From Oscillospiraceae bacterium (lineage in GTDB: Bacteria; Bacillota; Clostridia; Oscillospirales; Oscillospiraceae), in contig SVKK01000004.1 in NCBI GenBank assembly GCA_015068425.1, forward strand, positions 36,587 through 100,586: a stretch of DNA of 64,000 nt, read 5' to 3'. This document shows, piece by piece, positions 1 through 64,000 of the stretch. Within the stretch, counting starts at the first letter, position 1; each line of letters starts with the position of its first letter. The notes under the pieces are model-generated. The model worked only from the letters and a program-made list of their open reading frames with translations. It searched no databases and was not told where the DNA came from. The position numbers were made by a program, and so were the translations under genes.

Positions 1-290
1 TGATTTCGGATTTACCGTAGGGAACGGTCTTGACCGTTCCGAAAAACACCTCATCCGTCATTTGCTCCGCAAATGCCGCCTTCCCCTCGAGGGGAAGGCT
101 TTAAGGGCGGGCAATGCCCACCCCTACAGTGGGTGCGGTGGTTTGCGGGCCGGCCAGTGTCCGGCCCCTACAATGTTGATTTCGGATTTACCGTAGGGAA
201 CGGTCTTGACCGTTCCGAAAAACACCTCATCCGTCATTTGCTCCGCAAATGCCACCTTCCCTCAAGGGGAAGGCTTTAAAGGCGGGGATA
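1..290. repeat. REP/hairpin repeat array with a 176-bp tandem duplication
   Basis: No gene. A block of about 105 bp (GTAG-flanked hairpin GGAACGGTC/GACCGTTCC, then CATTTGC/GCAAATG, then CCTTCCCC/GGGGAAGG) occurs at 1 and again at 177. Between the copies lie a GGGCGGGC palindrome and a GGGCCGG/CCGGCCC palindrome followed by CTAC. The same modules recur in most large gaps of the window. The small ORFs here follow the palindromes and are not genes. Confidence 0.85.
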
Positions 291-293
291 ATT

Positions 294-323
294 CAAGAGC
301 CCCCTCGGCTGAGGGGGCTCTTG
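294..323 (-). terminator. Hairpin downstream of ispE
   Basis: Perfect 13-bp stem (CAAGAGCCCCCTC with its complement, 4-nt loop) just after the ispE stop codon. The minus-strand tail is only weakly U-rich (GAATTATC), so it may be a leaky terminator or an RNA end-protecting hairpin. Confidence 0.6.
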
Positions 324-329
324 AAACCG

Positions 330-1202
330 TTAATCCATAAGTTTTCTCACGGGTTTTGCCAGATAGCATTCAGGGCATTCGTTCTTCAGCTGCTGAAATG
401 CCTTTTCGGCCAGAGCTTCGCTTTCAAAAATTCCGAAAAGGGCGCTGCCGGTGCCTGTCATAACGCTGCCCAGAGCACCGAAGTCCAAAAGGCGGCTTTT
501 GAGGCGGGCAATATCCGCGCAGGAGCGGGGGAGCACATCTTCAAACACATTGTACATTCGGCAGACCACGCCTTCGAGAGAGGCGGAGTTGAGGGAGGAC
601 AGCATACCTGCGGTGTCCGGATGGAGACGGCTGCGCCGGGAGTCGATTTTTGCGAAAAGCTCGGGGGTGCGTATGGCAAAGGAGGGCTTGCAGATGACGA
701 AGAAACAGTCGGGCAGAGGGGGAAGATCCTCCAGGGTGGTACCCGTGCCGGTAGCAAGCTGAGTGCCTCCCGCTACGCAGAAGGGGATATCGCTGCCCAC
801 GGAGGCGGCGATTGCTTCAAGCTCGACGCGGGAAAATCTGTTTCCGCAAAGGCGGTTCAGTCCTCGCAGCACCGCGGCACCGTCACTGGAGCCGCCGCCC
901 ATACCTGCGCAGGTGGGGATGCGCTTCGTGATGCGGATATCGGCGCCGGTGTTTTCCATAGCTGCGGCTGAAAAGAATTTCTTTGTGGCGCGGACGGCGA
1001 TATTGCCCTCGTCGTTGGGGAGGAAGGCTGCATCGCTTTGGCAGCTGATATGCCCCGTGCCGTTCAGGGAAATGGAAATGTCATCGCAAAGGCTCACGGA
1101 CTGCATTATCATACGCATTTCGTGGTAACCGTTTGGGAGCAGTCCCAGAACATCCAGAGATATATTCACTTTTGCATAGGCTTTTTCAAAAATCTCGTTC
1201 AT
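330..1202 (-). CDS. ispE: 4-diphosphocytidyl-2-C-methyl-D-erythritol kinase (IspE)
   Basis: GHMP-family kinase of 290 residues, the usual IspE length. It phosphorylates CDP-methylerythritol in the cytosolic MEP route to isoprenoids. The N terminus AYAKVNISLDVLG matches the family start, and the glycine-rich ATP motif CAGMGGGSSDGAAVLRG lies near residue 95. The ATG overlaps the apgM stop codon by 4 bp (ATGA), implying translational coupling. A strong hairpin follows the gene. Confidence 0.95.
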   Translation of the reverse strand: MNEIFEKAYAKVNISLDVLGLLPNGYHEMRMIMQSVSLCDDISISLNGTGHISCQSDAAFLPNDEGNIAVRATKKFFSAAAMENTGADIRITKRIPTCAGMGGGSSDGAAVLRGLNRLCGNRFSRVELEAIAASVGSDIPFCVAGGTQLATGTGTTLEDLPPLPDCFFVICKPSFAIRTPELFAKIDSRRSRLHPDTAGMLSSLNSASLEGVVCRMYNVFEDVLPRSCADIARLKSRLLDFGALGSVMTGTGSALFGIFESEALAEKAFQQLKNECPECYLAKPVRKLMD

Positions 1203-2431
1203 AGTCCAAAAAGAAGCTTCATACAGCTTTCGGCGCCGGAGGGGTAGCTTGCCCCCAAGCTGCCGTTTTTCTCAGAATAGGGCAGACCCAGACGGGTATC
1301 CACTGTGGAATCATATAGCAGGAAGGGCACCGGCTCTCCGTCGTGGCCACGGGTGGCGGTGAGGGTTTTATGGTCGGAGAGGAAGAGAATGCGGTAATCC
1401 CAGCCCCGCTCATCGAAGGCCTTTACAAGAGGGGCCATGCAGCGGGAGTCCAGATTTTCAATGGCCTTTATCTTGCCGGGGGTATCCCCGTTATGGGTGC
1501 ATTCATCAGGGGCTTCAACGTGCAGCGCGGCAAAGTCATATTTTTCAAGAGTTTCGATAACGGCGGCAACCTTGCCTTCATAGTTGGTCTCCAGCTCGCC
1601 GGTGGCGCCCTCCACAAACACTCTCTCCAGTCCCGCAAGGGCGGCTATGCCGTGGCAGAGAGGAACGGCGGAGACAACTCCGCCCATTTTTCCGAAGTTC
1701 TCGGGGAAGGAGGGGAGCTCCACGGCGGTGCCTTCCGCCCAGAACCATATGCCGTTGGCGGGCATTTTTCCCTGGGTGCGGCGTTGGGCGTTTATAGGCA
1801 GCTGTTCCAGCTTTTCGTGAGCCAGCTTCATAAGAGAGAGGAGAGTTTCGGCATTGGCGCTGCCGGAGGGCAGCAGAGAACCTATCACTTCTCCTAAGTG
1901 ATCGTGGGGAGGGATAAGCTTCATTCCTGCGGCCTTTGCTCCGCTCTGAACAGCTATGTGGCGGAAGGAAGAGGCGGGGTAGACCACCATTCCCGCCTTT
2001 TCGGCAGCGGCGGCAAACTCGCTGTCGGCAAACAGAGCCTTTATGATAGCGTCCGAAGCATCACCCTCTATGCTGCCTGCGGAGTGGGAGAGAATGCGCT
2101 TTTCTTCAAAAGGCATATCCCCATCCTCATAGCAGACCATGTTGCAGCGGTAGGCAATGTCTCCGTTTTTCAGCTTAATACCTGTTGCGGCAGCTTCCAG
2201 AGGGGCGCGGCCGGTGTAGTATTTGAGAGGGTCGCAGCCGAAGATGGACAAAATGGCGGTGTCGCTGCCTGCGGGGAGGCTATCGGGGCAGTTTTTCACG
2301 CTGCCAAGAATGCCCTTTGCCGCAAGAGCATCGATGGTGGGCGTTGCGGCATATTCAATGGGCGTCTTGCCGCCCAACTCCGGAACGCTGTTATCGGCGA
2401 TGCCGTCACCTATAAAAAGCAGATACTTCAT
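1199..2431 (-). CDS. apgM: Cofactor-independent phosphoglycerate mutase, archaeal type (ApgM)
   Basis: A 410-residue alkaline-phosphatase-superfamily enzyme that interconverts 2- and 3-phosphoglycerate in glycolysis. The N terminus GDGIADNSVPELGGKTP holds the first metal-binding Asp, and AGSDTAILSIFGCDP holds the probable phospho-acceptor Ser. EAPDECTHNGD and LSDHKT resemble late metal-binding motifs. The reading frame is open a further 89 codons upstream into repeats, but the true start is the ATG at 2431, preceded by AAGGAGG. It overlaps ispE by 4 bp. Relatives in COG3635 were once annotated as homoserine kinases. Confidence 0.9.
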   Translation of the reverse strand: MKYLLFIGDGIADNSVPELGGKTPIEYAATPTIDALAAKGILGSVKNCPDSLPAGSDTAILSIFGCDPLKYYTGRAPLEAAATGIKLKNGDIAYRCNMVCYEDGDMPFEEKRILSHSAGSIEGDASDAIIKALFADSEFAAAAEKAGMVVYPASSFRHIAVQSGAKAAGMKLIPPHDHLGEVIGSLLPSGSANAETLLSLMKLAHEKLEQLPINAQRRTQGKMPANGIWFWAEGTAVELPSFPENFGKMGGVVSAVPLCHGIAALAGLERVFVEGATGELETNYEGKVAAVIETLEKYDFAALHVEAPDECTHNGDTPGKIKAIENLDSRCMAPLVKAFDERGWDYRILFLSDHKTLTATRGHDGEPVPFLLYDSTVDTRLGLPYSEKNGSLGASYPSGAESCMKLLFGL

Positions 2432-2494
2432 AATGAAAACCCTCCTTGTTCGCACAGGAAAGAAACTTGTGCGCGAGATGGATACATTTGCTGT

Positions 2495-2522
2495 ATTATA
2501 CTCCAAAGAAAGGGATTTGAAA
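2495..2522 (-). promoter_or_regulatory. Sigma-A promoter of apgM-ispE
   Basis: On the minus strand TTTCAA (2517-2522), 16 bp, then a perfect TATAAT (2495-2500), about 60 bp before the apgM start codon. Confidence 0.6.
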
Positions 2523-2565
2523 AGGGGGTAAATAAATGTTTTGTGTGGGATGAGGAGGATTTGAC

Positions 2566-2712
2566 GGCACAAACGGGCCGGCCAGTGTCCGGCCCCTACG
2601 AGCGTTAGTTTGCGGCGGTGCCATGTAGGGAACGGTCTTGACCGTTCCGAAAAAAACACCTCATCCGTCATTTGCTTCGCAAATGCCACCTTCCCCAAGG
2701 GGAAGGCAATGG
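2566..2712. repeat. REP/hairpin repeat array between apgM and lepA
   Basis: Contains GGGCCGG/CCGGCCC plus CTAC at 2575-2599, GTAG plus GGAACGGTC/GACCGTTCC near 2636, CATTTGC/GCAAATG near 2669, and CCTTCCCC/GGGGAAGG near 2690. Same module order as the array at the window start. Confidence 0.85.
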
Positions 2713-2734
2713 CGGCGCGGTACAGGCGGGAGAT

Positions 2735-2769
2735 AAAAAACAGGGACGGGGTCTTGCGACCTCGTCCCT
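2735..2769 (-). terminator. Intrinsic terminator of lepA
   Basis: Stem AGGGACG/CGTCCCT with an inner GTC/GAC pairing, followed on the minus strand by six T. It lies 10 bp after the lepA stop codon. Confidence 0.85.
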
Positions 2770-2779
2770 ATAAATATAA

Positions 2780-4591
2780 TCAATCCTCGTCGTCCAGCTT
2801 GAGGACAGCCATAAATGCCTCGGTGGGCATCTGAACAGTACCCAGAGAGCGCATACGCTTTTTGCCTTCCTTCTGCTTTTCCAGAAGCTTCTTTTTGCGG
2901 GTGATGTCGCCGCCGTAGCACTTGGCGAGAACATCCTTGCGGACGGCCTTGACGGTTTCGCGGGCGATAATCTTGCCGCCGATGGCGGCCTGCACAGGAA
3001 CCTCGAAAAGCTGGCGGGGAATATTCTCCTTGAGCTTTTCGCATATTCTGCGGGCGCGGCCATAGGCTTTTTCCCTGTGGACTATGAAGCTGAGGGCGTC
3101 CACCTGCTCGCCGTTGAGGAGGATATCCACCTTAACAAGGTCGCTGGGGCGATACTCGAGGAACTCATAGTCAAGGCTGGCGTAGCCCTTGGTGCGTGCC
3201 TTGAGGGTGTCAAAGAAGTCATACACTATCTCATTGAGGGGCAGGTTATAATGAATCTCAACAAGGTTTTTGTCCAGATACTGCATATCCTTGAACTCGC
3301 CCCGTCTATCCTGGCACATGGGCATAATATTGCCTATGTAATCGGGGGGAGAGATGATGCTGGCCTTCACGAAGGGCTCCTGACTCTCCTCAATAACGGT
3401 GGGGTCGGGATAATCGTGGGGGTTATCAATGCGGATTATGCTGCCGTCGGACTTCTGAATTTCGTAAATAACGCTGGGGAGAGTGGTGATGAGATCCAGA
3501 TTAAACTCGCGCTCAAGGCGCTCCTGAATAATTTCCATATGGAGCATACCCAAAAAGCCGCAGCGGAAGCCAAAGCCCAGAGCCACGGAGCTTTCCGGCT
3601 CAAACACCAGAGATGCATCGTTGAGCTGGAGCTTTTCCAGAGCCTCGCGGAGGTCGCCAAAGCGGCTTCCGTCCTCGGTGTAGATGCCGCAGTAGACCAT
3701 GGGGCGGGCGGGACGGTAACCGGGGAGAGCCTCGGCGGCGGGAGCGGCGGCATCGGTGACGGTGTCGCCCACGCTGGTGTCTTTCACATTCTTGATGGAA
3801 GCAGTGAAGCAGCCAACCTCGCCGGCACGGAGGCAGCGGGTGTTTTCCACTCCCTTGGGGCGGAGATACCCGCACTCCAGAACCTTGAAGGTGGCGCCGG
3901 AGGCCATCATCTTTATCTCCTGACCCACCTCCAAAGTGCCTTCCTTTACGCAGACATATACGATAACACCCACATAGGCGTCATACTGGCTGTCAAAAAT
4001 AAGAGCTTGGAGGGGGGCGGAAGCGTCGCCGGTGGGAGCGGGAATGTTTTTCACAACATCCTCCAGAACGGCGCGGGTGTTGAGACCCATTTTGGCGCTG
4101 ATTTCCGGAGCCTCGGAGCAATCCAGACCGATGATATCCTCGATCTCCTGCTTAACCTTTGCAGGGTCGGCGGCGGGCAGGTCTATCTTGTTGACGACAG
4201 GGAGTATTTCCAGATCGTGATCCAAAGCCAGATAGGTGTTGGCGAGAGTCTGGGCTTCAACGCCCTGCGCGGCATCGACTACCAGCACGGCGCCTTCGCA
4301 GGCGGCCAGAGAGCGGCTGACTTCATAGTTGAAGTCAACATGACCCGGGGTGTCTATAAGGTTGAGAGCATAAGTCTCGCCGTTTTCGGCAGTATAGTCC
4401 AGACGGACGGCGCGGGCCTTGATGGTGATACCGCGCTCACGCTCCAGCTCCATATTGTCCAAAATCTGGTTTTCCATCTCGCGCTGAGGCACCGCGTTGC
4501 AGTGCTCGATAAGACGGTCGGAAAGGGTGGACTTGCCGTGGTCTATATGTGCGATTATGGAAAAGTTTCTGATATGGTCTTTTGCGATCAT
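2780..4591 (-). CDS. lepA: Elongation factor 4 (LepA), ribosome back-translocase GTPase
   Basis: A 603-residue translational GTPase of standard LepA length. G1 AHIDHGKST is at about residue 15, G3 DTPGHVDF near 80, and G4 VNKID near 134. The C terminus has the LepA-specific YASLDYEF and [18 protein letters not shown] segments. It acts on stalled or mistranslocated ribosomes. The ATG overlaps the stop codon of the upstream XRE regulator by 4 bp, and SD GGAGG lies within that gene. Confidence 0.97.
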
Positions 4592-4893
4592 TTCTTCAGT
4601 TCCTCCAGTTTTTTGCCTGCCTTTTCGCTGAGGGCGCGGAGCTCCTCCACAAGGCTTTCGAATTCCTCCCGTGATGCGGTTCGGGCGGACTCATCGGCAA
4701 GGCCGAGAAGATAGTCGGCGCTTACTCCGTAATAGCGGCAGGCGCGGCATACAAAATCCAGACCCGGTTCGCGGGCATCGTTTTCATAGTGGCTCAAGAG
4801 AGCCTGACTTATTTTAAGGTCGGCGGCTGCCTTGCGCTGGCTTATACCCCGCTCTTTCCGCAGCTCCGACATAGTCTGAGAAAATATTTTCAT
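4588..4893 (-). CDS. XRE-family helix-turn-helix regulator
   Basis: About 101 residues. A Cro/CI-type HTH fills residues 8-62 ([20 protein letters not shown]), followed by a helical Glu/Lys-rich tail. The ATG at 4893 is preferred; a GTG at 4902 is in frame but badly spaced from any SD. Coupling to lepA suggests co-regulation. The target is unknown; repression of its own promoter just upstream is plausible but only inferred. Confidence 0.8.
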
Positions 4894-4925
4894 TTTCGTC
4901 ACATCCCAAAATGATAACTGAAAGT

Positions 4926-4954
4926 ATTATAAATGCTGAAAAAGTTTTTGTAAA
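4926..4954 (-). promoter_or_regulatory. Sigma-A promoter of the XRE regulator-lepA operon
   Basis: TTTACA (4949-4954), 17-bp spacer and TATAAT (4926-4931) on the minus strand. The roughly 300-bp gap 4894-5196 holds this promoter and the divergent rpsF promoter, and no gene. Confidence 0.75.
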
Positions 4955-5066
4955 TAGCGAAAGGAAGTATTTTTTAGGGCTGCGGTTCTATATATTGGGC
5001 GGGATTTTCCTCTCCTCCACAAGGGAGAGAAATGGCAAAAAGCATTGAGAAATCAAGACTTTTCCC

Positions 5067-5094
5067 TTGACAAGCTGCCGAAAAAGTGTATAAT
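5067..5094 (+). promoter_or_regulatory. Sigma-A promoter of rpsF-ssb-rpsR
   Basis: Consensus TTGACA (5067-5072), 16-bp spacer, TATAAT (5089-5094). It leaves a leader of about 95 nt before rpsF. Confidence 0.85.
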
Positions 5095-5114
5095 ATAAAG
5101 GCTTGCCGTGCAAG

Positions 5115-5155
5115 AGCAAGCAAGGCAACGGTCAGATGTTGCCTAATCCTTGCCT
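5115..5155 (+). promoter_or_regulatory. Possible S6:S18 autoregulatory leader hairpin
   Basis: A hairpin pairs CAAGG...CAAC with GTTG...CCTTG around a bulge containing CC, upstream of rpsF. S6:S18 complexes are known to bind rpsF leaders in many bacteria through a bulged CCG hairpin. The match here is loose. Confidence 0.3.
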
Positions 5156-5196
5156 GTATATAAGTGCAGGCCATTAGTCCAGAAGGAGGTGCTGAA

Positions 5197-5493
5197 ATGG
5201 CAAAGACTACCGCTAAGTACGAGTGCATGTACATCCTCAATCCCAACCTGGCTGAGGAGGAGTACGCTGCTGTCGTAGAAAAGTTCAAGGCTCTTGTCGA
5301 GGCAAACGGTACTATCGATGAAATGCAGGAGATGGGTAAGCGCAAGCTGGCTTACGAAATCAACTACCTCACCGAAGGTTACTACGTTCTCGTCAAGTTC
5401 ACCAGCGGCCCTGAGTTCCCCGCTGAGCTCGACCGCGTCCTCGGAATCACCGATGGCGTTATCCGCAGTCTCATCACTCTTCGTTGTGAATAA
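5197..5493 (+). CDS. rpsF: 30S ribosomal protein bS6
   Basis: 98 residues, a small acidic ribosomal protein that pairs with S18 on the 30S platform. KYECMYILNPNL is a typical S6 opening. The start is the ATG at 5197 with SD AGAAGGAGGT; an in-frame GTG at 5164 has no SD. First gene of the conserved rpsF-ssb-rpsR operon. Confidence 0.97.
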   Translation: MAKTTAKYECMYILNPNLAEEEYAAVVEKFKALVEANGTIDEMQEMGKRKLAYEINYLTEGYYVLVKFTSGPEFPAELDRVLGITDGVIRSLITLRCE

Positions 5494-5505
5494 GGAGTAA
5501 AGACT

Positions 5506-5985
5506 ATGCTTAACCACATCACCCTTATGGGTCGCCTTGTCCGTGACCCCGAGCTCCGCTACACCGGAAGTCAGGTTCCCGTGGCCAGCTTCACTCTGGC
5601 TGTTGACCGTGATTTCGGCGGACGTGACGGAGCAGAGCGCCAGACCGATTTTATTGATATCGTGGCATGGCGCAACACCGCGGAATTCGTTTCCAAGTAT
5701 TTCTCTAAGGGCAGCATGGCAGTTGTTTCCGGCCGCCTGCAGATAAGAGATTGGACCGACCGCGATAATAACAAGCGCCGCACAGCAGAAGTTGTTGCGG
5801 AGAACGTTTACTTCGGTGAAAGCAAGCGCAGCCGTGAAGACGGCTATCAGAGCGCTCCTCGCAGCAGCTCTCGCGACAGTTATCAGAGCAACCCCTATCA
5901 GGGCGGATACCAGAGCTTCGACTCTGCTCCCTCCGCAGGTGCTTTCTCTGACCTGAGCGACACCGACGGGGAACTCCCCTTCTAA
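5506..5985 (+). CDS. ssb: Single-stranded DNA-binding protein (SSB)
   Basis: 159 residues. The OB-fold spans about residues 1-105 (MLNHITLMGRLVRDPELRYT), followed by a Ser/Gln/Tyr-rich flexible linker and the acidic tip SDTDGELPF that recruits replication and repair partners. It lies between rpsF and rpsR, the usual order. Confidence 0.97.
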   Translation: MLNHITLMGRLVRDPELRYTGSQVPVASFTLAVDRDFGGRDGAERQTDFIDIVAWRNTAEFVSKYFSKGSMAVVSGRLQIRDWTDRDNNKRRTAEVVAENVYFGESKRSREDGYQSAPRSSSRDSYQSNPYQGGYQSFDSAPSAGAFSDLSDTDGELPF

Positions 5986-6024
5986 AAATAGCTGCGAACA
6001 AAATACTTAAAGGAGGATACAGCC

Positions 6025-6264
6025 TTGGCTTTTGATAAGAACAATGCAAAGAACCATAAGCGCAGAAAGGTTTGCCAGTTCTGTGCCGATAAGAGCACTT
6101 TTATCGACTACAAAGATACTGCTAAGCTCCGCCGCTATATGTCCGAGCGCGGCAAGATTCTGCCCCGCCGTGCAACCGGTACCTGCGCTATGCATCAGCG
6201 TCAGCTCACTGAGGCCATTAAGAGAGCCCGTCAGGTGGCCCTCCTGCCTTACGTTGTTGACTAA
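6025..6264 (+). CDS. rpsR: 30S ribosomal protein bS18, TTG start
   Basis: 79 residues with the typical core [21 protein letters not shown] plus a Cys in GTCAMHQ suggests a zinc-binding form of S18. The start codon is TTG at 6025, with a strong AGGAGG eight bases before it; no ATG gives the full conserved N terminus. An intrinsic terminator follows. Confidence 0.95.
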
Positions 6265-6273
6265 TTTAAGATG

Positions 6274-6310
6274 AAAAAAACACCCGCACCAATGGTGCGG
6301 GTGTTTTTTT
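6274..6310 (+). terminator. Intrinsic terminator of rpsF-ssb-rpsR
   Basis: CACCCGCACC/GGTGCGGGTG stem flanked by A7 and T7, directly after rpsR. It could work in both directions. Confidence 0.93.
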
Positions 6311-6332
6311 GTTGTAAGACTTTGTGCGGTGC

Positions 6333-6515
6333 CATGTAGGGAACGGTCCTGACCGTTCCGAAAAACACCTCATCCGTCTTTTGCCTGCGGGAATTATATA
6401 GTTATCGCACCAAACAACTTCCCTCCTCGCGGCATAGCCGCTCCGGTCGGTGGCTAAAAACATGCCACCGGCATGTTTTCTTAACGCCCCGACCTCAAGG
6501 GGAAGGCTTTAAAGG
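6333..6515. repeat. REP/hairpin array containing K repeat copy 1
   Basis: GTAG plus GGAACGGTC/GACCGTTCC, the CACCTCATCCGTC spacer, then a 112-bp module at 6382-6493 (K1). K1 includes GCGGC/GCCGC and ACATGCC/GGCATGT hairpins. It is identical over 112 bp to 58190-58301 and partly to 16642-16719. Confidence 0.88.
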
Positions 6516-6519
6516 CGGG

Positions 6520-6552
6520 AACATCCCTCGCCCGTTCGGACTGAGGGATGTT
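6520..6552 (-). terminator. Hairpin downstream of the apt-like gene
   Basis: AACATCCCTC/GAGGGATGTT stem seven bases after the stop codon. No clear U-tract follows on the minus strand, so termination is uncertain. Confidence 0.5.
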
Positions 6553-6558
6553 CTTTGC

Positions 6559-7110
6559 TTATTTTATGCTGCCGTCGGCATTGAAAAGGGGAAGAGGAGC
6601 AAGGGTGATGATATCCTCGCGGTTAGCCGCGTCGCCCTCGGCGAGAATAGCCATTCTGCCGGCTATGATACCGCCGCACTTTTCCACAAGAACTTCCATT
6701 GCGTGGAGGCTCTCGCCGGTGGAGATAACGTCGTCAAGGATGAGCATACGCTTGCCCTTGATCATCTCGGCATCTTCGGTGTCCATTACGAGAGTCTGCT
6801 TGCCTGCGGTGGTGATGGACTGAACCTCAACCTCCAGAACGCCGCTCATATATGCCTTTGCCTTTTTGCGGGCAAGGAAATACTTGTCGGCGCCGGACTG
6901 GCGGGCCATTTCGTAGAGCAGGGGGATTGCTTTTGCCTCGGGGGCAATCAGGTAGTCATAGTCGGGAGCCAGCTTCAAAAGCTCGGCTGCGCAGTGGACG
7001 GTAAGCTCAACATCGCCGAAAATAACAAATGCGCCTATATAAAGGTCATCGGTTACCTTGCAGATGGGAAGATCCCGCTTAAGGCCGGCTATGTCTATCT
7101 CGTATTTCAT
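6559..7110 (-). CDS. apt: Purine-type phosphoribosyltransferase (Apt-like)
   Basis: 183 residues, class I PRTase. The PRPP-binding loop RMLILDDVISTGES is near residue 122, with an upstream IAPEAKAIPLLYEMA segment as in adenine PRTases. The family joins a free purine base to PRPP in salvage. Adenine is the likeliest substrate, but xanthine/guanine enzymes share the fold. SD AGGAGG precedes the ATG. It has its own promoter beyond the cinA stop codon. Confidence 0.8.
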   Translation of the reverse strand: MKYEIDIAGLKRDLPICKVTDDLYIGAFVIFGDVELTVHCAAELLKLAPDYDYLIAPEAKAIPLLYEMARQSGADKYFLARKKAKAYMSGVLEVEVQSITTAGKQTLVMDTEDAEMIKGKRMLILDDVISTGESLHAMEVLVEKCGGIIAGRMAILAEGDAANREDIITLAPLPLFNADGSIK

Positions 7111-7161
7111 TTTTCTTCCTCCTAAAAATATGTGAAAAAATGTTATTTTAATTTCAAGAAT

Positions 7162-7189
7162 ATTATACAGACTCCTACGATAAAATCAA
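7162..7189 (-). promoter_or_regulatory. Sigma-A promoter of the apt-like gene
   Basis: TTGATT (7184-7189), 16-bp spacer, TATAAT (7162-7167) on the minus strand, in the gap after cinA. Confidence 0.75.
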
Positions 7190-7193
7190 GGCT

Positions 7194-8444
7194 TTATCCA
7201 TTAACTTCAAGACCGGTGAGGGCGCGGCGGAGCATATCAAAGGCATAGTTTGCGCTGAGGGTGCGGATGCGGCTGCGGTCGCTGCGCGCTCCAAGATGGA
7301 GATGGCGCACAAAGCTTCCCTTTTCGCAGGCCAAAGCTACAAAAACCGTGCCCACATCGTGAACTCCGTCTCCGTCGGGACCTGCGATGCCGGTGACTCC
7401 GATTCCGAAGTCCGAGCCGAGGATTTTGCGGATATTTTCCGCAAGGGCAAGAGCCACTTCGGGAGAATAGACGCTTTTCTCCTCAATAAGCTCATAGGGC
7501 AGGCCCAGAAGAATATTCTTGGCCTCATTGGTATAAACGGTGCAGCCGCCGCGGAAAACGGCGCTGGAGCCGGGCAGGTCGGTTATGCGCTTGGCGATAA
7601 GACCGCCGGTGCAGCTCTCCGCCGCCGCAAAGCTGAGACCCTTTTCCTTCAGAAGCTGCAGCACGGTGTTTTCAAGGCTGTCGCTGTCCACTCCGTATAT
7701 GAAGTCACCCAGCTTTTCCCGGCAAAGGGCAATAATGGGCGCCATCATCTCCTCCGCCTTTTCGGCGTTTTCCGCCTTGGCGGTCACTCTCAGGCGCACC
7801 TCTCCCTCCTTGGCGTAAGGCGCAAGGCTGGGGTTTTGAAGGGCGTTCATCTCATCCCGAAGCATTTCTTCCACATGGCTTTCGCCCATGCCGAAAATAT
7901 GGAGATTGTGGGAAAAGATAGGCTCGGCGCTGACTTTTCTCAGATAATCAAGACCGCCGTGAGCCATCATAGCGCGCATCTCCTTGGGAGGACCGGGCAA
8001 AATCAGCACGGTTTTGCCCTCAGCCTGAAAACCGCAGCCGGGGGCTGTGCCGCAGGTGTTATAAAAGGGTGTGCAGCCCTTGGGCAGCCAGCATTGGGAG
8101 AGATTGTTGTCGGGCATATTGGGTGCCCAAGCGGCAAAATACTCCTCCAGCTCTGCCTTGACCTTTTCGTCAAAATACATCTCCGTGCCGAAAACCTGGC
8201 AGACGGTCTGCCTTGTAAGGTCATCGCAGGTGGGGCCAAGACCGCCGGTGGTGATTATAAGGTCGGCGCGAGACTTGGCAAGGAGCAGGCTCTCTCTCAG
8301 CCGGGCGGGATTATCCCCCACGGTGGAATGCCAGAACACATTTATGCCCAGATCCGCCAGCATAAGGCTCAAATCTCTGGTGTTTGTATTAACGATGTTG
8401 CCCAGCAGCAGCTCGGTGCCGATGGAGATGATTTCAGCGTTCAT
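7194..8444 (-). CDS. cinA: CinA: damage-inducible protein / nicotinamide-nucleotide amidase
   Basis: 416 residues with both CinA domains. Residues 1-170 are the MoCF-like domain (MNAEIISIGTELLLGNIVNTN, TTGGLGPTCDDLT). The C-terminal amidase domain has AAAESCTGGLIAKRITDLPGSS and VTGIAGPDGDG. CinA deamidates NMN in pyridine nucleotide recycling and is linked to competence in some Firmicutes. It follows the M28 peptidase gene by 4 bp. Confidence 0.94.
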   Translation of the reverse strand: MNAEIISIGTELLLGNIVNTNTRDLSLMLADLGINVFWHSTVGDNPARLRESLLLAKSRADLIITTGGLGPTCDDLTRQTVCQVFGTEMYFDEKVKAELEEYFAAWAPNMPDNNLSQCWLPKGCTPFYNTCGTAPGCGFQAEGKTVLILPGPPKEMRAMMAHGGLDYLRKVSAEPIFSHNLHIFGMGESHVEEMLRDEMNALQNPSLAPYAKEGEVRLRVTAKAENAEKAEEMMAPIIALCREKLGDFIYGVDSDSLENTVLQLLKEKGLSFAAAESCTGGLIAKRITDLPGSSAVFRGGCTVYTNEAKNILLGLPYELIEEKSVYSPEVALALAENIRKILGSDFGIGVTGIAGPDGDGVHDVGTVFVALACEKGSFVRHLHLGARSDRSRIRTLSANYAFDMLRRALTGLEVNG

Positions 8445-8448
8445 AGAC

Positions 8449-9690
8449 TTATCCTCTAAATCTCTTGTTCAAAACCTCAATAAGGTCATCGGGCATACCC
8501 AGCTCGACAGGCAGCACGGCGGAATTTATAACTCTCTCCATCATTCCGATGGCGAAATCCGCAGTAAGAGCCAGAGACTTGGGGCAAAGAGGTGCCATAG
8601 TGTCGTGGACTGTGTGGATTTCGGCGGTATTGGTGCGGCGGGAAATGCCGATGGCTGGGATGCCTTTATCGGCAAAGGCTGCACTGTCGCTGGCGTGGAC
8701 GATTTTGCTTATCTCGGCGGAGAAGCCAACTTCCCGGCAGTACTGGCGGGCGTAGCTCACCAAGTCGTCCTTGCCGGTGACAAAGAGGGTGTTGGCACCC
8801 AGAACGGTGCCGCACATATCAAAGTTGAAGCAGAACTTTATCTTTTCAACTTCCTGAGGATTTTGCTCTATAAAGGCGCGGGCACCCAGAAGACCCTGCT
8901 CCTCGCTGCCGCACCAGATAAAGCGCATATCCCGGCGGGGAGGATTTTCAAGGAAGTGCTTATAAAGCCACAAAATGGTGGCGCTGCCGGTGGCGTTATC
9001 CCAGCTGCCGGTGCCCACGGGGACACTGTCATAGTGAGCGGTGACAACTATTTCCTCGCCGCGGCTTTCGGTGCCGGGGATGAAGGCAATAACATTGCGG
9101 GAGGTATGGCGGGTCTCGGTAAATTCCGTTTCGATGCGAATGCGCTCGGCTCCGGAGCGGATAATGTCCGCGGCGTCGGCGGCGGTGATAACAAAGCCGG
9201 GAAGGCGGCCGTGTTTCAGGAACTTGGGGCGCAGGGGGCGGAGATAGAGATTATCCGCTGCGTGGGGATCATAGTGCTTGCCCTGAATAACCGCAAAGGC
9301 GGAAGCATGCTTCTCTATCATAAGCTTATAGGCCTCGGGGGTGGGGGAATCGATCATCACCAGATAGCCTTCAAGGCTTTCCATTCCAAGATAGTCCTCC
9401 TCCACGCCTCGGGCGGCGTAGTAGGGGCGCAGCTCAATGCCCTCGGGGAAGTCGCCGCCCAGACCGAAGGGTGCGCAGGCGATGGGCTTTTCATAGGGCT
9501 CTGCCACAGCCATGGAGCAGCGGTGGATCTCAAAGGCGGGAACATTGAAGTCCATAAGTTCAGCCTTGCCGCCTATTTTTTCTATTTCGGCAAGAATAAT
9601 CTTTGCCGCTTTAAGCTCCTGCTCCGTGCCGCCATAGCGGACAAAGCTGAGCTTTTGGGTCAGTTCATACTGGTAATTGCCGTTTGTCAT
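8449..9690 (-). CDS. M28-family zinc aminopeptidase
   Basis: 413 residues. The M28 metal ligands are visible: TAHYDSVPVG, SWDNATGSA (bridging Asp), the catalytic pair in CGSEEQG, HASDSAAF, and EIHTVHDTM. A PA-like insert lies between the N-terminal and catalytic parts. No signal peptide, so it is probably a cytosolic peptidase. The substrate is unknown. It starts 2 bp after thiI. Confidence 0.88.
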   Translation of the reverse strand: MTNGNYQYELTQKLSFVRYGGTEQELKAAKIILAEIEKIGGKAELMDFNVPAFEIHRCSMAVAEPYEKPIACAPFGLGGDFPEGIELRPYYAARGVEEDYLGMESLEGYLVMIDSPTPEAYKLMIEKHASAFAVIQGKHYDPHAADNLYLRPLRPKFLKHGRLPGFVITAADAADIIRSGAERIRIETEFTETRHTSRNVIAFIPGTESRGEEIVVTAHYDSVPVGTGSWDNATGSATILWLYKHFLENPPRRDMRFIWCGSEEQGLLGARAFIEQNPQEVEKIKFCFNFDMCGTVLGANTLFVTGKDDLVSYARQYCREVGFSAEISKIVHASDSAAFADKGIPAIGISRRTNTAEIHTVHDTMAPLCPKSLALTADFAIGMMERVINSAVLPVELGMPDDLIEVLNKRFRG

Positions 9691-9692
9691 TT

Positions 9693-10862
9693 TTATGCTA
9701 ACCTGATTCTTTCTATATTCTTTATTGCGTCTTCGATGAGCTCTTCCATATCAAGAGCTTTCTCGATCTCCTCGCACTCGGCAATGCTGGGTCTGAGCTT
9801 GGGGTGACGGGGGGTGAAGACGGTGCAGCAGTCCTCATAGGGGAGGATGCTGGTTTCAAAGGTGTCTATTTTACGGGCGAGAGAGACTATCTCCGCCTTG
9901 TCGAAGCCGATGAGGGGGCGCAGCACAGGCAGATCGGTGACCGCCTCGGTAACTGCCATTGCGGACATGGTCTGGCTTGCAACCTGACCGAGATTTTCGC
10001 CGGTTACAATAGCGCCGCAGCCGTTATCCTGAGCAATGCGCTGGGCTATGCGCATCATAAAGCGGCGCATAATAATGGTGAAATACTCCTCGGGGCACTT
10101 ATCCCGTATCTCCTCCTGAATATGGGTGAAGGGAACAATTTCAACCATCAGCTTGCCGCAGTAAGCGGTGAGCTTTTCAGCCAGAGTGAGAACCTTTTCC
10201 TTGGCTGCCTCGCTGGTATAGGGGAAGGAGAAGAAGTGGACGGGGATAAGGTGGACGCCGCGCTTTGCTATCATATAGCTGCTGACGGGGCTGTCTATGC
10301 CGCCGGAGAGGAGGGTGACGGCTCTGCCGTTGCTGCCAACGGGCATTCCGCCTGCGCCGGGCAGGGGGGTGGAGTGGACATAGGCGGCAAGGTCGCGGAC
10401 TTCAACATGGACTATAAGCTCGGGGGAGCGGACATCAACCTCGGTATCGGGGAAGGCCTCGGATAGAAGACCGCCAACATGCTGGCTCAGCTCGATGCTG
10501 GTGAGGGGAAAGCGCTTATCGCTGCGCTTGGACTCAACCTTGAAGGAGCGGGCGGCGGACATATCCTCCGCCAGATATTCGATGGCCTTGGCGGCGATGG
10601 CATCGGGGTCCTTTTCGCAGGCGGCTGCCCGGGTGATGGCGATAACTCCGAAAACCGTCTGAAGAGCCTCGAAGGCTCCGTCCATATCGCAGGAATCGTC
10701 CTGGGGCTCCACATAAACGGTGGACTGAAGGGCGTAGACCTTGAAAGAGCCAAATTCACGCAGACGGCGCACCACATTGGCGATGAGCTTCTGCTCGAAA
10801 TTTCTTCTGTTAAGCCCCTTCAGGACTATCTCGCCCTGTTTAAGCAAAATAATATCGTTCAT
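9693..10862 (-). CDS. thiI: tRNA 4-thiouridine synthase (ThiI)
   Basis: 389 residues: NFLD and THUMP domains (residues 1-165), then an AANH/PP-loop domain with ATP motif LSGGIDSPVSSYM near residue 183. It activates tRNA U8 for thiolation. It lacks the C-terminal rhodanese domain of E. coli ThiI, as is usual in Firmicutes, so the sulfur donor must differ in detail. In the minus-strand operon between comM and the M28 gene. Confidence 0.95.
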   Translation of the reverse strand: MNDIILLKQGEIVLKGLNRRNFEQKLIANVVRRLREFGSFKVYALQSTVYVEPQDDSCDMDGAFEALQTVFGVIAITRAAACEKDPDAIAAKAIEYLAEDMSAARSFKVESKRSDKRFPLTSIELSQHVGGLLSEAFPDTEVDVRSPELIVHVEVRDLAAYVHSTPLPGAGGMPVGSNGRAVTLLSGGIDSPVSSYMIAKRGVHLIPVHFFSFPYTSEAAKEKVLTLAEKLTAYCGKLMVEIVPFTHIQEEIRDKCPEEYFTIIMRRFMMRIAQRIAQDNGCGAIVTGENLGQVASQTMSAMAVTEAVTDLPVLRPLIGFDKAEIVSLARKIDTFETSILPYEDCCTVFTPRHPKLRPSIAECEEIEKALDMEELIEDAIKNIERIRLA

Positions 10863-10876
10863 TTAATAAAAACTCC

Positions 10877-12397
10877 TCAATTACTGTCATAGAGGGTGTA
10901 GCTGCGGTACTGCACTGCCTCGGCGATATGCTGAGGAAGAATATCCTCGCTGGAGTCAAGGTCGGCAATTGTGCGGGCAACACGGAGTATGCGGTCATAG
11001 CTTCTGGCGGTGAGGCCGAGAGCCTCAAAAGCGCCGCGCATCAGCTCCTCGCATTCGCTGCTGAGGGCGCAGTGCTCCCGCATATCCTTGGGCTGCATAT
11101 AGGCGTTGCAGCTGGCTCCCTTGTCGCCGAAGCGGCGGCTTTGAATGGCGCGCGCGGCGTTGACCCTTGCTTTTATCTCAGCGCTTGTCTCCCCCTTGGG
11201 GCGAGAGCGGAGAGAGTCAAAGTCCAGCGCGGGAACTTCAACAATAATGTCTACACGGTCCATAAGAGGACCGGAAATACGGCTTTGGTATTGGCGCAGG
11301 GAAGACTCTGTGCAGCGGCAGCGTCCGCCGCTGTGGCCGTACCAACCGCACTTGCAGGGATTCATTGCGCAGACCAGCATAAAGCGGCTGGGGAAGGAGC
11401 AGCTGCCTGCCGCCCGGGAGACGGTTATCTTTCCGTCCTCAAGGGGCTGGCGCAGAACCTCCAGAGTATCCCGGGAAAATTCGGGAAGCTCGTCTAAAAA
11501 GAGCACGCCTGTATGGGCAAGGCTTATCTCTCCGGGACGGGGATTGCTTCCTCCGCCGCTCATCGCCACATTGGAAACGGTGTGGTGGGGGGAGCGGAAG
11601 GGGCGGAGGGAGACTATGGGTCGGTCGGGAGTTGTGTTTCCCGCAACGGAGTGAACCTCCGTGGCTTCCGTCATCTCCTGACGGCTCATATCCGGCAAAA
11701 TTCCCGGCAGGCGCTTGGCCAGCATGCTTTTTCCGGAGCCGGGAGGGCCTACAAGGAGTATGTTGTGGCCGCCGGCGGCAGCAACCTCCAAAGCCCGCTT
11801 AACATTTTCCTGAGACTTCACATCGGCAAAATCCGGAACAGGAAGAGCATAGTCGGAAATTTTGGGGCTTTCGGCGGGAGCAATAAGAGCCTCGCCCTTG
11901 AGATGGGAGAGAAGCTCTCCCACGCTGCGGAGGGGATAAACCTTTATTTCCTGGGCAAAAGCCGCCTCGGAGGCGTTCTCGGCGGGGACAAAGAGCTCCT
12001 TTATGCCGCATTTGGCGGCGTGGAGAGCCATAGGCAGAGCACCCCGCACTCCCCGCACTTCACCGGTGAGGCTCAGCTCACCGATAAAAGCCGCGTCCTC
12101 CGGCAGAGATTTCAACTCTCCGGAGCACAGGAGAATGCCCAGCATAATAGGCAGGTCATAAACGGTGCCTGCTTTTTTTGTATCGGCAGGGGCGAGATTA
12201 ACGGTGAGGCGGCTTACGGGGAAGCCCAGTCCCGCGGTTTTGATGGCGGCACGGACTCTCTCCCTTGCCTCCTTGACGGCGGCGTCGGGGAGTCCGACTA
12301 TATCAAAGGCGGGCAGACCGTTGGAGAGGAAGCATTCGCAGCTTACCTCATAGCCTCCTATACCCTGAAGACCCAGAGAGCGGACACGGGATACCAT
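10877..12397 (-). CDS. comM: ComM/YifB-family Mg-chelatase-like AAA+ ATPase
   Basis: 506 residues. An N-terminal Lon-S5-like ChlI domain (about 1-170) precedes an AAA+ core with Walker A GPPGSGKSMLAKR near 216 and Walker B VLFLDELPEFS near 300. A Cys cluster follows (CAMNPCKCGWYGH). The C-terminal helical domain is intact. ComM drives branch migration during natural transformation in Gram-negatives; the role in Clostridia is less clear. Confidence 0.9.
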   Translation of the reverse strand: MVSRVRSLGLQGIGGYEVSCECFLSNGLPAFDIVGLPDAAVKEARERVRAAIKTAGLGFPVSRLTVNLAPADTKKAGTVYDLPIMLGILLCSGELKSLPEDAAFIGELSLTGEVRGVRGALPMALHAAKCGIKELFVPAENASEAAFAQEIKVYPLRSVGELLSHLKGEALIAPAESPKISDYALPVPDFADVKSQENVKRALEVAAAGGHNILLVGPPGSGKSMLAKRLPGILPDMSRQEMTEATEVHSVAGNTTPDRPIVSLRPFRSPHHTVSNVAMSGGGSNPRPGEISLAHTGVLFLDELPEFSRDTLEVLRQPLEDGKITVSRAAGSCSFPSRFMLVCAMNPCKCGWYGHSGGRCRCTESSLRQYQSRISGPLMDRVDIIVEVPALDFDSLRSRPKGETSAEIKARVNAARAIQSRRFGDKGASCNAYMQPKDMREHCALSSECEELMRGAFEALGLTARSYDRILRVARTIADLDSSEDILPQHIAEAVQYRSYTLYDSN

Positions 12398-12436
12398 TTT
12401 TATCTCACCTCATGTTTGTTGATTATTTGCGGAAAA

Positions 12437-14212
12437 TTATTCTTCTTCCTTGACAATAGCGATGTGGAGCTCATCCAGCTGGCGCTGCTCAACGGTGGAG
12501 GGAGCATCCATCATAACGTCCTGAGCCTTCTGGTTCATAGGGAAGGTGATAACCTCGCGGATGGACTCCTCGCCGGTGAGAAGCATAACAATGCGGTCAA
12601 CGCCGGGAGCTGCGCCTGCGTGGGGAGGAGCGCCGTAGGTGAAGGCGTTGTACATTGCGGGGAACTTGGCCTTAACATCCTCTTCGCCCAGACCCACCAT
12701 CTGGAAGGCCTTTATCATAATCTCGGGGCTGTGGTTGCGGACGGCGCCGGAGGCGGACTCATAGCCGTTGATAACAAGGTCATACTGGTTTGCGTTGATG
12801 GCAAGAAGCTTCTCAATGTCGCCCTCGGCATCAAGGAGAGCCTGCATGCCGCCCTGGGGCATGGAGAAGGGATTATGGCAGAACTCCAGCTCGCCGCTCT
12901 CTTCGCCCATCTCGTACATGGGGAAGTCAACAATCCAGCACATTGCGTACTGCTCCTCGTCAAAGTGGCCGGGAACGCGCTTGCCAAGCATGGTGCGGAT
13001 AACGCCTGCGGTTTTCTGTGCTGCCAGCTTCTTGCCGGCTGCCATGCAGACGAAGGAGCCGGGCTTGAGGCCGAGAGCGGCCTTAAACTGCTCACCAATG
13101 CCGGTGAGGAACTTGCTGATGCCGCCGGTGAGGTTGCCCTGTTCGTCAACCTTGACCCAGCAGGCCTTGTTGCCGGTCTGAACCTCAACATCAACAAGGA
13201 GCTTGTCTATCCACTTGCGGGCCTGGGTGAAATCGTGAACAACAACGGCCTTTACGCAGGCGCCCTCGAAGGGACCGAAACCGCAGCCCTGAACGGTCTC
13301 GCTTACATCCTGAAGCTCAAGGTCAATTCGAAGGTCGGGCTTATCGGAGCCATAGCGCTCCATAGCCTCGTTGAAGGGAATGTGGCGGAAGGGAGCCTCG
13401 CTTACGCGGCCCCACTTACCGAACTTTTTAAACAGGGGAACCATAACGTCTTCCAGAGTGGAGAGAACGTCTTCCTGGCTTGCCCAGCTCATTTCCATAT
13501 CCAGCTGATAGAACTCACCGGGGGTGCGGTCGCCGCGGGCGTCTTCATCGCGGAAGCAGGGGGCGATCTGGAAATAACGGTCGAAGCCGCTTGTCATAAG
13601 CAGCTGCTTGAACTGCTGGGGAGCCTGGGGCAGAGCATAGAACTTGCCGGGGTGCTTTCTTGCGGGAACAAGATAGTCGCGGGCGCCCTCGGGAGAGGAG
13701 GCGGTGAGGATGGGGGTGGTGATCTCAAGGAAGCCCTTTTCGGTCATCATGCGGCGAATTTCGGCAACAACCTGGCAGCGGAGGATGATGTTATTCTTAA
13801 CTGCTGGGTTGCGCAGGTCCAGATAGCGATACTTCAGTCGCTGCATCTCGTCAGCCTCGCGGCTGCGGTTGATTTCAAAGGGCAGCTCGTTATGCTGGCA
13901 GGTGCCAAGAACCTCGATGCGCTGGGGAACAACTTCGATGTCACCGGTGGCCTGCTTGGGGTTTTTGCTGCTGCGCTCCCGGACAACGCCCTCTACGGAG
14001 ATGGTGGTCTCCTTGTTCAGGGGCTTGATAACGCTCATCATTTCTTCGGTTTCAACAACCACCTGAGTGGTGCCGTAAAAATCGCGGAGGACGACGAAGG
14101 CAAGGCCTGCGCCAACTTCGCGGACATTTTCCATCCAGCCGCAGAGCTTCACGCTCTGACCGACGTGCTCGAGACGAAGCTCGTTGCAGTTATGGGTGCG
14201 GTTCTGCATCAT
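12437..14212 (-). CDS. aspS: Aspartyl-tRNA synthetase
   Basis: 591 residues, the bacterial-type AspRS with a GAD insertion. The N-terminal OB fold starts near CGWMENVREVGAGLAFVVLRD. Class II motif 2 is FRDEDARGDRTPGEFYQLD and motif 3 is GAAPGVDRIVMLLTG near the C terminus. SD AAAGGAG precedes the ATG. It follows hisS with only the RAYT gene between; hisS-aspS is a conserved Firmicutes pair. Expression is probably set by the distant T-box. Confidence 0.97.
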   Translation of the reverse strand: MMQNRTHNCNELRLEHVGQSVKLCGWMENVREVGAGLAFVVLRDFYGTTQVVVETEEMMSVIKPLNKETTISVEGVVRERSSKNPKQATGDIEVVPQRIEVLGTCQHNELPFEINRSREADEMQRLKYRYLDLRNPAVKNNIILRCQVVAEIRRMMTEKGFLEITTPILTASSPEGARDYLVPARKHPGKFYALPQAPQQFKQLLMTSGFDRYFQIAPCFRDEDARGDRTPGEFYQLDMEMSWASQEDVLSTLEDVMVPLFKKFGKWGRVSEAPFRHIPFNEAMERYGSDKPDLRIDLELQDVSETVQGCGFGPFEGACVKAVVVHDFTQARKWIDKLLVDVEVQTGNKACWVKVDEQGNLTGGISKFLTGIGEQFKAALGLKPGSFVCMAAGKKLAAQKTAGVIRTMLGKRVPGHFDEEQYAMCWIVDFPMYEMGEESGELEFCHNPFSMPQGGMQALLDAEGDIEKLLAINANQYDLVINGYESASGAVRNHSPEIMIKAFQMVGLGEEDVKAKFPAMYNAFTYGAPPHAGAAPGVDRIVMLLTGEESIREVITFPMNQKAQDVMMDAPSTVEQRQLDELHIAIVKEEE

Positions 14213-14241
14213 TTTGGTATTTCTCCTTTATATGTGAATTT

Positions 14242-14739
14242 TTATTTTGAATAGTATTCGTCCTCCGCCCATTTGGAGGGATTGGAGTCGATGTACCGGC
14301 AACAGTCGATATAATCGCGGTAATCGCGGCATATGTGTTCATAATATCCGCGTTGCCACAAGGAAATGTCGGCATCTCTGCTGTTTAGGCTCTTCAAAGC
14401 CGAGATTATTTTTGGCAATTCCGCCGTAGGGGTCGGACACCCGGCCGACCCTTGAGGGTTATCTATTCGCAGAATAAGATGCACATGGTTCGGCATGATC
14501 ACATAAGCATCCACAAACACATTGACGTATACATTCGGGATTGCTTGAATATGCTTTTCCACGATGCGTCCGATTGCGGACGGCTCTGCGCGCGGGCCGT
14601 CCGGGTGTACGGCCCCTACAACAGAAGAGAAAATGTTCGCGCGGTTTTTCGAACAGATGGTAACGAAGTAAGCCGCGTTAGTGCTGTAGTCAAATTCCTT
14701 CAATCGGAGCGATTTTCTATGTCGGATTTTCTCGCTCAT
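14242..14739 (-). CDS. REP-associated tyrosine transposase (RAYT, Y1_Tnp)
   Basis: 165 residues, HUH single-strand endonuclease/transposase family. The His-hydrophobic-His motif is in MPNHVHLIL and the likely catalytic Tyr is in RGYYEHICRDY. RAYTs act on REP hairpins next to a GTAG-type tetranucleotide, which is what the window's repeats show. It lies between hisS and aspS, with its ATG overlapping the hisS stop (ATGA), 29 bp before aspS. Two REP palindromes are embedded in frame and encode AVHPDGPRAEPS and QGSAGCPTPT. They fall outside the catalytic motifs, so the protein may still be active. Confidence 0.88.
   Translation of the reverse strand: MSEKIRHRKSLRLKEFDYSTNAAYFVTICSKNRANIFSSVVGAVHPDGPRAEPSAIGRIVEKHIQAIPNVYVNVFVDAYVIMPNHVHLILRIDNPQGSAGCPTPTAELPKIISALKSLNSRDADISLWQRGYYEHICRDYRDYIDCCRYIDSNPSKWAEDEYYSK
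14426..14451. repeat. REP palindrome inside the RAYT gene (copy 1)
   Basis: GTAG followed by GGGTCGG...CCGACCC on the plus strand. Same layout as intergenic REPs, and in frame with the RAYT coding sequence. Confidence 0.75.
14594..14619. repeat. REP palindrome inside the RAYT gene (copy 2)
   Basis: GGGCCGT...ACGGCCC followed by CTAC (GTAG on the other strand), close in sequence to the GGGCCGG REPs at 2575 and 57798. Confidence 0.78.
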
Positions 14740-16094
14740 TCGCGGATGAGGGCGGCGGAGGCTTTTGCTTCCATATCCTTTCTGATGATGGCTGCCGCTT
14801 CGGCGGCAGAGAGCTTGACCTGCTCGCCGGTAGTCATATTCTTCAGGGCAACCACGCCTTCGGCGATTTCATCCTCACCGATGAGAACGGTGTAGGGGAA
14901 GCCAAGCTTGGAGGCATAGCTCATACGGGCCTTGAACTTCTTTTTCTCGGTGTAAAGCTGGGTGCGGACTCCTGCGTCGCGCAGCACGGTGGCGGTCTTT
15001 ACAGCGTAGCCGATGTTATCGGTCATAGGGATAACAAGGGCCTCGGCGGGAGCGGATACGATCTCGTCGCTGAGAAGACCCTGCTCGGAGAGAACATAGA
15101 AAAGTCTGGTAACGCCGATGGAGATACCAACGCCGGGGAGAGCCTTGTCGGTATAATAGCCGGCAAGGTTATCGTAGCGTCCGCCGGAGCAGACGGAGCC
15201 GATTTCGGGGTGGTCCACCATAAGGGTCTCATAAACGGTGCCGGTGTAGTAGTCAAGACCACGGGCGATGGTAAGGTCAACGGCAAAGTTTTCCTCGGGT
15301 ACGCCGAACTCGGGGAGATAGGCAACAACAGCCTTCAGCTCCTCAAGACCTGTGTCGAAAATTTCGTCGCGTCCCACATACTGCTCCAGAGCGGAGAGAA
15401 CTTCGCTGTTGCTGCCGCTGATGGCGATGAATTTGAGTATTTCATCGGCCTGCTCTTCGCTGAGGCCGATCTCTTCACCCATCAGGATGACCTTCACCTT
15501 TTCCGCGCCTATCTTGTCCAGCTTATCAACGGTGCGCATAATGTCGCCGCTTTTTTCGCTGAGACCAAGCATGGAGTAAAAGCCGTTGAGGATTTTGCGG
15601 TTATTAACGCGGATGACGAACTTTTTCAGACCCAGACGGGAGAAGGTGCGGTAGATAACGGAGGGGATCTCCGCCTCGTTGATAATGTCCAGCCTGCCGT
15701 CGCCTATGATGTCGATATCGGCCTGATAGAACTCGCGGAAGCGGCCTCTCTGGGCGCGCTCGCCGCGGTACACCTTGCCTATCTGGTAGCGGCGGAAGGG
15801 GAAGGAGAGGTTGGGATAGTTGATGGCAACATATTTGGCAAGGGGAACGGTCAGGTCGAAACGCATAGCAAGATCTGTGTCGCCCTTCATAAAGCGATAT
15901 ATCTGCTTTTCGGTATCTCCGCCGCCCTTGGCCAGCAGAACCTCGGCGGCCTCAATGATGGGGGTATCCAAAGCTGTGAAGCCGTAGAGGGAATAGGTGT
16001 TACGCAAAACTTCCATAAAGCGCTCCATCTTTGCCTGATCGGCGGGGAGCAGCTCCATAAAGCCGGAGAGAGTGCGTGCTTTGATTCTTTCCAT
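14736..16094 (-). CDS. hisS: Histidyl-tRNA synthetase
   Basis: 452 residues, class II. Motif 1 region lies near DTPIIEAAEVL, motif 2 is RYQIGKVYRGERAQRGRFREF, and the histidine-specific motifs are RGLDYYTGTVYE and SGGRYDNLAG. SD GAAAGGAT precedes the ATG. First gene of hisS-RAYT-aspS. Its T-box lies about 1 kb upstream beyond a repeat block. Confidence 0.96.
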   Translation of the reverse strand: MERIKARTLSGFMELLPADQAKMERFMEVLRNTYSLYGFTALDTPIIEAAEVLLAKGGGDTEKQIYRFMKGDTDLAMRFDLTVPLAKYVAINYPNLSFPFRRYQIGKVYRGERAQRGRFREFYQADIDIIGDGRLDIINEAEIPSVIYRTFSRLGLKKFVIRVNNRKILNGFYSMLGLSEKSGDIMRTVDKLDKIGAEKVKVILMGEEIGLSEEQADEILKFIAISGSNSEVLSALEQYVGRDEIFDTGLEELKAVVAYLPEFGVPEENFAVDLTIARGLDYYTGTVYETLMVDHPEIGSVCSGGRYDNLAGYYTDKALPGVGISIGVTRLFYVLSEQGLLSDEIVSAPAEALVIPMTDNIGYAVKTATVLRDAGVRTQLYTEKKKFKARMSYASKLGFPYTVLIGEDEIAEGVVALKNMTTGEQVKLSAAEAAAIIRKDMEAKASAALIRE

Positions 16095-16170
16095 ATTTTC
16101 AATCCTTTCGGGAGTTTTTTACTTTGCTGTCGGGGGGGGGTGTGCAGTGAGGCAGGTGCTGAAAAGCGAA

Positions 16171-16332
16171 GCCTCCGGCGGGTAACTTTCCGTATCGACG
16201 GAAAGTAACCAAAGGGCGACCGGGGGCTGCGGCCCCCCTGGCCCCCGAGGGGCTTTCGAGAACGCTCCGCTTTTATTGGAGCGCGCCGTCAAGCGGCGAT
16301 GGTCCGGCGGCTGGCTTCGCAACGCCGCCTGC
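16171..16332. repeat. Long repeat G, copy 1
   Basis: About 162 bp, near-identical to 59952-60113. Contains an ACTTTCCGT/ACGGAAAGT hairpin around ATCG, a CCGGGGGC-type GC hairpin and a CGCTCC/GGAGCG stem. In both places repeat L follows at once. Confidence 0.85.
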
Positions 16333-16407
16333 TGCATTGGAAAACCTGCTGATATATTCCAAGTGCGATGCACCCACCGTAGGGCGGGAGTTTACTCCCG
16401 CCGAAAA

Positions 16408-16612
16408 ACATAACGAGGAGCCATCTCCGTGGCGCCGAACAGGCGCCATGGCGCAGCAGCGTCCTGAACGGAAAACGAGGGATGCACACTAAGGTTTCGG
16501 ATTTGATTATGTGGTACAATAGTTTTCCTTTTGTCGCAGTTGGGGAGTTTCCAAAGAGGGGCTTTCTGCGCCCCTCTTTGGTGGACTTTTCTTTCCATAT
16601 TCTTTTCGGCTG
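16408..16612. repeat. Long repeat L, copy 1 (divergent)
   Basis: Homologous to 52178-52410 and 57936-58167. The 5' hairpin reads TGGCGCC/GGCGCCA instead of GTGCTGCC/GGCAGC, with compensatory changes. It also has the CCAAAGAGGGG/CCCCTCTTTGG-type hairpin. The final CCATATTC palindrome is degraded. Confidence 0.8.
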
Positions 16613-16641
16613 CGTCGGGGACGGCGTCCCCGACGTCCCGT

Positions 16642-17100
16642 AACTTCCCTCCTCGCAGCATAGCTGCTGCGGTCGATGGCTAAAAACATGCCACCGGCAT
16701 GTTTTCTTAACGCCCCGACGTCGGAGACAACAATCCCTCCGTCTCGGCTAAAGCCGAGCCACCTCCCTTTGCAAGGGAGGCTTTGATGGCGGGAGCAAGC
16801 CCCCGCCCTACGAGGGGGCGGGCCGGCCAGTGTCCGGCCCCTACAACCGTTGCCTTGGGGCAGCAAATGTAGGGAACGGTCTTGACCGTTCCGAAATATA
16901 CACCTCATCCGACACGGCTAAAGCCGAGCCACCTCCCTTTGCAAGGGAGGCTTAAAAGGTGTATATTTGCATTTATTTTTGGGCGAAAGCCCAAGAAGAC
17001 TTGCGCTGCAGAAAATAATAAACGCAGGGAAAAGAGAATATTGAGCAGCGGGGGTTGTGAGGGGGCAAGGCCCCTTCACGATTAAAATAGGCTTATTTTT
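16642..17100. repeat. REP/hairpin array between the T-box and hisS (includes K copy 3)
   Basis: K-type module at 16642-16719 with GCAGC/GCTGC in place of GCGGC/GCCGC. Then CGGCT/AGCCG and CCTCCCTTTGCAAGGGAGG hairpins (twice), GTAG-flanked GGCGGG and GGGCCGG palindromes, and two short TTTTTGGGCGAAAGCCC hairpins (16976-16991 and 17096-17112). No credible coding sequence in 16095-17109. Confidence 0.8.
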
Positions 17101-17109
17101 GGGCGAAAG

Positions 17110-17335
17110 CCCAAAAATAAATGCTCTCATCCCTTGTATCGGGACGAGAGCATTTTGCTTTCGTGGTGCCACCCAATTTCGGCAGATTATCTGCCCTCTG
17201 GTTGTCTGCGCCATCTCCGCAGACTGAGCCCGCTCCCGGACTATCTTCACCTCCGCGCTTTCCGAAGAACTCTCAGCTATGTTCTTCTCTCTGTAAGGGG
17301 CATACGGGGGCTACTGGCTTCCGATCTATGCGGTA
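17110..17335 (-). promoter_or_regulatory. T-box leader, probable Asp (GAU) specifier
   Basis: On the minus strand the T-box core GGGTGGCACCACG is at 17162-17174. It is followed by a terminator, AAATGCTCTCGTCCC pairing with its complement and then ATTTTT (17112-17155); CGTCCC can instead pair with the T-box as antiterminator. Stem I has an AAGAAC/GTTCTT arm with GCTGAGAG loop. The specifier context GAA-GAT-A puts GAU at 17243-17245. T-boxes sense uncharged tRNA. GAU fits aspS in the downstream hisS-RAYT-aspS operon, about 1 kb away past repeats. Confidence 0.85.
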
Positions 17336-17352
17336 TATTAGCTTGGACTGTT

Positions 17353-17751
17353 TTATCTGGCCCGAACGAGCTCGCGCCAATCCAGATCTCCACGGCGGAG
17401 ACCCTGAATAAGAACCTCGGCGGTGGCCACATTGGAGGCGAAGGGAATTGCATAACGGTCGCAAAGGCGGCTGATCTCGTTAATTTTCTCCTGATTATGG
17501 ATATCGTCGGGGTCGCAGAAATAGAGAACAAGGTCTATCTCATTGCAGCGGATGCGGGAACCCATCTGCTGGCTGCCGCCCTGATTTGCGGAAAGGCACA
17601 GCTGGATGGGGAGGCCGGTGGCATCTGCCACAAGCTTACCTGTGGTTCTGGTGGCGCATATGGAATGGCCGGCAAGAATTCCGCAGTAAGCAATGCAAAA
17701 CTGCACCATAAGCTCTTTCTTACCGTCGTGGGCCATCAGTGCTATATTCAA
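17353..17751 (-). CDS. mgsA: Methylglyoxal synthase-like (MGS-fold) protein with altered active site
   Basis: 132 residues if started at the TTG at 17751 (MNIALMAHDGKKE), which has SD AGAAAGGA and gives the normal MgsA length; the frame stays open further upstream through the leader. MGS family turns dihydroxyacetone phosphate into methylglyoxal. Here the GGDQQ motif holding the catalytic Asp (E. coli Asp71) reads GGSQQ, and the ATGTTG phosphate loop reads ATRTTG. His8, Lys12 and CDP are kept. It may be an inactive or repurposed MGS-fold protein. It stands alone, downstream of the PBP2 gene and upstream of the T-box. Confidence 0.72.
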   Translation of the reverse strand: MNIALMAHDGKKELMVQFCIAYCGILAGHSICATRTTGKLVADATGLPIQLCLSANQGGSQQMGSRIRCNEIDLVLYFCDPDDIHNQEKINEISRLCDRYAIPFASNVATAEVLIQGLRRGDLDWRELVRAR

Positions 17752-17769
17752 AAGCACCACATCCTTTCT

Positions 17770-18064
17770 GAAAATATCTGTAGCCTGAGCAATATGATCC
17801 AAACCCGTTTCTGATGACATATGCGTCGGCATTGCTGCGTTGAACTCTATTGAAGGGCGAAAGCCCATCTGCAAGAGTTCGCCTTGCACTGCACTAGCAT
17901 ATGACCTCAGAAATCTGCGACTCCATGGGAGTGGATTTTTGTGTCAGGCAAAATTGAATTATGCAGGTGGGCTTGCTGCCCACCAAAGAATGAAATGAAG
18001 TCTGGCGCTAAAATCCGCCCCATGGAGCGGGTTCGGATTATATTGCTCAGGCTATAATAGAGAT
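17770..18064 (-). ncRNA. Three-way-junction leader RNA or palindromic element upstream of mgsA
   Basis: A 27-bp closing stem P1 pairs 18028-18054 with 17781-17807 (one mismatch, one G-U). Its inside edges abut two arms: P2 (18010-18027 with 17921-17940) and P3 (17897-17913 with 17808-17824). Only 7 nt are unpaired at the junction. P2 is capped by GGTGGGC/GCCCACC; P3 encloses GAACTCT/AGAGTTC and GGGC/GCCC. P1 ends just before the mgsA SD. I recognise no known family. It could instead be a MITE-like DNA element. Confidence 0.7.
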
Positions 18065-18093
18065 ATTCTATACCAGTTTTTTCAATATCGCAA
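18065..18093 (-). promoter_or_regulatory. Promoter of the mgsA leader
   Basis: TTGCGA (18088-18093), 17 bp, TAGAAT (18065-18070) on the minus strand. The predicted start falls at the 5' edge of the P1 stem, about 300 nt before mgsA. Confidence 0.55.
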
Positions 18094-18121
18094 GAGATAA
18101 TTAAGGAAAATTCATGCTGTA

Positions 18122-20233
18122 TCAGCGGAGAAGGGCGCTGTCGCTTTCAAGAGGGGCGGTGGAGTTTTTGAAGGAGAAGTAGTGATCCATAATCTGGCGG
18201 GCGATGGGAGCCGCTTCACTACCGGCGTTGCCGTGTTCAAGAACTATGGCAACGGCGATTTCCGGGTTCTCATAGGGGGCAAAGCAGATGAAAATACCGT
18301 TGTTGGTACGGTCTTTACCCAGCTGGGAAGTACCGGTTTTCGCGGCAACGGAGTAGGGAGCGGAGAGGAATGCTTCGTAGACGGTACCGTACTTGGCCTC
18401 GGTTGCAACGCCGCGCATACCCTGGTGAATGGCTTCCCAGTAGAAGTCGTAGGCATCGATTGTGGAGAGGATTTCGTCCTGACGCTCGTAGACGGTTTCG
18501 GAGAAATCAAAGGAGCGGACACTCTTGAGGATGCTGGCGCTGTGGCGATAGCCCTTATTTGCGATGGCGGCGCAGTATTCTGCCAGCTGGAGGGGAGAGA
18601 AAAGGCTGTCGGACTGGCCGATGGCGGCCTGCAGAGTATCGCCGGCGTACATATCACGGCCTTCCTTTTTCTGCATATACTCGTCGCTGGCCATAACGCC
18701 TATATCCTCATAAAGCTCAATTCCGGTGGGCTCGCCCAGACCGAAGAGCTTGGCGTATTTCGCCATAAGGCTTATCTGGAGAAGGTCGCCTGTAGTGTAG
18801 AAGAAAAGGTTGCAGGAGTGGCCGAGAGCTTCAACAACGTTCAGCTCGCCGTGGAGACCCTTACCGTAAATCCAGCACTGAGGCGCGTAGCCTTCATCTT
18901 TATACTTATCGAAAACACCAACGCATTCGATGAGGGTGTCGGTGTCTATTCTCTTTTCCATAAGACCTGCCATGGCGGTGCAGGGCTTGAAGGTGGAGCC
19001 GGGGGCGTAAACACCCTGAAGAGCGCGGTTGAACAGGGGGTCATACTCCGCCTCACGGATCTCGTCATAGGTTTCGTAGAAGTTGGCAAGGTCGAAGGCG
19101 GGCCAGCTGGCCAGAGCCAGAGGTTCGCCGGTGTCCACACGTACAACAACGGCGCCTGCGCCGGAGATGTTTTCGCGGTTGAGAAGCTCCTCGTCGCCGC
19201 CGTAGAGCTCATATTCCTTGCGGTTTTGCTCACGGAGGATGTTCTCCTCGGTGATATGGCTGTTGAGGGCGTTTTCGCAAACCTCCTGAAGACCGATGTC
19301 TATGGTGAGATAAACATGGTCGCCGGGAACGGGAATTTCCGTATAAACCTTGCTGGTGACAACGCCGTTGGCGGTTTGGGTGATGCGTGCTGTTCCGTTT
19401 TCGCCGTGGAGATAATCCTCAAAGGCGTACTCGGCGCCGTCCTTGCCCACAAGGGCGTCAAGGTCGTAGTTGCCCTGCTTGGCAAGGCGCTTATAGTCGC
19501 TTTCATTCATCTGACCTATCATACCCAGCAGATGGGAAGCATAGGTGGTTTTATATTCGCGGACGAAGCCGGTTTCCACGCGGAAGCCGGGGATGTCGTT
19601 TTCCATAAGAGTGGTAATAAGGTCCATGCTGGCATCTTCAACGAAGATGTAGTCAGCGGTGGAGAAGTTCTGAGAAAAACGGGCGTTTATCTCGTATCTG
19701 ATGCCGGCGATAAGACGCATTTCCTCGCTGGAATAGTTGTTGTCTATTTCATAACGGTCGCGCATATAGGCCAAAAGCTCTATAGCGCTTGTGTCTGCGG
19801 GGAGCTTTTTATCCTTCAGGTATGCGTTGAGCATCTCCGTCTGGGCGGCGGTCATATTGGTATACTCGAAGGGGGCTTCCATAGTTATGGGCAGGGTGTC
19901 GATATGGGTATCACCAAAGCTCTGCACCATACGGATAAGGCTGAGTATGGATGCGTTGGGGTCAACGCCCTCGGTGTAGAAAAGGTCTTCGATATCTATG
20001 AGGAGGTTGTTGCACTCCTTGTTTTCCACAAGCACGCGGCCGTAACGGTCAAGCAAGCTGCCTCGGGCGGCGGGAATACGCTCCGTGGAGGTGACATTAT
20101 TCTGGCTCTTCTGATAGTAGGCTTCGCCTTCTATGACCTGGAGCTTATAAAGTGTCACCATATAGATTACAGATATGACCACGACTACAAGGGCAAAAGC
20201 CAGCAGACGACCGGGTTTAATAATTCTGTTCAT
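18122..20233 (-). CDS. mrdA: Penicillin-binding protein 2 (class B transpeptidase, MrdA)
   Basis: 703 residues. One N-terminal TM helix (about 9-28), a PBP dimerisation domain, then the transpeptidase domain. Catalytic Ser is in APGSTFKPC, the SxN motif in GHSCNLFF, and KTG in VAAKTGTSQLG. It cross-links peptidoglycan during cell elongation with the Mre proteins encoded just upstream. Last gene of the maf-mreC-mreD-mrdA run. Confidence 0.95.
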   Translation of the reverse strand: MNRIIKPGRLLAFALVVVVISVIYMVTLYKLQVIEGEAYYQKSQNNVTSTERIPAARGSLLDRYGRVLVENKECNNLLIDIEDLFYTEGVDPNASILSLIRMVQSFGDTHIDTLPITMEAPFEYTNMTAAQTEMLNAYLKDKKLPADTSAIELLAYMRDRYEIDNNYSSEEMRLIAGIRYEINARFSQNFSTADYIFVEDASMDLITTLMENDIPGFRVETGFVREYKTTYASHLLGMIGQMNESDYKRLAKQGNYDLDALVGKDGAEYAFEDYLHGENGTARITQTANGVVTSKVYTEIPVPGDHVYLTIDIGLQEVCENALNSHITEENILREQNRKEYELYGGDEELLNRENISGAGAVVVRVDTGEPLALASWPAFDLANFYETYDEIREAEYDPLFNRALQGVYAPGSTFKPCTAMAGLMEKRIDTDTLIECVGVFDKYKDEGYAPQCWIYGKGLHGELNVVEALGHSCNLFFYTTGDLLQISLMAKYAKLFGLGEPTGIELYEDIGVMASDEYMQKKEGRDMYAGDTLQAAIGQSDSLFSPLQLAEYCAAIANKGYRHSASILKSVRSFDFSETVYERQDEILSTIDAYDFYWEAIHQGMRGVATEAKYGTVYEAFLSAPYSVAAKTGTSQLGKDRTNNGIFICFAPYENPEIAVAIVLEHGNAGSEAAPIARQIMDHYFSFKNSTAPLESDSALLR

Positions 20234-20265
20234 AGAGAATTTCCTTTCAATGGGGAGGCGGGGGC

Positions 20266-20790
20266 TTACTCGTCTTCTTCTTTTCTTTTTATGCTGACAG
20301 CTTTAACCGCGAAGTAAGCGGGAACAGTGAATGGAGCGGACCAGAGAATCTGCAAAATCATAGTGGGAAGAAGTTGGAGCAAAGAAGTGCCCTTGAATAT
20401 CCAAAGAGGTACGATTTGGCATATAACGGTGAGAATAAGTCCCGAGAGAGCCAGAACGAAATAGGAGAAGAAGCGCCGGTTGATAATGAATTCAGCGAGG
20501 AAACCCGCGGCAAAGCCCAGCGCGGCAAAAAGCACCATAAAGAGAACGGTGGACTCCAGCATGGTTATGTCGCAGAAGTAACCTGTTATAAGACCCAGTG
20601 AAGCGCCCCAGACGGCACCTTCAAACACGCCGAAGGCAATGACGACAACGGGAATAAAGAAAGCGTGAACTCCAAAAAGGGCGATGCGGGAGCAAAGCAA
20701 ATTCTGGAGAGAAATGCTTATTATGACGCAGAGCAGATACCATAGGGCTTTGCGTATTTTTTTAAAATTAATTAGCTCAATAAATGCCAT
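20266..20790 (-). CDS. mreD: Rod shape-determining protein MreD
   Basis: 174 residues, five to six predicted TM helices and little soluble sequence, the usual MreD build. Sequence conservation in the family is low, so the call rests on topology and position between mreC and the PBP2 gene. Confidence 0.88.
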   Translation of the reverse strand: MAFIELINFKKIRKALWYLLCVIISISLQNLLCSRIALFGVHAFFIPVVVIAFGVFEGAVWGASLGLITGYFCDITMLESTVLFMVLFAALGFAAGFLAEFIINRRFFSYFVLALSGLILTVICQIVPLWIFKGTSLLQLLPTMILQILWSAPFTVPAYFAVKAVSIKRKEEDE

Positions 20791-20819
20791 AATATTCCTT
20801 TTGCCTGAATTCGGCCTGA

Positions 20820-21668
20820 TTATTCAACAATTTCGTAGTCGGTTACAATGAAAACCTGAGTGAGGGCGTCAACGTCGCAGGCGGGCTCGATAACACCGTA
20901 GGTGTTCTGACCGCCGGCTTCAGTCATAACGGTGGTAACGGTGCCGATAAGAAGTCCGGAGGGGAAGGCACCGCCGCGACCGGATGTGAGAACCTCATCG
21001 TCGGTAAAGATCTGCGCGCCGCCGGCAAGATAGGTAACGCGGGTTTTGCCCTGCTTCATCAGGGAGAACTCGCCGGATATAACGCCGGCATAGTTGTTGC
21101 TGCCGACGAAGGCGCCAACGTCCATATTAACGTCGATAACGGTACGGATGGTTGCCCAGTTGGTGCCAAGCTCATAAACCTGTCCCACAAGGGCGCCATA
21201 CTCGGTGATAACGCAGTCGCCCAGCTCAATGCCGCTGTTGGAGCCTTTACCGATGGTGAAAGCGGAGGTGTAGTTGCTGGTGTCCCAGGAGACTATCTTG
21301 CTGGACTCAATGACAAAGTCGGCGCGCTTTTCTTTCAGCTCAAGGAGAGTGTAGAGACGGTCGTTCTCGGCCTTGAGCTCTTCATATTCGCGAGCCATTT
21401 CCTGAGCTTCGGCCAGCTCCGCGCGGAGGGCGTTGTTATCCTCAACGAGCATATCGTACTCATAGAGGTAACCGTAGATACCCTGCATCCAGTCGGTGAG
21501 AGCGGCGGCAGCGTTGCGGGAGGGAGCGGCAAGGGAGCCCTGGGCATCCTTGATAAAGCCTGCCCTGCCGCCTCGGGAGGCAGAGCCTGCCAGCACGAAG
21601 ATGGCAGCTATAATAACTATAATGGCAACTTTGACGCCATGTTTTTTCATATAGGTTTTAATTTTCAA
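20820..21668 (-). CDS. mreC: Rod shape-determining protein MreC
   Basis: 282 residues: an N-terminal TM helix (about 13-30), a coiled coil (about 65-110, MLVEDNNALRAELAEAQEM), and a beta-rich extracytoplasmic domain with SGRGGAFPSGLLIGTV. MreC links the elongasome's PBP2 to MreB filaments. No mreB is present in the window. Its ATG overlaps the maf stop by 4 bp. Confidence 0.94.
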   Translation of the reverse strand: MKIKTYMKKHGVKVAIIVIIAAIFVLAGSASRGGRAGFIKDAQGSLAAPSRNAAAALTDWMQGIYGYLYEYDMLVEDNNALRAELAEAQEMAREYEELKAENDRLYTLLELKEKRADFVIESSKIVSWDTSNYTSAFTIGKGSNSGIELGDCVITEYGALVGQVYELGTNWATIRTVIDVNMDVGAFVGSNNYAGVISGEFSLMKQGKTRVTYLAGGAQIFTDDEVLTSGRGGAFPSGLLIGTVTTVMTEAGGQNTYGVIEPACDVDALTQVFIVTDYEIVE

Positions 21669-22237
21669 ATCAAATTCACGCCCAATTCCTTAAGCATTAT
21701 TCCAAGAGTGCACAGAGGCAGCCCCATAACATTGAAAAAGTCTCCGTCGAGAGCCTCCACAAAGAGACTGGCATAGCCCTGCGCTCCGTAAGCGCCGGCT
21801 TTGTCCATTGGTTCCCCGGTGCGGATATAGGCCTCTATCTCGCTTTCGCTGAGAGGGCGGAAGCGAACTGTGGTTTCCTCCGCGCGGCTGAGCACCTTGT
21901 CGCCGCGGATTACGGTGACACCCGTATAAACAGTGTGGCTTCTGCCGCTGAGGGAGCGGAGCATCCGCGCCGCATCTGCCTCGCCGGCAGGTTTTCCCAT
22001 AACCTTTCCGTCCAGCACCACTATGGTGTCAGCACCGATGGTTACGGTGTCCTCCTCCCCTGCGGGGGCAATTTCCGCGGCTTTGCAGCGGCTGAGTTCT
22101 TTGACAAGCTCATCGGGACTCAGCTCGGGGTGGAGTTTTTCCTCGCCCTTTGCGGGGATTATTTCAAGATTTTTAACCTTAAGCATCTCCAGCAGCTCCC
22201 TGCGGCGGGGAGAGCCGGAGGCCAGTATGATTCGCAT
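21665..22237 (-). CDS. maf: Maf family nucleotide pyrophosphatase
   Basis: 190 residues. N-terminal LASGSPRRRELL and GADTIVVLDGKVMGKP are Maf hallmarks. The enzymes hydrolyse dTTP/UTP or modified nucleotides and affect septum formation in B. subtilis. It commonly sits next to mreBCD, as here, between the U32 gene and mreC. Confidence 0.94.
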   Translation of the reverse strand: MRIILASGSPRRRELLEMLKVKNLEIIPAKGEEKLHPELSPDELVKELSRCKAAEIAPAGEEDTVTIGADTIVVLDGKVMGKPAGEADAARMLRSLSGRSHTVYTGVTVIRGDKVLSRAEETTVRFRPLSESEIEAYIRTGEPMDKAGAYGAQGYASLFVEALDGDFFNVMGLPLCTLGIMLKELGVNLI

Positions 22238-22257
22238 TTGATATCTACCTCGCGTTT

Positions 22258-24336
22258 TTATTCAACGCCCCTGTAGTAAAGTCCTCTTGTGAGACCGTTG
22301 GGACGGTAGTCGCTGAGACCAAGATAACTCTTTGTCACCTGAAGAACCTCTCTGGGGCTTTCGGTGGTGAACATAAGTCTGGCGGCCCAGAGACCGCAGG
22401 AGAGAATATCCTCTCTTTTGTCGCCCAAAAACAGCTTATGGGCATTAAGTATCACATTTCTGCATCCAAATTCCCTCACAACAGGGAAAACAGAGCCCAT
22501 TCTGTCGGAAAGTGTTGCTCCATTTTCGCAGTTGCAGCTGCCGTTGGCCCCTTTTATTATGCACTGGTCGCTGACCATGAGGGGCAGGCGGCCATATACG
22601 ATAAGTTCGGTGTCCATACTCTTGACAAGGTCACGAACCTGAGCCATACGCAGCTCGAAGGAGGCGGTGGCGGAGCGGAGACCCGCTGCGGCAAGAACGG
22701 TGAGGGTGTGGCTGTTGAAAACATTCAGCCCAAAGTCGCCCCGAATTTCAAGACCGCACTGTTTTGCGAGAGCAATGTGGCCAAGGTTGCCCAGAAGCAC
22801 TTCCTTTATGCCCAGCGCGGGGAGCTTTTCCAGCTTTTCGCGGACAAGGGGAATTTCCGTATCGGTAATAACTCTGGGGAGAACGGCGGCAACGTTGATG
22901 CCCTTGGCAAAGAAGGGGGCGAGAGCTTCGCTGTCCTCGGCCGCATCAAGAGGCACATAGAGATTTGCGATCTCAAGCTCCGCAAGCTCGGCAGTGAGCT
23001 GCTCGGCCTTCATTACCTGAACATTCAAAACCGCCTTTTTGCTTCCCAGCTGAGGGGGCATCTTTGGAATGCGTCCGTAGCGGCGGGCGGGGGGCGCGGC
23101 GCGCTTTTCCAGCATCTGGCTTATTGCCTGGCGGCGCATATTGTTTATGGCGGCGGCGGAGAGGAACACGCCCTCATCAAGCTGGCAGATGGCGTCCTCG
23201 CAGCGGAAGGGGGTGCCGCCGGTTTTATAAAGCTGGTCGCAGACGCTTCGCTGAGTCAGGGCTGCCTTTTCCGCCCTTGCAACGCGGGGACCGTCCACAA
23301 CAACCCGGTTTCCGTCGCTGTCCTGAGCCAGCAGCTTTGCGTTGAGACCGGCTTTTATGATTGCGCAGAAGCTTATGCCAACGCGGCGCTCCTCGCTTGC
23401 GGCATAGCGGCGGCGGGTTTCGGCGAAGAGCTTGTTTACGCTCTTGTCGGATTCTTCGCGAACACCGAACATGTTATCCTTCTTTCCGGTGAGGTAACCG
23501 TCGGTGAAGCCCTCTCTGGAGAAAGCAAGAGTGAGCTTTTCATAGTCCTCCTCGGTGGGAGATTTGCCCTCGCGAAGTGCTTTTGAGTATATTTCGGTTA
23601 CGATGGCGGTGTACTCGGGGCGCTTCATTCTGCCCTCAATCTTGATGCAGGAAACGCCGGCCTTGTCCAGAGCTTCCAGATAATCCACAAGGCAGTTATC
23701 CTTCAGGCTCATGGGATAGTCACCCATGCGGCGACCCATGCTGTACTGGAGTCGGCAGGGCTGGGCGCACATTCCTCTGTTGCCGCTTCTGCGGCCTATG
23801 AGGGCGGACATATAGCACTGACCGCTGTGGCAGAAGCACAGTGCGCCGTGGACAAAAACTTCCACCTCAATGGGAGAGCGGGAGGCGATGATGGCTATCT
23901 GATCCAGAGTAAGCTCTCTTGCGAGAACAACTCTGCTGATGCCCATCTGCGCCGCGGCATAAACGCCGCCCAGATTATGAATGCTCATCTGGGTGCTGGC
24001 GTGGAGAGGCAGGTCGGGGCATACGGAGCGGAGCACCATTGCTACACCCAGATCCTGAACTATAACAGCGTCAACACCGGCTTCGGAGACAAAGCGACCC
24101 ATTTGGGCAACGGTTTCCATCTCCCGGTCGGAGGCAAGGGTGTTGAGAGTGACATACACCTTGCAGCCGCGCTCCCGGCAGTATCTTACGGAATCGAGAA
24201 ATTCCTGCTCTGTGAAATTTTTTGCGCCGCGTCTGGCGTTGAAATCGCCGAGACCCAGATAAATGGCGTCGGCACCGCTCTGAACGGCGGCGATAACGGC
24301 TTCAGGGCTTCCGGCGGGGGAGAGAAGTTCAAGCAT
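22258..24336 (-). CDS. U32 peptidase-family protein (RlhA/YhbU-like)
   Basis: 692 residues. The U32 signature EVFVHGALCFCHSGQCYMS is near residue 160, followed by the Cys cluster GNRGMCAQPCR typical of Fe-S-binding members. A DUF3656-like region follows at about 380-500, and a second U32-like half with Cys residues in NGSCNCENG. E. coli RlhA, with this layout, hydroxylates 23S rRNA C2501; other U32 proteins act in tRNA or quinone hydroxylation. Function here is inferred by architecture. SD GAGGTAG precedes the ATG. Confidence 0.85.
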   Translation of the reverse strand: MLELLSPAGSPEAVIAAVQSGADAIYLGLGDFNARRGAKNFTEQEFLDSVRYCRERGCKVYVTLNTLASDREMETVAQMGRFVSEAGVDAVIVQDLGVAMVLRSVCPDLPLHASTQMSIHNLGGVYAAAQMGISRVVLARELTLDQIAIIASRSPIEVEVFVHGALCFCHSGQCYMSALIGRRSGNRGMCAQPCRLQYSMGRRMGDYPMSLKDNCLVDYLEALDKAGVSCIKIEGRMKRPEYTAIVTEIYSKALREGKSPTEEDYEKLTLAFSREGFTDGYLTGKKDNMFGVREESDKSVNKLFAETRRRYAASEERRVGISFCAIIKAGLNAKLLAQDSDGNRVVVDGPRVARAEKAALTQRSVCDQLYKTGGTPFRCEDAICQLDEGVFLSAAAINNMRRQAISQMLEKRAAPPARRYGRIPKMPPQLGSKKAVLNVQVMKAEQLTAELAELEIANLYVPLDAAEDSEALAPFFAKGINVAAVLPRVITDTEIPLVREKLEKLPALGIKEVLLGNLGHIALAKQCGLEIRGDFGLNVFNSHTLTVLAAAGLRSATASFELRMAQVRDLVKSMDTELIVYGRLPLMVSDQCIIKGANGSCNCENGATLSDRMGSVFPVVREFGCRNVILNAHKLFLGDKREDILSCGLWAARLMFTTESPREVLQVTKSYLGLSDYRPNGLTRGLYYRGVE

Positions 24337-24403
24337 CTGTATCTACCTCTATATAGCTCAGGCTCTAAATGGACATAATAACCCAACTTAATATTAACAA
24401 TGA

Positions 24404-24433
24404 ATTATACCATATAATAAGCCCTTGATTCAA
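24404..24433 (-). promoter_or_regulatory. Promoter of the U32-maf-mre operon
   Basis: TTGAAT (24428-24433), 18-bp spacer, TATAAT (24404-24409) on the minus strand. Its -35 box overlaps that of the divergent promoter in the near-palindrome CTTGATTCAAG. Confidence 0.7.
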
Positions 24434-24454
24434 GTGCTATTTATATGGTATAAT
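24425..24454 (+). promoter_or_regulatory. Promoter of the dnaD-like/dnaI operon
   Basis: TTGATT (24425-24430), 18-bp spacer, TATAAT (24449-24454), about 26 bp before the first possible start codon. Confidence 0.75.
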
Positions 24455-24480
24455 CCCTGAATAGATACAAAATAGGGGCA

Positions 24481-25434
24481 ATGTGCCCTTTTTGTGGAAA
24501 TTCTTCAGATACCAAAGAAAAGGAGGGGAGACCTCTGGCAGATAAGAATATTATAATCGGCGCCGATGCTGCCGAAAAGCTTTTGGAAAGAGGCGACGGC
24601 CTTGCCGCGCTTTTATATCTTCATATCCGTGAAAGAGGAGAGTTTTCCCTTTCTGCTGCCGGGAAAAAGCTTCGCCGCAGCGAGGCGGAAATTTCCGCAG
24701 CCGCCGCAGCCTTGCGTGAAATGGGACTGCTCAGCGCTGAAAAGCCTCTTGAAGGCTGCGAGATGCCCGAATACAGTGCGGCGGATATTGTAAGCCGCGC
24801 AGGACGCGACAGCGTTTTTGAAGGTCTTGTGGACGCGGTTCAGCACGCCTTGGGCAGGCTGCTCTCCACCCCGGATCTGAGAAGTCTTTTCGGAATATAT
24901 GACCATCTTGGCATACCTGCCGAGGTTATATATCTTCTTGTGGCTCACTGCATAGAGACCTATCGTGAAAGCCACGGGGAAGGCCGCATGCCCACTATGC
25001 GCTATATTGAAAAGGAAGCGTGGTATTGGGCAAGGGAGGAAATTATGAGCCTTGATGCGGCGGAAGAGCATATAAAGGGCGAAAAAGAGAGGAAAAGCAA
25101 GCTTTTCCGCACTGCGGAAATGCTGCAGATAAAAGGCAGACAGCTGAGCCAAAGCGAGAGACGCTACATAGAGTCATGGCTGGAAATGGGCTTTGAGCCG
25201 GAGGCGCTTGCGGTGGCTTATGACCGCACCGTTTTGGGAACAGGCAAGCTGGCATGGAGATATATGGACAAGATTGTCTCCTCCTGGCACGAAAAGGGAC
25301 TCCACAGCGAGGCGGAAGTTATTGCGGGAGACCCCCGCCAGAGCAAAAAGCAGGAAAAAGCCGCCCAAAGCGATGACAGAGAGATCGAGGATATGCGCAG
25401 AATGTATGCGTATATGAAGGGTAAGGAGAATTAA
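24481..25434 (+). CDS. DnaD-domain primosome protein with an NrdR-like N-terminal stub
   Basis: 317 residues from ATG 24481. A helical N-terminal domain and two DnaD/DnaB_2 domains are visible; the second has AYDRTVLGTGKLAWRYMDKI near 240. DnaD/DnaB proteins load the replicative helicase with DnaI, the next gene. The first residues MCPFCGNSSDTKE resemble the zinc ribbon of NrdR, the usual neighbour of dnaB-dnaI in Firmicutes. A good SD (AGGAGGGGAG) lies inside this stub, 8 bp before an in-frame CTG at 24535, so CTG may be the working start (299 residues). Confidence 0.85.
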   Translation: MCPFCGNSSDTKEKEGRPLADKNIIIGADAAEKLLERGDGLAALLYLHIRERGEFSLSAAGKKLRRSEAEISAAAAALREMGLLSAEKPLEGCEMPEYSAADIVSRAGRDSVFEGLVDAVQHALGRLLSTPDLRSLFGIYDHLGIPAEVIYLLVAHCIETYRESHGEGRMPTMRYIEKEAWYWAREEIMSLDAAEEHIKGEKERKSKLFRTAEMLQIKGRQLSQSERRYIESWLEMGFEPEALAVAYDRTVLGTGKLAWRYMDKIVSSWHEKGLHSEAEVIAGDPRQSKKQEKAAQSDDREIEDMRRMYAYMKGKEN

Positions 25435-25436
25435 AG

Positions 25437-26420
25437 ATGGCCGTTGACGGTAAACTCATGGCAAAGGCAAGAGACCGTCTTGCCGAGATAAAAGCGAAAA
25501 ACGAAGAGCTCAGCGAACAGCGTCAGGAGGAGGTTTACAGCCGCCTGCCTGAGGTGAAGGAGCTGGATGAAAGTCTTCGCGCCATTATGGGAAAGGTGAT
25601 TTCCGCCAGCCTGAAGGGCGAAGCGGGAAAGCGGGAGATAGCCGCTCTTGAAAAGGAGAGCCTGCTTCTCTGCGGAGAAAAGGTGGAGGCTCTTGTGGCG
25701 GCGGGTTATAGCGCCGACTATCTGGAAGGAGTTTATTCCTGCCCCCTCTGCCACGATACAGGCTATGACCGCTTCGGCAATGCCTGCTCCTGCCTTATGA
25801 AGCTATATGAGGAGGAGAAAAGCGCCTATCTCAGCTCCATTCCCGGTCACGAGGGAGATTCCTTTGCCGCCTTCAGCCTTGATTACTACACGGGTGCCGA
25901 CAGGGAAGTTATGGAGATGAGCCTTAATTTCTGCAAAGAGTATGCTCTCTTCTTTGGAAAAAAATCCCCCAACCTGCTTTTCAGAGGAGGCACGGGCCTT
26001 GGCAAGACCTTCCTCAGCGGCTGCGTTGCCAAAGCCGTTTCCGACAAGGGCTTTTCCGTGGTGTATGAAAGCGCGGGAGACGCCTTTGCCGCCTTTGAAG
26101 ATAAAAAGTTCTCCCGGGATGATGAGACCTATGCCATCGCCGCGGAGAGAGTTCGCCGCATACTGGACTGCGAGCTTCTTATTCTGGACGATCTGGGCAC
26201 AGAGATGCGCACCGCATTTACCCACAGCGCCCTTTATAACATTATCAATTCCCGCCTTGCCGCAGGCAAAAAGACCATAGTCAGCACAAATCTCAGCGCT
26301 TCCGAAATGGAAGAGCGCTACACCCCTCAGGTAGTGAGCCGCATAAGCGGAGAATATGACACTGTTCCCTTCCGGGGTCGGGATATCCGACTTATAAAAA
26401 AGGAGCAGCGCTATAGCTAA
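25437..26420 (+). CDS. dnaI: DnaI/DnaC-like helicase loader ATPase
   Basis: 327 residues. The N-terminal helical part holds a zinc motif (CPLCHDTGY, then CSC) as in DnaI and binds the helicase. The AAA+ core has Walker A GGTGLGKT near 183 and Walker B LLILDDLG near 245. It loads DnaB-type helicase at forks. It starts 2 bp after the DnaD-type gene and shares its operon. Confidence 0.92.
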   Translation: MAVDGKLMAKARDRLAEIKAKNEELSEQRQEEVYSRLPEVKELDESLRAIMGKVISASLKGEAGKREIAALEKESLLLCGEKVEALVAAGYSADYLEGVYSCPLCHDTGYDRFGNACSCLMKLYEEEKSAYLSSIPGHEGDSFAAFSLDYYTGADREVMEMSLNFCKEYALFFGKKSPNLLFRGGTGLGKTFLSGCVAKAVSDKGFSVVYESAGDAFAAFEDKKFSRDDETYAIAAERVRRILDCELLILDDLGTEMRTAFTHSALYNIINSRLAAGKKTIVSTNLSASEMEERYTPQVVSRISGEYDTVPFRGRDIRLIKKEQRYS

Positions 26421-26442
26421 AGAAGCTGAAGGAGGAAAAACC

Positions 26443-27480
26443 ATGCAGCACGAGATAACAAAACGCATACCCCTTCTCAATGAAAAGGGAAACATCGCTC
26501 AGCCCGGATATGCCAAAAAGCTTCTTTGGGCATATCGCCGCAGCGATATAAAGGCCAATCCTCTCCGCATAAAGGAATGGGACTATTATCTCATAACCAA
26601 CGGCCGCTTCGGACTGGCTCTCACCATAGCCGATAACAGCTATATGGGCCTTGACTCCATCAGCCTTCTGAACTTTGAGGAGGGCTGGGAGATAACCAAG
26701 AGCCCTATGCGGGTTTTGACTTTGGGACGAACCCGCTTCCCCTCCAGCAGCGCAAAGGGCGATGTTAGCATAGTGGGCAAGGATTATTCCATCCACTTTA
26801 AGCACGTTGAGGGCAAGAGAGTGCTTATCGCCCAGATGAAAAACTTCGGACCCGAGGGCAGTCTCATCGCCAAGGTGGAGCTTAGGGATGAGCCCGAGGA
26901 GAGTATGGTTATAGCCACACCCTTCGAAAAGGAGGGTCACTTCTACTATAACCAGAAAATTAACTGCATGCGGGCTTCCGGCAGCGTTTGCTACGGCTTC
27001 GGCGGCAAAACATATGAATTCTCCGACGAGGATTCCTTCGCTGTTCTGGACTGGGGACGGGGAGTATGGACATACAAAAACACCTGGTACTGGGGGTCTG
27101 CCAGCGGTCAGGTGGACGGCGTACCCTTCGGCTTCAACATCGGTTACGGCTTTGGCGACACCTCTGCCGCCACGGAAAATATGCTTTTCTATAACGGAAA
27201 GGCCCATAAACTCAGCCATGTCAGCTTCAACATCCCCGAGAAAGAGGACGGAAGCGAGGATTATATGAACCCCTGGACCTTCACCAGTGACGACGGACGC
27301 TTCGAGATGGACTTCATTCCCGTCCTCGACCGCTATAGCGGCACCAGCGTTGTGGTGATAGAGTCCATACAGCATCAGGTTTTCGGCCGCTTCAGCGGCA
27401 AGGCTGTGCTGGATGACGGCACTGCTATTGAAATAAAGGACTTCTTCGGCTTTGCCGAGAAGGTAAAGAACAAGTGGTAA
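26443..27480 (+). CDS. DUF2804 family protein
   Basis: 345 residues. Matches DUF2804 in KEWDYYLITNGRFGLALTIAD and LDWGRGVWTYKNTWYWGSASG. Beta-rich and soluble, without signal peptide or TM helix. No biochemical role is known to me. Strong SD GGAGG before the ATG. The operon position between dnaI and a MATE transporter gives no clear hint. Confidence 0.82.
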   Translation: MQHEITKRIPLLNEKGNIAQPGYAKKLLWAYRRSDIKANPLRIKEWDYYLITNGRFGLALTIADNSYMGLDSISLLNFEEGWEITKSPMRVLTLGRTRFPSSSAKGDVSIVGKDYSIHFKHVEGKRVLIAQMKNFGPEGSLIAKVELRDEPEESMVIATPFEKEGHFYYNQKINCMRASGSVCYGFGGKTYEFSDEDSFAVLDWGRGVWTYKNTWYWGSASGQVDGVPFGFNIGYGFGDTSAATENMLFYNGKAHKLSHVSFNIPEKEDGSEDYMNPWTFTSDDGRFEMDFIPVLDRYSGTSVVVIESIQHQVFGRFSGKAVLDDGTAIEIKDFFGFAEKVKNKW

Positions 27481-27490
27481 AGGAACAATA

Positions 27491-28858
27491 ATGAAGAGAA
27501 ACGACTTAACTCAGGGCTCTGAGTGGCGGGCCATACTGGGCTTTGCTCTGCCCATAATGCTGGGCAGCCTGCTGCAGCAGCTTTACTCCACGGTGGACGG
27601 CATCATCGTTGGCAACTTTGTCAACTCCACTGCCCTTGCCGCAATGGGCAGCTGCATGAGCTATACGTCCATGTTCGTGTTTCTGGCAATGGGCGTTGCC
27701 AACGGCAGCGGCGTTGTAATAAGCCAGTATTTCGGCGCGAAGCGCTTTGGCGAGATGCGCCGCACCGCCTCCACAATTATGATAATGCTTATCGCCCTGG
27801 GAGCTTTCTTCACGGTGTTCTGCATTATAACGGCGAGACCCGCCTCTAAATATCTTCTGAAGATAGATGACGCGCAAATTCTTTCATACAGCGTCACCTA
27901 TATCGCCATCTACTCCGCGGGACTTATCTTCCAGTTCATATATAATGCCGTTGCGGGCATACTCCGCAGTGTGGGCGACAGCAAGGCGGTGCTTTATTTC
28001 CTGCTGGTGGCAACGCTGCTGAATGTGGTGCTGGACCTGCTCTTTGTGGCTGTGCTGCCCTGGGGTGTTGCCGGCGCTGCCGCCGCAACGGTTATAGCTC
28101 AGGCTGCCTGTATGCTGGTGAGCCTGCGCTATATGTTCAAGAGATATCCGGAATTCCGCTTCAAGACCAAAGAACTGGTGTTTGACAGGGAGAAGTTCTC
28201 CCTCTGCCTCAAAATGGCAATCCCCACCACCGTTCAGCACCTTGTTATCAGCTGCGGCCACATAGCCCTCCAGCGTCTGGTGAACTCCTTCGGCGCCGTC
28301 ACCATGGCCGCCTTCACGGTGGGCTCCCGCTATGACCACTATGCATCCATCCCAATTATGGGCATCAATCAGGCTATGGCCGCCTTCTCCGGGCAGAATA
28401 CCGGCGCGGGCAGATATGACCGGGTGAAAAGAGGCGTTTTCAGCGCCCTTGCCATTGACCTTATAATGGTTGCTGTTCTCTGCGTTCCCCTTTACATTTT
28501 TGCCGCTCCCCTGGCCAGACTCTTCGGCGTAAGCGGCGAAGAAGTGAGCCAGAGCGTGGAGTATCTCCGTTTTATCTGCCTTTGCTACCCAATTTTCGCC
28601 CTCTATATTCCCTTCAGCGGAATGTACCAGGGCTGCGGAGACCCTATGGCTGCCACCGCCGCCTCCTGCATTGCTCTGGGCGTGCGTATAGCGGCGGCAT
28701 ACCTGATGGTCTATGCCTTCGGTATCGGCTACGAGGCCTGCTGGGAGAATCTTGTCTACGGCTGGAGCTGCGCTTTGGCCTTTGACCTTATCTACTACGC
28801 TTCGGGACGCTGGAAAACAAAAAGCCTTATAAAGAAAAATCAAGAGGTTAAGATATGA
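27491..28858 (+). CDS. MATE-family efflux transporter
   Basis: 455 residues with about 12 TM helices in two MatE halves. The first half starts at LGFALPIMLGSLLQQLYSTVDGIIVG, the MATE opening pattern. Such proteins export cationic drugs or metabolites using Na+ or H+ gradients. Substrate not predictable. The stop overlaps the yfbR start by 4 bp. Confidence 0.93.
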   Translation: MKRNDLTQGSEWRAILGFALPIMLGSLLQQLYSTVDGIIVGNFVNSTALAAMGSCMSYTSMFVFLAMGVANGSGVVISQYFGAKRFGEMRRTASTIMIMLIALGAFFTVFCIITARPASKYLLKIDDAQILSYSVTYIAIYSAGLIFQFIYNAVAGILRSVGDSKAVLYFLLVATLLNVVLDLLFVAVLPWGVAGAAAATVIAQAACMLVSLRYMFKRYPEFRFKTKELVFDREKFSLCLKMAIPTTVQHLVISCGHIALQRLVNSFGAVTMAAFTVGSRYDHYASIPIMGINQAMAAFSGQNTGAGRYDRVKRGVFSALAIDLIMVAVLCVPLYIFAAPLARLFGVSGEEVSQSVEYLRFICLCYPIFALYIPFSGMYQGCGDPMAATAASCIALGVRIAAAYLMVYAFGIGYEACWENLVYGWSCALAFDLIYYASGRWKTKSLIKKNQEVKI

Positions 28859-29445
28859 AGTATGATTTTTTCGCCTTCATAGGCAGAATGAAATATATAG
28901 TCCGCTGGAGCCTTATGCGCAACAGTGAGCGGGAGAACATTCAGGAGCACAGCCATATGGTGGCGGTTATCGCCCACGCTCTGGGACTCATCCGCAGGGA
29001 TGTTTTCGGAGGCGACTGCGACCCCAACGAGCAGGCTGCCATTGCCCTTTTCCACGATGCGGGCGAGATACTCACCGGCGATCTGCCCACCCCAATCAAG
29101 TATCATAGCCGCAGAATTAAAAAAGCCTATGACGAGGTGGAGGCGCTGGCCTGCTCCAAGCTTCTTGCAACCTTGCCCGAGGAGCTGAGAGCCTCCTACT
29201 CCAATCTCTTTGAGGCTGCGGAGGACAGCGCCCGCTACGAGCTGGTGAAATCTGCCGACAAGATAAGCGCATACATAAAATGCGTTGAAGAGCGCAAGGC
29301 GGGCAACAGAGAGTTTGCCTCCGCCGAAAAGAGCACCCGCCGTGCTTTGGAGGAAAACCCCCTGCCCGAGGTGCGGTATTTTATGGAGCATTTTATGGAT
29401 GCCTTCGAGAAAAATCTGGACGAACTTGGAACAATAGAGGATTGA
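28855..29445 (+). CDS. yfbR: HD-domain 5'-deoxynucleotidase (YfbR-like)
   Basis: 196 residues. HD metal motifs are in QEHSHMVAVIAHAL and ALFHDAGEILTGDLPTPIKY, plus a later Asp in KSADKISAYIK. The YfbR family removes phosphate from deoxynucleoside 5'-monophosphates. Translationally coupled to the MATE gene. Confidence 0.9.
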   Translation: MKYDFFAFIGRMKYIVRWSLMRNSERENIQEHSHMVAVIAHALGLIRRDVFGGDCDPNEQAAIALFHDAGEILTGDLPTPIKYHSRRIKKAYDEVEALACSKLLATLPEELRASYSNLFEAAEDSARYELVKSADKISAYIKCVEERKAGNREFASAEKSTRRALEENPLPEVRYFMEHFMDAFEKNLDELGTIED

Positions 29446-29448
29446 GAA

Positions 29449-29664
29449 ATGATACAGAGTAAACTGGACAGAATTAATGAGCTTGCCCGCCTGAAAAAAG
29501 AGCGGGAGCTGACCGCTGAGGAGCTTAGTGAGCAGGCACGTCTTCGCAAGGAATATATTGAAGAGTGGCGCGCAAGCACCATCGCCCTGCTGGAGAACAC
29601 CTATGTGGTGGACGAAAAGGGCAACAAGGCTCCTCTGGCAAGAAAAAATGTAAAGAGAAGCTGA
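29449..29664 (+). CDS. DUF896 (YnzC/UPF0291) small protein
   Basis: 71 residues. The N-terminal helical hairpin DRINELARLKKERELTAEELSEQ is the DUF896 hallmark. Family members are small, soluble and in B. subtilis partly SOS-linked; function unknown. It follows yfbR by 3 bp and is closed by a terminator. Confidence 0.88.
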   Translation: MIQSKLDRINELARLKKERELTAEELSEQARLRKEYIEEWRASTIALLENTYVVDEKGNKAPLARKNVKRS

Positions 29665-29696
29665 AAAAAAGCACCGGAAATATCCGGTGCTTTTTT
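29665..29696 (+). terminator. Intrinsic terminator after the DUF896 gene
   Basis: GCACCGGA/TCCGGTGC stem with AATA loop, flanked by A6 and T6. Confidence 0.93.
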
Positions 29697-29718
29697 CGTT
29701 GAGGCGGGCATAATGAGT

Positions 29719-30033
29719 TCCCTCCTCGCGGCATAGCCGCTGCGCACCGGAGGCAACAACCCCTCCGACTCGGCTAAAGCCGAGCCACCTCCCTTTACAG
29801 GGGGGGCTTTAAATGTGGATTTAAGGCCCCCTCTGACGAGGGGGCTGTCTGCGCAGCAGACTGGGGGAGAGAAAATCTGGCTGCGGCGTATCTCTCCCTC
29901 CGGCTTTTGCCTGTTGCAAAAGCCACCTCCCTCGTCAGAGGGAGGCTTTAAACACCTCATCCGTCTGCCCTTTGGGCAGCCACCTTCCCCAAGGGGAAGG
30001 CTTTAAACGGGCGGGCAATGCCCGCCCCTACGA
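29719..30033. repeat. REP/hairpin array upstream of glyS
   Basis: Starts with a K-type fragment (29719-29750). Then CTCGGCT/AGCCGAG, CCCCCTC/GAGGGGG, GGCTTTTGC/GCAAAAGCC, CCTCCCTC/GAGGGAGG, CTGCCC/GGGCAG, CCTTCCCC/GGGGAAGG and GGGCGGGC/GCCCGCCC plus CTAC. Most stem variants of the window appear here side by side. Confidence 0.85.
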
Positions 30034-30051
30034 GGCTTTGTTATTTTAAGA

Positions 30052-30080
30052 TTGCAAAAGGCTGTGTAAAATGATATAGT
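30052..30080 (+). promoter_or_regulatory. Promoter of glyS
   Basis: TTGCAA (30052-30057), 17-bp spacer, TATAGT (30075-30080). A CCGCGGC/GCCGCGG hairpin lies between it and the SD AAAGGAG. Confidence 0.65.
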
Positions 30081-30138
30081 ATTTCAGTTATTAAAAATCT
30101 CCGCGGCGGCCAGCCGCGGGAAAAGGAGTAATATAGAA

Positions 30139-31578
30139 ATGAAAAACAGCGAAAAGACAATGGACAAAATCGTCGCCCTTTGCAAAAACCGCGGCTTCAT
30201 CTTCGCGGGCAGCGAAATTTACGGCGGTCTTGCAAACACCTGGGACTACGGCCCTCTCGGCGTTGAGCTCAAAAACAACGTTAAAAAGGCATGGTGGAAG
30301 AAGTTCGTTCAGGAAAACCGCTATAACGTAGGTCTGGATGCCGCCATCCTTATGAATCCCCAGACTTGGGTCGCCTCCGGCCATGTTGGAGGCTTCAGCG
30401 ATCCTCTCATGGACTGCAAGGAGTGCCACGAGCGCTTCCGCGCCGACAAGGTAATCGAGGATTGGTGCGCAGAAAATAATTTCGAGCTTGGTCACAGCGT
30501 CGACGCCATGACTCAGGCACAGATGAAGGAATTTGTTGAAGAGCACAACATCCTTTGCCCCACCTGCGGCAAGCACAACTGGACCGATATCCGCCAGTTC
30601 AACCTGATGTTCAAGACCTTCCAGGGCGTTACCGAGGACGCTAAGAACACCGTTTATCTCCGTCCCGAAACCGCACAGGGCATTTTTGTCAATTTCCAGA
30701 ATATTCAGCGCTCCACCCGCCGCAAGCTCCCCTTCGGCGTCTGCCAGATAGGCAAGAGCTTCCGCAACGAAATCACCCCCGGCAACTTCACCTTCCGCAC
30801 CCGCGAGTTCGAGCAGATGGAGCTTGAGTTCTTCTGCCAGCCCGGCACCGAGCTTGAGTGGTTCAAGTATTGGAAGGAATTTTGCCACCAGTGGCTCCTG
30901 GGTCTTGGCATCAAGGACGAAAACCTCCGCCTCCGTGACCACGAGAGCGAGGAGCTGAGCCACTACTCCAACGCCACCACCGACTTTGAGTTTGCCTTCC
31001 CCTTCACCGAGTGGGGCGAGCTCTGGGGCGTTGCCAGCCGCACCAACTTTGACCTGACCGCCCACCAGACCACCTCCGGTCAGGATATGACCTATTATGA
31101 CCAGGAGCGCAACGAGCACTACATTCCCTATGTCATCGAGCCCAGCCTTGGCGCAGACCGTGTGACCCTCGCCTTCCTTGTTGAAGCTTATGACGAAGAG
31201 GTTGTGGGAACCGATAAGAAGGGCAAGGACGATGTCCGCACCGTTCTGCACCTCCATCCCGCTCTGGCTCCCTTCAAGTGCGCCATTCTGCCCCTGAGCA
31301 AGAAGGACGTCCTCACCGGCCCCGCTATGGAGCTTTATGAGGAGCTGAGTAAGGAGTTTATGTGCGATTATGACGAAACCGGCTCTATCGGCAAGCGTTA
31401 CCGCCGCGAGGACGAGATAGGCACTCCCTTCTGCGTCACCTTCGACTTCAACACCGTGGGCACCGAGACCGACGAGGCGGACGGCTGTGTAACCGTTCGC
31501 GAGCGCGACAGCATGGAGCAGGTTCGCATCCCCATCTCCCAGGTTAAAGACTACATCGCTCAGCGCATCAAGTATTGA
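30139..31578 (+). CDS. glyS: Glycyl-tRNA synthetase, dimeric type
   Basis: 479 residues, the single-chain alpha2 class II GlyRS rather than the alpha2beta2 type. Visible: [19 protein letters not shown] at the N terminus, [12 protein letters not shown], motif 2 [20 protein letters not shown], and motif 3 [14 protein letters not shown]. An anticodon-binding domain closes the protein. I see no T-box in the short leader. Confidence 0.97.
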
Positions 31579-31601
31579 TACGGAAGCGGAGATTTCCCAC
31601 T

Positions 31602-31985
31602 ATGGAAACAGAAAGACTTCCCGAACACCGCGAGGAGAAAAAGCCTGTGCAGAGCGGCCAGTGGCTTTGGAAGAATCTGAAGCCCTTCGGCTGCATACTC
31701 TGCCTTGTGATAATGGTGCTTACTGTCATCATCTGTCTCACCGCGGGCAAGGACCCCATTCCGGACTATGAGCCGCCAAGAGACAGCGATTATTACGCTG
31801 AGAATATTGAGGAGCTGGCTGCCGAGCTGGAGGAGAATGTTTTTCCTCACCTTGAAGGTGTGGTCGGCTGGGAGAGCGCCGGAGAAAGGCTTGTTATCAC
31901 TCTTGAGGAGGATAACTTTGCCGCGGACCGCAGCGCCCTGCTCCAATATTTCGATACAGAGCTTTTTGAGTTCGTAATGGAATAA
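31602..31985 (+). CDS. Small single-pass membrane protein of unknown function
   Basis: 127 residues from ATG 31602; a TTG at 31575 is in frame but overlaps the glyS stop. A charged N terminus, one TM helix (about 29-48, FGCILCLVIMVLTVIICLTAG), then an acidic domain of about 75 residues rich in Glu. N-in, C-out topology is likely. Not recognised. It follows glyS directly and ends at a terminator. Confidence 0.65.
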   Translation: METERLPEHREEKKPVQSGQWLWKNLKPFGCILCLVIMVLTVIICLTAGKDPIPDYEPPRDSDYYAENIEELAAELEENVFPHLEGVVGWESAGERLVITLEEDNFAADRSALLQYFDTELFEFVME

Positions 31986-31990
31986 AAAAT

Positions 31991-32022
31991 AAAAGGCACA
32001 GCAGGAAACTGCTGTGCCTTTT
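31991..32022. terminator. Bidirectional terminator between glyS and pflA
   Basis: AAAAGGCACAGCAG/CTGCTGTGCCTTTT around GAAA. It serves the converging plus- and minus-strand operons. Confidence 0.92.
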
Positions 32023-32026
32023 ATTT

Positions 32027-32737
32027 TTATACTTTTTTCAAAATTGCGTCCACCTTGTCCATCTCTTCCTTCGTTGGAGCCGGTGTATCGCTCAGCTGAT
32101 AGCAGCCTTCTTCCCATTTGTGCTCACCCAGCTTGTGGAAAGGCAGAGGCTCAATACGCTCAATGCATTTATAGCCGGAGAGGAAGTGGGCAAGGGCGCG
32201 AAGCTTATCCTCATCCATAGTGAGTCCGGGCACAACCACATGGCGTATCCAGACCCGCTTGCCCTGCTCCTCGCAGTAATCAAGCAGCTCTTTTTCCCGC
32301 TGCAGACATACTTCGCTGCCGGTGATGCGGCGGGAGAGCTCGGCGTCAAGGCTCTTGATGTCCAGAAGGAGCATATCCGCCGCGTCCACAGTTTTTTTGC
32401 AGAGGTCGAGGGGGACTATGCCGCTGGTGTCGATGGCGGTGTGGATTCCACGCTCTTTGAGGGCGCGGATTACTTCATACACAAACTCGTGCTGGAGCAT
32501 GGGCTCGCCGCCGGAGAAAGTGACGCCGCCGCCGTTTTTATAAAAGCCCTTATAGGCCATAACCTTTTCAACTATTTCATCCACTGTGGCTTCGGTGCCA
32601 TCGGCACCGTTCCAGGAGTCGGGGTTATGACAGTAAAGGCAGCGGAGAGGACAGCCCTGCAGAAACACGATGAAACGGATTCCGGGACCGTCCACGGCGC
32701 CGAAGGTTTCATAGGAGTGTATTCTGCCGGTAGTCAT
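32027..32737 (-). CDS. pflA: Pyruvate formate-lyase activating enzyme (radical SAM)
   Basis: 236 residues. The radical-SAM cluster motif is CPLRCLYCHNPDSW (CxxxCxxC) and the SAM-binding GGE is in TFSGGEPMLQ. It installs the glycyl radical on PflB. SD AGGAGATG precedes the ATG. It lies 17 bp downstream of pflB. Confidence 0.96.
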   Translation of the reverse strand: MTTGRIHSYETFGAVDGPGIRFIVFLQGCPLRCLYCHNPDSWNGADGTEATVDEIVEKVMAYKGFYKNGGGVTFSGGEPMLQHEFVYEVIRALKERGIHTAIDTSGIVPLDLCKKTVDAADMLLLDIKSLDAELSRRITGSEVCLQREKELLDYCEEQGKRVWIRHVVVPGLTMDEDKLRALAHFLSGYKCIERIEPLPFHKLGEHKWEEGCYQLSDTPAPTKEEMDKVDAILKKV

Positions 32738-32754
32738 AGGCTCATCTCCTGAAG

Positions 32755-34971
32755 TTACATCTTTTCGTGGAAGGTGCGGGAGATAACATCAAGCTGCTGC
32801 TCGCGGCTGAGCTTGATGAAGTTGACGGCGTAGCCGCTGACGCGGATGGTGAGCTGGGGATACTTCTCGGGATGCTCCATAGCGTCCATAAGGGTTTCCC
32901 GGTTGAGAACGTTGATGTTCACGTGCTGACCGGTGGCCTCCATATAAGCGTCGATGAGGGTGATGAGGTTCTGGCTGCGGTCAGCGTCCTCCTTGCCCAG
33001 AGCGGAAGGAGCCATGGAGAAGGTGTAGCTGATGCCGTCCTCGCAGTCCTCGAAGGGGATCTTGGAAACGGAGAGGAGGGATGCCAGAGCGCCGTTGGTG
33101 TCTCTGCCGTGCATGGGGTTTGCGCCGGGAGCCAGAGGAACGCCTGCCTGACGTCCGTCGGGAGTGGTGCCGGTGTTCTTGCCGTACTCAACGTTGGAGG
33201 TGATGGTGAGGACGGACTGGGTTGCGATGGAATCGCGATACATCTTATTCTCCCGGATGAAGTTCATAAACATACGGGTAACATCCACGGCGATGGAGTC
33301 AACGCGCTCGTCGTTGTTGCCATACTTGGGGAAATCGCCCTCGATGCGGAAGTCGGTGGCGATGCCCTGCTCGTTGCGGATGGGCTTTACCTTTGCGTAC
33401 TTGATGGCGGAGAGGGAGTCGGCAACAACGCTGAGACCTGCAATGCCGCAGGCGGTGGTGCGCTTGATTTCCTCGTCCATAAGTGCCATCTCGATGCGCT
33501 CATAGTTATACTTATCGTGGATATAGTGGATCATATAGAGAGCCTTGGTGTAGACATTGGCAAGATACTTTGCCATGGCGGTGAAGCGCTCCATAACCTC
33601 TTCATAATCCAGATACTCGCTCTTGATAGGCTCGGTCTTGGGGCCGACCTGCTTGCCGCTGCGCTCGTCCACGCCGCCGTTGATGGCGTAAAGGAGAGCC
33701 TTTGCAAGGTTTGCGCGGGCGCCGAAGAACTGCATCTGCTTGCCTATGCGCATGGGGCTGACGCAGCAGGCGATACCGTAGTCATCACCAAGGTCGGCAC
33801 GCATAAGGTCGTCGTTCTCATACTGGATGGAGCTGGTCTGGATGGAAATGTTGGTTGCGTACTTTTTGAAGTTTTCGGGAAGAGCGGGAGACCACAAAAC
33901 AGTGAGGTTGGGCTCGGGAGCGGGTCCCAGGTTCACAAGGGTGTGGAGGAAGCGGTAGCTCATCTTGGTGACCATATGGCGTCCGTCCAGACCCATACCG
34001 CCGATGGACTCGGTTACCCAAACGGGATCGCCGGCGAAGATATCATCATAGTCCAGAATGCGGAGGAAGCGGACAATGCGCAGCTTCATGATGAAATGGT
34101 CAACCATTTCCTGAATTTCCTCCTCGGTGTAGCGTCCTTCTTCAAGGTCGCGCTGGGCATAGATATCAAGGAAGGTGCTGGTGCGTCCAAGGCTCATTGC
34201 GGCGCCGTTCTGCTCCTTGACGGCGGCCAGATATCCAAGATAGGTCCACTGAATGGCTTCCTTGGTGTCCTGAGCGGGACGGCTGATGTCAAAGCCGTAG
34301 ATAGCGCCCATTTCCTTCAGCTCGTTAAGGGCGTCGATATGCTCGCTTATCTCCTCGCGCTTGCGGAGAAGCTCCTCGGTGAGCTCGGCGGAGTCATAGC
34401 GGTCCTTGGCGGCCTTCTTCTCCTTAATGAGATAGTCAACGCCGTAGAGGGCAACGCGGCGGTAGTCGCCGATGATGCGTCCGCGTCCGTAGGCATCGGG
34501 GAGACCGGTGAGAAGCTTTGCGCTTCTGGCTGCGCGGATGTCGGGGGTGTAAATAGCGAAAACCTGCTCATTGTGGCTGTGGCGATACTTGAAGATCTTC
34601 TTGACCTCTTCGTCCATATGGAAGCCGTGCTCCTCAAGACTCTGCTCAACCATTCTTATGCCGCCGAAGGGCATAATGGCGCGCTTGAGGGGCTTTTCAG
34701 TCTGAAGACCGACAATAACCTCAAGATCCTTGTTGATATAGCCTGCAGCGTGGGCGGTTATGCCGGAGATAACCTTGGTGTCTGCATCGAGAACGCGGCC
34801 GGGAGCCTTGCGTTCCTGCTCCAGAAGCACGCAGAGCTCATCCCAGAGCTGCTTGGTGCGCTCTGTGGGAGAGGCGAGAAAGCTCTCGTCACCGTCATAG
34901 GGAGTGTAGTTTTTCTGAATAAAATCGCGAACGTTGATTTCCTCGTTCCATGCGCCTTTGACAAATTCCAT
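32755..34971 (-). CDS. pflB: Pyruvate formate-lyase (formate C-acetyltransferase)
   Basis: 738 residues. The catalytic Cys pair is in [19 protein letters not shown], and the glycyl-radical site is in [11 protein letters not shown] near the C terminus. It splits pyruvate with CoA into acetyl-CoA and formate during fermentation. SD AAAGGGA precedes the ATG. First gene of pflB-pflA, downstream of a divergent-size regulatory gap and a lysR gene. Confidence 0.97.
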
Positions 34972-35045
34972 ATTTTATCCCTTTCTGCCCATTATAGGGC
35001 ACAAACAGTTTGACTCTTATATTATTACCATTTCTGAGGAAATTG

Positions 35046-35061
35046 TATCAGACGTTTGATA
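35046..35061. promoter_or_regulatory. Dyad upstream of pflB, candidate LysR-type operator
   Basis: TATCA-N6-TGATA, close to the ATC-N9-GAT pattern of LysR-type sites, about 75 bp before the pflB start and next to the lysR gene. The gap 34972-35210 also contains GCCC-TATAAT-GGGC nearer pflB, a possible -10 region. Confidence 0.4.
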
Positions 35062-35118
35062 TTATCGGAAGAGACAAAAAAAGCATGGAGCTATTCTGTG
35101 GGGTTATAGCTATTTTGC

Positions 35119-35175
35119 AAAAACGCGCATACACACCCTTAAATATTGGCAAAAAGGGCATATATGCGCGTTTTA
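35119..35175 (-). terminator. Terminator of the lysR gene
   Basis: AAAACGCGCATA pairs with TATGCGCGTTTT across a loop that itself holds CCCTT/AAGGG. Minus-strand transcription reaches TTTTT at the end of the stem. Confidence 0.75.
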
Positions 35176-35210
35176 ATATATGAATGTCGTTATATCAAGG
35201 ATTTCCGTAC

Positions 35211-36134
35211 TCAGCGGAGAGACTCCACCATTTCGTGAACCTTGCGTACAAATAATTTTTCCGCATCGCTGAGACGGTAGCCTTTGCGGTAGATGAGGAG
35301 GTCTTTATACTCATTATCGGGGAAGTCGCAGTTTTTCTCGGTGAGGGGATAGGTCTCGAAAACACCGGGGGGTGTGGGGGATGCCCACATATAGGTTTCG
35401 GGCATGGCGCAGAGGAGCTCAAACTGGCTCTGGCGCTCATATACAACTATCTCCCGTCGGTTTGAAACTCTGCTGCGCAGCTCGGTGAGCATACTGGCGG
35501 AGAGGGCGGGAATGGTGGGGTCGCCGTGGCTTATCTCTATGAGTCCCTGCAAATCATCGGTGGTGATATGCTCCTTGTTGGCAAGGGGGTTGGCTTTGCT
35601 CATAACAAGATGGTAATTAAATTTCCAGATGGGCTCCACCACAAGATCCTTGCTCTCTATATAGTGGAGGTAATATTCCTCGAAGGAGGTCTGGTAGCGG
35701 ATGATGCCTATATTGTAGTCACGGGCCTCAACGTGGTGGATGGTGCTCATGGTGTTGGTTTCACGGTAATTCACCTTGATTTCCTGACCGCCCTCAAGTT
35801 CCCTGATAAAATCCACAAAGGCATGGGAGATATAGCAGGCGATGGGCACACTTATTTCCACGCTTACAGACTCCGAGGAGCTGGAGCGGAAGCGGTTTTC
35901 CAAAGCCTCCATCTCGGCAAGAATATCCTTGGCCCGGGCGAGAAACTCCTCGCCCTTTTTGGTGGGAACAACGCCTCTGCTGGTGCGGTTGAAAATATCC
36001 ACGCCAATATCGGTCTCCAGCTCCTTTATGGCTTTGCTGAGAAAAGGCTGGCTCACATAAAGCTTTTCCGCCGCTTTGGAAATTGAGCGGCTGCGTTCAA
36101 TTTCTATGGCATATTTGAGATGCTGAATGTCCAT
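35211..36134 (-). CDS. LysR-family transcriptional regulator
   Basis: 307 residues. Winged HTH at 1-60 (SISKAAEKLYVSQPFLSKAI), a linker helix, and a periplasmic-binding-like effector domain from about 90. Same strand as pflB, ending 240 bp before it, so it may control pflB-pflA through the dyad at 35046. Effector unknown. Confidence 0.9.
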   Translation of the reverse strand: MDIQHLKYAIEIERSRSISKAAEKLYVSQPFLSKAIKELETDIGVDIFNRTSRGVVPTKKGEEFLARAKDILAEMEALENRFRSSSSESVSVEISVPIACYISHAFVDFIRELEGGQEIKVNYRETNTMSTIHHVEARDYNIGIIRYQTSFEEYYLHYIESKDLVVEPIWKFNYHLVMSKANPLANKEHITTDDLQGLIEISHGDPTIPALSASMLTELRSRVSNRREIVVYERQSQFELLCAMPETYMWASPTPPGVFETYPLTEKNCDFPDNEYKDLLIYRKGYRLSDAEKLFVRKVHEMVESLR

Positions 36135-36214
36135 TTTCCCCGTCCTTTCAGGAAAACTTTCTTTGGGATTATTCTAATATATGGGCAGGTGTTTGGCAAG
36201 AAGCGTTTTATTCC

Positions 36215-36243
36215 AAAAAGAGCCGCATCGTTCGATGCGGCTC
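36215..36243 (-). terminator. Intrinsic terminator of rny
   Basis: GAGCCGCATCG/CGATGCGGCTC stem followed on the minus strand by five T. Confidence 0.9.
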
Positions 36244-36253
36244 GAGTTGTTTT

Positions 36254-37807
36254 TTACTTGGCGTATTCGATAGCCTTAGTCTCGCGAAGGACGTGAACCT
36301 TGATCTGACCGGGATAGGTAAGCTCTTCCTCGATCTTCTTGGCAATGTCTCTTGCAAGCAAAACCATCTGGTCCTCTCCAACTTCGTCGGGCTTGACCAT
36401 AACGCGGATCTCGCGGCCGGCCTGAATGGCATAGGTGCTTTCGATGCCGGGGAAGGACTTGGAAACCTCTTCAAGCTTTTCAAGGCGCTTGACATAGTTT
36501 TCAATATTCTCGCGGCGGGCACCGGGACGGGCGGCGGAGATCGCGTCTGCTGCCTGAACGATGCAGGCGATTATGGTGTGAGGCTCCACATCGCCGTGAT
36601 GGGCGTGGATAGCGTGGATAACCTCTTCGCTCTCCTTATACTTGCGGGCGATATCCACACCGATGGTTACGTGGCTGCCTTCAACCTCGTGGTCAACGCT
36701 CTTGCCCAGGTCGTGGAGGAGACCTGCGCGCTTGGCGGTGGCAACGTCAACACCCAGCTCGCTGGCGAGGAGACCTGCAATGTGGGCAACTTCCATGGAA
36801 TGGTTAAGAACGTTCTGACCGTAGCTGGTGCGGTATTTCTGGCGGCCGATGAGCTTGATAAGGTCGGGGTGGAGACCCTGAACATTGGTCTCGAAAACAG
36901 CGCGCTCGCCTTCGGCCTTAATGGTTGCGTTAACTTCTCTCTGTGCTTTTGCAACCATTTCCTCGATGCGGGCGGGATGGATGCGTCCGTCGGCAATGAG
37001 CTTTTCCAGAGCCATGCGGGCGATTTCGCGGCGCACGGGGTCAAAGCTGGAAACAGTGATGGCTTCGGGGGTATCGTCAATAATGAGGTCGCAGCCGGTG
37101 AGAGTCTCTATGCTGCGGATGTTGCGGCCTTCGCGTCCGATAATGCGGCCCTTCATCTCGTCGTTGGGGAGGGGTACGACGGATACGGTGATCTCGCTGG
37201 CGTGGTCGGCGGCGCAACGCTGGATAGCTATGGAGATGAGTTCGCGGGCGTGGTTGTCCGCCTCTTCCTTATAGCGTGCCTCGATTTCCTTCACCTTGAC
37301 AGCCATCTCGTGGGTGACTTCTGCTTCAATGGTGGAGATAAGGTAGGCCTTGGCCTCCTCTACAGTGTAGCCGGAGATGCGCTCGAGCATCTCAAGCTGG
37401 CTCTTCTTGATGGTCTTGATCTCTTCCTGCTGAGATTCAACTTCAGCAATTTTGCGGCTGAGATTTTCGGTCTTGCGCTCAAAGTTATCCATCTTCTTGT
37501 CAAGGTTTTCTTCCTTCTGCTGAAGACGGCGTTCCTGCTTCTGCAGGTCTGCGCGACGCTCTTTCACTTCGCGCTCGTACTCGGTACGACTTCTGTGTAT
37601 TTCTTCCTTTGCCTCGAGGAGCGCTTCACGCTTTTTGCTCTCTGCGCTCTTTATGGACTCATTGATTATTCTGCGGGCTTCCTCCTCTGCGCTGGAGATC
37701 TCTCGCTCGGAGACCTTCTTGCGGTAGAGAATACCCAAAAGGAACATCAAAACTGCAACTATAACAAGCACAACTACGGTGCCGATAATCCATCCTAAAC
37801 TTGGCAT
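36254..37807 (-). CDS. rny: Ribonuclease Y
   Basis: 517 residues: N-terminal TM helix (about 6-27), long coiled coil (30-150), KH domain ([19 protein letters not shown] near 220), and HD domain ([32 protein letters not shown]). Membrane-bound endonuclease that starts mRNA decay in Firmicutes. Single-gene unit between a promoter and a terminator. Confidence 0.97.
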
Positions 37808-38006
37808 AGTAAAGTAAACACACCTCCATTCTTTAAGAATTTTGCGGTGGTTTTTGTTTTATGTTTTTTTAGCAGGGACAAGCTCCTTAAAAAGGGAAGT
37901 TCATCTAATAAAACAGGTCATAAAACGAACCTGACGGGATCAATTTACGGTTTTTGCGGAGCAAAAAAACTCTTTCTCCCCAAAGAGTATCTTTCTCCAC
38001 CGATAT

Positions 38007-38035
38007 ATTTTATTACCAAAGTATTGTTATGTCAA
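38007..38035 (-). promoter_or_regulatory. Sigma-A promoter of rny
   Basis: TTGACA (38030-38035), 17-bp spacer, TAAAAT (38007-38012) on the minus strand. This leaves a 200-nt rny leader, in which I see no recognised element. Confidence 0.8.
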
Positions 38036-38060
38036 GCAAAAAGACAGGGGCATTTTCCCG

Positions 38061-38096
38061 AAAAAAGAGAAGGGCACAGACCGAAGTCTGTGCCCT
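38061..38096 (-). terminator. Terminator of the NhaC-family transporter gene
   Basis: GGGCACAGAC/GTCTGTGCCC around CGAA (minus strand loop TTCG), followed by TTCTCTTTTTT. Confidence 0.9.
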
Positions 38097-38114
38097 TTGT
38101 AAGTAAATGTGAAT

Positions 38115-39653
38115 TTATGCGGCCTTTGCTTCCTTTCTGTTGGAAACAGCCTTGATAACCAGCAGAGTGGCAACAGTCAGAACTGCGCCGATTGCAAGGC
38201 AGATCCATGCGTTCTGGACGAAGCCTGCGATTATGTAGTTCACGAAGCAGATAGCTGCAACGGTGAGAGCATAGGGCAGCTGGGTGGAAACGTGGGTGAC
38301 ATGCTCGCACTGAGCGCCGGCGGAAGCCATGATGGTGGTGTCGGAGATGGGGGAGCAGTGGTCGCCGCAGACAGCGCCGGCAAGGCAGGCGGAGATGCCG
38401 ATATAGAGCATCTCGCTGTCAGCGGGATACATTGCAACAACGATGGGGATGAGGATGCCGAAGGTACCCCAGGAGGTGCCGGTGGAGAATGCCAGAGCGC
38501 AGCCAACAATGAAGATAACTGCGGGCAGCAGAGCGGCAAGACCTGCGCTGGCGCTTTCCATGAGAGCGCCAACATACTCGGCAGCGCCCAGAAGACCGGT
38601 GACATTCTTGAGGGTCAGAGCGAAGGTGAGGATGATCATTGCGGGAACCATGGAGACGAAGCCCTTAGGCAGGCATTCCATGCACTGGCGGAAAGTGAGA
38701 ACTCTGCGGCAGCAGAAGTAGATGATAGTGATAACAAGAGCGATGATTGCGCCCCAGCTGAGACCTACGGAAGCATCGGTGTTGCCAAAGGCTCCGACGA
38801 AATCGCCGGCGCAGTCGGTGCCGCCCCAAAGGTCGGTGCCGAAGAAGCCGCCGATATAGACCATACCGAGGACGCAGGTGATAATAAGAACGATGGTGGG
38901 GAGTATCAGGTCGATGACGCGGCCCCTGGGATTTGCTTCGCTCTTTTCCTCGGCTGCGTTGGCGCCGGTATCGCCATTGACCATTGCGTTAAGCTCCTGG
39001 AGCTTCATGGGACCGAAGTCGAACTTCAGAACGATGAGAGCAATGACAAAAACGAAGGTGAGGAGAGAATAGAAGTTATAAGGGATTGCGCGGATGAAAA
39101 GCTGAATGCCGGTGATGCCTGCGTTCAGGTCTGCAGCGGTGGAGGACACGGCTGCGGCCCAGGAGGAGATTGGAGCGATCATGCAGATGGGAGCGGCGGT
39201 GGCATCGATGAGGTATGCCAGCTTGCTGCGGGAGATGCGGTGGGTGTCGGTGAGAGGACGCATGACGCTGCCAACGGTGAGGCAGTTGAAATAGTCATCG
39301 ATGAAGATGAGAACACCGAGAACGAAGGTGGCCAGCATAGCGCCGCCGCGGCTCTTAACATGGGTGGTTGCCCAGCGTCCGAAGGCTGCGGAGCCGCCGG
39401 CTGCGTTGATAAGAGCGACCATGGTGCCGAGCAGCACCAGGAAGAGGAAAATACCGGCGTTCCAGCCGTCTGCCAGAGCGGCCAGGAAGCCGTCGTTGAG
39501 AACGGTGTCCAAAGTGCCGATGGGGGAGAAGCCGGTGTAGAACAGAGCGCCTACAACAATACCGATAAAGAGGGAGGAATAAGCCTCCTTGGTGATCAGA
39601 GCAAGAACGATTGCTACGATGGGGGGGACAAGAGCCCAGAATGTGCCGACCAT
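38115..39653 (-). CDS. NhaC-superfamily transporter, probable lysine transporter
   Basis: 512 residues and about 11-12 TM helices, Na+/H+ antiporter NhaC superfamily (GVLIFIDDYFNCLTVGSVMRP, STGTSWGTFGI). The upstream lysine riboswitch makes a lysine carrier (LysW-like) more likely than a housekeeping antiporter. The start is ATG 39653, 8 bp after GGAGG; the in-frame TTG at 39668 lies in that SD and is rejected. Confidence 0.88.
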   Translation of the reverse strand: MVGTFWALVPPIVAIVLALITKEAYSSLFIGIVVGALFYTGFSPIGTLDTVLNDGFLAALADGWNAGIFLFLVLLGTMVALINAAGGSAAFGRWATTHVKSRGGAMLATFVLGVLIFIDDYFNCLTVGSVMRPLTDTHRISRSKLAYLIDATAAPICMIAPISSWAAAVSSTAADLNAGITGIQLFIRAIPYNFYSLLTFVFVIALIVLKFDFGPMKLQELNAMVNGDTGANAAEEKSEANPRGRVIDLILPTIVLIITCVLGMVYIGGFFGTDLWGGTDCAGDFVGAFGNTDASVGLSWGAIIALVITIIYFCCRRVLTFRQCMECLPKGFVSMVPAMIILTFALTLKNVTGLLGAAEYVGALMESASAGLAALLPAVIFIVGCALAFSTGTSWGTFGILIPIVVAMYPADSEMLYIGISACLAGAVCGDHCSPISDTTIMASAGAQCEHVTHVSTQLPYALTVAAICFVNYIIAGFVQNAWICLAIGAVLTVATLLVIKAVSNRKEAKAA

Positions 39654-39670
39654 AAGATCAACCTCCAAAA

Positions 39671-39711
39671 ATAAAAAATAGTCATGAACACAGCAGATAC
39701 TGTTTCATGAC
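39671..39711 (-). terminator. Expression-platform terminator of the lysine riboswitch
   Basis: GTCATGAA/TTCATGAC-type stem (39681-39711) followed on the minus strand by TATTTTTTATTTTT. It sits between aptamer and SD, so lysine binding is expected to stop transcription. Confidence 0.85.
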
Positions 39712-39762
39712 CAAAAACTCCGGTTGGGGGCTTATACCCATGACAGCTCTCCGCAAATATTT

Positions 39763-39912
39763 TTGCGACAGTCCGAGGGATGTTTTCCCATAGGACCAGG
39801 TATCTTCCTCAGGAACGGAAAGACCCTTCGGCGGTAAACCCTTTTGCTCCCGACGATTCCTGCCGTCATAAATTGGGGAGCTACTGATGTTTCCCGCGCC
39901 TCTATCACGCTA
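39763..39912 (-). promoter_or_regulatory. Lysine riboswitch (L-box) aptamer
   Basis: On the minus strand: GTGATAGAGGCGCGG at the 5' end, CAGTAG, then CGCCGAAGGG, and closing GGACTGTCGC whose CTGTC pairs with GATAG. These match the conserved L-box core in order. It is followed by a terminator hairpin and the transporter gene. Confidence 0.9.
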
Positions 39913-39930
39913 TGTTCAGTTTATGCGGTT

Positions 39931-39958
39931 ATTATATACTATAATTCCCGTTTGTCAA
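39931..39958 (-). promoter_or_regulatory. Sigma-A promoter of the lysine riboswitch transcript
   Basis: TTGACA (39953-39958), 16-bp spacer, TATAAT (39931-39936), about 20 bp before the aptamer. Confidence 0.88.
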
Positions 39959-39982
39959 GAAAAACTTTACAGCGCTAAATCA

Positions 39983-40015
39983 AAAAAGGACGGAGAATTT
40001 ATCTCCGTCCTTTTT
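39983..40015 (-). terminator. Terminator of the MsmX-type ATPase gene
   Basis: AAAAAGGACGGAGA/TCTCCGTCCTTTTT stem, 11 bp after the stop codon. Confidence 0.92.
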
Positions 40016-40025
40016 ATACTGTTTT

Positions 40026-41228
40026 TCAGAGCTCCAGGTTTTTGCCGTCCTTGCCGAAGAGGTGGCAGACATTGCCGCCAAAGTCGAACTTGACTTCCTC
40101 GCCGTACTTGAAGCCATAGATGCCCTGGTCGGCCATCTTCATAGTGGAAACAATGATAACAACATCCTTGCCGTAGGCATTGGCATGGAGATGGATCTCG
40201 CTGCCCATCATTTCACTGACATCAACAGTGGCCTTGTTGCAGTTGACGCCGCTTTCGCTGAGGCGGATATGGTTGGGACGAACGCCGAGGGTGATATCCT
40301 GAGCCTCTACGCCATTGGCGCTGAGTCTCTTCTGCTTTTCGGCACTGAGCTCAACCTTCATTTCGCCGTAGCTTACATAGTAGCTTCCGTCTTCCTTGCA
40401 GAGCTTTGCATCGAAGAAGTTCATCTGGGGCATGCCGATGAAGCCGGCGACGAAAAGGTTTGCGGGATGGTCATAGACCTCCTGAGGAGTGCCGATCTGC
40501 TGGATGAAACCGTCGCGCATAATGACGATGCGGTCGCCCAGAGTCATAGCCTCGGTCTGGTCGTGGGTAACATATATAAAGGTGGTGTTGATCTGCTGGC
40601 GGAGCTTGATGATCTCTGCACGCATCTGGTTGCGGAGCTTTGCGTCCAGGTTGCTCAGGGGCTCGTCCATCAGGAGAACCTTGGGCTCGCGGACGATGGC
40701 GCGGCCGATGGCAACACGCTGGCGCTGACCGCCGGAGAGAGCCTTGGGCTTGCGGTCCAGATACTGGGTGATATCCAGAGTTTCGGCAGCCTTGCGTACG
40801 CGCTGGTCAATCTCTTCCTTGTTCATCTTGCGCAGCTTGAGGGGAAAGGCCATGTTCTCATAAACGCTCATGTGGGGGTAAAGTGCATAGCTCTGGAAAA
40901 CCATTGCGATGTCGCGGTCCTTGGGCTCAACATCGTTGACAAGGCGGTCGCCGATATAAAGCTCGCCTTCGCTGATCTCTTCAAGACCTGCGATCATGCG
41001 GAGAGTGGTGGACTTGCCGCAGCCGGAAGGTCCGACCAGAACGATAAACTCGTTGTCTGCGATCTCCAGATTGAATTCCTGAACGGCGACAACGCCCTTA
41101 TCGGTGATCTGAAGATTGATTTTCTCCTCGTTGGGGTCAACAGGAGCTTCCTTTTTGTTCTTCTTGCTCTTTTTCTCACCGGAGTTGGGGTAGATCTTCT
41201 TTACGTTTTTCAGGGTCAAACTTGCCAT
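40026..41228 (-). CDS. msmX: MsmX/UgpC-type sugar ABC transporter ATPase
   Basis: 400 residues. Walker A is GPSGCGKST, signature ALSGGQRQRVAIGRA, Walker B VLLMDEPLSNLD, and a TOBE/MalK-type regulatory domain ends the chain (DITLGVRPNHIRL). Such ATPases often serve several sugar importers. A lysine-rich insert (about residues 15-45, EKKSKKNKKEAPVDPNEEK) splits the first strand from the ATP core, unlike B. subtilis MsmX. Start ATG 41228; no clear SD. Divergent from the binding-protein/permease operon. Confidence 0.93.
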   Translation of the reverse strand: MASLTLKNVKKIYPNSGEKKSKKNKKEAPVDPNEEKINLQITDKGVVAVQEFNLEIADNEFIVLVGPSGCGKSTTLRMIAGLEEISEGELYIGDRLVNDVEPKDRDIAMVFQSYALYPHMSVYENMAFPLKLRKMNKEEIDQRVRKAAETLDITQYLDRKPKALSGGQRQRVAIGRAIVREPKVLLMDEPLSNLDAKLRNQMRAEIIKLRQQINTTFIYVTHDQTEAMTLGDRIVIMRDGFIQQIGTPQEVYDHPANLFVAGFIGMPQMNFFDAKLCKEDGSYYVSYGEMKVELSAEKQKRLSANGVEAQDITLGVRPNHIRLSESGVNCNKATVDVSEMMGSEIHLHANAYGKDVVIIVSTMKMADQGIYGFKYGEEVKFDFGGNVCHLFGKDGKNLEL

Positions 41229-41432
41229 AGTTCCCGGCTCTGACGCGCAGGCCTCCGCCTTCACGCATCTCATCCCCGGAGAGCGAAGCCCCGTGGGACA
41301 TTACGGCAGGTCTCCACACTGCCGCACCGCAAGCCGCTGCGGTTAGCTTTTTCCTCCTTGTATCGTCTCCGGCGGCTATGGTGATGGAGTAGCTCGGCGG
41401 AGCGACGAATCTTTTGAGCGCATACTGCGCTT
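41229..41432 (-). promoter_or_regulatory. Long GC-rich leader of the MsmX gene, class unknown
   Basis: About 200 nt between promoter and start codon. Includes the GCGCAGTATGCGC hairpin, an SD-like AAGGAGG near 41350 with no ATG after it, and several GC-rich stems. I cannot match it to a known RNA family. No coding sequence with a usable start is evident. Confidence 0.35.
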
Positions 41433-41438
41433 AGGGTA

Positions 41439-41467
41439 ATTATATTCCATAAGACCTGCGGGCACAA
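41439..41467 (-). promoter_or_regulatory. Promoter of the MsmX gene
   Basis: TTGTGC (41462-41467), 17 bp, TATAAT (41439-41444) on the minus strand. Confidence 0.65.
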
Positions 41468-41696
41468 GATTTTTTTCAAATTCTCCCCTTTCAACAAATT
41501 TCCACTCCCGCTCCTTCGCAGATTGACTAAGTCGCCCTTGTGTCTTTCCCAAGAGGACATTCTTCCCCGTTCCCGGTCCTGCGTTCCTTTTACCATTTTA
41601 CCCGATAAAGCGTGTAGAGAGATTTGCCCTGTTGCTTCGTGCTTTTTCCTTTTTTCCCTCCCCCCAACTCCTTCGCAGGCATTTTTTGCCTTAACA

Positions 41697-41717
41697 TTTT
41701 GTTAACATTATACAAAA
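41697..41717. promoter_or_regulatory. Candidate operator upstream of the solute-binding protein gene
   Basis: Dyad TTTTGT-N9-ACAAAA centred about 35 bp before the -35 box. Could bind a LacI- or AraC-type sugar regulator; the AraC gene at 48497 is a candidate. Position suits activation. Confidence 0.35.
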
Positions 41718-41740
41718 ATTATTTACAGTCAATCCAAACA

Positions 41741-41769
41741 TTGACTTCATTATAAAAATAAAGTATATT
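41741..41769 (+). promoter_or_regulatory. Promoter of the sugar ABC importer operon
   Basis: TTGACT (41741-41746), 17-bp spacer, TATATT (41764-41769). SD TAGGAGG lies before the first gene. Confidence 0.75.
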
Positions 41770-41831
41770 TGAAGGGTAAATATGGAGGTTTCCCACAATC
41801 TCCATAAACGAAAAATTAGGAGGACAATCCC

Positions 41832-43058
41832 ATGAATGTTAAAAAGCTCATCGCGCTCATTCTTGTCGTTGTTATGCTCGCTGCCATGTTCGCAGGCTGC
41901 GGCAAGGACGATAAGGTAACTCTCGATGTCGTTGTCGCTGAGTACGGCCCCAACACCGCCGCATGGTGGAAGCAGTTCGAGGCTGACTTCGAAGCTGCCA
42001 ACAAGGACATCGACCTTCTCGTTGACGTTGTTTCCTGGAACGACATCACCGCCAAGGTTCAGACCCTCATTGCAAACAACAATGCTCCCGACATCCTGAA
42101 CATCGACTCCTTCGCCGATTATCAGGCTGCAGGTCTTCTCCTTCCCGCTCAGGATTATGTTTCTGAGACCACCTATGCAAAGTTCTATCAGTCCTTCCTG
42201 GACCAGAGCGTTGTTGACGGCACCGTTTGGGCTGTTCCCGACCTGGCTTCCTGCCGTGCTATGTACTACAACAAGGACATCCTTGATGCAGCCGGCGTTG
42301 CAGTTCCCACCACCTTCGAAGAGCTCCGCAAGGCTTGCGAAGCTATCAAGGCTTATGACTCCAGCATCTATCCCTGGGGCGTTGACATGACCTCCGATGA
42401 AGGCCAGGCCTGCTTCGCTTACTACATCTGGAACAACGGCGGCGACTTCACCGACGCTGAAGGCAACTGGACTCTCAACGATCCCAAGAACGTTGAAGCT
42501 ATCGAGTTCATCGTAGGCCTCGTACAGGACGGCCTCACCAACTCTGACCCCGCTACCGAGACCCGCTATGTCAACCAGGATATGTTCGGCGCTGGCCAGG
42601 TTGCCATGATGATCGGACCCAACTCCATCCCCACCTACATTGCTGACGGCGGCTACTCCGTCAACTGGGGTGTTGCAGGTATCCCCGCTTCCACCGGCAA
42701 CTCCATCGCTCACGGCGTTATGGACCGTTTCATGACCTTCGACAATGGCTACAGCGAGGCTGAAATGGCTGCCATCACCACTTTCTATGATTTCTTCTAT
42801 GAGGATACCCGTTACTCTGAGTGGGTTCTGATGGAAGGCTTCCTCCCCGCAACCACCGCCGGTGGCGAGGCTATGGCAAAGGCTGACCCCGCAAACGCAG
42901 CATGGATCGAGATCGTTGGCACCGCTAAGTTCTATCCCCAGTCCAAGGCTGAGTGGGCAGATGTTAAGACCGGCGTTATCGAGGTTGAGCAGTCTGCACT
43001 TCAGGGCGGCAACGTTCAGGAGCTTCTCGACGATCTCCAGGCTGAGATCGCCGGCTAA
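41832..43058 (+). CDS. Extracellular sugar-binding lipoprotein of an ABC importer
   Basis: 408 residues. Signal peptide with lipobox AMFAGC, Cys23 lipidated. The rest is a family-1 solute-binding fold (PNTAAWWKQFEADFEAANKDI, then NNAPDILNIDSF). It captures a sugar outside and delivers it to the permeases encoded next. The neighbouring amino-sugar genes suggest a HexNAc-containing ligand. Codons are strongly optimised, as expected for the most abundant component. Confidence 0.92.
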   Translation: MNVKKLIALILVVVMLAAMFAGCGKDDKVTLDVVVAEYGPNTAAWWKQFEADFEAANKDIDLLVDVVSWNDITAKVQTLIANNNAPDILNIDSFADYQAAGLLLPAQDYVSETTYAKFYQSFLDQSVVDGTVWAVPDLASCRAMYYNKDILDAAGVAVPTTFEELRKACEAIKAYDSSIYPWGVDMTSDEGQACFAYYIWNNGGDFTDAEGNWTLNDPKNVEAIEFIVGLVQDGLTNSDPATETRYVNQDMFGAGQVAMMIGPNSIPTYIADGGYSVNWGVAGIPASTGNSIAHGVMDRFMTFDNGYSEAEMAAITTFYDFFYEDTRYSEWVLMEGFLPATTAGGEAMAKADPANAAWIEIVGTAKFYPQSKAEWADVKTGVIEVEQSALQGGNVQELLDDLQAEIAG

Positions 43059-43099
43059 GAGCGAATCCCATACCAAGCATTAAATATTAGTTGCAGCAG

Positions 43100-43131
43100 A
43101 TGGGCCGGGTCTTAATGGCCCGGCCCATTTT
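43100..43131 (+). terminator. Attenuating hairpin after the binding-protein gene
   Basis: ATGGGCCGGG/CCCGGCCCAT followed by TTTTG. Probably a partial terminator that lowers permease expression relative to the binding protein. Confidence 0.6.
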
Positions 43132-43133
43132 GT

Positions 43134-43187
43134 CAGCCGCTTTCAAAGTGCGCCGGCAAGCTGCCTTGCGCATTTTGAAAGCGGCTG
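43134..43187 (+). repeat. Long stem-loop between binding-protein and permease genes
   Basis: A 20-bp stem (43134-43153 with 43168-43187, one G-T pair) around a 14-nt loop, starting CAGCCGCTTTCAAA. Likely protects the upstream mRNA 3' end, as in malE-malF. Confidence 0.7.
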
Positions 43188-43249
43188 TCAGGCAGACAGC
43201 CGCCACAGCATTTTTAAGTCTGCTCCAAAAAAATAGGAGGTTGCTACCG

Positions 43250-44191
43250 TTGAGTACAAAAACTCTTGAGAAAACGTCCGCCAGAGAGCTGGACCCCAAG
43301 AAGCTGGCCGCCAGGAAACGGGCCTACCGGAAGGCAGAGCCCTATATTTGGATAGCTCCCAGCCTCATACTCATGTGCCTGTTCATAATTGTTCCCATCG
43401 TATATGTTTTCGCCACTGCCTTCGGTAAAGTTGACAGATTCGGCAGAATCAGCGGATTCGGCGGATTTGAAAACTTTGCCAATGTTCTGGATAACCCCGA
43501 GGTTGGCCGTGTGTTCCTGAACACCATAGTCTGGACAGTCCTCGTCGTTGTCATTAGTACCATTCTGGGCTTTATTCTGGCTCTGCTTCTCAACAACGAT
43601 TTCAAGGGCCGCAAGATTGCCCGCGCAATCGTGGTCTTCCCCTGGGCAACCACCCTGGTCGTTCAGGCCAGCGTATGGAGCTTCATCATCAACAAGGACT
43701 TCGGCGCCCTGAATACCCTGCTGAAAACCCTCGGCATCATCTCCACAAACATCGACTGGACCCCCACTCCCGAGGCCTTCTTCGCCTGGGAGATCGCCTG
43801 CGGTATTTTCGTTACCATACCTTTCGTCTGCTTTACCGTGCTCTCCGGTCTCCAGAGCATAGACTCCAGCCTTTATGAGGCTGCCACCGTTGATGGTGCC
43901 GGATACTGGAGCAAGCTTTTCAAGATCACCATTCCCCTTGTAAAGCCCAGCCTCACAGTTTCCACCGTTTTGAATATTATCTACGTCTTCAACTCCTTCC
44001 CCATCGTCTGGACTATGACAAAGGGCGACCCGGCATATATGACGGACACTCTTGTCACTTACCTGTATAAGCTAAACTTCGCCAACTTCAAGCCGGGAGA
44101 GGCGGCGGCAATTTCTGTTATAGGCTTTGTTATACTCCTCGCCTGCGCCAGCCTCTATATGATCTCTACCCTGAAGAAAGGAGATGAATGA
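43250..44191 (+). CDS. Sugar ABC transporter permease, MalF type
   Basis: 313 residues from the TTG at 43250, which has AGGAGG nine bases upstream; the frame is open to 43091 but that stretch is the hairpin region. Six TM helices. The EAA loop YEAATVDGAGYWSKLFKIT contacts the ATPase. A lysine/arginine-rich N terminus precedes TM1. Partner of the next gene. Confidence 0.9.
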   Translation: MSTKTLEKTSARELDPKKLAARKRAYRKAEPYIWIAPSLILMCLFIIVPIVYVFATAFGKVDRFGRISGFGGFENFANVLDNPEVGRVFLNTIVWTVLVVVISTILGFILALLLNNDFKGRKIARAIVVFPWATTLVVQASVWSFIINKDFGALNTLLKTLGIISTNIDWTPTPEAFFAWEIACGIFVTIPFVCFTVLSGLQSIDSSLYEAATVDGAGYWSKLFKITIPLVKPSLTVSTVLNIIYVFNSFPIVWTMTKGDPAYMTDTLVTYLYKLNFANFKPGEAAAISVIGFVILLACASLYMISTLKKGDE

Positions 44192-44193
44192 TT

Positions 44194-45048
44194 ATGACAG
44201 CCTCTCTCCTTAACCCCCGCGTCAAGAAGCTTCTTCTGAAGTTTATTCTCTACATAGTCGTTATCGATATTTGCATCCTCATTCTCTATCCCTACTTCGT
44301 AATGTTCTGCACCGCTCTCAAGAGCCGTGCCGAAATATTTGCAAAAGAAGGCACCGTATTTCCCATCAAGGCTCTTTGGCAGAACTTCGTTGATATCTGG
44401 GTAAAGGCTCCTATCGGCAGAAATATGATAAACTCCCTCATCGTCGCCGGCGGCAGCACCATTATCGCCGTTGTCTGCGGTATCCCCGCAGCCTACGCTC
44501 TCAGCCGTATGAAGTTCAAGGGACAGACCGCATTTTTGGGCTTCATCATCGTTTCCCAGATGTTTGCTCCCGTTGTTCTCCTCATCGGTATTTACAAGAT
44601 TCTGGCAGCATTCGGTCTCACCAACTCCCTCTTTGGTCTGATTTGTATCAATGCGGCGTTTAACCAGGCCTTTACCGTCTGGCTCCTCCGAGGCACATTT
44701 ATGACCATCTCCGCCGAGATGGAGCAGGCCGCCACCATCGACGGCTGCAACCGCCTTCAGGCTATGTTCCGGGTTCTTCTCCCCGTGGCAGCTCCCGGCA
44801 TTGTCACCACCCTGATATTCATCTTCATCAATGCATGGAACGAATACACCGTGGCTATGTGCATTATCTCCACCGATGTTCTCAAGCCTATCACCGTTGG
44901 TATCAACATCTTCAACGGCTACAACATGATCCAGTGGCAGTACCTGTTTGCATCCTCCGTCTTTGCAACCATCCCCGTCATCATCATGTTCATGTGCATT
45001 GAGAAGCATCTGGTCTCCGGCCTCACCTCCGGCGGCGTCAAGGGCTAA
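44194..45048 (+). CDS. Sugar ABC transporter permease, MalG type
   Basis: 284 residues from ATG 44194; the ATG at 44188 overlaps the previous stop and lies very near the SD AAGGAG, so either may be used. Six TM helices and EAA loop MEQAATIDGCNRLQAMFRVL. Forms the heterodimeric channel with the MalF-type permease. No ATPase gene in this operon; the divergent MsmX gene can supply it. Confidence 0.92.
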   Translation: MTASLLNPRVKKLLLKFILYIVVIDICILILYPYFVMFCTALKSRAEIFAKEGTVFPIKALWQNFVDIWVKAPIGRNMINSLIVAGGSTIIAVVCGIPAAYALSRMKFKGQTAFLGFIIVSQMFAPVVLLIGIYKILAAFGLTNSLFGLICINAAFNQAFTVWLLRGTFMTISAEMEQAATIDGCNRLQAMFRVLLPVAAPGIVTTLIFIFINAWNEYTVAMCIISTDVLKPITVGINIFNGYNMIQWQYLFASSVFATIPVIIMFMCIEKHLVSGLTSGGVKG

Positions 45049-45063
45049 GACTCAAGCAAAATT

Positions 45064-45096
45064 AAAAGGAGAAGTCCGTCGGGCTTCTCCTTTTTT
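45064..45096 (+). terminator. Terminator of the sugar ABC importer operon
   Basis: AAAAGGAGAAG/CTTCTCCTTTT followed by further T. Confidence 0.92.
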
Positions 45097-45127
45097 GTTC
45101 CCATATTCCGCCGCAAAACAGCACCGC

Positions 45128-45222
45128 CGGCAAACGGGCGGCCAATGGCCGCCCCTACGGCGACGTCCGGCAAAACCTGCACCCTATTGTAGGGGCGGGC
45201 ATCGCCCGCCCGCAAATCCCCT
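45128..45222. repeat. Two inverted REP palindromes
   Basis: GGGCGGCC/GGCCGCCC plus CTAC near 45134-45160 and GTAG plus GGGCGGGC/GCCCGCCC near 45195-45213, facing opposite ways like a REPIN pair. Confidence 0.8.
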
Positions 45223-45258
45223 CACCGCGCCGGGGTCACCGCCCACGCCGAAAAGCAC

Positions 45259-45296
45259 AAAAGGCGCAGCAGTTTGATCAAACTGCTGCGCCTTTT
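45259..45296. terminator. Bidirectional terminator between the permease and NahK genes
   Basis: A 38-nt perfect palindrome centred on TTTGATCAAA with AAAAGG/CCTTTT ends. Confidence 0.9.
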
Positions 45297-45314
45297 TTAA
45301 TGCTGTCTATGTAT

Positions 45315-46433
45315 TTATTTGCCTGCGCACTTTCTGATAACGGCGGACATTTCCTCGAATTGAGCCTCCATATCGCGAACCAGCTTAAACTGGGTGCGGC
45401 AGCGGTCCAGATTCTGCTCGGGATAGTGGGTGCGGAAGTAGTTGTCTCCGTCCAGATAGTCGGTGAGGAAGCGCATACCGCATTCCAGAGTCATAAGCTT
45501 GGCGCCCCAGGGAAGGTACTCAAGCTCCGCATCGGTGAGGGTGCCGGCAGCGCCTGCAAGGAAGCCGCGGGTATAAACCTCGAAAAGCTCAATGTCGAAA
45601 TTGACCTTGCTGAGATCCTTCTCGTCCTCGGCGGAATGGTTGGCGCCGAAGCGGATGGAATCGCCGAAATCATTGATAGCAAGACCGGGCATGGTGGTGT
45701 CAAGGTCGATGACGCACATACCCTCGCCGGTTTTCTTATCGATAAGAACATTGTTGAGCTTGGTGTCGTTATGGGTTACGCGCAGGGGCAAAATGCCGTC
45801 ACGCTGAGCCTGCATAGCCACGGAGCAATCCTTCTCACGGGCCATGGCAAAGGCTATCTCCTCGGCAACAGAGGCAACACGGCCCACCTTGTCGGCGGCG
45901 ATGGCATCCTTGAGCTTCTGAAGGCGGTCTTCGGTGTCGTGGAAGTGGGGAATGGTCTCATAGAGGGTATCGGCGGGGTAGCCGTCCAGCATACGCTGGA
46001 ACTTGCCGAAGGCATAGGCGGAAGCCTCGAAAAGCTCGGGGGTTTCAGCGGACTGATAACAGTAGATATCCGTCACGAAGGGGAACACACGCCATGCGCC
46101 GCCTTCTGAGTCGGTGTAATAATCCTCGCCGTTGCGGGGGCGGATAACCTCCATAGCCTCACGGGAACGGTCGCCGCCGGCGGCGATTATCTTCTTTGCC
46201 AGATACTCGGTAACGCCGATAACGTTGCTCATAAGCTGCTCGGGATGCTTGAAGGCGGCGGTGCTCATACGCTGAAGGATAAAGCAGTGGCAATAGTCAT
46301 CCACAGGCTGAGCGTGGACGCAGAAGGTGTCGTTAATATGACCGCAGCCATAGCGGACAGCGCCCACAACGGGAGCGCCGAAATCAAAGGCTTCCAGCAC
46401 TTCGTCAAGAATTTTCTTTGATACATCGGGCAT
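45315..46433 (-). CDS. nahK: N-acetylhexosamine 1-kinase (NahK-like)
   Basis: 372 residues, aminoglycoside-phosphotransferase fold. PLRVTHNDTKLNNVLID holds the catalytic Asp and CVIDLDTTMPG the metal Asp. DFGDSIRFGANHSAEDEKDLSKV and LECGMRFLTDYLDGD match bifidobacterial NahK closely. It phosphorylates GlcNAc/GalNAc at C1. Start ATG 46433 with SD GGGAGG, 4 bp after the nucleotidyltransferase stop. Last gene of galE-NTase-nahK. Confidence 0.9.
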   Translation of the reverse strand: MPDVSKKILDEVLEAFDFGAPVVGAVRYGCGHINDTFCVHAQPVDDYCHCFILQRMSTAAFKHPEQLMSNVIGVTEYLAKKIIAAGGDRSREAMEVIRPRNGEDYYTDSEGGAWRVFPFVTDIYCYQSAETPELFEASAYAFGKFQRMLDGYPADTLYETIPHFHDTEDRLQKLKDAIAADKVGRVASVAEEIAFAMAREKDCSVAMQAQRDGILPLRVTHNDTKLNNVLIDKKTGEGMCVIDLDTTMPGLAINDFGDSIRFGANHSAEDEKDLSKVNFDIELFEVYTRGFLAGAAGTLTDAELEYLPWGAKLMTLECGMRFLTDYLDGDNYFRTHYPEQNLDRCRTQFKLVRDMEAQFEEMSAVIRKCAGK

Positions 46434-46437
46434 TTTC

Positions 46438-47364
46438 TTATACCTCCCAAAGTTTGTCGGGATACACGCCTGCGGCGGTCTTCTCTGCGATTGCAGCAAC
46501 AACAACGGGCTTATCTGCCTGATAGGTGACGCCGTACCACTTGTCGGCGCTTCTCAGCACCTTGGCGCGGGCTTTGCCCTCTTCGATGAGAGCGCTGATA
46601 ACGCTGGGGAGGAAGTACTCACCCTTAAGGGGATTTTCAACAAGAGCCTTGTCGAGGAAAGCTCCGAAACGAGCCTCAGCCTCGGCCATAAAGGAGGCGC
46701 TGAGACCCCAGAGGTTCATGGATACGATGGTGTTGCCGGAGAGTGGGTGCCAGGTTGCGCCGTCATCCTCGGTGTAGCGGGCATCTTCACCCTCTTTTTC
46801 GATGCGGGTACGCTCGGTTACGGACACAAGATAGTTGTTCTCGTCCTCAACGCAGACACCTCTGGCAACATGGCCGTGCTCGGTTACGGTGTTGCCCAGG
46901 AGGTAGCCAACCATAGAGAACTCATAGCAGCCCTCGCTGTCTTCGTGAGTACTGAGATAGTCATAGATGGTCTTGAAAGCGTCAGGACCATAGTAGTCAT
47001 CGGCGTTGACAACGGCGAAGGGACCGTCAACAACCTTGCGTGCGGCAAGGATAGCGTGGCAGGTGCCCCAGGGCTTGCTGCGGCCTTCGGGAACGGAGTA
47101 GCCCTCGGGGAGGTCATTAAGCTCCTGATAGGCGTACTTGACCTTGCAGATTTTTTCCATACGAGCGCCTATTGCCTCCTTGAAGGCATCCTCGATTTCG
47201 TGCTTGATGACGAAGACGACAGTTTCAAAACCGGCGCGGACAGCGTCATAAATGGAATAATCTATAATAAGCTGGCCGTGGCTTCCAACGGGGTCGATCT
47301 GCTTGAGACCGCCGTAACGGCTGCCCATACCTGCTGCCATAACTACCAAAACGGGTTTGTTCAT
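46438..47364 (-). CDS. Sugar-1-phosphate nucleotidyltransferase
   Basis: 308 residues, NTP_transferase fold. VVMAAGMGSRYGGLKQIDPVG is the nucleotide-binding start; VNADDYYG is the metal site. Between nahK and galE it most likely converts HexNAc-1-phosphate to the UDP-sugar that GalE epimerises. It is not the GalT-type LnpC of bifidobacteria. Substrate is inferred from context. Confidence 0.83.
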   Translation of the reverse strand: MNKPVLVVMAAGMGSRYGGLKQIDPVGSHGQLIIDYSIYDAVRAGFETVVFVIKHEIEDAFKEAIGARMEKICKVKYAYQELNDLPEGYSVPEGRSKPWGTCHAILAARKVVDGPFAVVNADDYYGPDAFKTIYDYLSTHEDSEGCYEFSMVGYLLGNTVTEHGHVARGVCVEDENNYLVSVTERTRIEKEGEDARYTEDDGATWHPLSGNTIVSMNLWGLSASFMAEAEARFGAFLDKALVENPLKGEYFLPSVISALIEEGKARAKVLRSADKWYGVTYQADKPVVVAAIAEKTAAGVYPDKLWEV

Positions 47365-47386
47365 ATCTCTGTCTCCTCTCGATTTC

Positions 47387-48406
47387 TCAGCTCTTAAAGC
47401 CGTTGGGATTCATACTCTGCCATTTCCAGCTGCTTGCGCACATCTCCTCGATGCCAAGCTCGGCCTTCCAGCCCATTTCCTCAAAAGCCTTTTTGGGGTC
47501 TGCGAAGCACTCAGCAATGTCGCCGCTGCGGCGGGGGTCAATGACATAGGGAAGGGTTTTGCCGCAGGCCTTTTCATAGGCGCGGAGAACCTCAAGAACG
47601 CTGTAACCGTTGCCGGTTCCCAGATTGCAGATGAACATTCCGCAGCCGGTTTCCAGCTTCTTCAGTGCGGCAACATGTCCCTTTGCAAGGTCAACAACGT
47701 GGATATAGTCACGGACGCCGGTGCCGTCGGGAGTGGGATAATCGTCGCCGTAAACATGGAGCTTTTCCAGCTTGCCCACGGCAACCTGAGCAATGTAGGG
47801 GACCAGGTTGTTGGGAATGCCGTTGGGGTCCTCGCCGATAAGGCCGCTCTCGTGAGCTCCGATGGGGTTGAAGTAGCGCAGCAGGGCAACATTCAGTTCC
47901 GGAGCTGCCTTGCAGTAGTCAATGAGAATGCGCTCGATGAAAAGCTTGGTGGTGCCGTAGGGATTTGTGGTGCCGCCGGTGGGGAAATCCTCGTTGATGG
48001 GAACGCTGGCGGGGTCACCGTAAACAGTGGCGGAGGAGGAGAACACGAAGTTCTTCACGCCGTGGCGGCGCATTACATTGAGAAGGTTGAGAGTGCTGAT
48101 AAGGTTGTTGGTGTAGTACTCGAGGGGCTTGCGGACGCTCTCCCCAACAGCCTTGAGACCTGCGAAATGCATAACAGCGTCGATATTGGGATATTTCTCA
48201 AAAACAGCCTCGGTGGCCGCTTCGTCGCAAAGCTCGGTATTTATAAAGGGGATAGTTTTGCCGGTTATCTTCTCTACGCGGGCCAGAGATTCCTCGCAGG
48301 AGTTGCTGAGGTTATCCACTACGATTATGTCATAGCCTGCTTCGATGAGCTCAATGCAGGCGTGGCTGCCTATATATCCGGTGCCGCCGGTGACAAGAAT
48401 GGACAT
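47387..48406 (-). CDS. galE: UDP-glucose/UDP-GlcNAc 4-epimerase (GalE)
   Basis: 339 residues, extended SDR. NAD-binding VTGGTGYIGSHACIELIEAG, catalytic Tyr/Lys in NPYGTTKLF, and FSSSATVYG. It interconverts UDP-Glc/Gal and possibly UDP-GlcNAc/GalNAc. The clustering with nahK suggests the amino-sugar substrates. SD AAAGGAAG; own promoter upstream. Confidence 0.94.
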   Translation of the reverse strand: MSILVTGGTGYIGSHACIELIEAGYDIIVVDNLSNSCEESLARVEKITGKTIPFINTELCDEAATEAVFEKYPNIDAVMHFAGLKAVGESVRKPLEYYTNNLISTLNLLNVMRRHGVKNFVFSSSATVYGDPASVPINEDFPTGGTTNPYGTTKLFIERILIDYCKAAPELNVALLRYFNPIGAHESGLIGEDPNGIPNNLVPYIAQVAVGKLEKLHVYGDDYPTPDGTGVRDYIHVVDLAKGHVAALKKLETGCGMFICNLGTGNGYSVLEVLRAYEKACGKTLPYVIDPRRSGDIAECFADPKKAFEEMGWKAELGIEEMCASSWKWQSMNPNGFKS

Positions 48407-48458
48407 AAGCTTATCTTCCTTTCAAAAAAACTATAGTGTGTTTTGTTCCAACTTTTAC

Positions 48459-48487
48459 ATTATATAATATTTATCACAAAATGCAAA
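48459..48487 (-). promoter_or_regulatory. Promoter of galE-NTase-nahK
   Basis: TTTGCA (48482-48487), 17-bp spacer, TATAAT (48459-48464) on the minus strand. Confidence 0.65.
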
Positions 48488-48496
48488 TAGTTAATA

Positions 48497-49411
48497 TTAC
48501 AAATTATTTGTACGATTGTCCGACAAACTATTGTCAGCCTCTGCCAGCATCTTCACACTTTCAGCATATTCGCTTGGGCTCATACCCGTGAACTGCTTGA
48601 AGCGGCGGGAGAAATAGTGAACGGACTGAAAGCCTAAATGGAGGGCAATCTGGGTCATGTTCAGCCTTCCCTCCCGGATCATTCTTCTGGCGGCCTTGAT
48701 TTTCAGCCCGGAGAAATATTCCATAATGCCGCCGCCTGTTTCGTCATGAAAAAGCTTTTGGAGCTGGCTGCGGCCTATCATATTGTCGCGGCAGATCTGC
48801 TCAACACTGAGAGGCTGGTCCAGCCGCGCCTCAAGGTATTTCTTTATGTCCTCCGCTGCAGCGCTGCCTCCACGAAGCTTTCCGCTTTCTCTTCCGCTGA
48901 GGCTTTCGCCCCGTCGCAGAAGCAGAAGCAAAAGCTCCTCAAGAGAGGCTCTTATTATCTGCTCCGCACCGATTGGGGCATTGGGAGAAAGCTGCAGGCT
49001 CTTGGTAGTGGGGTCATTGAGAGGGGTAAGGTAGGCGAGGCGGCTCTCCTCCACCACACGGGCGAGAAGTTCGCGCTCAGCGGCGCCCATAAATCCGTGA
49101 TAGCCCTTGAAAAATTCCATGGCGGCGCTTTTGCAGCCGAAGCCTATGACAACAAGATTGGGGGCTTCAAGACCGTTGGCGGCAAGAGCGTGAAATTCGC
49201 CGGGAGGGTGGAAGATGACCTGCCCTCTGGCGAGAGAGCTTTTGCTCTGGGCGGCAGTTATTTCTATTGTGCCTGAGTCCACATAAACGATTTCCCAGAA
49301 GTCGTGCTCTTCGCCGATGAAGGAGTAGGAGCTGGAATACTCAAAATAGTGAACGGAAAAAAGCTCGTCCACATCTATAACTTTTTTCAGTTTTCTGCCC
49401 TTGTAGTCCAT
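48497..49411 (-). CDS. AraC-family transcriptional regulator
   Basis: 304 residues. N-terminal cupin-like sensor (IVYVDSGTIEITAAQ, VIFHPPGEFHALAA) and a C-terminal double HTH (about 200-295, QIALHLGFQSVHYFSRRFKQFTGMSPSEY). It sits between nagA and galE and is the only regulator in the amino-sugar locus, so it is the prime candidate for its control. Confidence 0.92.
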   Translation of the reverse strand: MDYKGRKLKKVIDVDELFSVHYFEYSSSYSFIGEEHDFWEIVYVDSGTIEITAAQSKSSLARGQVIFHPPGEFHALAANGLEAPNLVVIGFGCKSAAMEFFKGYHGFMGAAERELLARVVEESRLAYLTPLNDPTTKSLQLSPNAPIGAEQIIRASLEELLLLLLRRGESLSGRESGKLRGGSAAAEDIKKYLEARLDQPLSVEQICRDNMIGRSQLQKLFHDETGGGIMEYFSGLKIKAARRMIREGRLNMTQIALHLGFQSVHYFSRRFKQFTGMSPSEYAESVKMLAEADNSLSDNRTNNL

Positions 49412-49435
49412 AGTTTTTCTCCAAAAACAGGATAA

Positions 49436-49470
49436 GCCGCGCTGATGCCGGAGACGGTATCAGCGCGGCG
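49436..49470 (-). terminator. Hairpin between nagA and araC
   Basis: GCCGCGCTGATGCC pairs with GGTATCAGCGCGGC (one G-T pair). The minus-strand tail TTATCCTGTTTTT gives partial termination of nagA. Confidence 0.7.
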
Positions 49471-49475
49471 TTATG

Positions 49476-50585
49476 TTAGATTTTCTGGCTTTCGCCGTCA
49501 ACAAACACAGCCTTCAGCTCCAGCTTTTCGTCAAGGAGCAGCAGGTCTGCGGCGCAGCCGCAGGAGATGCGGCCGATGTTGTAAAGGCGCACTGCGTCGG
49601 CGGGAGCGGTGCTGGCGCAGTAAATGGCATCGGCAAGGGGCAGACCAAAGGAGACCACATTGCGCACAGCGTCCAGCATGGAGATGGAAGAACCCGCAAG
49701 GGTGTCCGTGCCGGTAAGAGTGGCTTTGCCGCTTTTCACGGTGATAGGCTGACCGCCCAACATATAGTCGCCGTCGGGCATACCCGCGCAGCGGAGAGAG
49801 TCAGAGATAAGGTTCAGCTTGTCGCCGTAAAGACGGTGAACAAGGCGGATAACAGCGGGGTGGATGTGGAGACCGTCGCAGATAAGCTCAACGCTTGCAC
49901 CTGCGTCCATAGCTGCGGCAACGATGCCGGGCTTGCGGTGGTGGAGTCCGTCCATACCGTTGAAAAGGTGGGTGGCGTGGCTTGCGCCCCGTCCGAAGGC
50001 CTCCATAGCCTGCTCATAGCTGCAGGAGCTGTGACCGAGGCTGACAGCGGCGGTTTTGCTGGCGTGGCTTATAAATTCCATTGCGCCGGGCTCATCGGGG
50101 GCAACTGTGATAAGGCGAACCTGTCCGCCGCATTCAGCGTTAAGACGGTCATACATATCGCAGTCCGGAGCGTGGAGATTTTCGGCGGCCTGAGCGCCCC
50201 TCTTTGCGTAGCCAAGGAAGGGACCTTCAAGATGGATACCTGCGCATTTAGCGCCCTTCTCTCTCTTGAAGTCGCGGATGGTGTTCATTGCGGGAGTGAG
50301 AGCTTCCTCTTTGAGGGTCATAGTGGTGGCAAGGAAACTGGTGACGCCGTGAGCGGCATAGTAGTCGGCCATTACGTGCAGACCCTCGGCAATTCCGTCG
50401 GAAAAATCCTGATCCATTGCGCCGTGGGTGTGGATATCCACGAAGCCGGGGACAAGGTAAGCGCCCTTTGCGTCTATATCAGCCTCACCGCTGAGCTTGC
50501 CCACAGCGAGGATGGTCTTATCAAATTCAACATCGGCTTCAACAAAGCTTTTGCCGATGAAAACCTTTGCATTTTTAATAAGCAT
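49476..50585 (-). CDS. nagA: N-acetylglucosamine-6-phosphate deacetylase
   Basis: 369 residues, amidohydrolase fold. The start of the barrel has VDIHTHGAMDQDFSDG, later SLGHSSCSYEQA and HATHLFNGMDGLHHR, and LISDSLRCAG holds the catalytic Asp. It releases acetate and GlcN-6-phosphate. nagB is absent from the window. Next to the ROK-like kinase that would supply its substrate. Confidence 0.94.
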   Translation of the reverse strand: MLIKNAKVFIGKSFVEADVEFDKTILAVGKLSGEADIDAKGAYLVPGFVDIHTHGAMDQDFSDGIAEGLHVMADYYAAHGVTSFLATTMTLKEEALTPAMNTIRDFKREKGAKCAGIHLEGPFLGYAKRGAQAAENLHAPDCDMYDRLNAECGGQVRLITVAPDEPGAMEFISHASKTAAVSLGHSSCSYEQAMEAFGRGASHATHLFNGMDGLHHRKPGIVAAAMDAGASVELICDGLHIHPAVIRLVHRLYGDKLNLISDSLRCAGMPDGDYMLGGQPITVKSGKATLTGTDTLAGSSISMLDAVRNVVSFGLPLADAIYCASTAPADAVRLYNIGRISCGCAADLLLLDEKLELKAVFVDGESQKI

Positions 50586-50609
50586 GATTTTTCCTCCTTA
50601 TAGTCGATC

Positions 50610-51986
50610 TTATGCTTCGGGAAGGCTGGCGGCGGCCATGGACTGACCCACGCGGCGGAACTTTTCGTCGGGGAGGCAGGGATTAATAAGGGAAGCGATG
50701 TCGGCATATTCGTCGGCGAGGACTGCCTTGGCGCGCTCGAGGATAAGATCGCCGCCCTTGCCGGACATAACACGGCCCAGCAGAAGAACGTGCTTGCAGC
50801 CGTAGAGGTCGAAGTAGTAGGCCAGGGTGTGGCCGAGGTATACGCCGATGGAGTCATAAACCTTAATGGCGCGCTCATCGTCCTCAGCCATCAGCTTCTG
50901 GACAACCTTCAGCTTCTCAGCGGGAGAGAGGCTCTCATCAAGCTCGATACCGGCTCTGGGAGCCAGCTTGATAACGCTGTCCTGAGAGAAATACTTGACG
51001 CCGCAGCCTATATCGCCGCTCCACTCGTCCCGCATAGCGTCGGGATGAGCGTCCACGGGGACGAACGCAAGCTCGTTGAGCCAGCCGGTGATGCGGCCTT
51101 CGCCGTCAACATAGCCGACAGCCTCGCTGGTGCCCATTGCGATGCCCAGAACGCTGTTTTCGCCAAGGCTCATTGCGCCTGCAAGAGCGCTGACATCGCC
51201 GTCGTTGATGACGGAGTAGGGCACATCGCCGAAGGTATCGGTGATGGCGCGGATGTAGATATCCTTGACCTTCTCTTCGTAGAGCTCTTTGGGAACCTGA
51301 AGGAAGAGGGAGGCGGACATGGTGCGGTTATTGATATAAATGCCTGCGGAGGAAACGCCCACAGCGTCAACTCTGGGCATATGGGAAGCGGCGGACTTCA
51401 GTGCGGCAACGATGCCATCGTAGTGATAGTCGGGGTCGGAGTTGATTTTGGGGAACCAGACAACCTCCTCGGAGTAAACGGTTTCGCCGTCCACAACTGC
51501 ACTGACCTTGCGGTCGCTTCCGCCTGCATCAAAGCCGATGCGGCAGCCGCCCAGATGGCCGCCCATTGCCTTGGGAGAGTCTTTGGCTTCGGGAACGGTG
51601 TCAACCATAACAACCTCGAAGGGCTTTTCAAAAATGTTGCCCATGTAGTCCCAGTCGAACTCCTGCTGGCCGCCTGCTGCGTAGGTGCTCTTCAGATATT
51701 CGTAAACCTTATCGTCGCCGGCAACATAGACTTTGTAGCCGCCTTTCATCCAGAGGATGGTCTTTACAAGGCGCTCGATATAGTAGCAGTCGGCCTCGAA
51801 CATTTCTTCGGTGCCGTGAATGAAGGTGCTGCAGCTCGCCATCTGGCCGTCGGCACGCTCTACAGCGACGGAGAAGGGCTTTTTGGCGGTGGCGAGAAAT
51901 GCGCGGTTGAAACGCAGGATGGGCATAAACTCCTTGTCGAGGCAAGGGGTGTTTTTAAGCTGAACTTCCACACCGAATCTTTTCAT
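50610..51986 (-). CDS. ROK/ASKHA-fold sugar kinase with N-terminal extension, probable HexNAc kinase
   Basis: 458 residues. A first domain of about 145 residues is of unknown function. The kinase phosphate loop follows at RIGFDAGGSDRKVSAVVDG, then VSSAGIYIN, NDGDVSALAG and IAMGTSEAVGY. The classic ROK zinc motif CxCGxxGC is absent. It precedes nagA, so GlcNAc-6-phosphate formation is likely, though inferred. SD GAGGAG before the ATG. Confidence 0.75.
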   Translation of the reverse strand: MKRFGVEVQLKNTPCLDKEFMPILRFNRAFLATAKKPFSVAVERADGQMASCSTFIHGTEEMFEADCYYIERLVKTILWMKGGYKVYVAGDDKVYEYLKSTYAAGGQQEFDWDYMGNIFEKPFEVVMVDTVPEAKDSPKAMGGHLGGCRIGFDAGGSDRKVSAVVDGETVYSEEVVWFPKINSDPDYHYDGIVAALKSAASHMPRVDAVGVSSAGIYINNRTMSASLFLQVPKELYEEKVKDIYIRAITDTFGDVPYSVINDGDVSALAGAMSLGENSVLGIAMGTSEAVGYVDGEGRITGWLNELAFVPVDAHPDAMRDEWSGDIGCGVKYFSQDSVIKLAPRAGIELDESLSPAEKLKVVQKLMAEDDERAIKVYDSIGVYLGHTLAYYFDLYGCKHVLLLGRVMSGKGGDLILERAKAVLADEYADIASLINPCLPDEKFRRVGQSMAAASLPEA

Positions 51987-52053
51987 AATTTCGCTCCTCT
52001 GAAATTAAAATTTTGTAGTATTTTAATGGATTTGCACTATATAATTTTAACAT

Positions 52054-52068
52054 ATCCAGATATTGGAT
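52054..52068. promoter_or_regulatory. Candidate operator upstream of the ROK-like kinase gene
   Basis: ATCCA-GATAT-TGGAT, a 15-bp dyad in the AT-rich promoter region about 70 bp before the kinase start. TATAAT-like boxes lie on both sides. Confidence 0.4.
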
Positions 52069-52135
52069 GTCTACATTATAATTTAATTAGCGGACAAAAA
52101 TCCAACATATTTATACAAATGTGCCGGGAGGCTTT

Positions 52136-52790
52136 TTCGGCGGGATGTGGGCATCCCGCCCTACGGGCCGGCGTGATAACATTACGAGGTACAGCCCCCG
52201 TGCTGCCGAACAGGCAGCTTATATGCAGCAGCGTCCTGAGCGGAAATCGAGGCAAGTACTATAAGGTTTAGGCTCCCATTTTGTGGCACAGTGTTGTTCC
52301 GTTTTCTGCACCTGGGGAGTTTCCAAAGAGGGGTTTTAAATCCCCTCTTTGGCCTGTTTTTCTTTCCATATTCTTTTTGCTGGCACAAAAAGAATATGGC
52401 CGTCGGAGACAAAAGCCTCTCCGTCTGCCCTTCGGGCAGCCACCTCCCCTCATAGGGGAGACTTTAAAGGCGCGCCGACGGCCATGGGCTCGTGCCCTAC
52501 GATGGGTGCCTGAACTTTTGTGGGCCGGCCGGGTGTCCGGCCCCTACAATCATTGTTTTGCTACGGTACTTTGTAGGGAACGGTCTTGACCGCAGCGAAA
52601 AACACCTCATCCGTCTGCCTTCGGCAGCCACCTTCCCCCCAAGGGGAAGGCTTTAAAGGCGGGAGCAAGCCCCCGCCCTACGGGAAGCCTTTTGTAGGGA
52701 ACGGTCTTGACCGCAGCGAAATAAACCTCTCCGTCTGCCCTTCGGGCAGCCACCTCCCCTCATAGGGGAGACTTTAAAGGCGGGAGGCAA
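52136..52790. repeat. Large composite repeat block with L copy 2
   Basis: GGCGGGATG palindrome plus CTAC, then L copy 2 (52178-52410) with hairpins GCTGCC/GGCAGC, CCAAAGAGGGG/CCCCTCTTTGG and CCATATTCTTTTTG with its complement. Then CTGCCC/GGGCAG, CCTCCCCT, GGGCCGG and two GTAG-CGGTC/GACCG units in tandem (52573 and 52696), each followed by the CTGCC/GGCAG and CCTTCCCC or CCTCCCC modules. No gene in 51987-52889. Confidence 0.85.
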
Positions 52791-52801
52791 TTCGGGGCGA
52801 A

Positions 52802-52859
52802 TCTTAATAAAGTCTTAAACATTTTAGCTCTTTTTTATTAAGAACTTTTACGATAGAAT
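52802..52859 (+). promoter_or_regulatory. Direct-repeat operator and promoter of the two-component operon
   Basis: TCTTAA at 52802 and again at 52813, an 11-bp period typical of OmpR/PhoB-type binding, then a -10 TAGAAT (52854-52859) with no good -35. Suggests autoactivation by the response regulator. Confidence 0.5.
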
Positions 52860-52889
52860 ATAGCCAAGATGAAAGGCAGGAGAGAGAAA

Positions 52890-53588
52890 ATGTACAACGT
52901 TCTTATCTGCGATGATGAGCGGGACATTGTCAACGCTCTGAAGATATATTTATCCGCGGAGGATATACGCACTTTCGAGGCATATAACGGCCTTGAGGCT
53001 CTGGATATAATCGAAAAGCAGGATATCCAGCTGGTGCTTATGGATATTATGATGCCCGCCATGGACGGTATTTCCGCAATGGTGGCTATCCGTGAAAAGA
53101 GCAATGTGCCCGTGATACTTCTCACCGCGAAGAGCGAGGATACGGATATTATCCTCGGTCTCAACACCGGCGCCGATGACTATATAACAAAGCCCTTTAA
53201 CCCTGTTGAGTTAATTGCCCGCGTCCGCTCGGCTCTTCGGCGCTATATGCTTCTTGGAGGCGGCGCTGCCCCCTCCGAGAGCCTTCGCATAGGAGGAATT
53301 GAGCTGGATAACAGGGAAAAAAGCGTGGCTCTGGACGGAGAGGGCGTGAGCCTCACTCCCACAGAGTTCGAAATTCTTCGGCTTTTGATGGAGCATCCGG
53401 GGCAGGTGTTTTCCCCTCAGGAAATTTACCGCAGGGTCTGGAAGGATGCCCCATACGGAAGCGAGAACACTGTGGCGGTGCATATCCGCCATCTTCGTGA
53501 GAAAATTGAAATTGACCCGGCCAATCCCCGATATATAAAGGTTGTCTGGGGTCAGGGCTATAAAATGGAGAAAGGAGCAGGGAGATGA
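52890..53588 (+). CDS. OmpR-family response regulator
   Basis: 232 residues. Receiver domain 1-115 with acidic pair CDDERD, phospho-Asp in MDIMMPAMDG, and Lys in LLTAKSED. Winged-helix output from about 135 (LTPTEFEILRLLMEHPGQVF, VWGQGYKME). Start ATG 52890 after SD GGAGAGAG; an in-frame ATG at 52869 lies before the SD. Overlaps the kinase gene by 4 bp. Confidence 0.94.
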   Translation: MYNVLICDDERDIVNALKIYLSAEDIRTFEAYNGLEALDIIEKQDIQLVLMDIMMPAMDGISAMVAIREKSNVPVILLTAKSEDTDIILGLNTGADDYITKPFNPVELIARVRSALRRYMLLGGGAAPSESLRIGGIELDNREKSVALDGEGVSLTPTEFEILRLLMEHPGQVFSPQEIYRRVWKDAPYGSENTVAVHIRHLREKIEIDPANPRYIKVVWGQGYKMEKGAGR

Positions 53589-55525
53589 GTGAAAACCTTA
53601 ATGCAGCCGAAAAGAAGAGGCTGCCGCTGAGCCACTCCGGCATTTTGAAGGCTTTGGCTTTCATTCTGGCGGTTGTGATGCTTTTTGTCCTCGCCGCAAG
53701 TGCACTTGGCGCTGTGTTTATGATAGGTTATGAGGTGTATAGTACCCCCAAGGAGGAGTTTCTTGAGGAACTGAACTGGGGCGAGGTATTTAGCGACACC
53801 CAAAATATTGCATGGTATGTGGGCTGCGGCGAGTATCAGGAGGCTGTGGACACCGTGATGACCGGCAGCAACATAATCGCTGCCGACATAGTCTGCGCCG
53901 GAGTGCAGAACTGGACATGGAGCCACGGCGATATGGCGCAGGCGGGACATGTTTATGAATATGCATGGAACTATTCCGTTGCCGAGGGTGGGCTGGCTAT
54001 ACCCGGCTACAACTCCCGTGCTGAAAACACTATGCTTGTTCGGCTGCTTATCGCGGAAAAGCCGGAGGCTTTGGATATGTACTGGCTTGCCTATTGGATA
54101 AGCGAGCTTGCCTACGGAATGATGTATGCCGTGTACCCTGTGGCGCTGCTCTCTCTGGTTTTTGAAATTTTATGTCTTGTCTTTCTTATGAGAGCCGCAG
54201 GGCGCAGACCCCAAAAACCCGGTATCACTCCCTCCTGGGCAAGCGCAATACCCTCCGACCTGCTGACGGCTGCCCTTGTTGGGCTTGAGATATTGCTGAT
54301 AGCGCTATTGGTGCACTTGAGCTATGAAGAAGAGTTTTTGCTGGTTTTTGCTCTGCCTGTGGCGGCGGCTATGGCTGCGCTGCTTGTGGCATGGCTTATG
54401 AGCCTCGCTCTGCGCATAAAGTTGGGCACGCTCTGGCGCAACACCCTTGTTTTCCGGCTGCTGAAGCTTTGCTGGCGGGCTGTAAAAGCCATCTGGCGGG
54501 GCGTGAAAAAGCTTTTCGGATACTTTATGAATTTGCGATTTTTCTGGCAGGCGGGACTTGTCTTCGGCGGCATAGCCATCTTGGAGCTGTTTTTCATCCT
54601 CATTACGGGCTACACTCCCGACGCGGAAGTGCTGCTGTGGATTTTGGAAATGATTGTGCTGCTGGCGGGGCTTATATATTTCTGCCTTATGCTCCGTGAA
54701 CTGCGCCGCTGCGGCAAGGCGGTTGCTGAAGGTGATATGAGCTTCGAGCCGGATACACGTTTTATGCCCCGTGCTTTCCGCGAGCACGCGGAGGATCTCA
54801 AGGGCATTTCTCAAATCGTGAACAAGGCAGTGGAGCAAAGAATGGTATCCGAGAGAATGAAAACGGAGCTTATCACCAATGTAAGCCACGATTTAAAGAC
54901 CCCTCTGACCAGCCTTATAAATTATTCCGACTTTATCTGCCGCGAAAGCTGCGATAATCCAAACCACAGGGAGTATGCCGATGTTCTCCACCGCCAGAGC
55001 GAGAAAATGAAGCGGCTCATTGATGACCTTGTGGAGGCCAGCAAGGCCAGCAGCGGAAATCTGGATATAAACCTTGCTCCCTGCGCCGTAGATGTGCTCC
55101 TTGCGCAGGCGGCTGCGGAATATGAACAGCGACTCTCTGAGGCGGGACTCACTCCCGTGTTCGCGGCACCAAAACAGTTCGTCAAGATAATGGCAGACGG
55201 ACGCAGACTATGGCGGGTTGTAGATAATCTTATGAACAATATCTGCAAATACGCCCTTTGCGGAACCCGTGTTTACCTCTCTGCGGAGAGCAAAGGCGGC
55301 GAGGCAGTTATCAGCTTCAAAAATACTTCCAGAGAACAGCTGAACCTGAGCCCTGAGGAGCTTATGGAGCGCTTTGTAAGAGGAGACAGCTCCCGCGGCG
55401 GCGAGGGCAGCGGACTTGGGCTGAGCATAGCCCGCAGCCTTACCGAGCTGCAAGGCGGCAAAATGGAAATTATCTGCGACGGAGACCTTTTCAAGGTGCA
55501 GCTTAAGTTTCCCTGTATTGAGTGA
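53585..55525 (+). CDS. Sensor histidine kinase
   Basis: 646 residues. TM helix near 22-47, an extracytoplasmic domain of about 120 residues, then about five more TM helices to residue 370. A HAMP-like linker precedes the H-box TNVSHDLKTPLTSLINYSD, N-box NLMNNICKYA and G-box GGEGSGLGLSIARSL. The multi-helix membrane part is larger than in VanS/PhoR types. The signal is unknown; no transporter genes adjoin. Confidence 0.92.
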   Translation: MSENLNAAEKKRLPLSHSGILKALAFILAVVMLFVLAASALGAVFMIGYEVYSTPKEEFLEELNWGEVFSDTQNIAWYVGCGEYQEAVDTVMTGSNIIAADIVCAGVQNWTWSHGDMAQAGHVYEYAWNYSVAEGGLAIPGYNSRAENTMLVRLLIAEKPEALDMYWLAYWISELAYGMMYAVYPVALLSLVFEILCLVFLMRAAGRRPQKPGITPSWASAIPSDLLTAALVGLEILLIALLVHLSYEEEFLLVFALPVAAAMAALLVAWLMSLALRIKLGTLWRNTLVFRLLKLCWRAVKAIWRGVKKLFGYFMNLRFFWQAGLVFGGIAILELFFILITGYTPDAEVLLWILEMIVLLAGLIYFCLMLRELRRCGKAVAEGDMSFEPDTRFMPRAFREHAEDLKGISQIVNKAVEQRMVSERMKTELITNVSHDLKTPLTSLINYSDFICRESCDNPNHREYADVLHRQSEKMKRLIDDLVEASKASSGNLDINLAPCAVDVLLAQAAAEYEQRLSEAGLTPVFAAPKQFVKIMADGRRLWRVVDNLMNNICKYALCGTRVYLSAESKGGEAVISFKNTSREQLNLSPEELMERFVRGDSSRGGEGSGLGLSIARSLTELQGGKMEIICDGDLFKVQLKFPCIE

Positions 55526-55532
55526 TTGATTA

Positions 55533-55561
55533 ACCCCTCCCCGCGTTATGCGGGGAGGGGT
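55533..55561 (+). terminator. Hairpin after the histidine kinase gene
   Basis: ACCCCTCCCCGC/GCGGGGAGGGGT around GTTAT. Weak T-run. A near-copy occurs at 55731-55763. Confidence 0.65.
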
Positions 55562-55576
55562 GGTTACTGTTTGGCG

Positions 55577-55705
55577 GAAACGGCGGCGGGATGTGGGCAT
55601 CCCGCCCTACGGGTCGGCGTGATAACATTACGAGGTACAGCCCCCGTGCTGCCGAACAGGCAGCTCGAGGCAGCGGGCGGGCACTGCCTGCCCCTACAAT
55701 GGGTG
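55577..55705. repeat. REP palindromes and 5' fragment of repeat L (copy 4)
   Basis: GGCGGGATG palindrome plus CTAC (55584-55610), L fragment with GCTGCC/GGCAGC (55624-55664) truncated by a GGGCGGGC/GCCTGCCC REP plus CTAC. The junction looks like REP insertion or recombination inside L. Confidence 0.8.
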
Positions 55706-55730
55706 CGGCGGTTTGATGACCTGCATAGCA

Positions 55731-55763
55731 AAAGCCCTCCCCGCGTTATGCGGGGAGGGCTTT
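55731..55763 (-). terminator. Terminator of the CoA-transferase gene
   Basis: AAAGCCCTCCCCGC/GCGGGGAGGGCTTT around GTTAT, then TTTTGC on the minus strand. Confidence 0.85.
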
Positions 55764-55772
55764 GAATATTTA

Positions 55773-57089
55773 TCAGAAGTAGAAAAGCTCTCTTGCGGCC
55801 TTGGTGAGTTCGGCGCGGTCATCGGGGTGGGCGATGGAGATGAGCATCTGGGCTCTCTCCTTCACGTTGGTGCCCTTGAGGCGGACGGCGCCGTATTCGG
55901 TGACAACATAGTCGATATAGTTTCTGGGATGGGTGACTATTGCGCCAGGGGTAAGCTGAGCCTTTATCTTGGGCATACCCTTTTTTGTGCGGCTGGTGAG
56001 AGCCATAATACCCTTGCCGTGGTCGGCGTAGTAGGCGCCAAGGGCGAAGCAGAAGCCGCCGCCGGAGCCGGAATACTGCATGGGACCGATGCTCTCGGCA
56101 CAGACCTGACCGGTGAGGTCTAATTCAATGCAGGTATTGATGCTGACCATATGATCCTGTCGGGCAATGTTGAAGGGATTTACCACCTCGCAGCCGGGCT
56201 TGAGCACACAGTCGGAATTTTTGTGGAGATACTCATAAAGCTCGTGGGTGCCGTCGGCAAAAACGCCCACGTGCAGACCCTTGTCGAAAACCTTTCTCTC
56301 GCCGGTGATGACGCCCGCCTTGATAAGGTCGGCCATGGAGGAGGTGAACTGCTCTGTGTGGAGACCCAGCTCCCGCTTATCCATAAGGAAATTGCCGATG
56401 GCGTTGGGAATGCCGCCTATGCCCATCTGAATGGTGTCGCCGTTTTCGATTATTCCGGCGCAGGTGCGGCCTATATTTATCTCGTCCTCGGTGCAGACTA
56501 TGGGGGGAGTAACATCCTCGGGGGTGTTTACCTCGAAAAGCTTGGTGACGGCTTCAACGGGGATGGCGATGCTGCCCCGCATCCATGTGAGATTGGGATT
56601 GACCTCCAGAATGATTGTCTTTCGTCTCTCAACGGCGTCGCGGACAAGCTCGGCCTCGAAGGTTTGGTTCATGCCTATATAGAACTTGCCGTCCTCTGTC
56701 ATAGGGCTGACTTGGGCGGTGAAGATATCCCAGGGCTGGCGGGCGCTGACCTGATGATAATAATTGGGCAGGTCAATGGGGACATAGGTGCAGTTTAGAA
56801 GGCGGTGAGCTTCCTTATAAGCGGGACCGTAGAAATAGTTGGCGAAATTTATGTGGCCGTCCATGCCGGGAGTCACCATAAAGGGATAGCGGCGGATGCG
56901 GCTTTTGTAGACGAGCACATTTTCCACTCTCGGAGCTATCTCGTGGAGATGCTCAAAGAGGGTGGAGGGCTCATTATAGTTATTGGAGCACCAGATAATA
57001 TCGCCGGAGCGGATGAGATCCAGACACTCCTGCAGACTGGCCTTGCGCTCATTATACATTTTTAGATAGTCTTCACGGGTGTATGCCAT
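55773..57089 (-). CDS. Acetyl-CoA hydrolase/CoA-transferase family protein
   Basis: 438 residues, Cat1/AbfT-type family I CoA-transferase. GIGGIPNAIGNFLMDKRELGLHTE, GSGGGFCFALGAYYADHGKG and VVTEYGAVRLKGTN match butyryl-/4-hydroxybutyrate-CoA:acetate transferases; the Glu that carries the thioester is probably in TEYG. It would move CoA between acyl-CoA and acetate in fermentation. The exact acyl group is not readable. Start ATG 57089 with SD GGGAGG. Confidence 0.87.
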   Translation of the reverse strand: MAYTREDYLKMYNERKASLQECLDLIRSGDIIWCSNNYNEPSTLFEHLHEIAPRVENVLVYKSRIRRYPFMVTPGMDGHINFANYFYGPAYKEAHRLLNCTYVPIDLPNYYHQVSARQPWDIFTAQVSPMTEDGKFYIGMNQTFEAELVRDAVERRKTIILEVNPNLTWMRGSIAIPVEAVTKLFEVNTPEDVTPPIVCTEDEINIGRTCAGIIENGDTIQMGIGGIPNAIGNFLMDKRELGLHTEQFTSSMADLIKAGVITGERKVFDKGLHVGVFADGTHELYEYLHKNSDCVLKPGCEVVNPFNIARQDHMVSINTCIELDLTGQVCAESIGPMQYSGSGGGFCFALGAYYADHGKGIMALTSRTKKGMPKIKAQLTPGAIVTHPRNYIDYVVTEYGAVRLKGTNVKERAQMLISIAHPDDRAELTKAARELFYF

Positions 57090-57238
57090 TTTTCGCTTAC
57101 CTCCCAAAACCTGAGATAATCAACAGATTGATTATAAACCCTTTTTCCTTTCAATGCAACGAGCTGAGGGATTTTTTGTTGCGAAGAGAGAATAATGGAT
57201 ATATAATGACGGAAAGAAAAAGACCCACGGAGGGAAAA

Positions 57239-57697
57239 ATGGAAAACTGCGTTCTTTGTGAAAAACTCAATAACCTTCTTGCTCAGGCGGAGGAAAGAAA
57301 CAAGGGTATGGTTGCGGGAATGATAAAGCCCTTTCTCATTGACTGCGACTATAACGCAAGGCAAACCCTTATCGGCTTTCCCGCTCAGGACTGGGAGCGC
57401 AACCCCAACGGAGTTATCCACGGTGGAATTATCGCAACAATGCTTGATACAGCTATGGGCATTACCACCATCTGCATTGTGGACAGCCTGACCCCCACAA
57501 TAAATCTCCATATCAGCTATCTTCGCCCTTGCCCCGCGGATGGAATTCTGGCGGTGAGAAGCCAGATAACTATGGAAGGCGGCAGTGTGGTTCAGGTGCG
57601 GGCGGAGATGTATGACACCCGGGAGCCGGAGCTTCTTATAGCCACTGCCGAGGGCGCCTTCCGCAGATTTAAAAACGCAAAACCCTTTGAATGGTAA
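57239..57697 (+). CDS. PaaI-type hotdog thioesterase
   Basis: 152 residues. The active-site HGG helix reads NGVIHGGIIATMLDTAMG. The family hydrolyses acyl- or aryl-CoA thioesters. Start ATG 57239 with SD GGAGGG; earlier in-frame starts lie in the intergenic region. Divergent from the CoA-transferase gene. N-terminal ENCVLCEKLN has a Cys pair of unclear role. Confidence 0.85.
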   Translation: MENCVLCEKLNNLLAQAEERNKGMVAGMIKPFLIDCDYNARQTLIGFPAQDWERNPNGVIHGGIIATMLDTAMGITTICIVDSLTPTINLHISYLRPCPADGILAVRSQITMEGGSVVQVRAEMYDTREPELLIATAEGAFRRFKNAKPFEW

Positions 57698-57699
57698 TA

Positions 57700-57734
57700 A
57701 AAAAGGACGAACGGAAAGACCGTTCGTCCTTTTT
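57700..57734 (+). terminator. Terminator after the first PaaI-type gene
   Basis: AAAAAGGACGAACGG/CCGTTCGTCCTTTTT around AAAGA. Confidence 0.93.
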
Positions 57735-57744
57735 GCGGGTGTGG

Positions 57745-58410
57745 AGATGGGCGGCGGGAGCAAGCCCCTGCCCTACGAAGGGTGCGGCGTAAACGGGCCG
57801 GCCAGTGTCCGGCCCCTACAATCGATGTTTTAATGCGGTGTAGGGAACGGTCGTGACCGTTCCGGAAAAACCCCTCATCCGTCATTTGCTTCGCAAATGC
57901 CACCTTCCCCTAAAGGGGAAGGCTTTAAAGGCTGGAACATTACGAGGTACAGCCTTCGTGCTGCCGAACAGGCAGCTCTGTGCAGCAGCGTCCTGAGCGG
58001 AAAACGAGGCAAGCACTCTAAGGTTTCGGCTCTGATTATGTGGCACGATGTGTTTCCGCTATCCGCACTTGGGGAGTTTCCAAAGAGGGGTTTCAAATCC
58101 CCTCTTTGGCCTGTTTTTCTTTCCATATTCTTTTTGCTGGCACAAAAAGAATATGGCCGTCGGAGACGCATAACACCTCATCCGTCATTTGCCTGCGGGA
58201 ATTATATAGTTATCGCACCAAACAACTTCCCTCCTCGCGGCATAGCCGCTCCGGTCGGTGGCTAAAAACATGCCACCGGCATGTTTTCTTAACGCCCCGA
58301 CGTCGGAGACGCATAACACCTCATCCGTCTGCCTTCGGCAGCCACCTTACCCCCAAGGGGAAGGCTTTAAACGGGCGGGCAATGCCCGCCCCTACGGTGG
58401 GTGCGGTACA
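57745..58410. repeat. Large composite repeat block with L copy 3 and K copy 2
   Basis: GGCGGG and GGGCCGG REPs plus CTAC, GTAG with GGAACGGTC/GACCGTTCC, the CATTTGC and CCTTCCCC modules, L copy 3 (57936-58167), K copy 2 (58190-58301, identical to 6382-6493), CTGCC/GGCAG, and a GGGCGGGC REP plus CTAC at 58373-58395. No credible gene; reading frames here are repeat-driven. Confidence 0.87.
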
Positions 58411-58417
58411 GGCGCGC

Positions 58418-58458
58418 AAAAAAGCAGGAACAGGCAAAAAGTCTGTTCCTGCTTTTTT
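58418..58458 (-). terminator. Terminator of the aminotransferase gene
   Basis: AAAAAAGCAGGAACAG/CTGTTCCTGCTTTTTT. The stem reaches the stop codon. Confidence 0.9.
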
Positions 58459-59744
58459 TATTTTTCCTCCGCTATCAGCTTTTCCAGAGCGGCGATACGC
58501 TGGCAGATGCAGAAAACGTTCATGCTGGCGTAAAGCTCCGGGGTGGAGGGATAGGAGGGGGCAATTCTCACTTCTCTGTCGTGGGGGTCAATGCCGTAGG
58601 GGAAGGCGGCGCCTGCCTCGGTGAACTTAACGCCCGCCTGAGCGCAAAGCTCCACGCAGCGTGCCGCGGTGCCGTCCAGACCCTCATAGCTGATGAAGTA
58701 GCCGCCGTTGGGGTTGGTCCAGCTGCCTATGCCGGTGCCGGAAAGACCGCTGGCAAGAGCCGCAAGGGCGCAGTCAAACTTGGGGCGGAGATAGTCCGCC
58801 TGCTTTTTCATATGGGCACGAAGTCCGTCCACATTTTTGAAATACTTGATATGGCGGAGCTGGTTAATCTTGTCATAGCCTATTGTCTGAACGCCCATCT
58901 GCTTGAGGAGAAAGTCCACATTCCGCTTGCTGGCCACGAAAACCGCAAGACCTGCGCCGGAGAAGGTGACCTTGCTTGTGGACATAAACTCATAGACCAT
59001 ATCCTCGCTGCCATACTTTTCGCAGGCCTCGAAGATGTTCATAAGATAATCGTCCTTTTCACGGAAGCCGTGGACATAGTAGGCGTTATCCCAGAAAATG
59101 CGGAAGTCGTCGGCGGCGGGCTTCAGGGCGGCCAGTGCTTCAACAGTTTCGGGGGAATAGGTGATGCCCTGAGGGTTGGAATACTTGGGAACGCACCAAA
59201 TACCCTTGACGGAGGGGTCGTTTTCCGCGTACTCACGGACAAGGTCCATGTTGGGACCTGCGGAGGTCATGGGGATATTTATCATTTCAATGCCGAATTC
59301 CTGGCAGATGCGGAAGTGGCGGTCGTAGCCGGGGATGGGGCAGAGGAACTTCAGTTTGCCCTGCTGTCCCCAGGGCTTGCTGCCGCCGCAGACACCCAGA
59401 ACGATGGCCTTTATCATCATATCGTACATAAGGGCAAGGCTGCTCTGGCCGCCCATGATGACGTTTTCCATCTTCACGCCCAGAAGCTCCGCAAAAAGCT
59501 CCTTGGCCTCGTCCACGCCTGCCAGCTCGCCATAGTTGCGGACATCGGTGCCCTTGCGGGTATAGATAAGGTCATAGGGATTCTGCTGAAGCATCTCCAT
59601 ACTGAGATTAAGCTGAGTGGGGTCAGGTTTGCCGCGGGACATATCCAGCTTATGCCCAACCTTCTTCTCGTTCTCATAGCGAGCCAGAAGCACATCCAGC
59701 TCCGCCCGCTTTTCATCTATGCTCATTTCAAAATAAGTTTTCAT
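58458..59744 (-). CDS. Class I/II PLP aminotransferase (MocR-type aspartate aminotransferase family)
   Basis: 428 residues. KPDPTQLNLSMEMLQ and NYGELAGVDEAKELFAELLG fit the PF12897 branch. The PLP Lys is in STSKVTFSGAG, the cofactor Asp/Tyr in FRIFWDNAYYVHGF, and the substrate Arg in REVRIAPSYP. Amino-donor specificity unknown, aspartate likely. Start ATG 59744; the frame opens 12 codons earlier without an SD. Confidence 0.88.
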   Translation of the reverse strand: MKTYFEMSIDEKRAELDVLLARYENEKKVGHKLDMSRGKPDPTQLNLSMEMLQQNPYDLIYTRKGTDVRNYGELAGVDEAKELFAELLGVKMENVIMGGQSSLALMYDMMIKAIVLGVCGGSKPWGQQGKLKFLCPIPGYDRHFRICQEFGIEMINIPMTSAGPNMDLVREYAENDPSVKGIWCVPKYSNPQGITYSPETVEALAALKPAADDFRIFWDNAYYVHGFREKDDYLMNIFEACEKYGSEDMVYEFMSTSKVTFSGAGLAVFVASKRNVDFLLKQMGVQTIGYDKINQLRHIKYFKNVDGLRAHMKKQADYLRPKFDCALAALASGLSGTGIGSWTNPNGGYFISYEGLDGTAARCVELCAQAGVKFTEAGAAFPYGIDPHDREVRIAPSYPSTPELYASMNVFCICQRIAALEKLIAEEK

Positions 59745-59778
59745 AGTTTGCACCTCGCTCTTGAAGGGATTGGAACTC

Positions 59779-59807
59779 ATTATAATGTACGGACAAGCAA
59801 ATTACAA
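59779..59807 (-). promoter_or_regulatory. Promoter of the aminotransferase gene
   Basis: TTGTAA (59802-59807), 17-bp spacer, TATAAT (59779-59784) on the minus strand. Confidence 0.78.
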
Positions 59808-59904
59808 GGGAAAAGAGAATAAATTTTTTATCAATTTAACGCGGTGAACAGGGGGGTGGGATAAACACCTGCCCTGCGATGGAGTAAAATGCTAACTATT
59901 CCTC

Positions 59905-60195
59905 GTAGGGGCGGACCGGTGTGTCCGCCCTTGTCGCTGAGGTTTTTTGTTTGCCTCCGGCGGGTAACTTTCCGTATCGACGGAAAGTCACCAAAGGGCG
60001 ACCGGGGGCTGCGGCCCCCTGGCCCCCAAGGGGATAAAAAGAACGCTCCGCTTTTATTGGAGGGCGCCGTCAAGCGGCGATGGTCCGGCGGCTGGCTTGG
60101 CAACGCCGCCTGCCGCGGAGGAAAATATAACGAGGTACACCCCTTCGTGGCGCCGAACAGGCGCCAAAAGGCAGCAGCGTCCTGAGCGGAAAACG
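59905..60195. repeat. Composite repeat: REP, G copy 2 and 5' part of L (copy 5)
   Basis: GTAG plus GGGCGGAC...GTCCGCCC REP at about 59906, G copy 2 (59952-60113), and L fragment (60125-60195) whose hairpin reads TGGCGCC/GGCGCCA. Same G-then-L order as at 16171-16612. Confidence 0.85.
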
Positions 60196-60218
60196 TTGGA
60201 GGCTATGCCGCGAGCAAA

Positions 60219-60249
60219 AAAGAACCATCGGCATAACCGATGGTTCTTT
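60219..60249 (-). terminator. Terminator of glgA-amylase/PaaI operon
   Basis: AAAGAACCATCGG/CCGATGGTTCTTT around CATAA, 20 bp after the thioesterase stop codon. Confidence 0.88.
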
Positions 60250-60269
60250 AACATTATATGCGGTAAACA

Positions 60270-60707
60270 TTATGCGTAATACACGCCAACGCTTGTTGCA
60301 ACAAGCTTATCGGGAGTTTTCTCCTCCCAGCATTCCGAGTAGGCGTGGATCATGGTCCGTCCGGCCTTGGTGGCTTTGACTTTTACTATCAGGGTGCCGT
60401 CAATGGGGCAGCCTCGGAGATAGCTGGTCTGGAGAGATACGGTGACAGCCTTGTCACCGCCATAATAAACGGCAAGGCAGGCGATGGAGAAATCCAGAAT
60501 GGTGGCAACAACGCCCCCCTGCATAACATTGAGGGGGTTGCGCTCCCATGCCATTGCGGGATAGGCCATAGTGAGAGAGGCTTCCTCCGCGGAGCATTCA
60601 ACAAAGCGGGGGTGAAGCATTCCGATAATGGTGTCGCTCTGCTCCCTGTTTATTTTGTCCAGGAAGGCGCGGATGCCCTCTTCCATATGAAGCTGTTTTT
60701 CGTTCAT
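60270..60707 (-). CDS. PaaI-type hotdog thioesterase, HGG motif altered
   Basis: 145 residues, paralogous in fold to the protein encoded at 57239 (both have AWERNP or DWERNP before the active site). The usual HGG reads QGG (NVMQGGVVATILD), which may change catalysis. It starts 4 bp after the glycogen synthase fusion gene and is co-transcribed with it. Substrate unknown. Confidence 0.82.
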   Translation of the reverse strand: MNEKQLHMEEGIRAFLDKINREQSDTIIGMLHPRFVECSAEEASLTMAYPAMAWERNPLNVMQGGVVATILDFSIACLAVYYGGDKAVTVSLQTSYLRGCPIDGTLIVKVKATKAGRTMIHAYSECWEEKTPDKLVATSVGVYYA

Positions 60708-60711
60708 GCTC

Positions 60712-63700
60712 TTACCCTACCTTTATAATCTGTGCGCTGAGCTTATCCATATAGACTTCGAACTCTTCAAAACTTCCCTCCACCGCGCTGCGGTAAGCGC
60801 CGGAGAACATTTCGGGAGTGATGCGGAGTCTCTTGGCGTCCCAGCCTCTGTTGACGCAGCAGATATAGCGCTCTTTCTCGTCAAAGCGGAGGATGCAGAG
60901 ACAGTCCTCATCGGGGGAGGCAAAGGCCACATCGCCTTTTGAAAGGGCGCTGCTGCCGCGGCGGAGATTTGCCAGATAGCTATACCACTCTCTGGTGTCC
61001 TTCTCCTGCTTCACATAGGGGGCACGGCAGAAGGGGTCGCGAAGTCCTTCCATGCCCTCCTCGTCGCCGTAGTAAATGCAGGGCATTCCGGGAAGAGCAA
61101 AGACTATTGCGGCGCAAAGATGCTGGAGAAGGCGGCCGCGGTCGTTCTGCTCGGGAGTGAGCTTAAGCTTTGCCTGCTCGGGTCTTCCCATTCCGCCTCC
61201 GTCGTGACCGAGACCGAGAACGCTGCGAATTCGGGCGGTGTCGTGGCTGCCCAGAAGATTCATAAGGCAGCGGTACATGGGGGCGGGATAGTTGAGCTTC
61301 TGACCGATGAGGAAGGCGCGGGTAGTGTATGCGTCGGCAGTACCCAGAGCAAAGTCCACAAGAGCCTTGCGGAGAGGATAGTTCATAACGGTGTCCAGAG
61401 CCTTGCCCAGCGCATAAGTTCTGTCGCAGTTGTAGCTCTTTTTGGTGGTGGCGTCTTCCCAAACCTCGCCCAGAATAAGGGCTTCGCTGTTTTCCGCCTT
61501 GGCGGAGGAGCGGATAAGCTCGATAACATCGTCGGGCAGCTCGTCGGCCACATCCAGCCGCCAGCCGCCTGCGCCCCGGCGCAGCCAGGTTTTCACAACG
61601 CTGTAGCGTCCGGAAATTATGGCATCCTGCCATGCCTTGTCGTGCTCTTCAACCTCGGGGAGAGACTCAAAGTTCCACCAGCAGCGGTATTTATCGGGGA
61701 AGTCCTTGAAGCAGAACCAGGAATGATAGGGGCTATCCACGTTCTGATAGGCGCCCACTCCGCCGTAGCGTCCGTATTTGTTGAAATAGATGCTGTCGTC
61801 GCCGGTGTGGGAAAATACGCCGTCAAGGATGATGCGCATATCCCTCTCCTCCGCGGCCTCGCAAAGCTTCTTGAAGTCACCCAGAGTGCCAAGGATGGGG
61901 TCTATCTTCTTATAGTCGCCTGTGTTGTAGCGGTGGTTGGAGTCAGCCTCGAAAATAGGGTTGAGGTAGATAACATCAACGCCCAGCTCCTTGAGGTAAT
62001 CCAGCTTTTCGCTGATGCCCTGCAAGGTTCCGCCGTAGAAATCGTTGGGGGCGTAGAAGCGCTTGCCCCGGGAGGGCTGCCACTTTACTTTTTCGCCCCA
62101 CTCCTCGTGAAACTCAATTTCTCTTCCCGCTTCCCGATGGTAGGCAATGCCCTTTTCGGCTGCCTTGCCGCCCCGGGCGAAACGGTCGGGGAAGATCTGA
62201 TACATGGTCTTGCCTTCAAACCATTCCGGGGTTTCAAAATCGGCGGCATAAACCGTCATCTGCCAGTCTCCCGCGTGTCCGCTGCGCAGACCCTGAGGGC
62301 CAAAGCAGAACTTTCCGTCCACTTCAAAATGATACCAGAGGACAATGGGCTCGGCAGGAGCGGTGAACTCCGCTTCAAAGCGTCTGCCGCGACGGTTCAT
62401 TTCATATTTCTCACCGCCGATTACAAGGCGCACACTTTCGGCGGTATCCGGCGCTTTTATACTTAGTTTAACCGTCTGTCCGCAGGCCAGAGCGCCGAGA
62501 GGCATGCGGCAGACTTCCTCAAAAGGGTCGTGTTCGAATTCGAAGGCCTTTTCAGGGAGTATGGATACAAAGAGCTTTCCGTATTCGATGGCGGAAGGAC
62601 CGAAGCCAAAGTCGGTGTTCATCGCATTGGAGCGGATAAGCTCGTGCTTTTCGGGGTCGGAGCAGGTGTCAAGAGCGAAGCGTACGGCCTTGAGAAGCAT
62701 CTCACCGCTGTATTCCTCAAAGGAGAAGCCGTTGCCCTCGCCGGTGAATTCGTTATAAGCCTGCACAGTGTCCCGCAGACCGCCAACCTCGTGGACGATG
62801 GGGAGAGTGCCGTAGCGCATTGCTATCATCTGGCTGAGACCGCAGGGCTCAAAGGCAGAGGGCATCAGCAGGAAGTCGGCGCCCGCGTAAATGCGGCGGC
62901 TGAGTGCTTCGCTGTAGCCGATGTAGGCGCAGACCTTGCCCCGGTGGCGCATTTCGCATTCGCGCATAGCTTTTTCGTATCTGCTGTCGCCGGAGCCAAG
63001 AAGAACGAAGGCTGCGCCGGAGGCAACTATGCCGTCAATGGCTTCCAGAACAATGTCAAAGCCCTTCTGGCTTGTCATACGGGTGACCATAGCAACGATG
63101 GGGGTGTCGTGCTCAATTTCCAGACCCAGCTCTTCGATGAGAGCCAGCTTGCAGCCCGCTTTGCCGCCAAGGTCATTGGCGGAGAAGTTGAAGGGGATCT
63201 CGGGATCGGTTTCGGGATTGAAAACCTCGGTGTCCAGACCGTTGATAATGCCGCTCAGGTCATCGCCGCGATAGATGAGGGGCTCATGCATACCCTCGCT
63301 GAACCGGGTGGTCTTGATTTCCTCCGCGTAGCTGGGGCTGACGGTGTTTATCTTATCCGCATAGACGCAGGCGCTCTTCATGAAATTGACGCAGCCGTTA
63401 TGCTCAATGCAGAAATGGTTATACCAATAGCCGTCCACGCTGAGGAAGTCGGCAACAAAGTCGAAACCGAACTGACCCTGGAAGGCGATATTATGGATGG
63501 AGAAAACGGTCTTGATATTGGCCTGCATCTTGTCATAATACTGGGTCGTCAGCAGGAAGGGGATGAAGGCGGTGTGCCAATCGTTGCAGTGGATAACCTC
63601 GGGAACAAAGTCCAGATGGGGGATGGCTTCAAGCACTGCTCTCTGGAAGAAGGCATACTGCTCGCCTTCTGCAAGACCGCCGCGGTAAATCTTGTCGCCG

Positions 63701-64000
63701 AAATAGTATTCGCTGTCGATAAGATATATGGTGAGCTCGCCGAGAGTGAGCTTTTCAAGACCCGCGTACTGGCGTCTCCAGCCAAGATTGACGTAAAACT
63801 CGGTGATATGCTCCACGCGCTCAGCGAATTTTTCCTTTACGCAGCGGTGGTAGGGGGTGATTACCCGGGTGTCAAAGCCGAGGGCGTTGAGACTCTTGGG
63901 AAGAGCGCCCGCAACATCGGCAAGACCTCCTGTTTTGGAGAGGGGAGAGCATTCGGCTGCTGCCAGAAGCACTTTGGGAAGGCTGCTGCGTCCTTTTAAT
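60712..64000 (-). CDS. Glycogen synthase (GT5) fused to a GH13 amylase/neopullulanase, partial at window end
   Basis: At least 1,086 residues. Residues 1-480 are bacterial starch/glycogen synthase: AECSPLSKTGGLADVAGALPK (ADP-glucose site) and FEPCGLSQMIAM. A beta-rich linker (about 490-580, CBM-like) leads to a GH13 catalytic domain: DGVFSHTGDDS, WRLDVADE (nucleophile Asp), LGEVWED (acid/base Glu), LLGSHDTARI. All catalytic residues are present in both halves. A GTG at 63972 starts late relative to the usual MKVLxAAAE pattern and the frame stays open to the window edge, so the true start is probably outside. Confidence 0.92.
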   Translation of the reverse strand, partial: LKGRSSLPKVLLAAAECSPLSKTGGLADVAGALPKSLNALGFDTRVITPYHRCVKEKFAERVEHITEFYVNLGWRRQYAGLEKLTLGELTIYLIDSEYYFGDKIYRGGLAEGEQYAFFQRAVLEAIPHLDFVPEVIHCNDWHTAFIPFLLTTQYYDKMQANIKTVFSIHNIAFQGQFGFDFVADFLSVDGYWYNHFCIEHNGCVNFMKSACVYADKINTVSPSYAEEIKTTRFSEGMHEPLIYRGDDLSGIINGLDTEVFNPETDPEIPFNFSANDLGGKAGCKLALIEELGLEIEHDTPIVAMVTRMTSQKGFDIVLEAIDGIVASGAAFVLLGSGDSRYEKAMRECEMRHRGKVCAYIGYSEALSRRIYAGADFLLMPSAFEPCGLSQMIAMRYGTLPIVHEVGGLRDTVQAYNEFTGEGNGFSFEEYSGEMLLKAVRFALDTCSDPEKHELIRSNAMNTDFGFGPSAIEYGKLFVSILPEKAFEFEHDPFEEVCRMPLGALACGQTVKLSIKAPDTAESVRLVIGGEKYEMNRRGRRFEAEFTAPAEPIVLWYHFEVDGKFCFGPQGLRSGHAGDWQMTVYAADFETPEWFEGKTMYQIFPDRFARGGKAAEKGIAYHREAGREIEFHEEWGEKVKWQPSRGKRFYAPNDFYGGTLQGISEKLDYLKELGVDVIYLNPIFEADSNHRYNTGDYKKIDPILGTLGDFKKLCEAAEERDMRIILDGVFSHTGDDSIYFNKYGRYGGVGAYQNVDSPYHSWFCFKDFPDKYRCWWNFESLPEVEEHDKAWQDAIISGRYSVVKTWLRRGAGGWRLDVADELPDDVIELIRSSAKAENSEALILGEVWEDATTKKSYNCDRTYALGKALDTVMNYPLRKALVDFALGTADAYTTRAFLIGQKLNYPAPMYRCLMNLLGSHDTARIRSVLGLGHDGGGMGRPEQAKLKLTPEQNDRGRLLQHLCAAIVFALPGMPCIYYGDEEGMEGLRDPFCRAPYVKQEKDTREWYSYLANLRRGSSALSKGDVAFASPDEDCLCILRFDEKERYICCVNRGWDAKRLRITPEMFSGAYRSAVEGSFEEFEVYMDKLSAQIIKVG

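Follow-up and report, generated by a model that had tools for sequence, protein, structure and literature searches.

A TA-ended palindromic element upstream of mgsA in an Oscillospiraceae bacterium is very probably a non-autonomous mobile element that often lands in front of Shine-Dalgarno sequences

The stretch of DNA analysed here (the window; 64,000 nucleotides of Oscillospiraceae contig SVKK01000004.1) carries mgsA, a gene whose product has an MGS-like domain (PF02142), at positions 17353-17751 of the minus strand. Alignment with a sister species, a congener, places its start at the TTG at 17751 and not at the upstream GTG of the ORF list. The Shine-Dalgarno sequence (SD) of mgsA, AAAGGA, lies at 17762-17767 (minus strand), and the next gene upstream, at 18122-20233 (minus strand), encodes a penicillin-binding protein 2 of the mrdA type. 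The promoter that an earlier note, made from the sequence alone, had placed at 18065-18093 (minus strand) was borne out: it matches the consensus (TTGCGA-17-TAGAAT) and is kept as TTGCTA-17-TAAAAT in the sister species. Between promoter and SD lies a non-coding sequence of 274 bp (17781-18054, no assigned strand) that begins TAGCC and ends GGCTA. The sister species retains both the promoter and the SD of mgsA but lacks this element, a comparison which indicates that the mgsA promoter is older than the insertion. Downstream of mgsA, a match to the T-box leader (17137-17337, minus strand; 75.9 bits, below the gathering score of 93) probably serves the aminoacyl-tRNA synthetase genes further on, and a T-box-like match was also seen near mgsA of a second species, G045 (L127:2220-2421). 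A lysine riboswitch (39736-39912) and a malK-I RNA (41223-41407), both on the minus strand of the window, scored above the gathering score.

The earlier note had described a 27-bp stem that closes a three-way junction, with two arms and 7 unpaired nucleotides, and our analysis reproduced it. An inverted-repeat search recovered the two terminal repeats, the left one facing mgsA (17781-17807, plus strand) and the right one facing mrdA (18028-18054, minus strand); they are 27 nt long, 93% complementary and form the two sides of the closing stem P1, the right side being supported by pair changes also. The minus strand of 17770-18064 folds to -130.3 kcal/mol against a mean of -77.1 for shuffled sequences (z = -10.07, with 0 of 200 shuffles as good), and in this computed fold the long closing stem carries two arms with 7 nt unpaired between them. 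The plus strand folds even better than this strand, which is the one that the earlier note had considered. From the fold and compensatory changes, arm 1 (17807-17914, plus strand) and arm 2 (17918-18029, plus strand), whose limits are approximate, are both imperfect hairpins; the tip of arm 1 is GGGC-GAAA-GCCC, and arm 2 is an inverted homologue of arm 1, the likeness of the tips having been read from the alignment. The two arms are alike in inverted orientation, which makes the element as a whole a palindrome built from palindromes, and it has no appreciable coding capacity. The earlier note had its 3' side end just before the SD of mgsA; instead, 13 nt separate the end of the element from the SD (17767-17762). 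It had also suggested an Rfam search, which gave no match to the element at E values up to 1 across 16500-19500 of the window, and in four relatives there were only chance-level matches, all below the cut-off; no curated family matches the element.

Searching with the element stretch revealed about 12 copies in its own genome (G000), at 79-87% identity, and more than 15 in the congener (G001). A profile search extended this to 68 distinct copies, complete and partial, across about 14 Oscillospiraceae MAGs including the own genome, all genomes examined being incomplete MAGs, and the limits given above were taken from an alignment of 37-38 copies. When we scanned for the terminal-repeat pattern, matches were found solely in Oscillospiraceae MAGs (ruminant gut), and none in IMG/VR; within the family Oscillospiraceae the element was present in 4 of 300 genomes and 3 of 106 genera, one of the four (G270) having the same contigs as G045. 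Complete copies measure 271-276 bp, a length that is constant down to 67% identity, and internally deleted copies occur down to a 51-bp hairpin consisting of the two ends only. Thus the element is short, non-coding and multi-copy within a genome, it has terminal inverted repeats, and, as described below, relatives have empty sites. We conclude that the family is new but its kind is known, being similar to ERIC, RUP and NEMIS, and that it is limited to a few Oscillospiraceae genera. Hairpins of 51-53 bp made of the terminal repeats alone were seen in G001 (L081:2278-2328 and L070:5-57), the latter directly 5' of AGGAGGTCATAAAATATG, again an SD. Two copies with identical flanks on one contig (L003 and L004, at G000:C38:5334 and 14405) mean that either a segment of the V-ATPase operon is duplicated or the assembly has doubled it. 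The right flank of L013 (query 2589-2632) contains a separate short and abundant repeat of the TTACGGATTGCCACAGCGGCTATGCCGCTTCGCAATGACGA type, which has dozens of matches in G001 and is unrelated to the element.

A test that the earlier note had named beforehand for a MITE was that relatives should have empty alleles with target duplications and that the site should not be conserved. To look for empty sites, we took the joined flanks of 15 copies and searched four genomes with them. Including the mgsA comparison, this identified six loci at which one allele is occupied and the other empty (L001, L007, L015, L019, L027 and L038), of which L007 and L027 give the weakest alignments around the junction. 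At mgsA, in window orientation, the empty allele reads ...TTTTTCG-TA-TTATGC... and our own ...ATATCTG-[TAGCC...GGCTA]-TAATAG.... Empty alleles were therefore found, as the test had asked, and the site is not conserved; a single TA is present at the empty sites of mgsA and L015, but TG at L038 and CA at L019. The ends of the copies read TAGCC next to varied flanks, and TA forms the terminus on the right in 50 of 56 cases and on the left in 41 of 47. As nearly all ends are TA, insertion probably duplicates a 2-bp TA target, and in the window the TA at 17781-17782 (no assigned strand), together with that at 18053-18054, is the probable duplicated target. We conclude that the feature is real and mobile. 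In G045 an element also precedes mgsA, but in the opposite orientation and behind minD rather than mrdA; it arrived by an independent event. By our estimate, two independent insertions at mgsA are about what chance would give for some 60 insertions and some 1500 genes.

The sites of insertion were not those of a plain MITE. It can be seen that the right end (window orientation), ...CAGGCTA, is very often followed by AGGAG and a start codon. After near-identical flanks, which are probably orthologous insertions, had been collapsed, 56 distinct right ends remained, of which 16 had a GGAG-type SD with a start codon within 0-3 nt, as did 3 of 47 left ends; the background rate of SD plus start was 1.4% of 4083 non-coding TA sites, a null for which ORFs were called mechanically, not taken from curated genes, in 316 kb of the same genomes. 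When TA was strictly required and element copies were masked, the counts were 15 of 50 right ends (P about 2e-16) and 3 of 40 left ends (P = 0.017). SD adjacency is therefore about 20-fold enriched over non-coding TA sites, and right and left ends differ (Fisher P = 0.009) even though the two ends of the element are near-identical. The preference is only partial, since about 70% of right ends are not adjacent to an SD. The suggestion in the earlier note of a MITE captured as a leader is supported by dispersed copies and empty alleles, but needs amending, as the sites are strongly concentrated directly upstream of SDs.

Comparison of L019 with the empty allele L185 revealed that the SD, AGGAGAAACGCCTTATG, was plainly present before the element arrived. 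On the other side of the insertions, the upstream ORF stops on the element's own TAG at L003, L007, L009, L110 and L132, and reading of the DNA at L084 indicates that a relA/spoT-like gene before dtd does so too; operons split in this way, with the TAG of the element as upstream stop, include V-ATPase F|A and atpA|atpG. The genes behind copies (recG, a trmB-like gene, a sugar ABC ATPase, V-ATPase A, purE, trpS, yicC, a PNP/UDP phosphorylase, grpE, a lysA-like gene, an ABC-F gene, secA, nrdR, ddl and queA; product names without a Pfam match are a reading of the translations) are ordinary and mutually unrelated, and the copies occur in both orientations. A potential explanation that would not need to invoke any preference for SDs is that the element lands on any TA and that insertions between a stop codon and an SD are simply those that do no harm. 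This would account for the TA at the ends of nearly all copies and for a mode of insertion that leaves both neighbouring genes intact, but the roughly 20-fold enrichment holds even against non-coding TA sites alone, and a preference for AGG remains in flanks without a start codon: N?GG follows 9 of 35 such right ends against 8% expected (P = 0.0014), which suggests that the sequence of the target matters, and not a function at the SD. We regard survival on its own as an unlikely cause of the pattern.

A search for an enzyme that might move the element followed several lines. No element with the same ends and an internal gene was found, and no pair of terminal inverted repeats at IS length, in the scanned genomes, the incompleteness of these MAGs limiting the negative result for a mobiliser. 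Lone terminal repeats were considered as ends of autonomous elements, and those examined proved to be truncated copies beside ordinary genes. Among the 14 element-bearing genomes, all incomplete MAGs, there was no IS630-type transposase, and an IS4/IS5-type mobiliser was represented by a single match to DDE_Tnp_1 in one of the 14. Y1_Tnp (Y1/RAYT) was present in 10 of the 14. The window itself contains a RAYT-like Y1 transposase ORF (14242-14739, minus strand; PF01797, 20.5 bits, just under the cut-off), which sits between two aminoacyl-tRNA synthetase ORFs.

The distribution of Y1 proteins allows that the element is REPIN-like and that Y1/RAYT transposases of the host genomes mobilise it as single-stranded DNA, and the near absence of the DDE families that were tried, together with a long hairpin built from two inverted units, would fit this. 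However, an element lies within about 1.2 kb of only 2 of 18 Y1 loci, while the other 16 have none nearby, so that the linkage is unconvincing; genomes with intact copies, such as G043, have no Y1 match; and the ends have TA on both sides and lack the GTAG head, in which they differ from REPs. In our judgement this is an improbable origin for the family.

In order to decide what the conserved structure signifies, we examined the pair changes in the alignment, a check for covariation that the earlier note had called for. Pairing is retained in 94.8% of alignment cells, and 52 of 82 pairs show changes on both sides; the both-side changes number 486 against a shuffle mean of 160, and 0 of 500 shuffles were as good. 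In P1, 10 of 18 pairs have both-side changes and 97% of cells are paired over 37 copies. The structure is thus strongly covarying, but the kind of departure from pairing tells against an RNA reading of it. A strand-specific regulatory RNA is expected to tolerate G-U far more than A-C. With four columns set aside in which G-U outnumbers every other pair, there are 57 G-U and 62 A-C departures; where the plus strand of a copy is the transcribed one, the numbers are 32 and 42. By arm, the G-U:A-C ratio is 14:45 in arm 1 and 29:5 in arm 2; this opposite skew fits arms that are inverted copies of one another, and the counts are not independent because of shared ancestry. As G-U is no commoner than A-C, we conclude that the conserved structure does not have the signature expected of a strand-specific regulatory RNA. 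There is strong, although not final, reason to think that selection on one RNA strand explains the pattern less well than a constraint on a DNA palindrome, or template-driven correction between the arms, would. A strand-specific RNA had been considered since the plus strand folds better in all of the first 17 copies; it was dropped when, at 38 copies, the preference was reversed in other clades, leaving the plus strand the better one in 23 of 38.

The earlier note had raised the possibility of a new regulatory RNA class for mgsA. A dedicated mgsA leader or riboswitch is ruled out by the empty allele at mgsA of the sister species, by the dispersed copies in both orientations and by the mixture of unrelated genes that they precede, and by no evidence in this analysis is the element a regulator of mgsA. 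A broader form, in which cis-regulatory RNAs of one genuine class spread as mobile leaders that control translation or stability and owe their SD adjacency to selection, is very unlikely: exact adjacency to SDs with one end preferred (16/56 right, 3/47 left), the strong conserved structure and the better fold of the plus strand in every copy tested from the own genus speak for it, but there is no theme among the downstream genes, G-U pairs are not favoured over A-C even in plus-transcribed copies, the better-folding strand flips between clades, the orthologous sites of the sister species are empty at every comparable locus, and right flanks without an SD share a similar AGG preference. Nor was a curated Rfam match, a conserved gene context or strand-specific pairing, by which an Rfam cis-regulatory RNA would be recognised, found.

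Several known bacterial elements resemble the one described here. ERIC/IRU/RU-1 of enterobacteria is likewise a non-coding intergenic palindrome with terminal inverted repeats, target-site duplication, terminal TA and a stable RNA fold; it is co-transcribed with its neighbours, and an orientation-dependent effect on mRNA stability has been reported for ERIC (PMC2229807). ERIC is however 127 bp long (PMC2229807) and has a different host, whereas our element is about 274 bp long and forms a two-armed three-way junction, and its insertions, unlike those of ERIC/IRU/RU-1, concentrate directly 5' of SDs. RUP of Streptococcus pneumoniae is also a MITE with terminal inverted repeats, TA at its ends and TA as target, but it is 107 bp long and its proposed mover is IS630-Spn1 (PMC2229807), a type of transposase missing from the 14 element-bearing genomes. 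In length the element is therefore set apart from both ERIC and RUP. The Correia/NEMIS element of Neisseria is similar in being small and mobile, with terminal repeats of about 24 bp, terminal TA and transcription along with genes (PMC2229807), and differs in host, length and internal arms. REPINs/BIMEs with RAYT share the inverted pairs of related units that give a long hairpin, and the presence of Y1 proteins; our element differs from them in its much larger unit and length, its TA on both sides, the absence of a GTAG-type tag next to the hairpin and the lack of tight Y1 linkage.

Taken with its copies in related genomes, 17781-18054 is very probably a non-autonomous, TA-ended palindromic mobile element of MITE-like type, with a preference for TA followed by AGG(AG), that was inserted in the 5' untranslated region of mgsA. 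The insertion would have come after this species and its sister had diverged, and would have separated the native promoter of mgsA from its native SD. The family appears to target TA and to have a marked preference for TA with AGG(AG) behind it; outside coding DNA such a sequence would mostly be the extended SD, UAAGGAGG. The 3' tail of 16S rRNA is complementary to UAAGGAGG, so that SDs form a natural reservoir of TA^AGGAG in non-coding DNA. We infer that the preference resides in target recognition. Insertion at an SD would be nearly harmless, in that the first bases of the element, TAG, can serve as the upstream stop and the last, TA, leave the downstream SD intact. The whole fold may be kept because mobility needs the structure, or because the arms correct each other. 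At mgsA, transcription would start near 18058, about 4 nt ahead of the 27-bp stem, and continue across the element into the gene, and the SD at 17767-17762, 13 nt behind the stem, should stay free. A hairpin close to the 5' end could slow decay from that end, as in other structured leaders, and a long stem that begins about 4 nt into the mgsA transcript might alter the stability of the mRNA.

MITEs that target TA are already known in bacteria, and the unusual part is the bias towards SDs; our literature search returned no report of a bacterial TA-target MITE favouring ribosome-binding sites, although absence of a report is not proof. It also follows that a clean, strongly covarying three-way junction in front of an SD is not necessarily a regulatory RNA, and comparison of G-U with A-C departures helps to tell a mobile palindrome from one. 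More tentatively, and with rather less than even confidence, we propose that the family targets the SD itself (TA^AGGAG, often at the stop/SD junction within operons), perhaps by means of an enzyme that reads structure, and that it forms a portable, translation-neutral insert in 5' untranslated regions that rewires operons and leaders across several genera. If so, it would offer a natural means for arbitrary genes to acquire long structured leaders, and for operons to gain internal structured spacers without loss of function.
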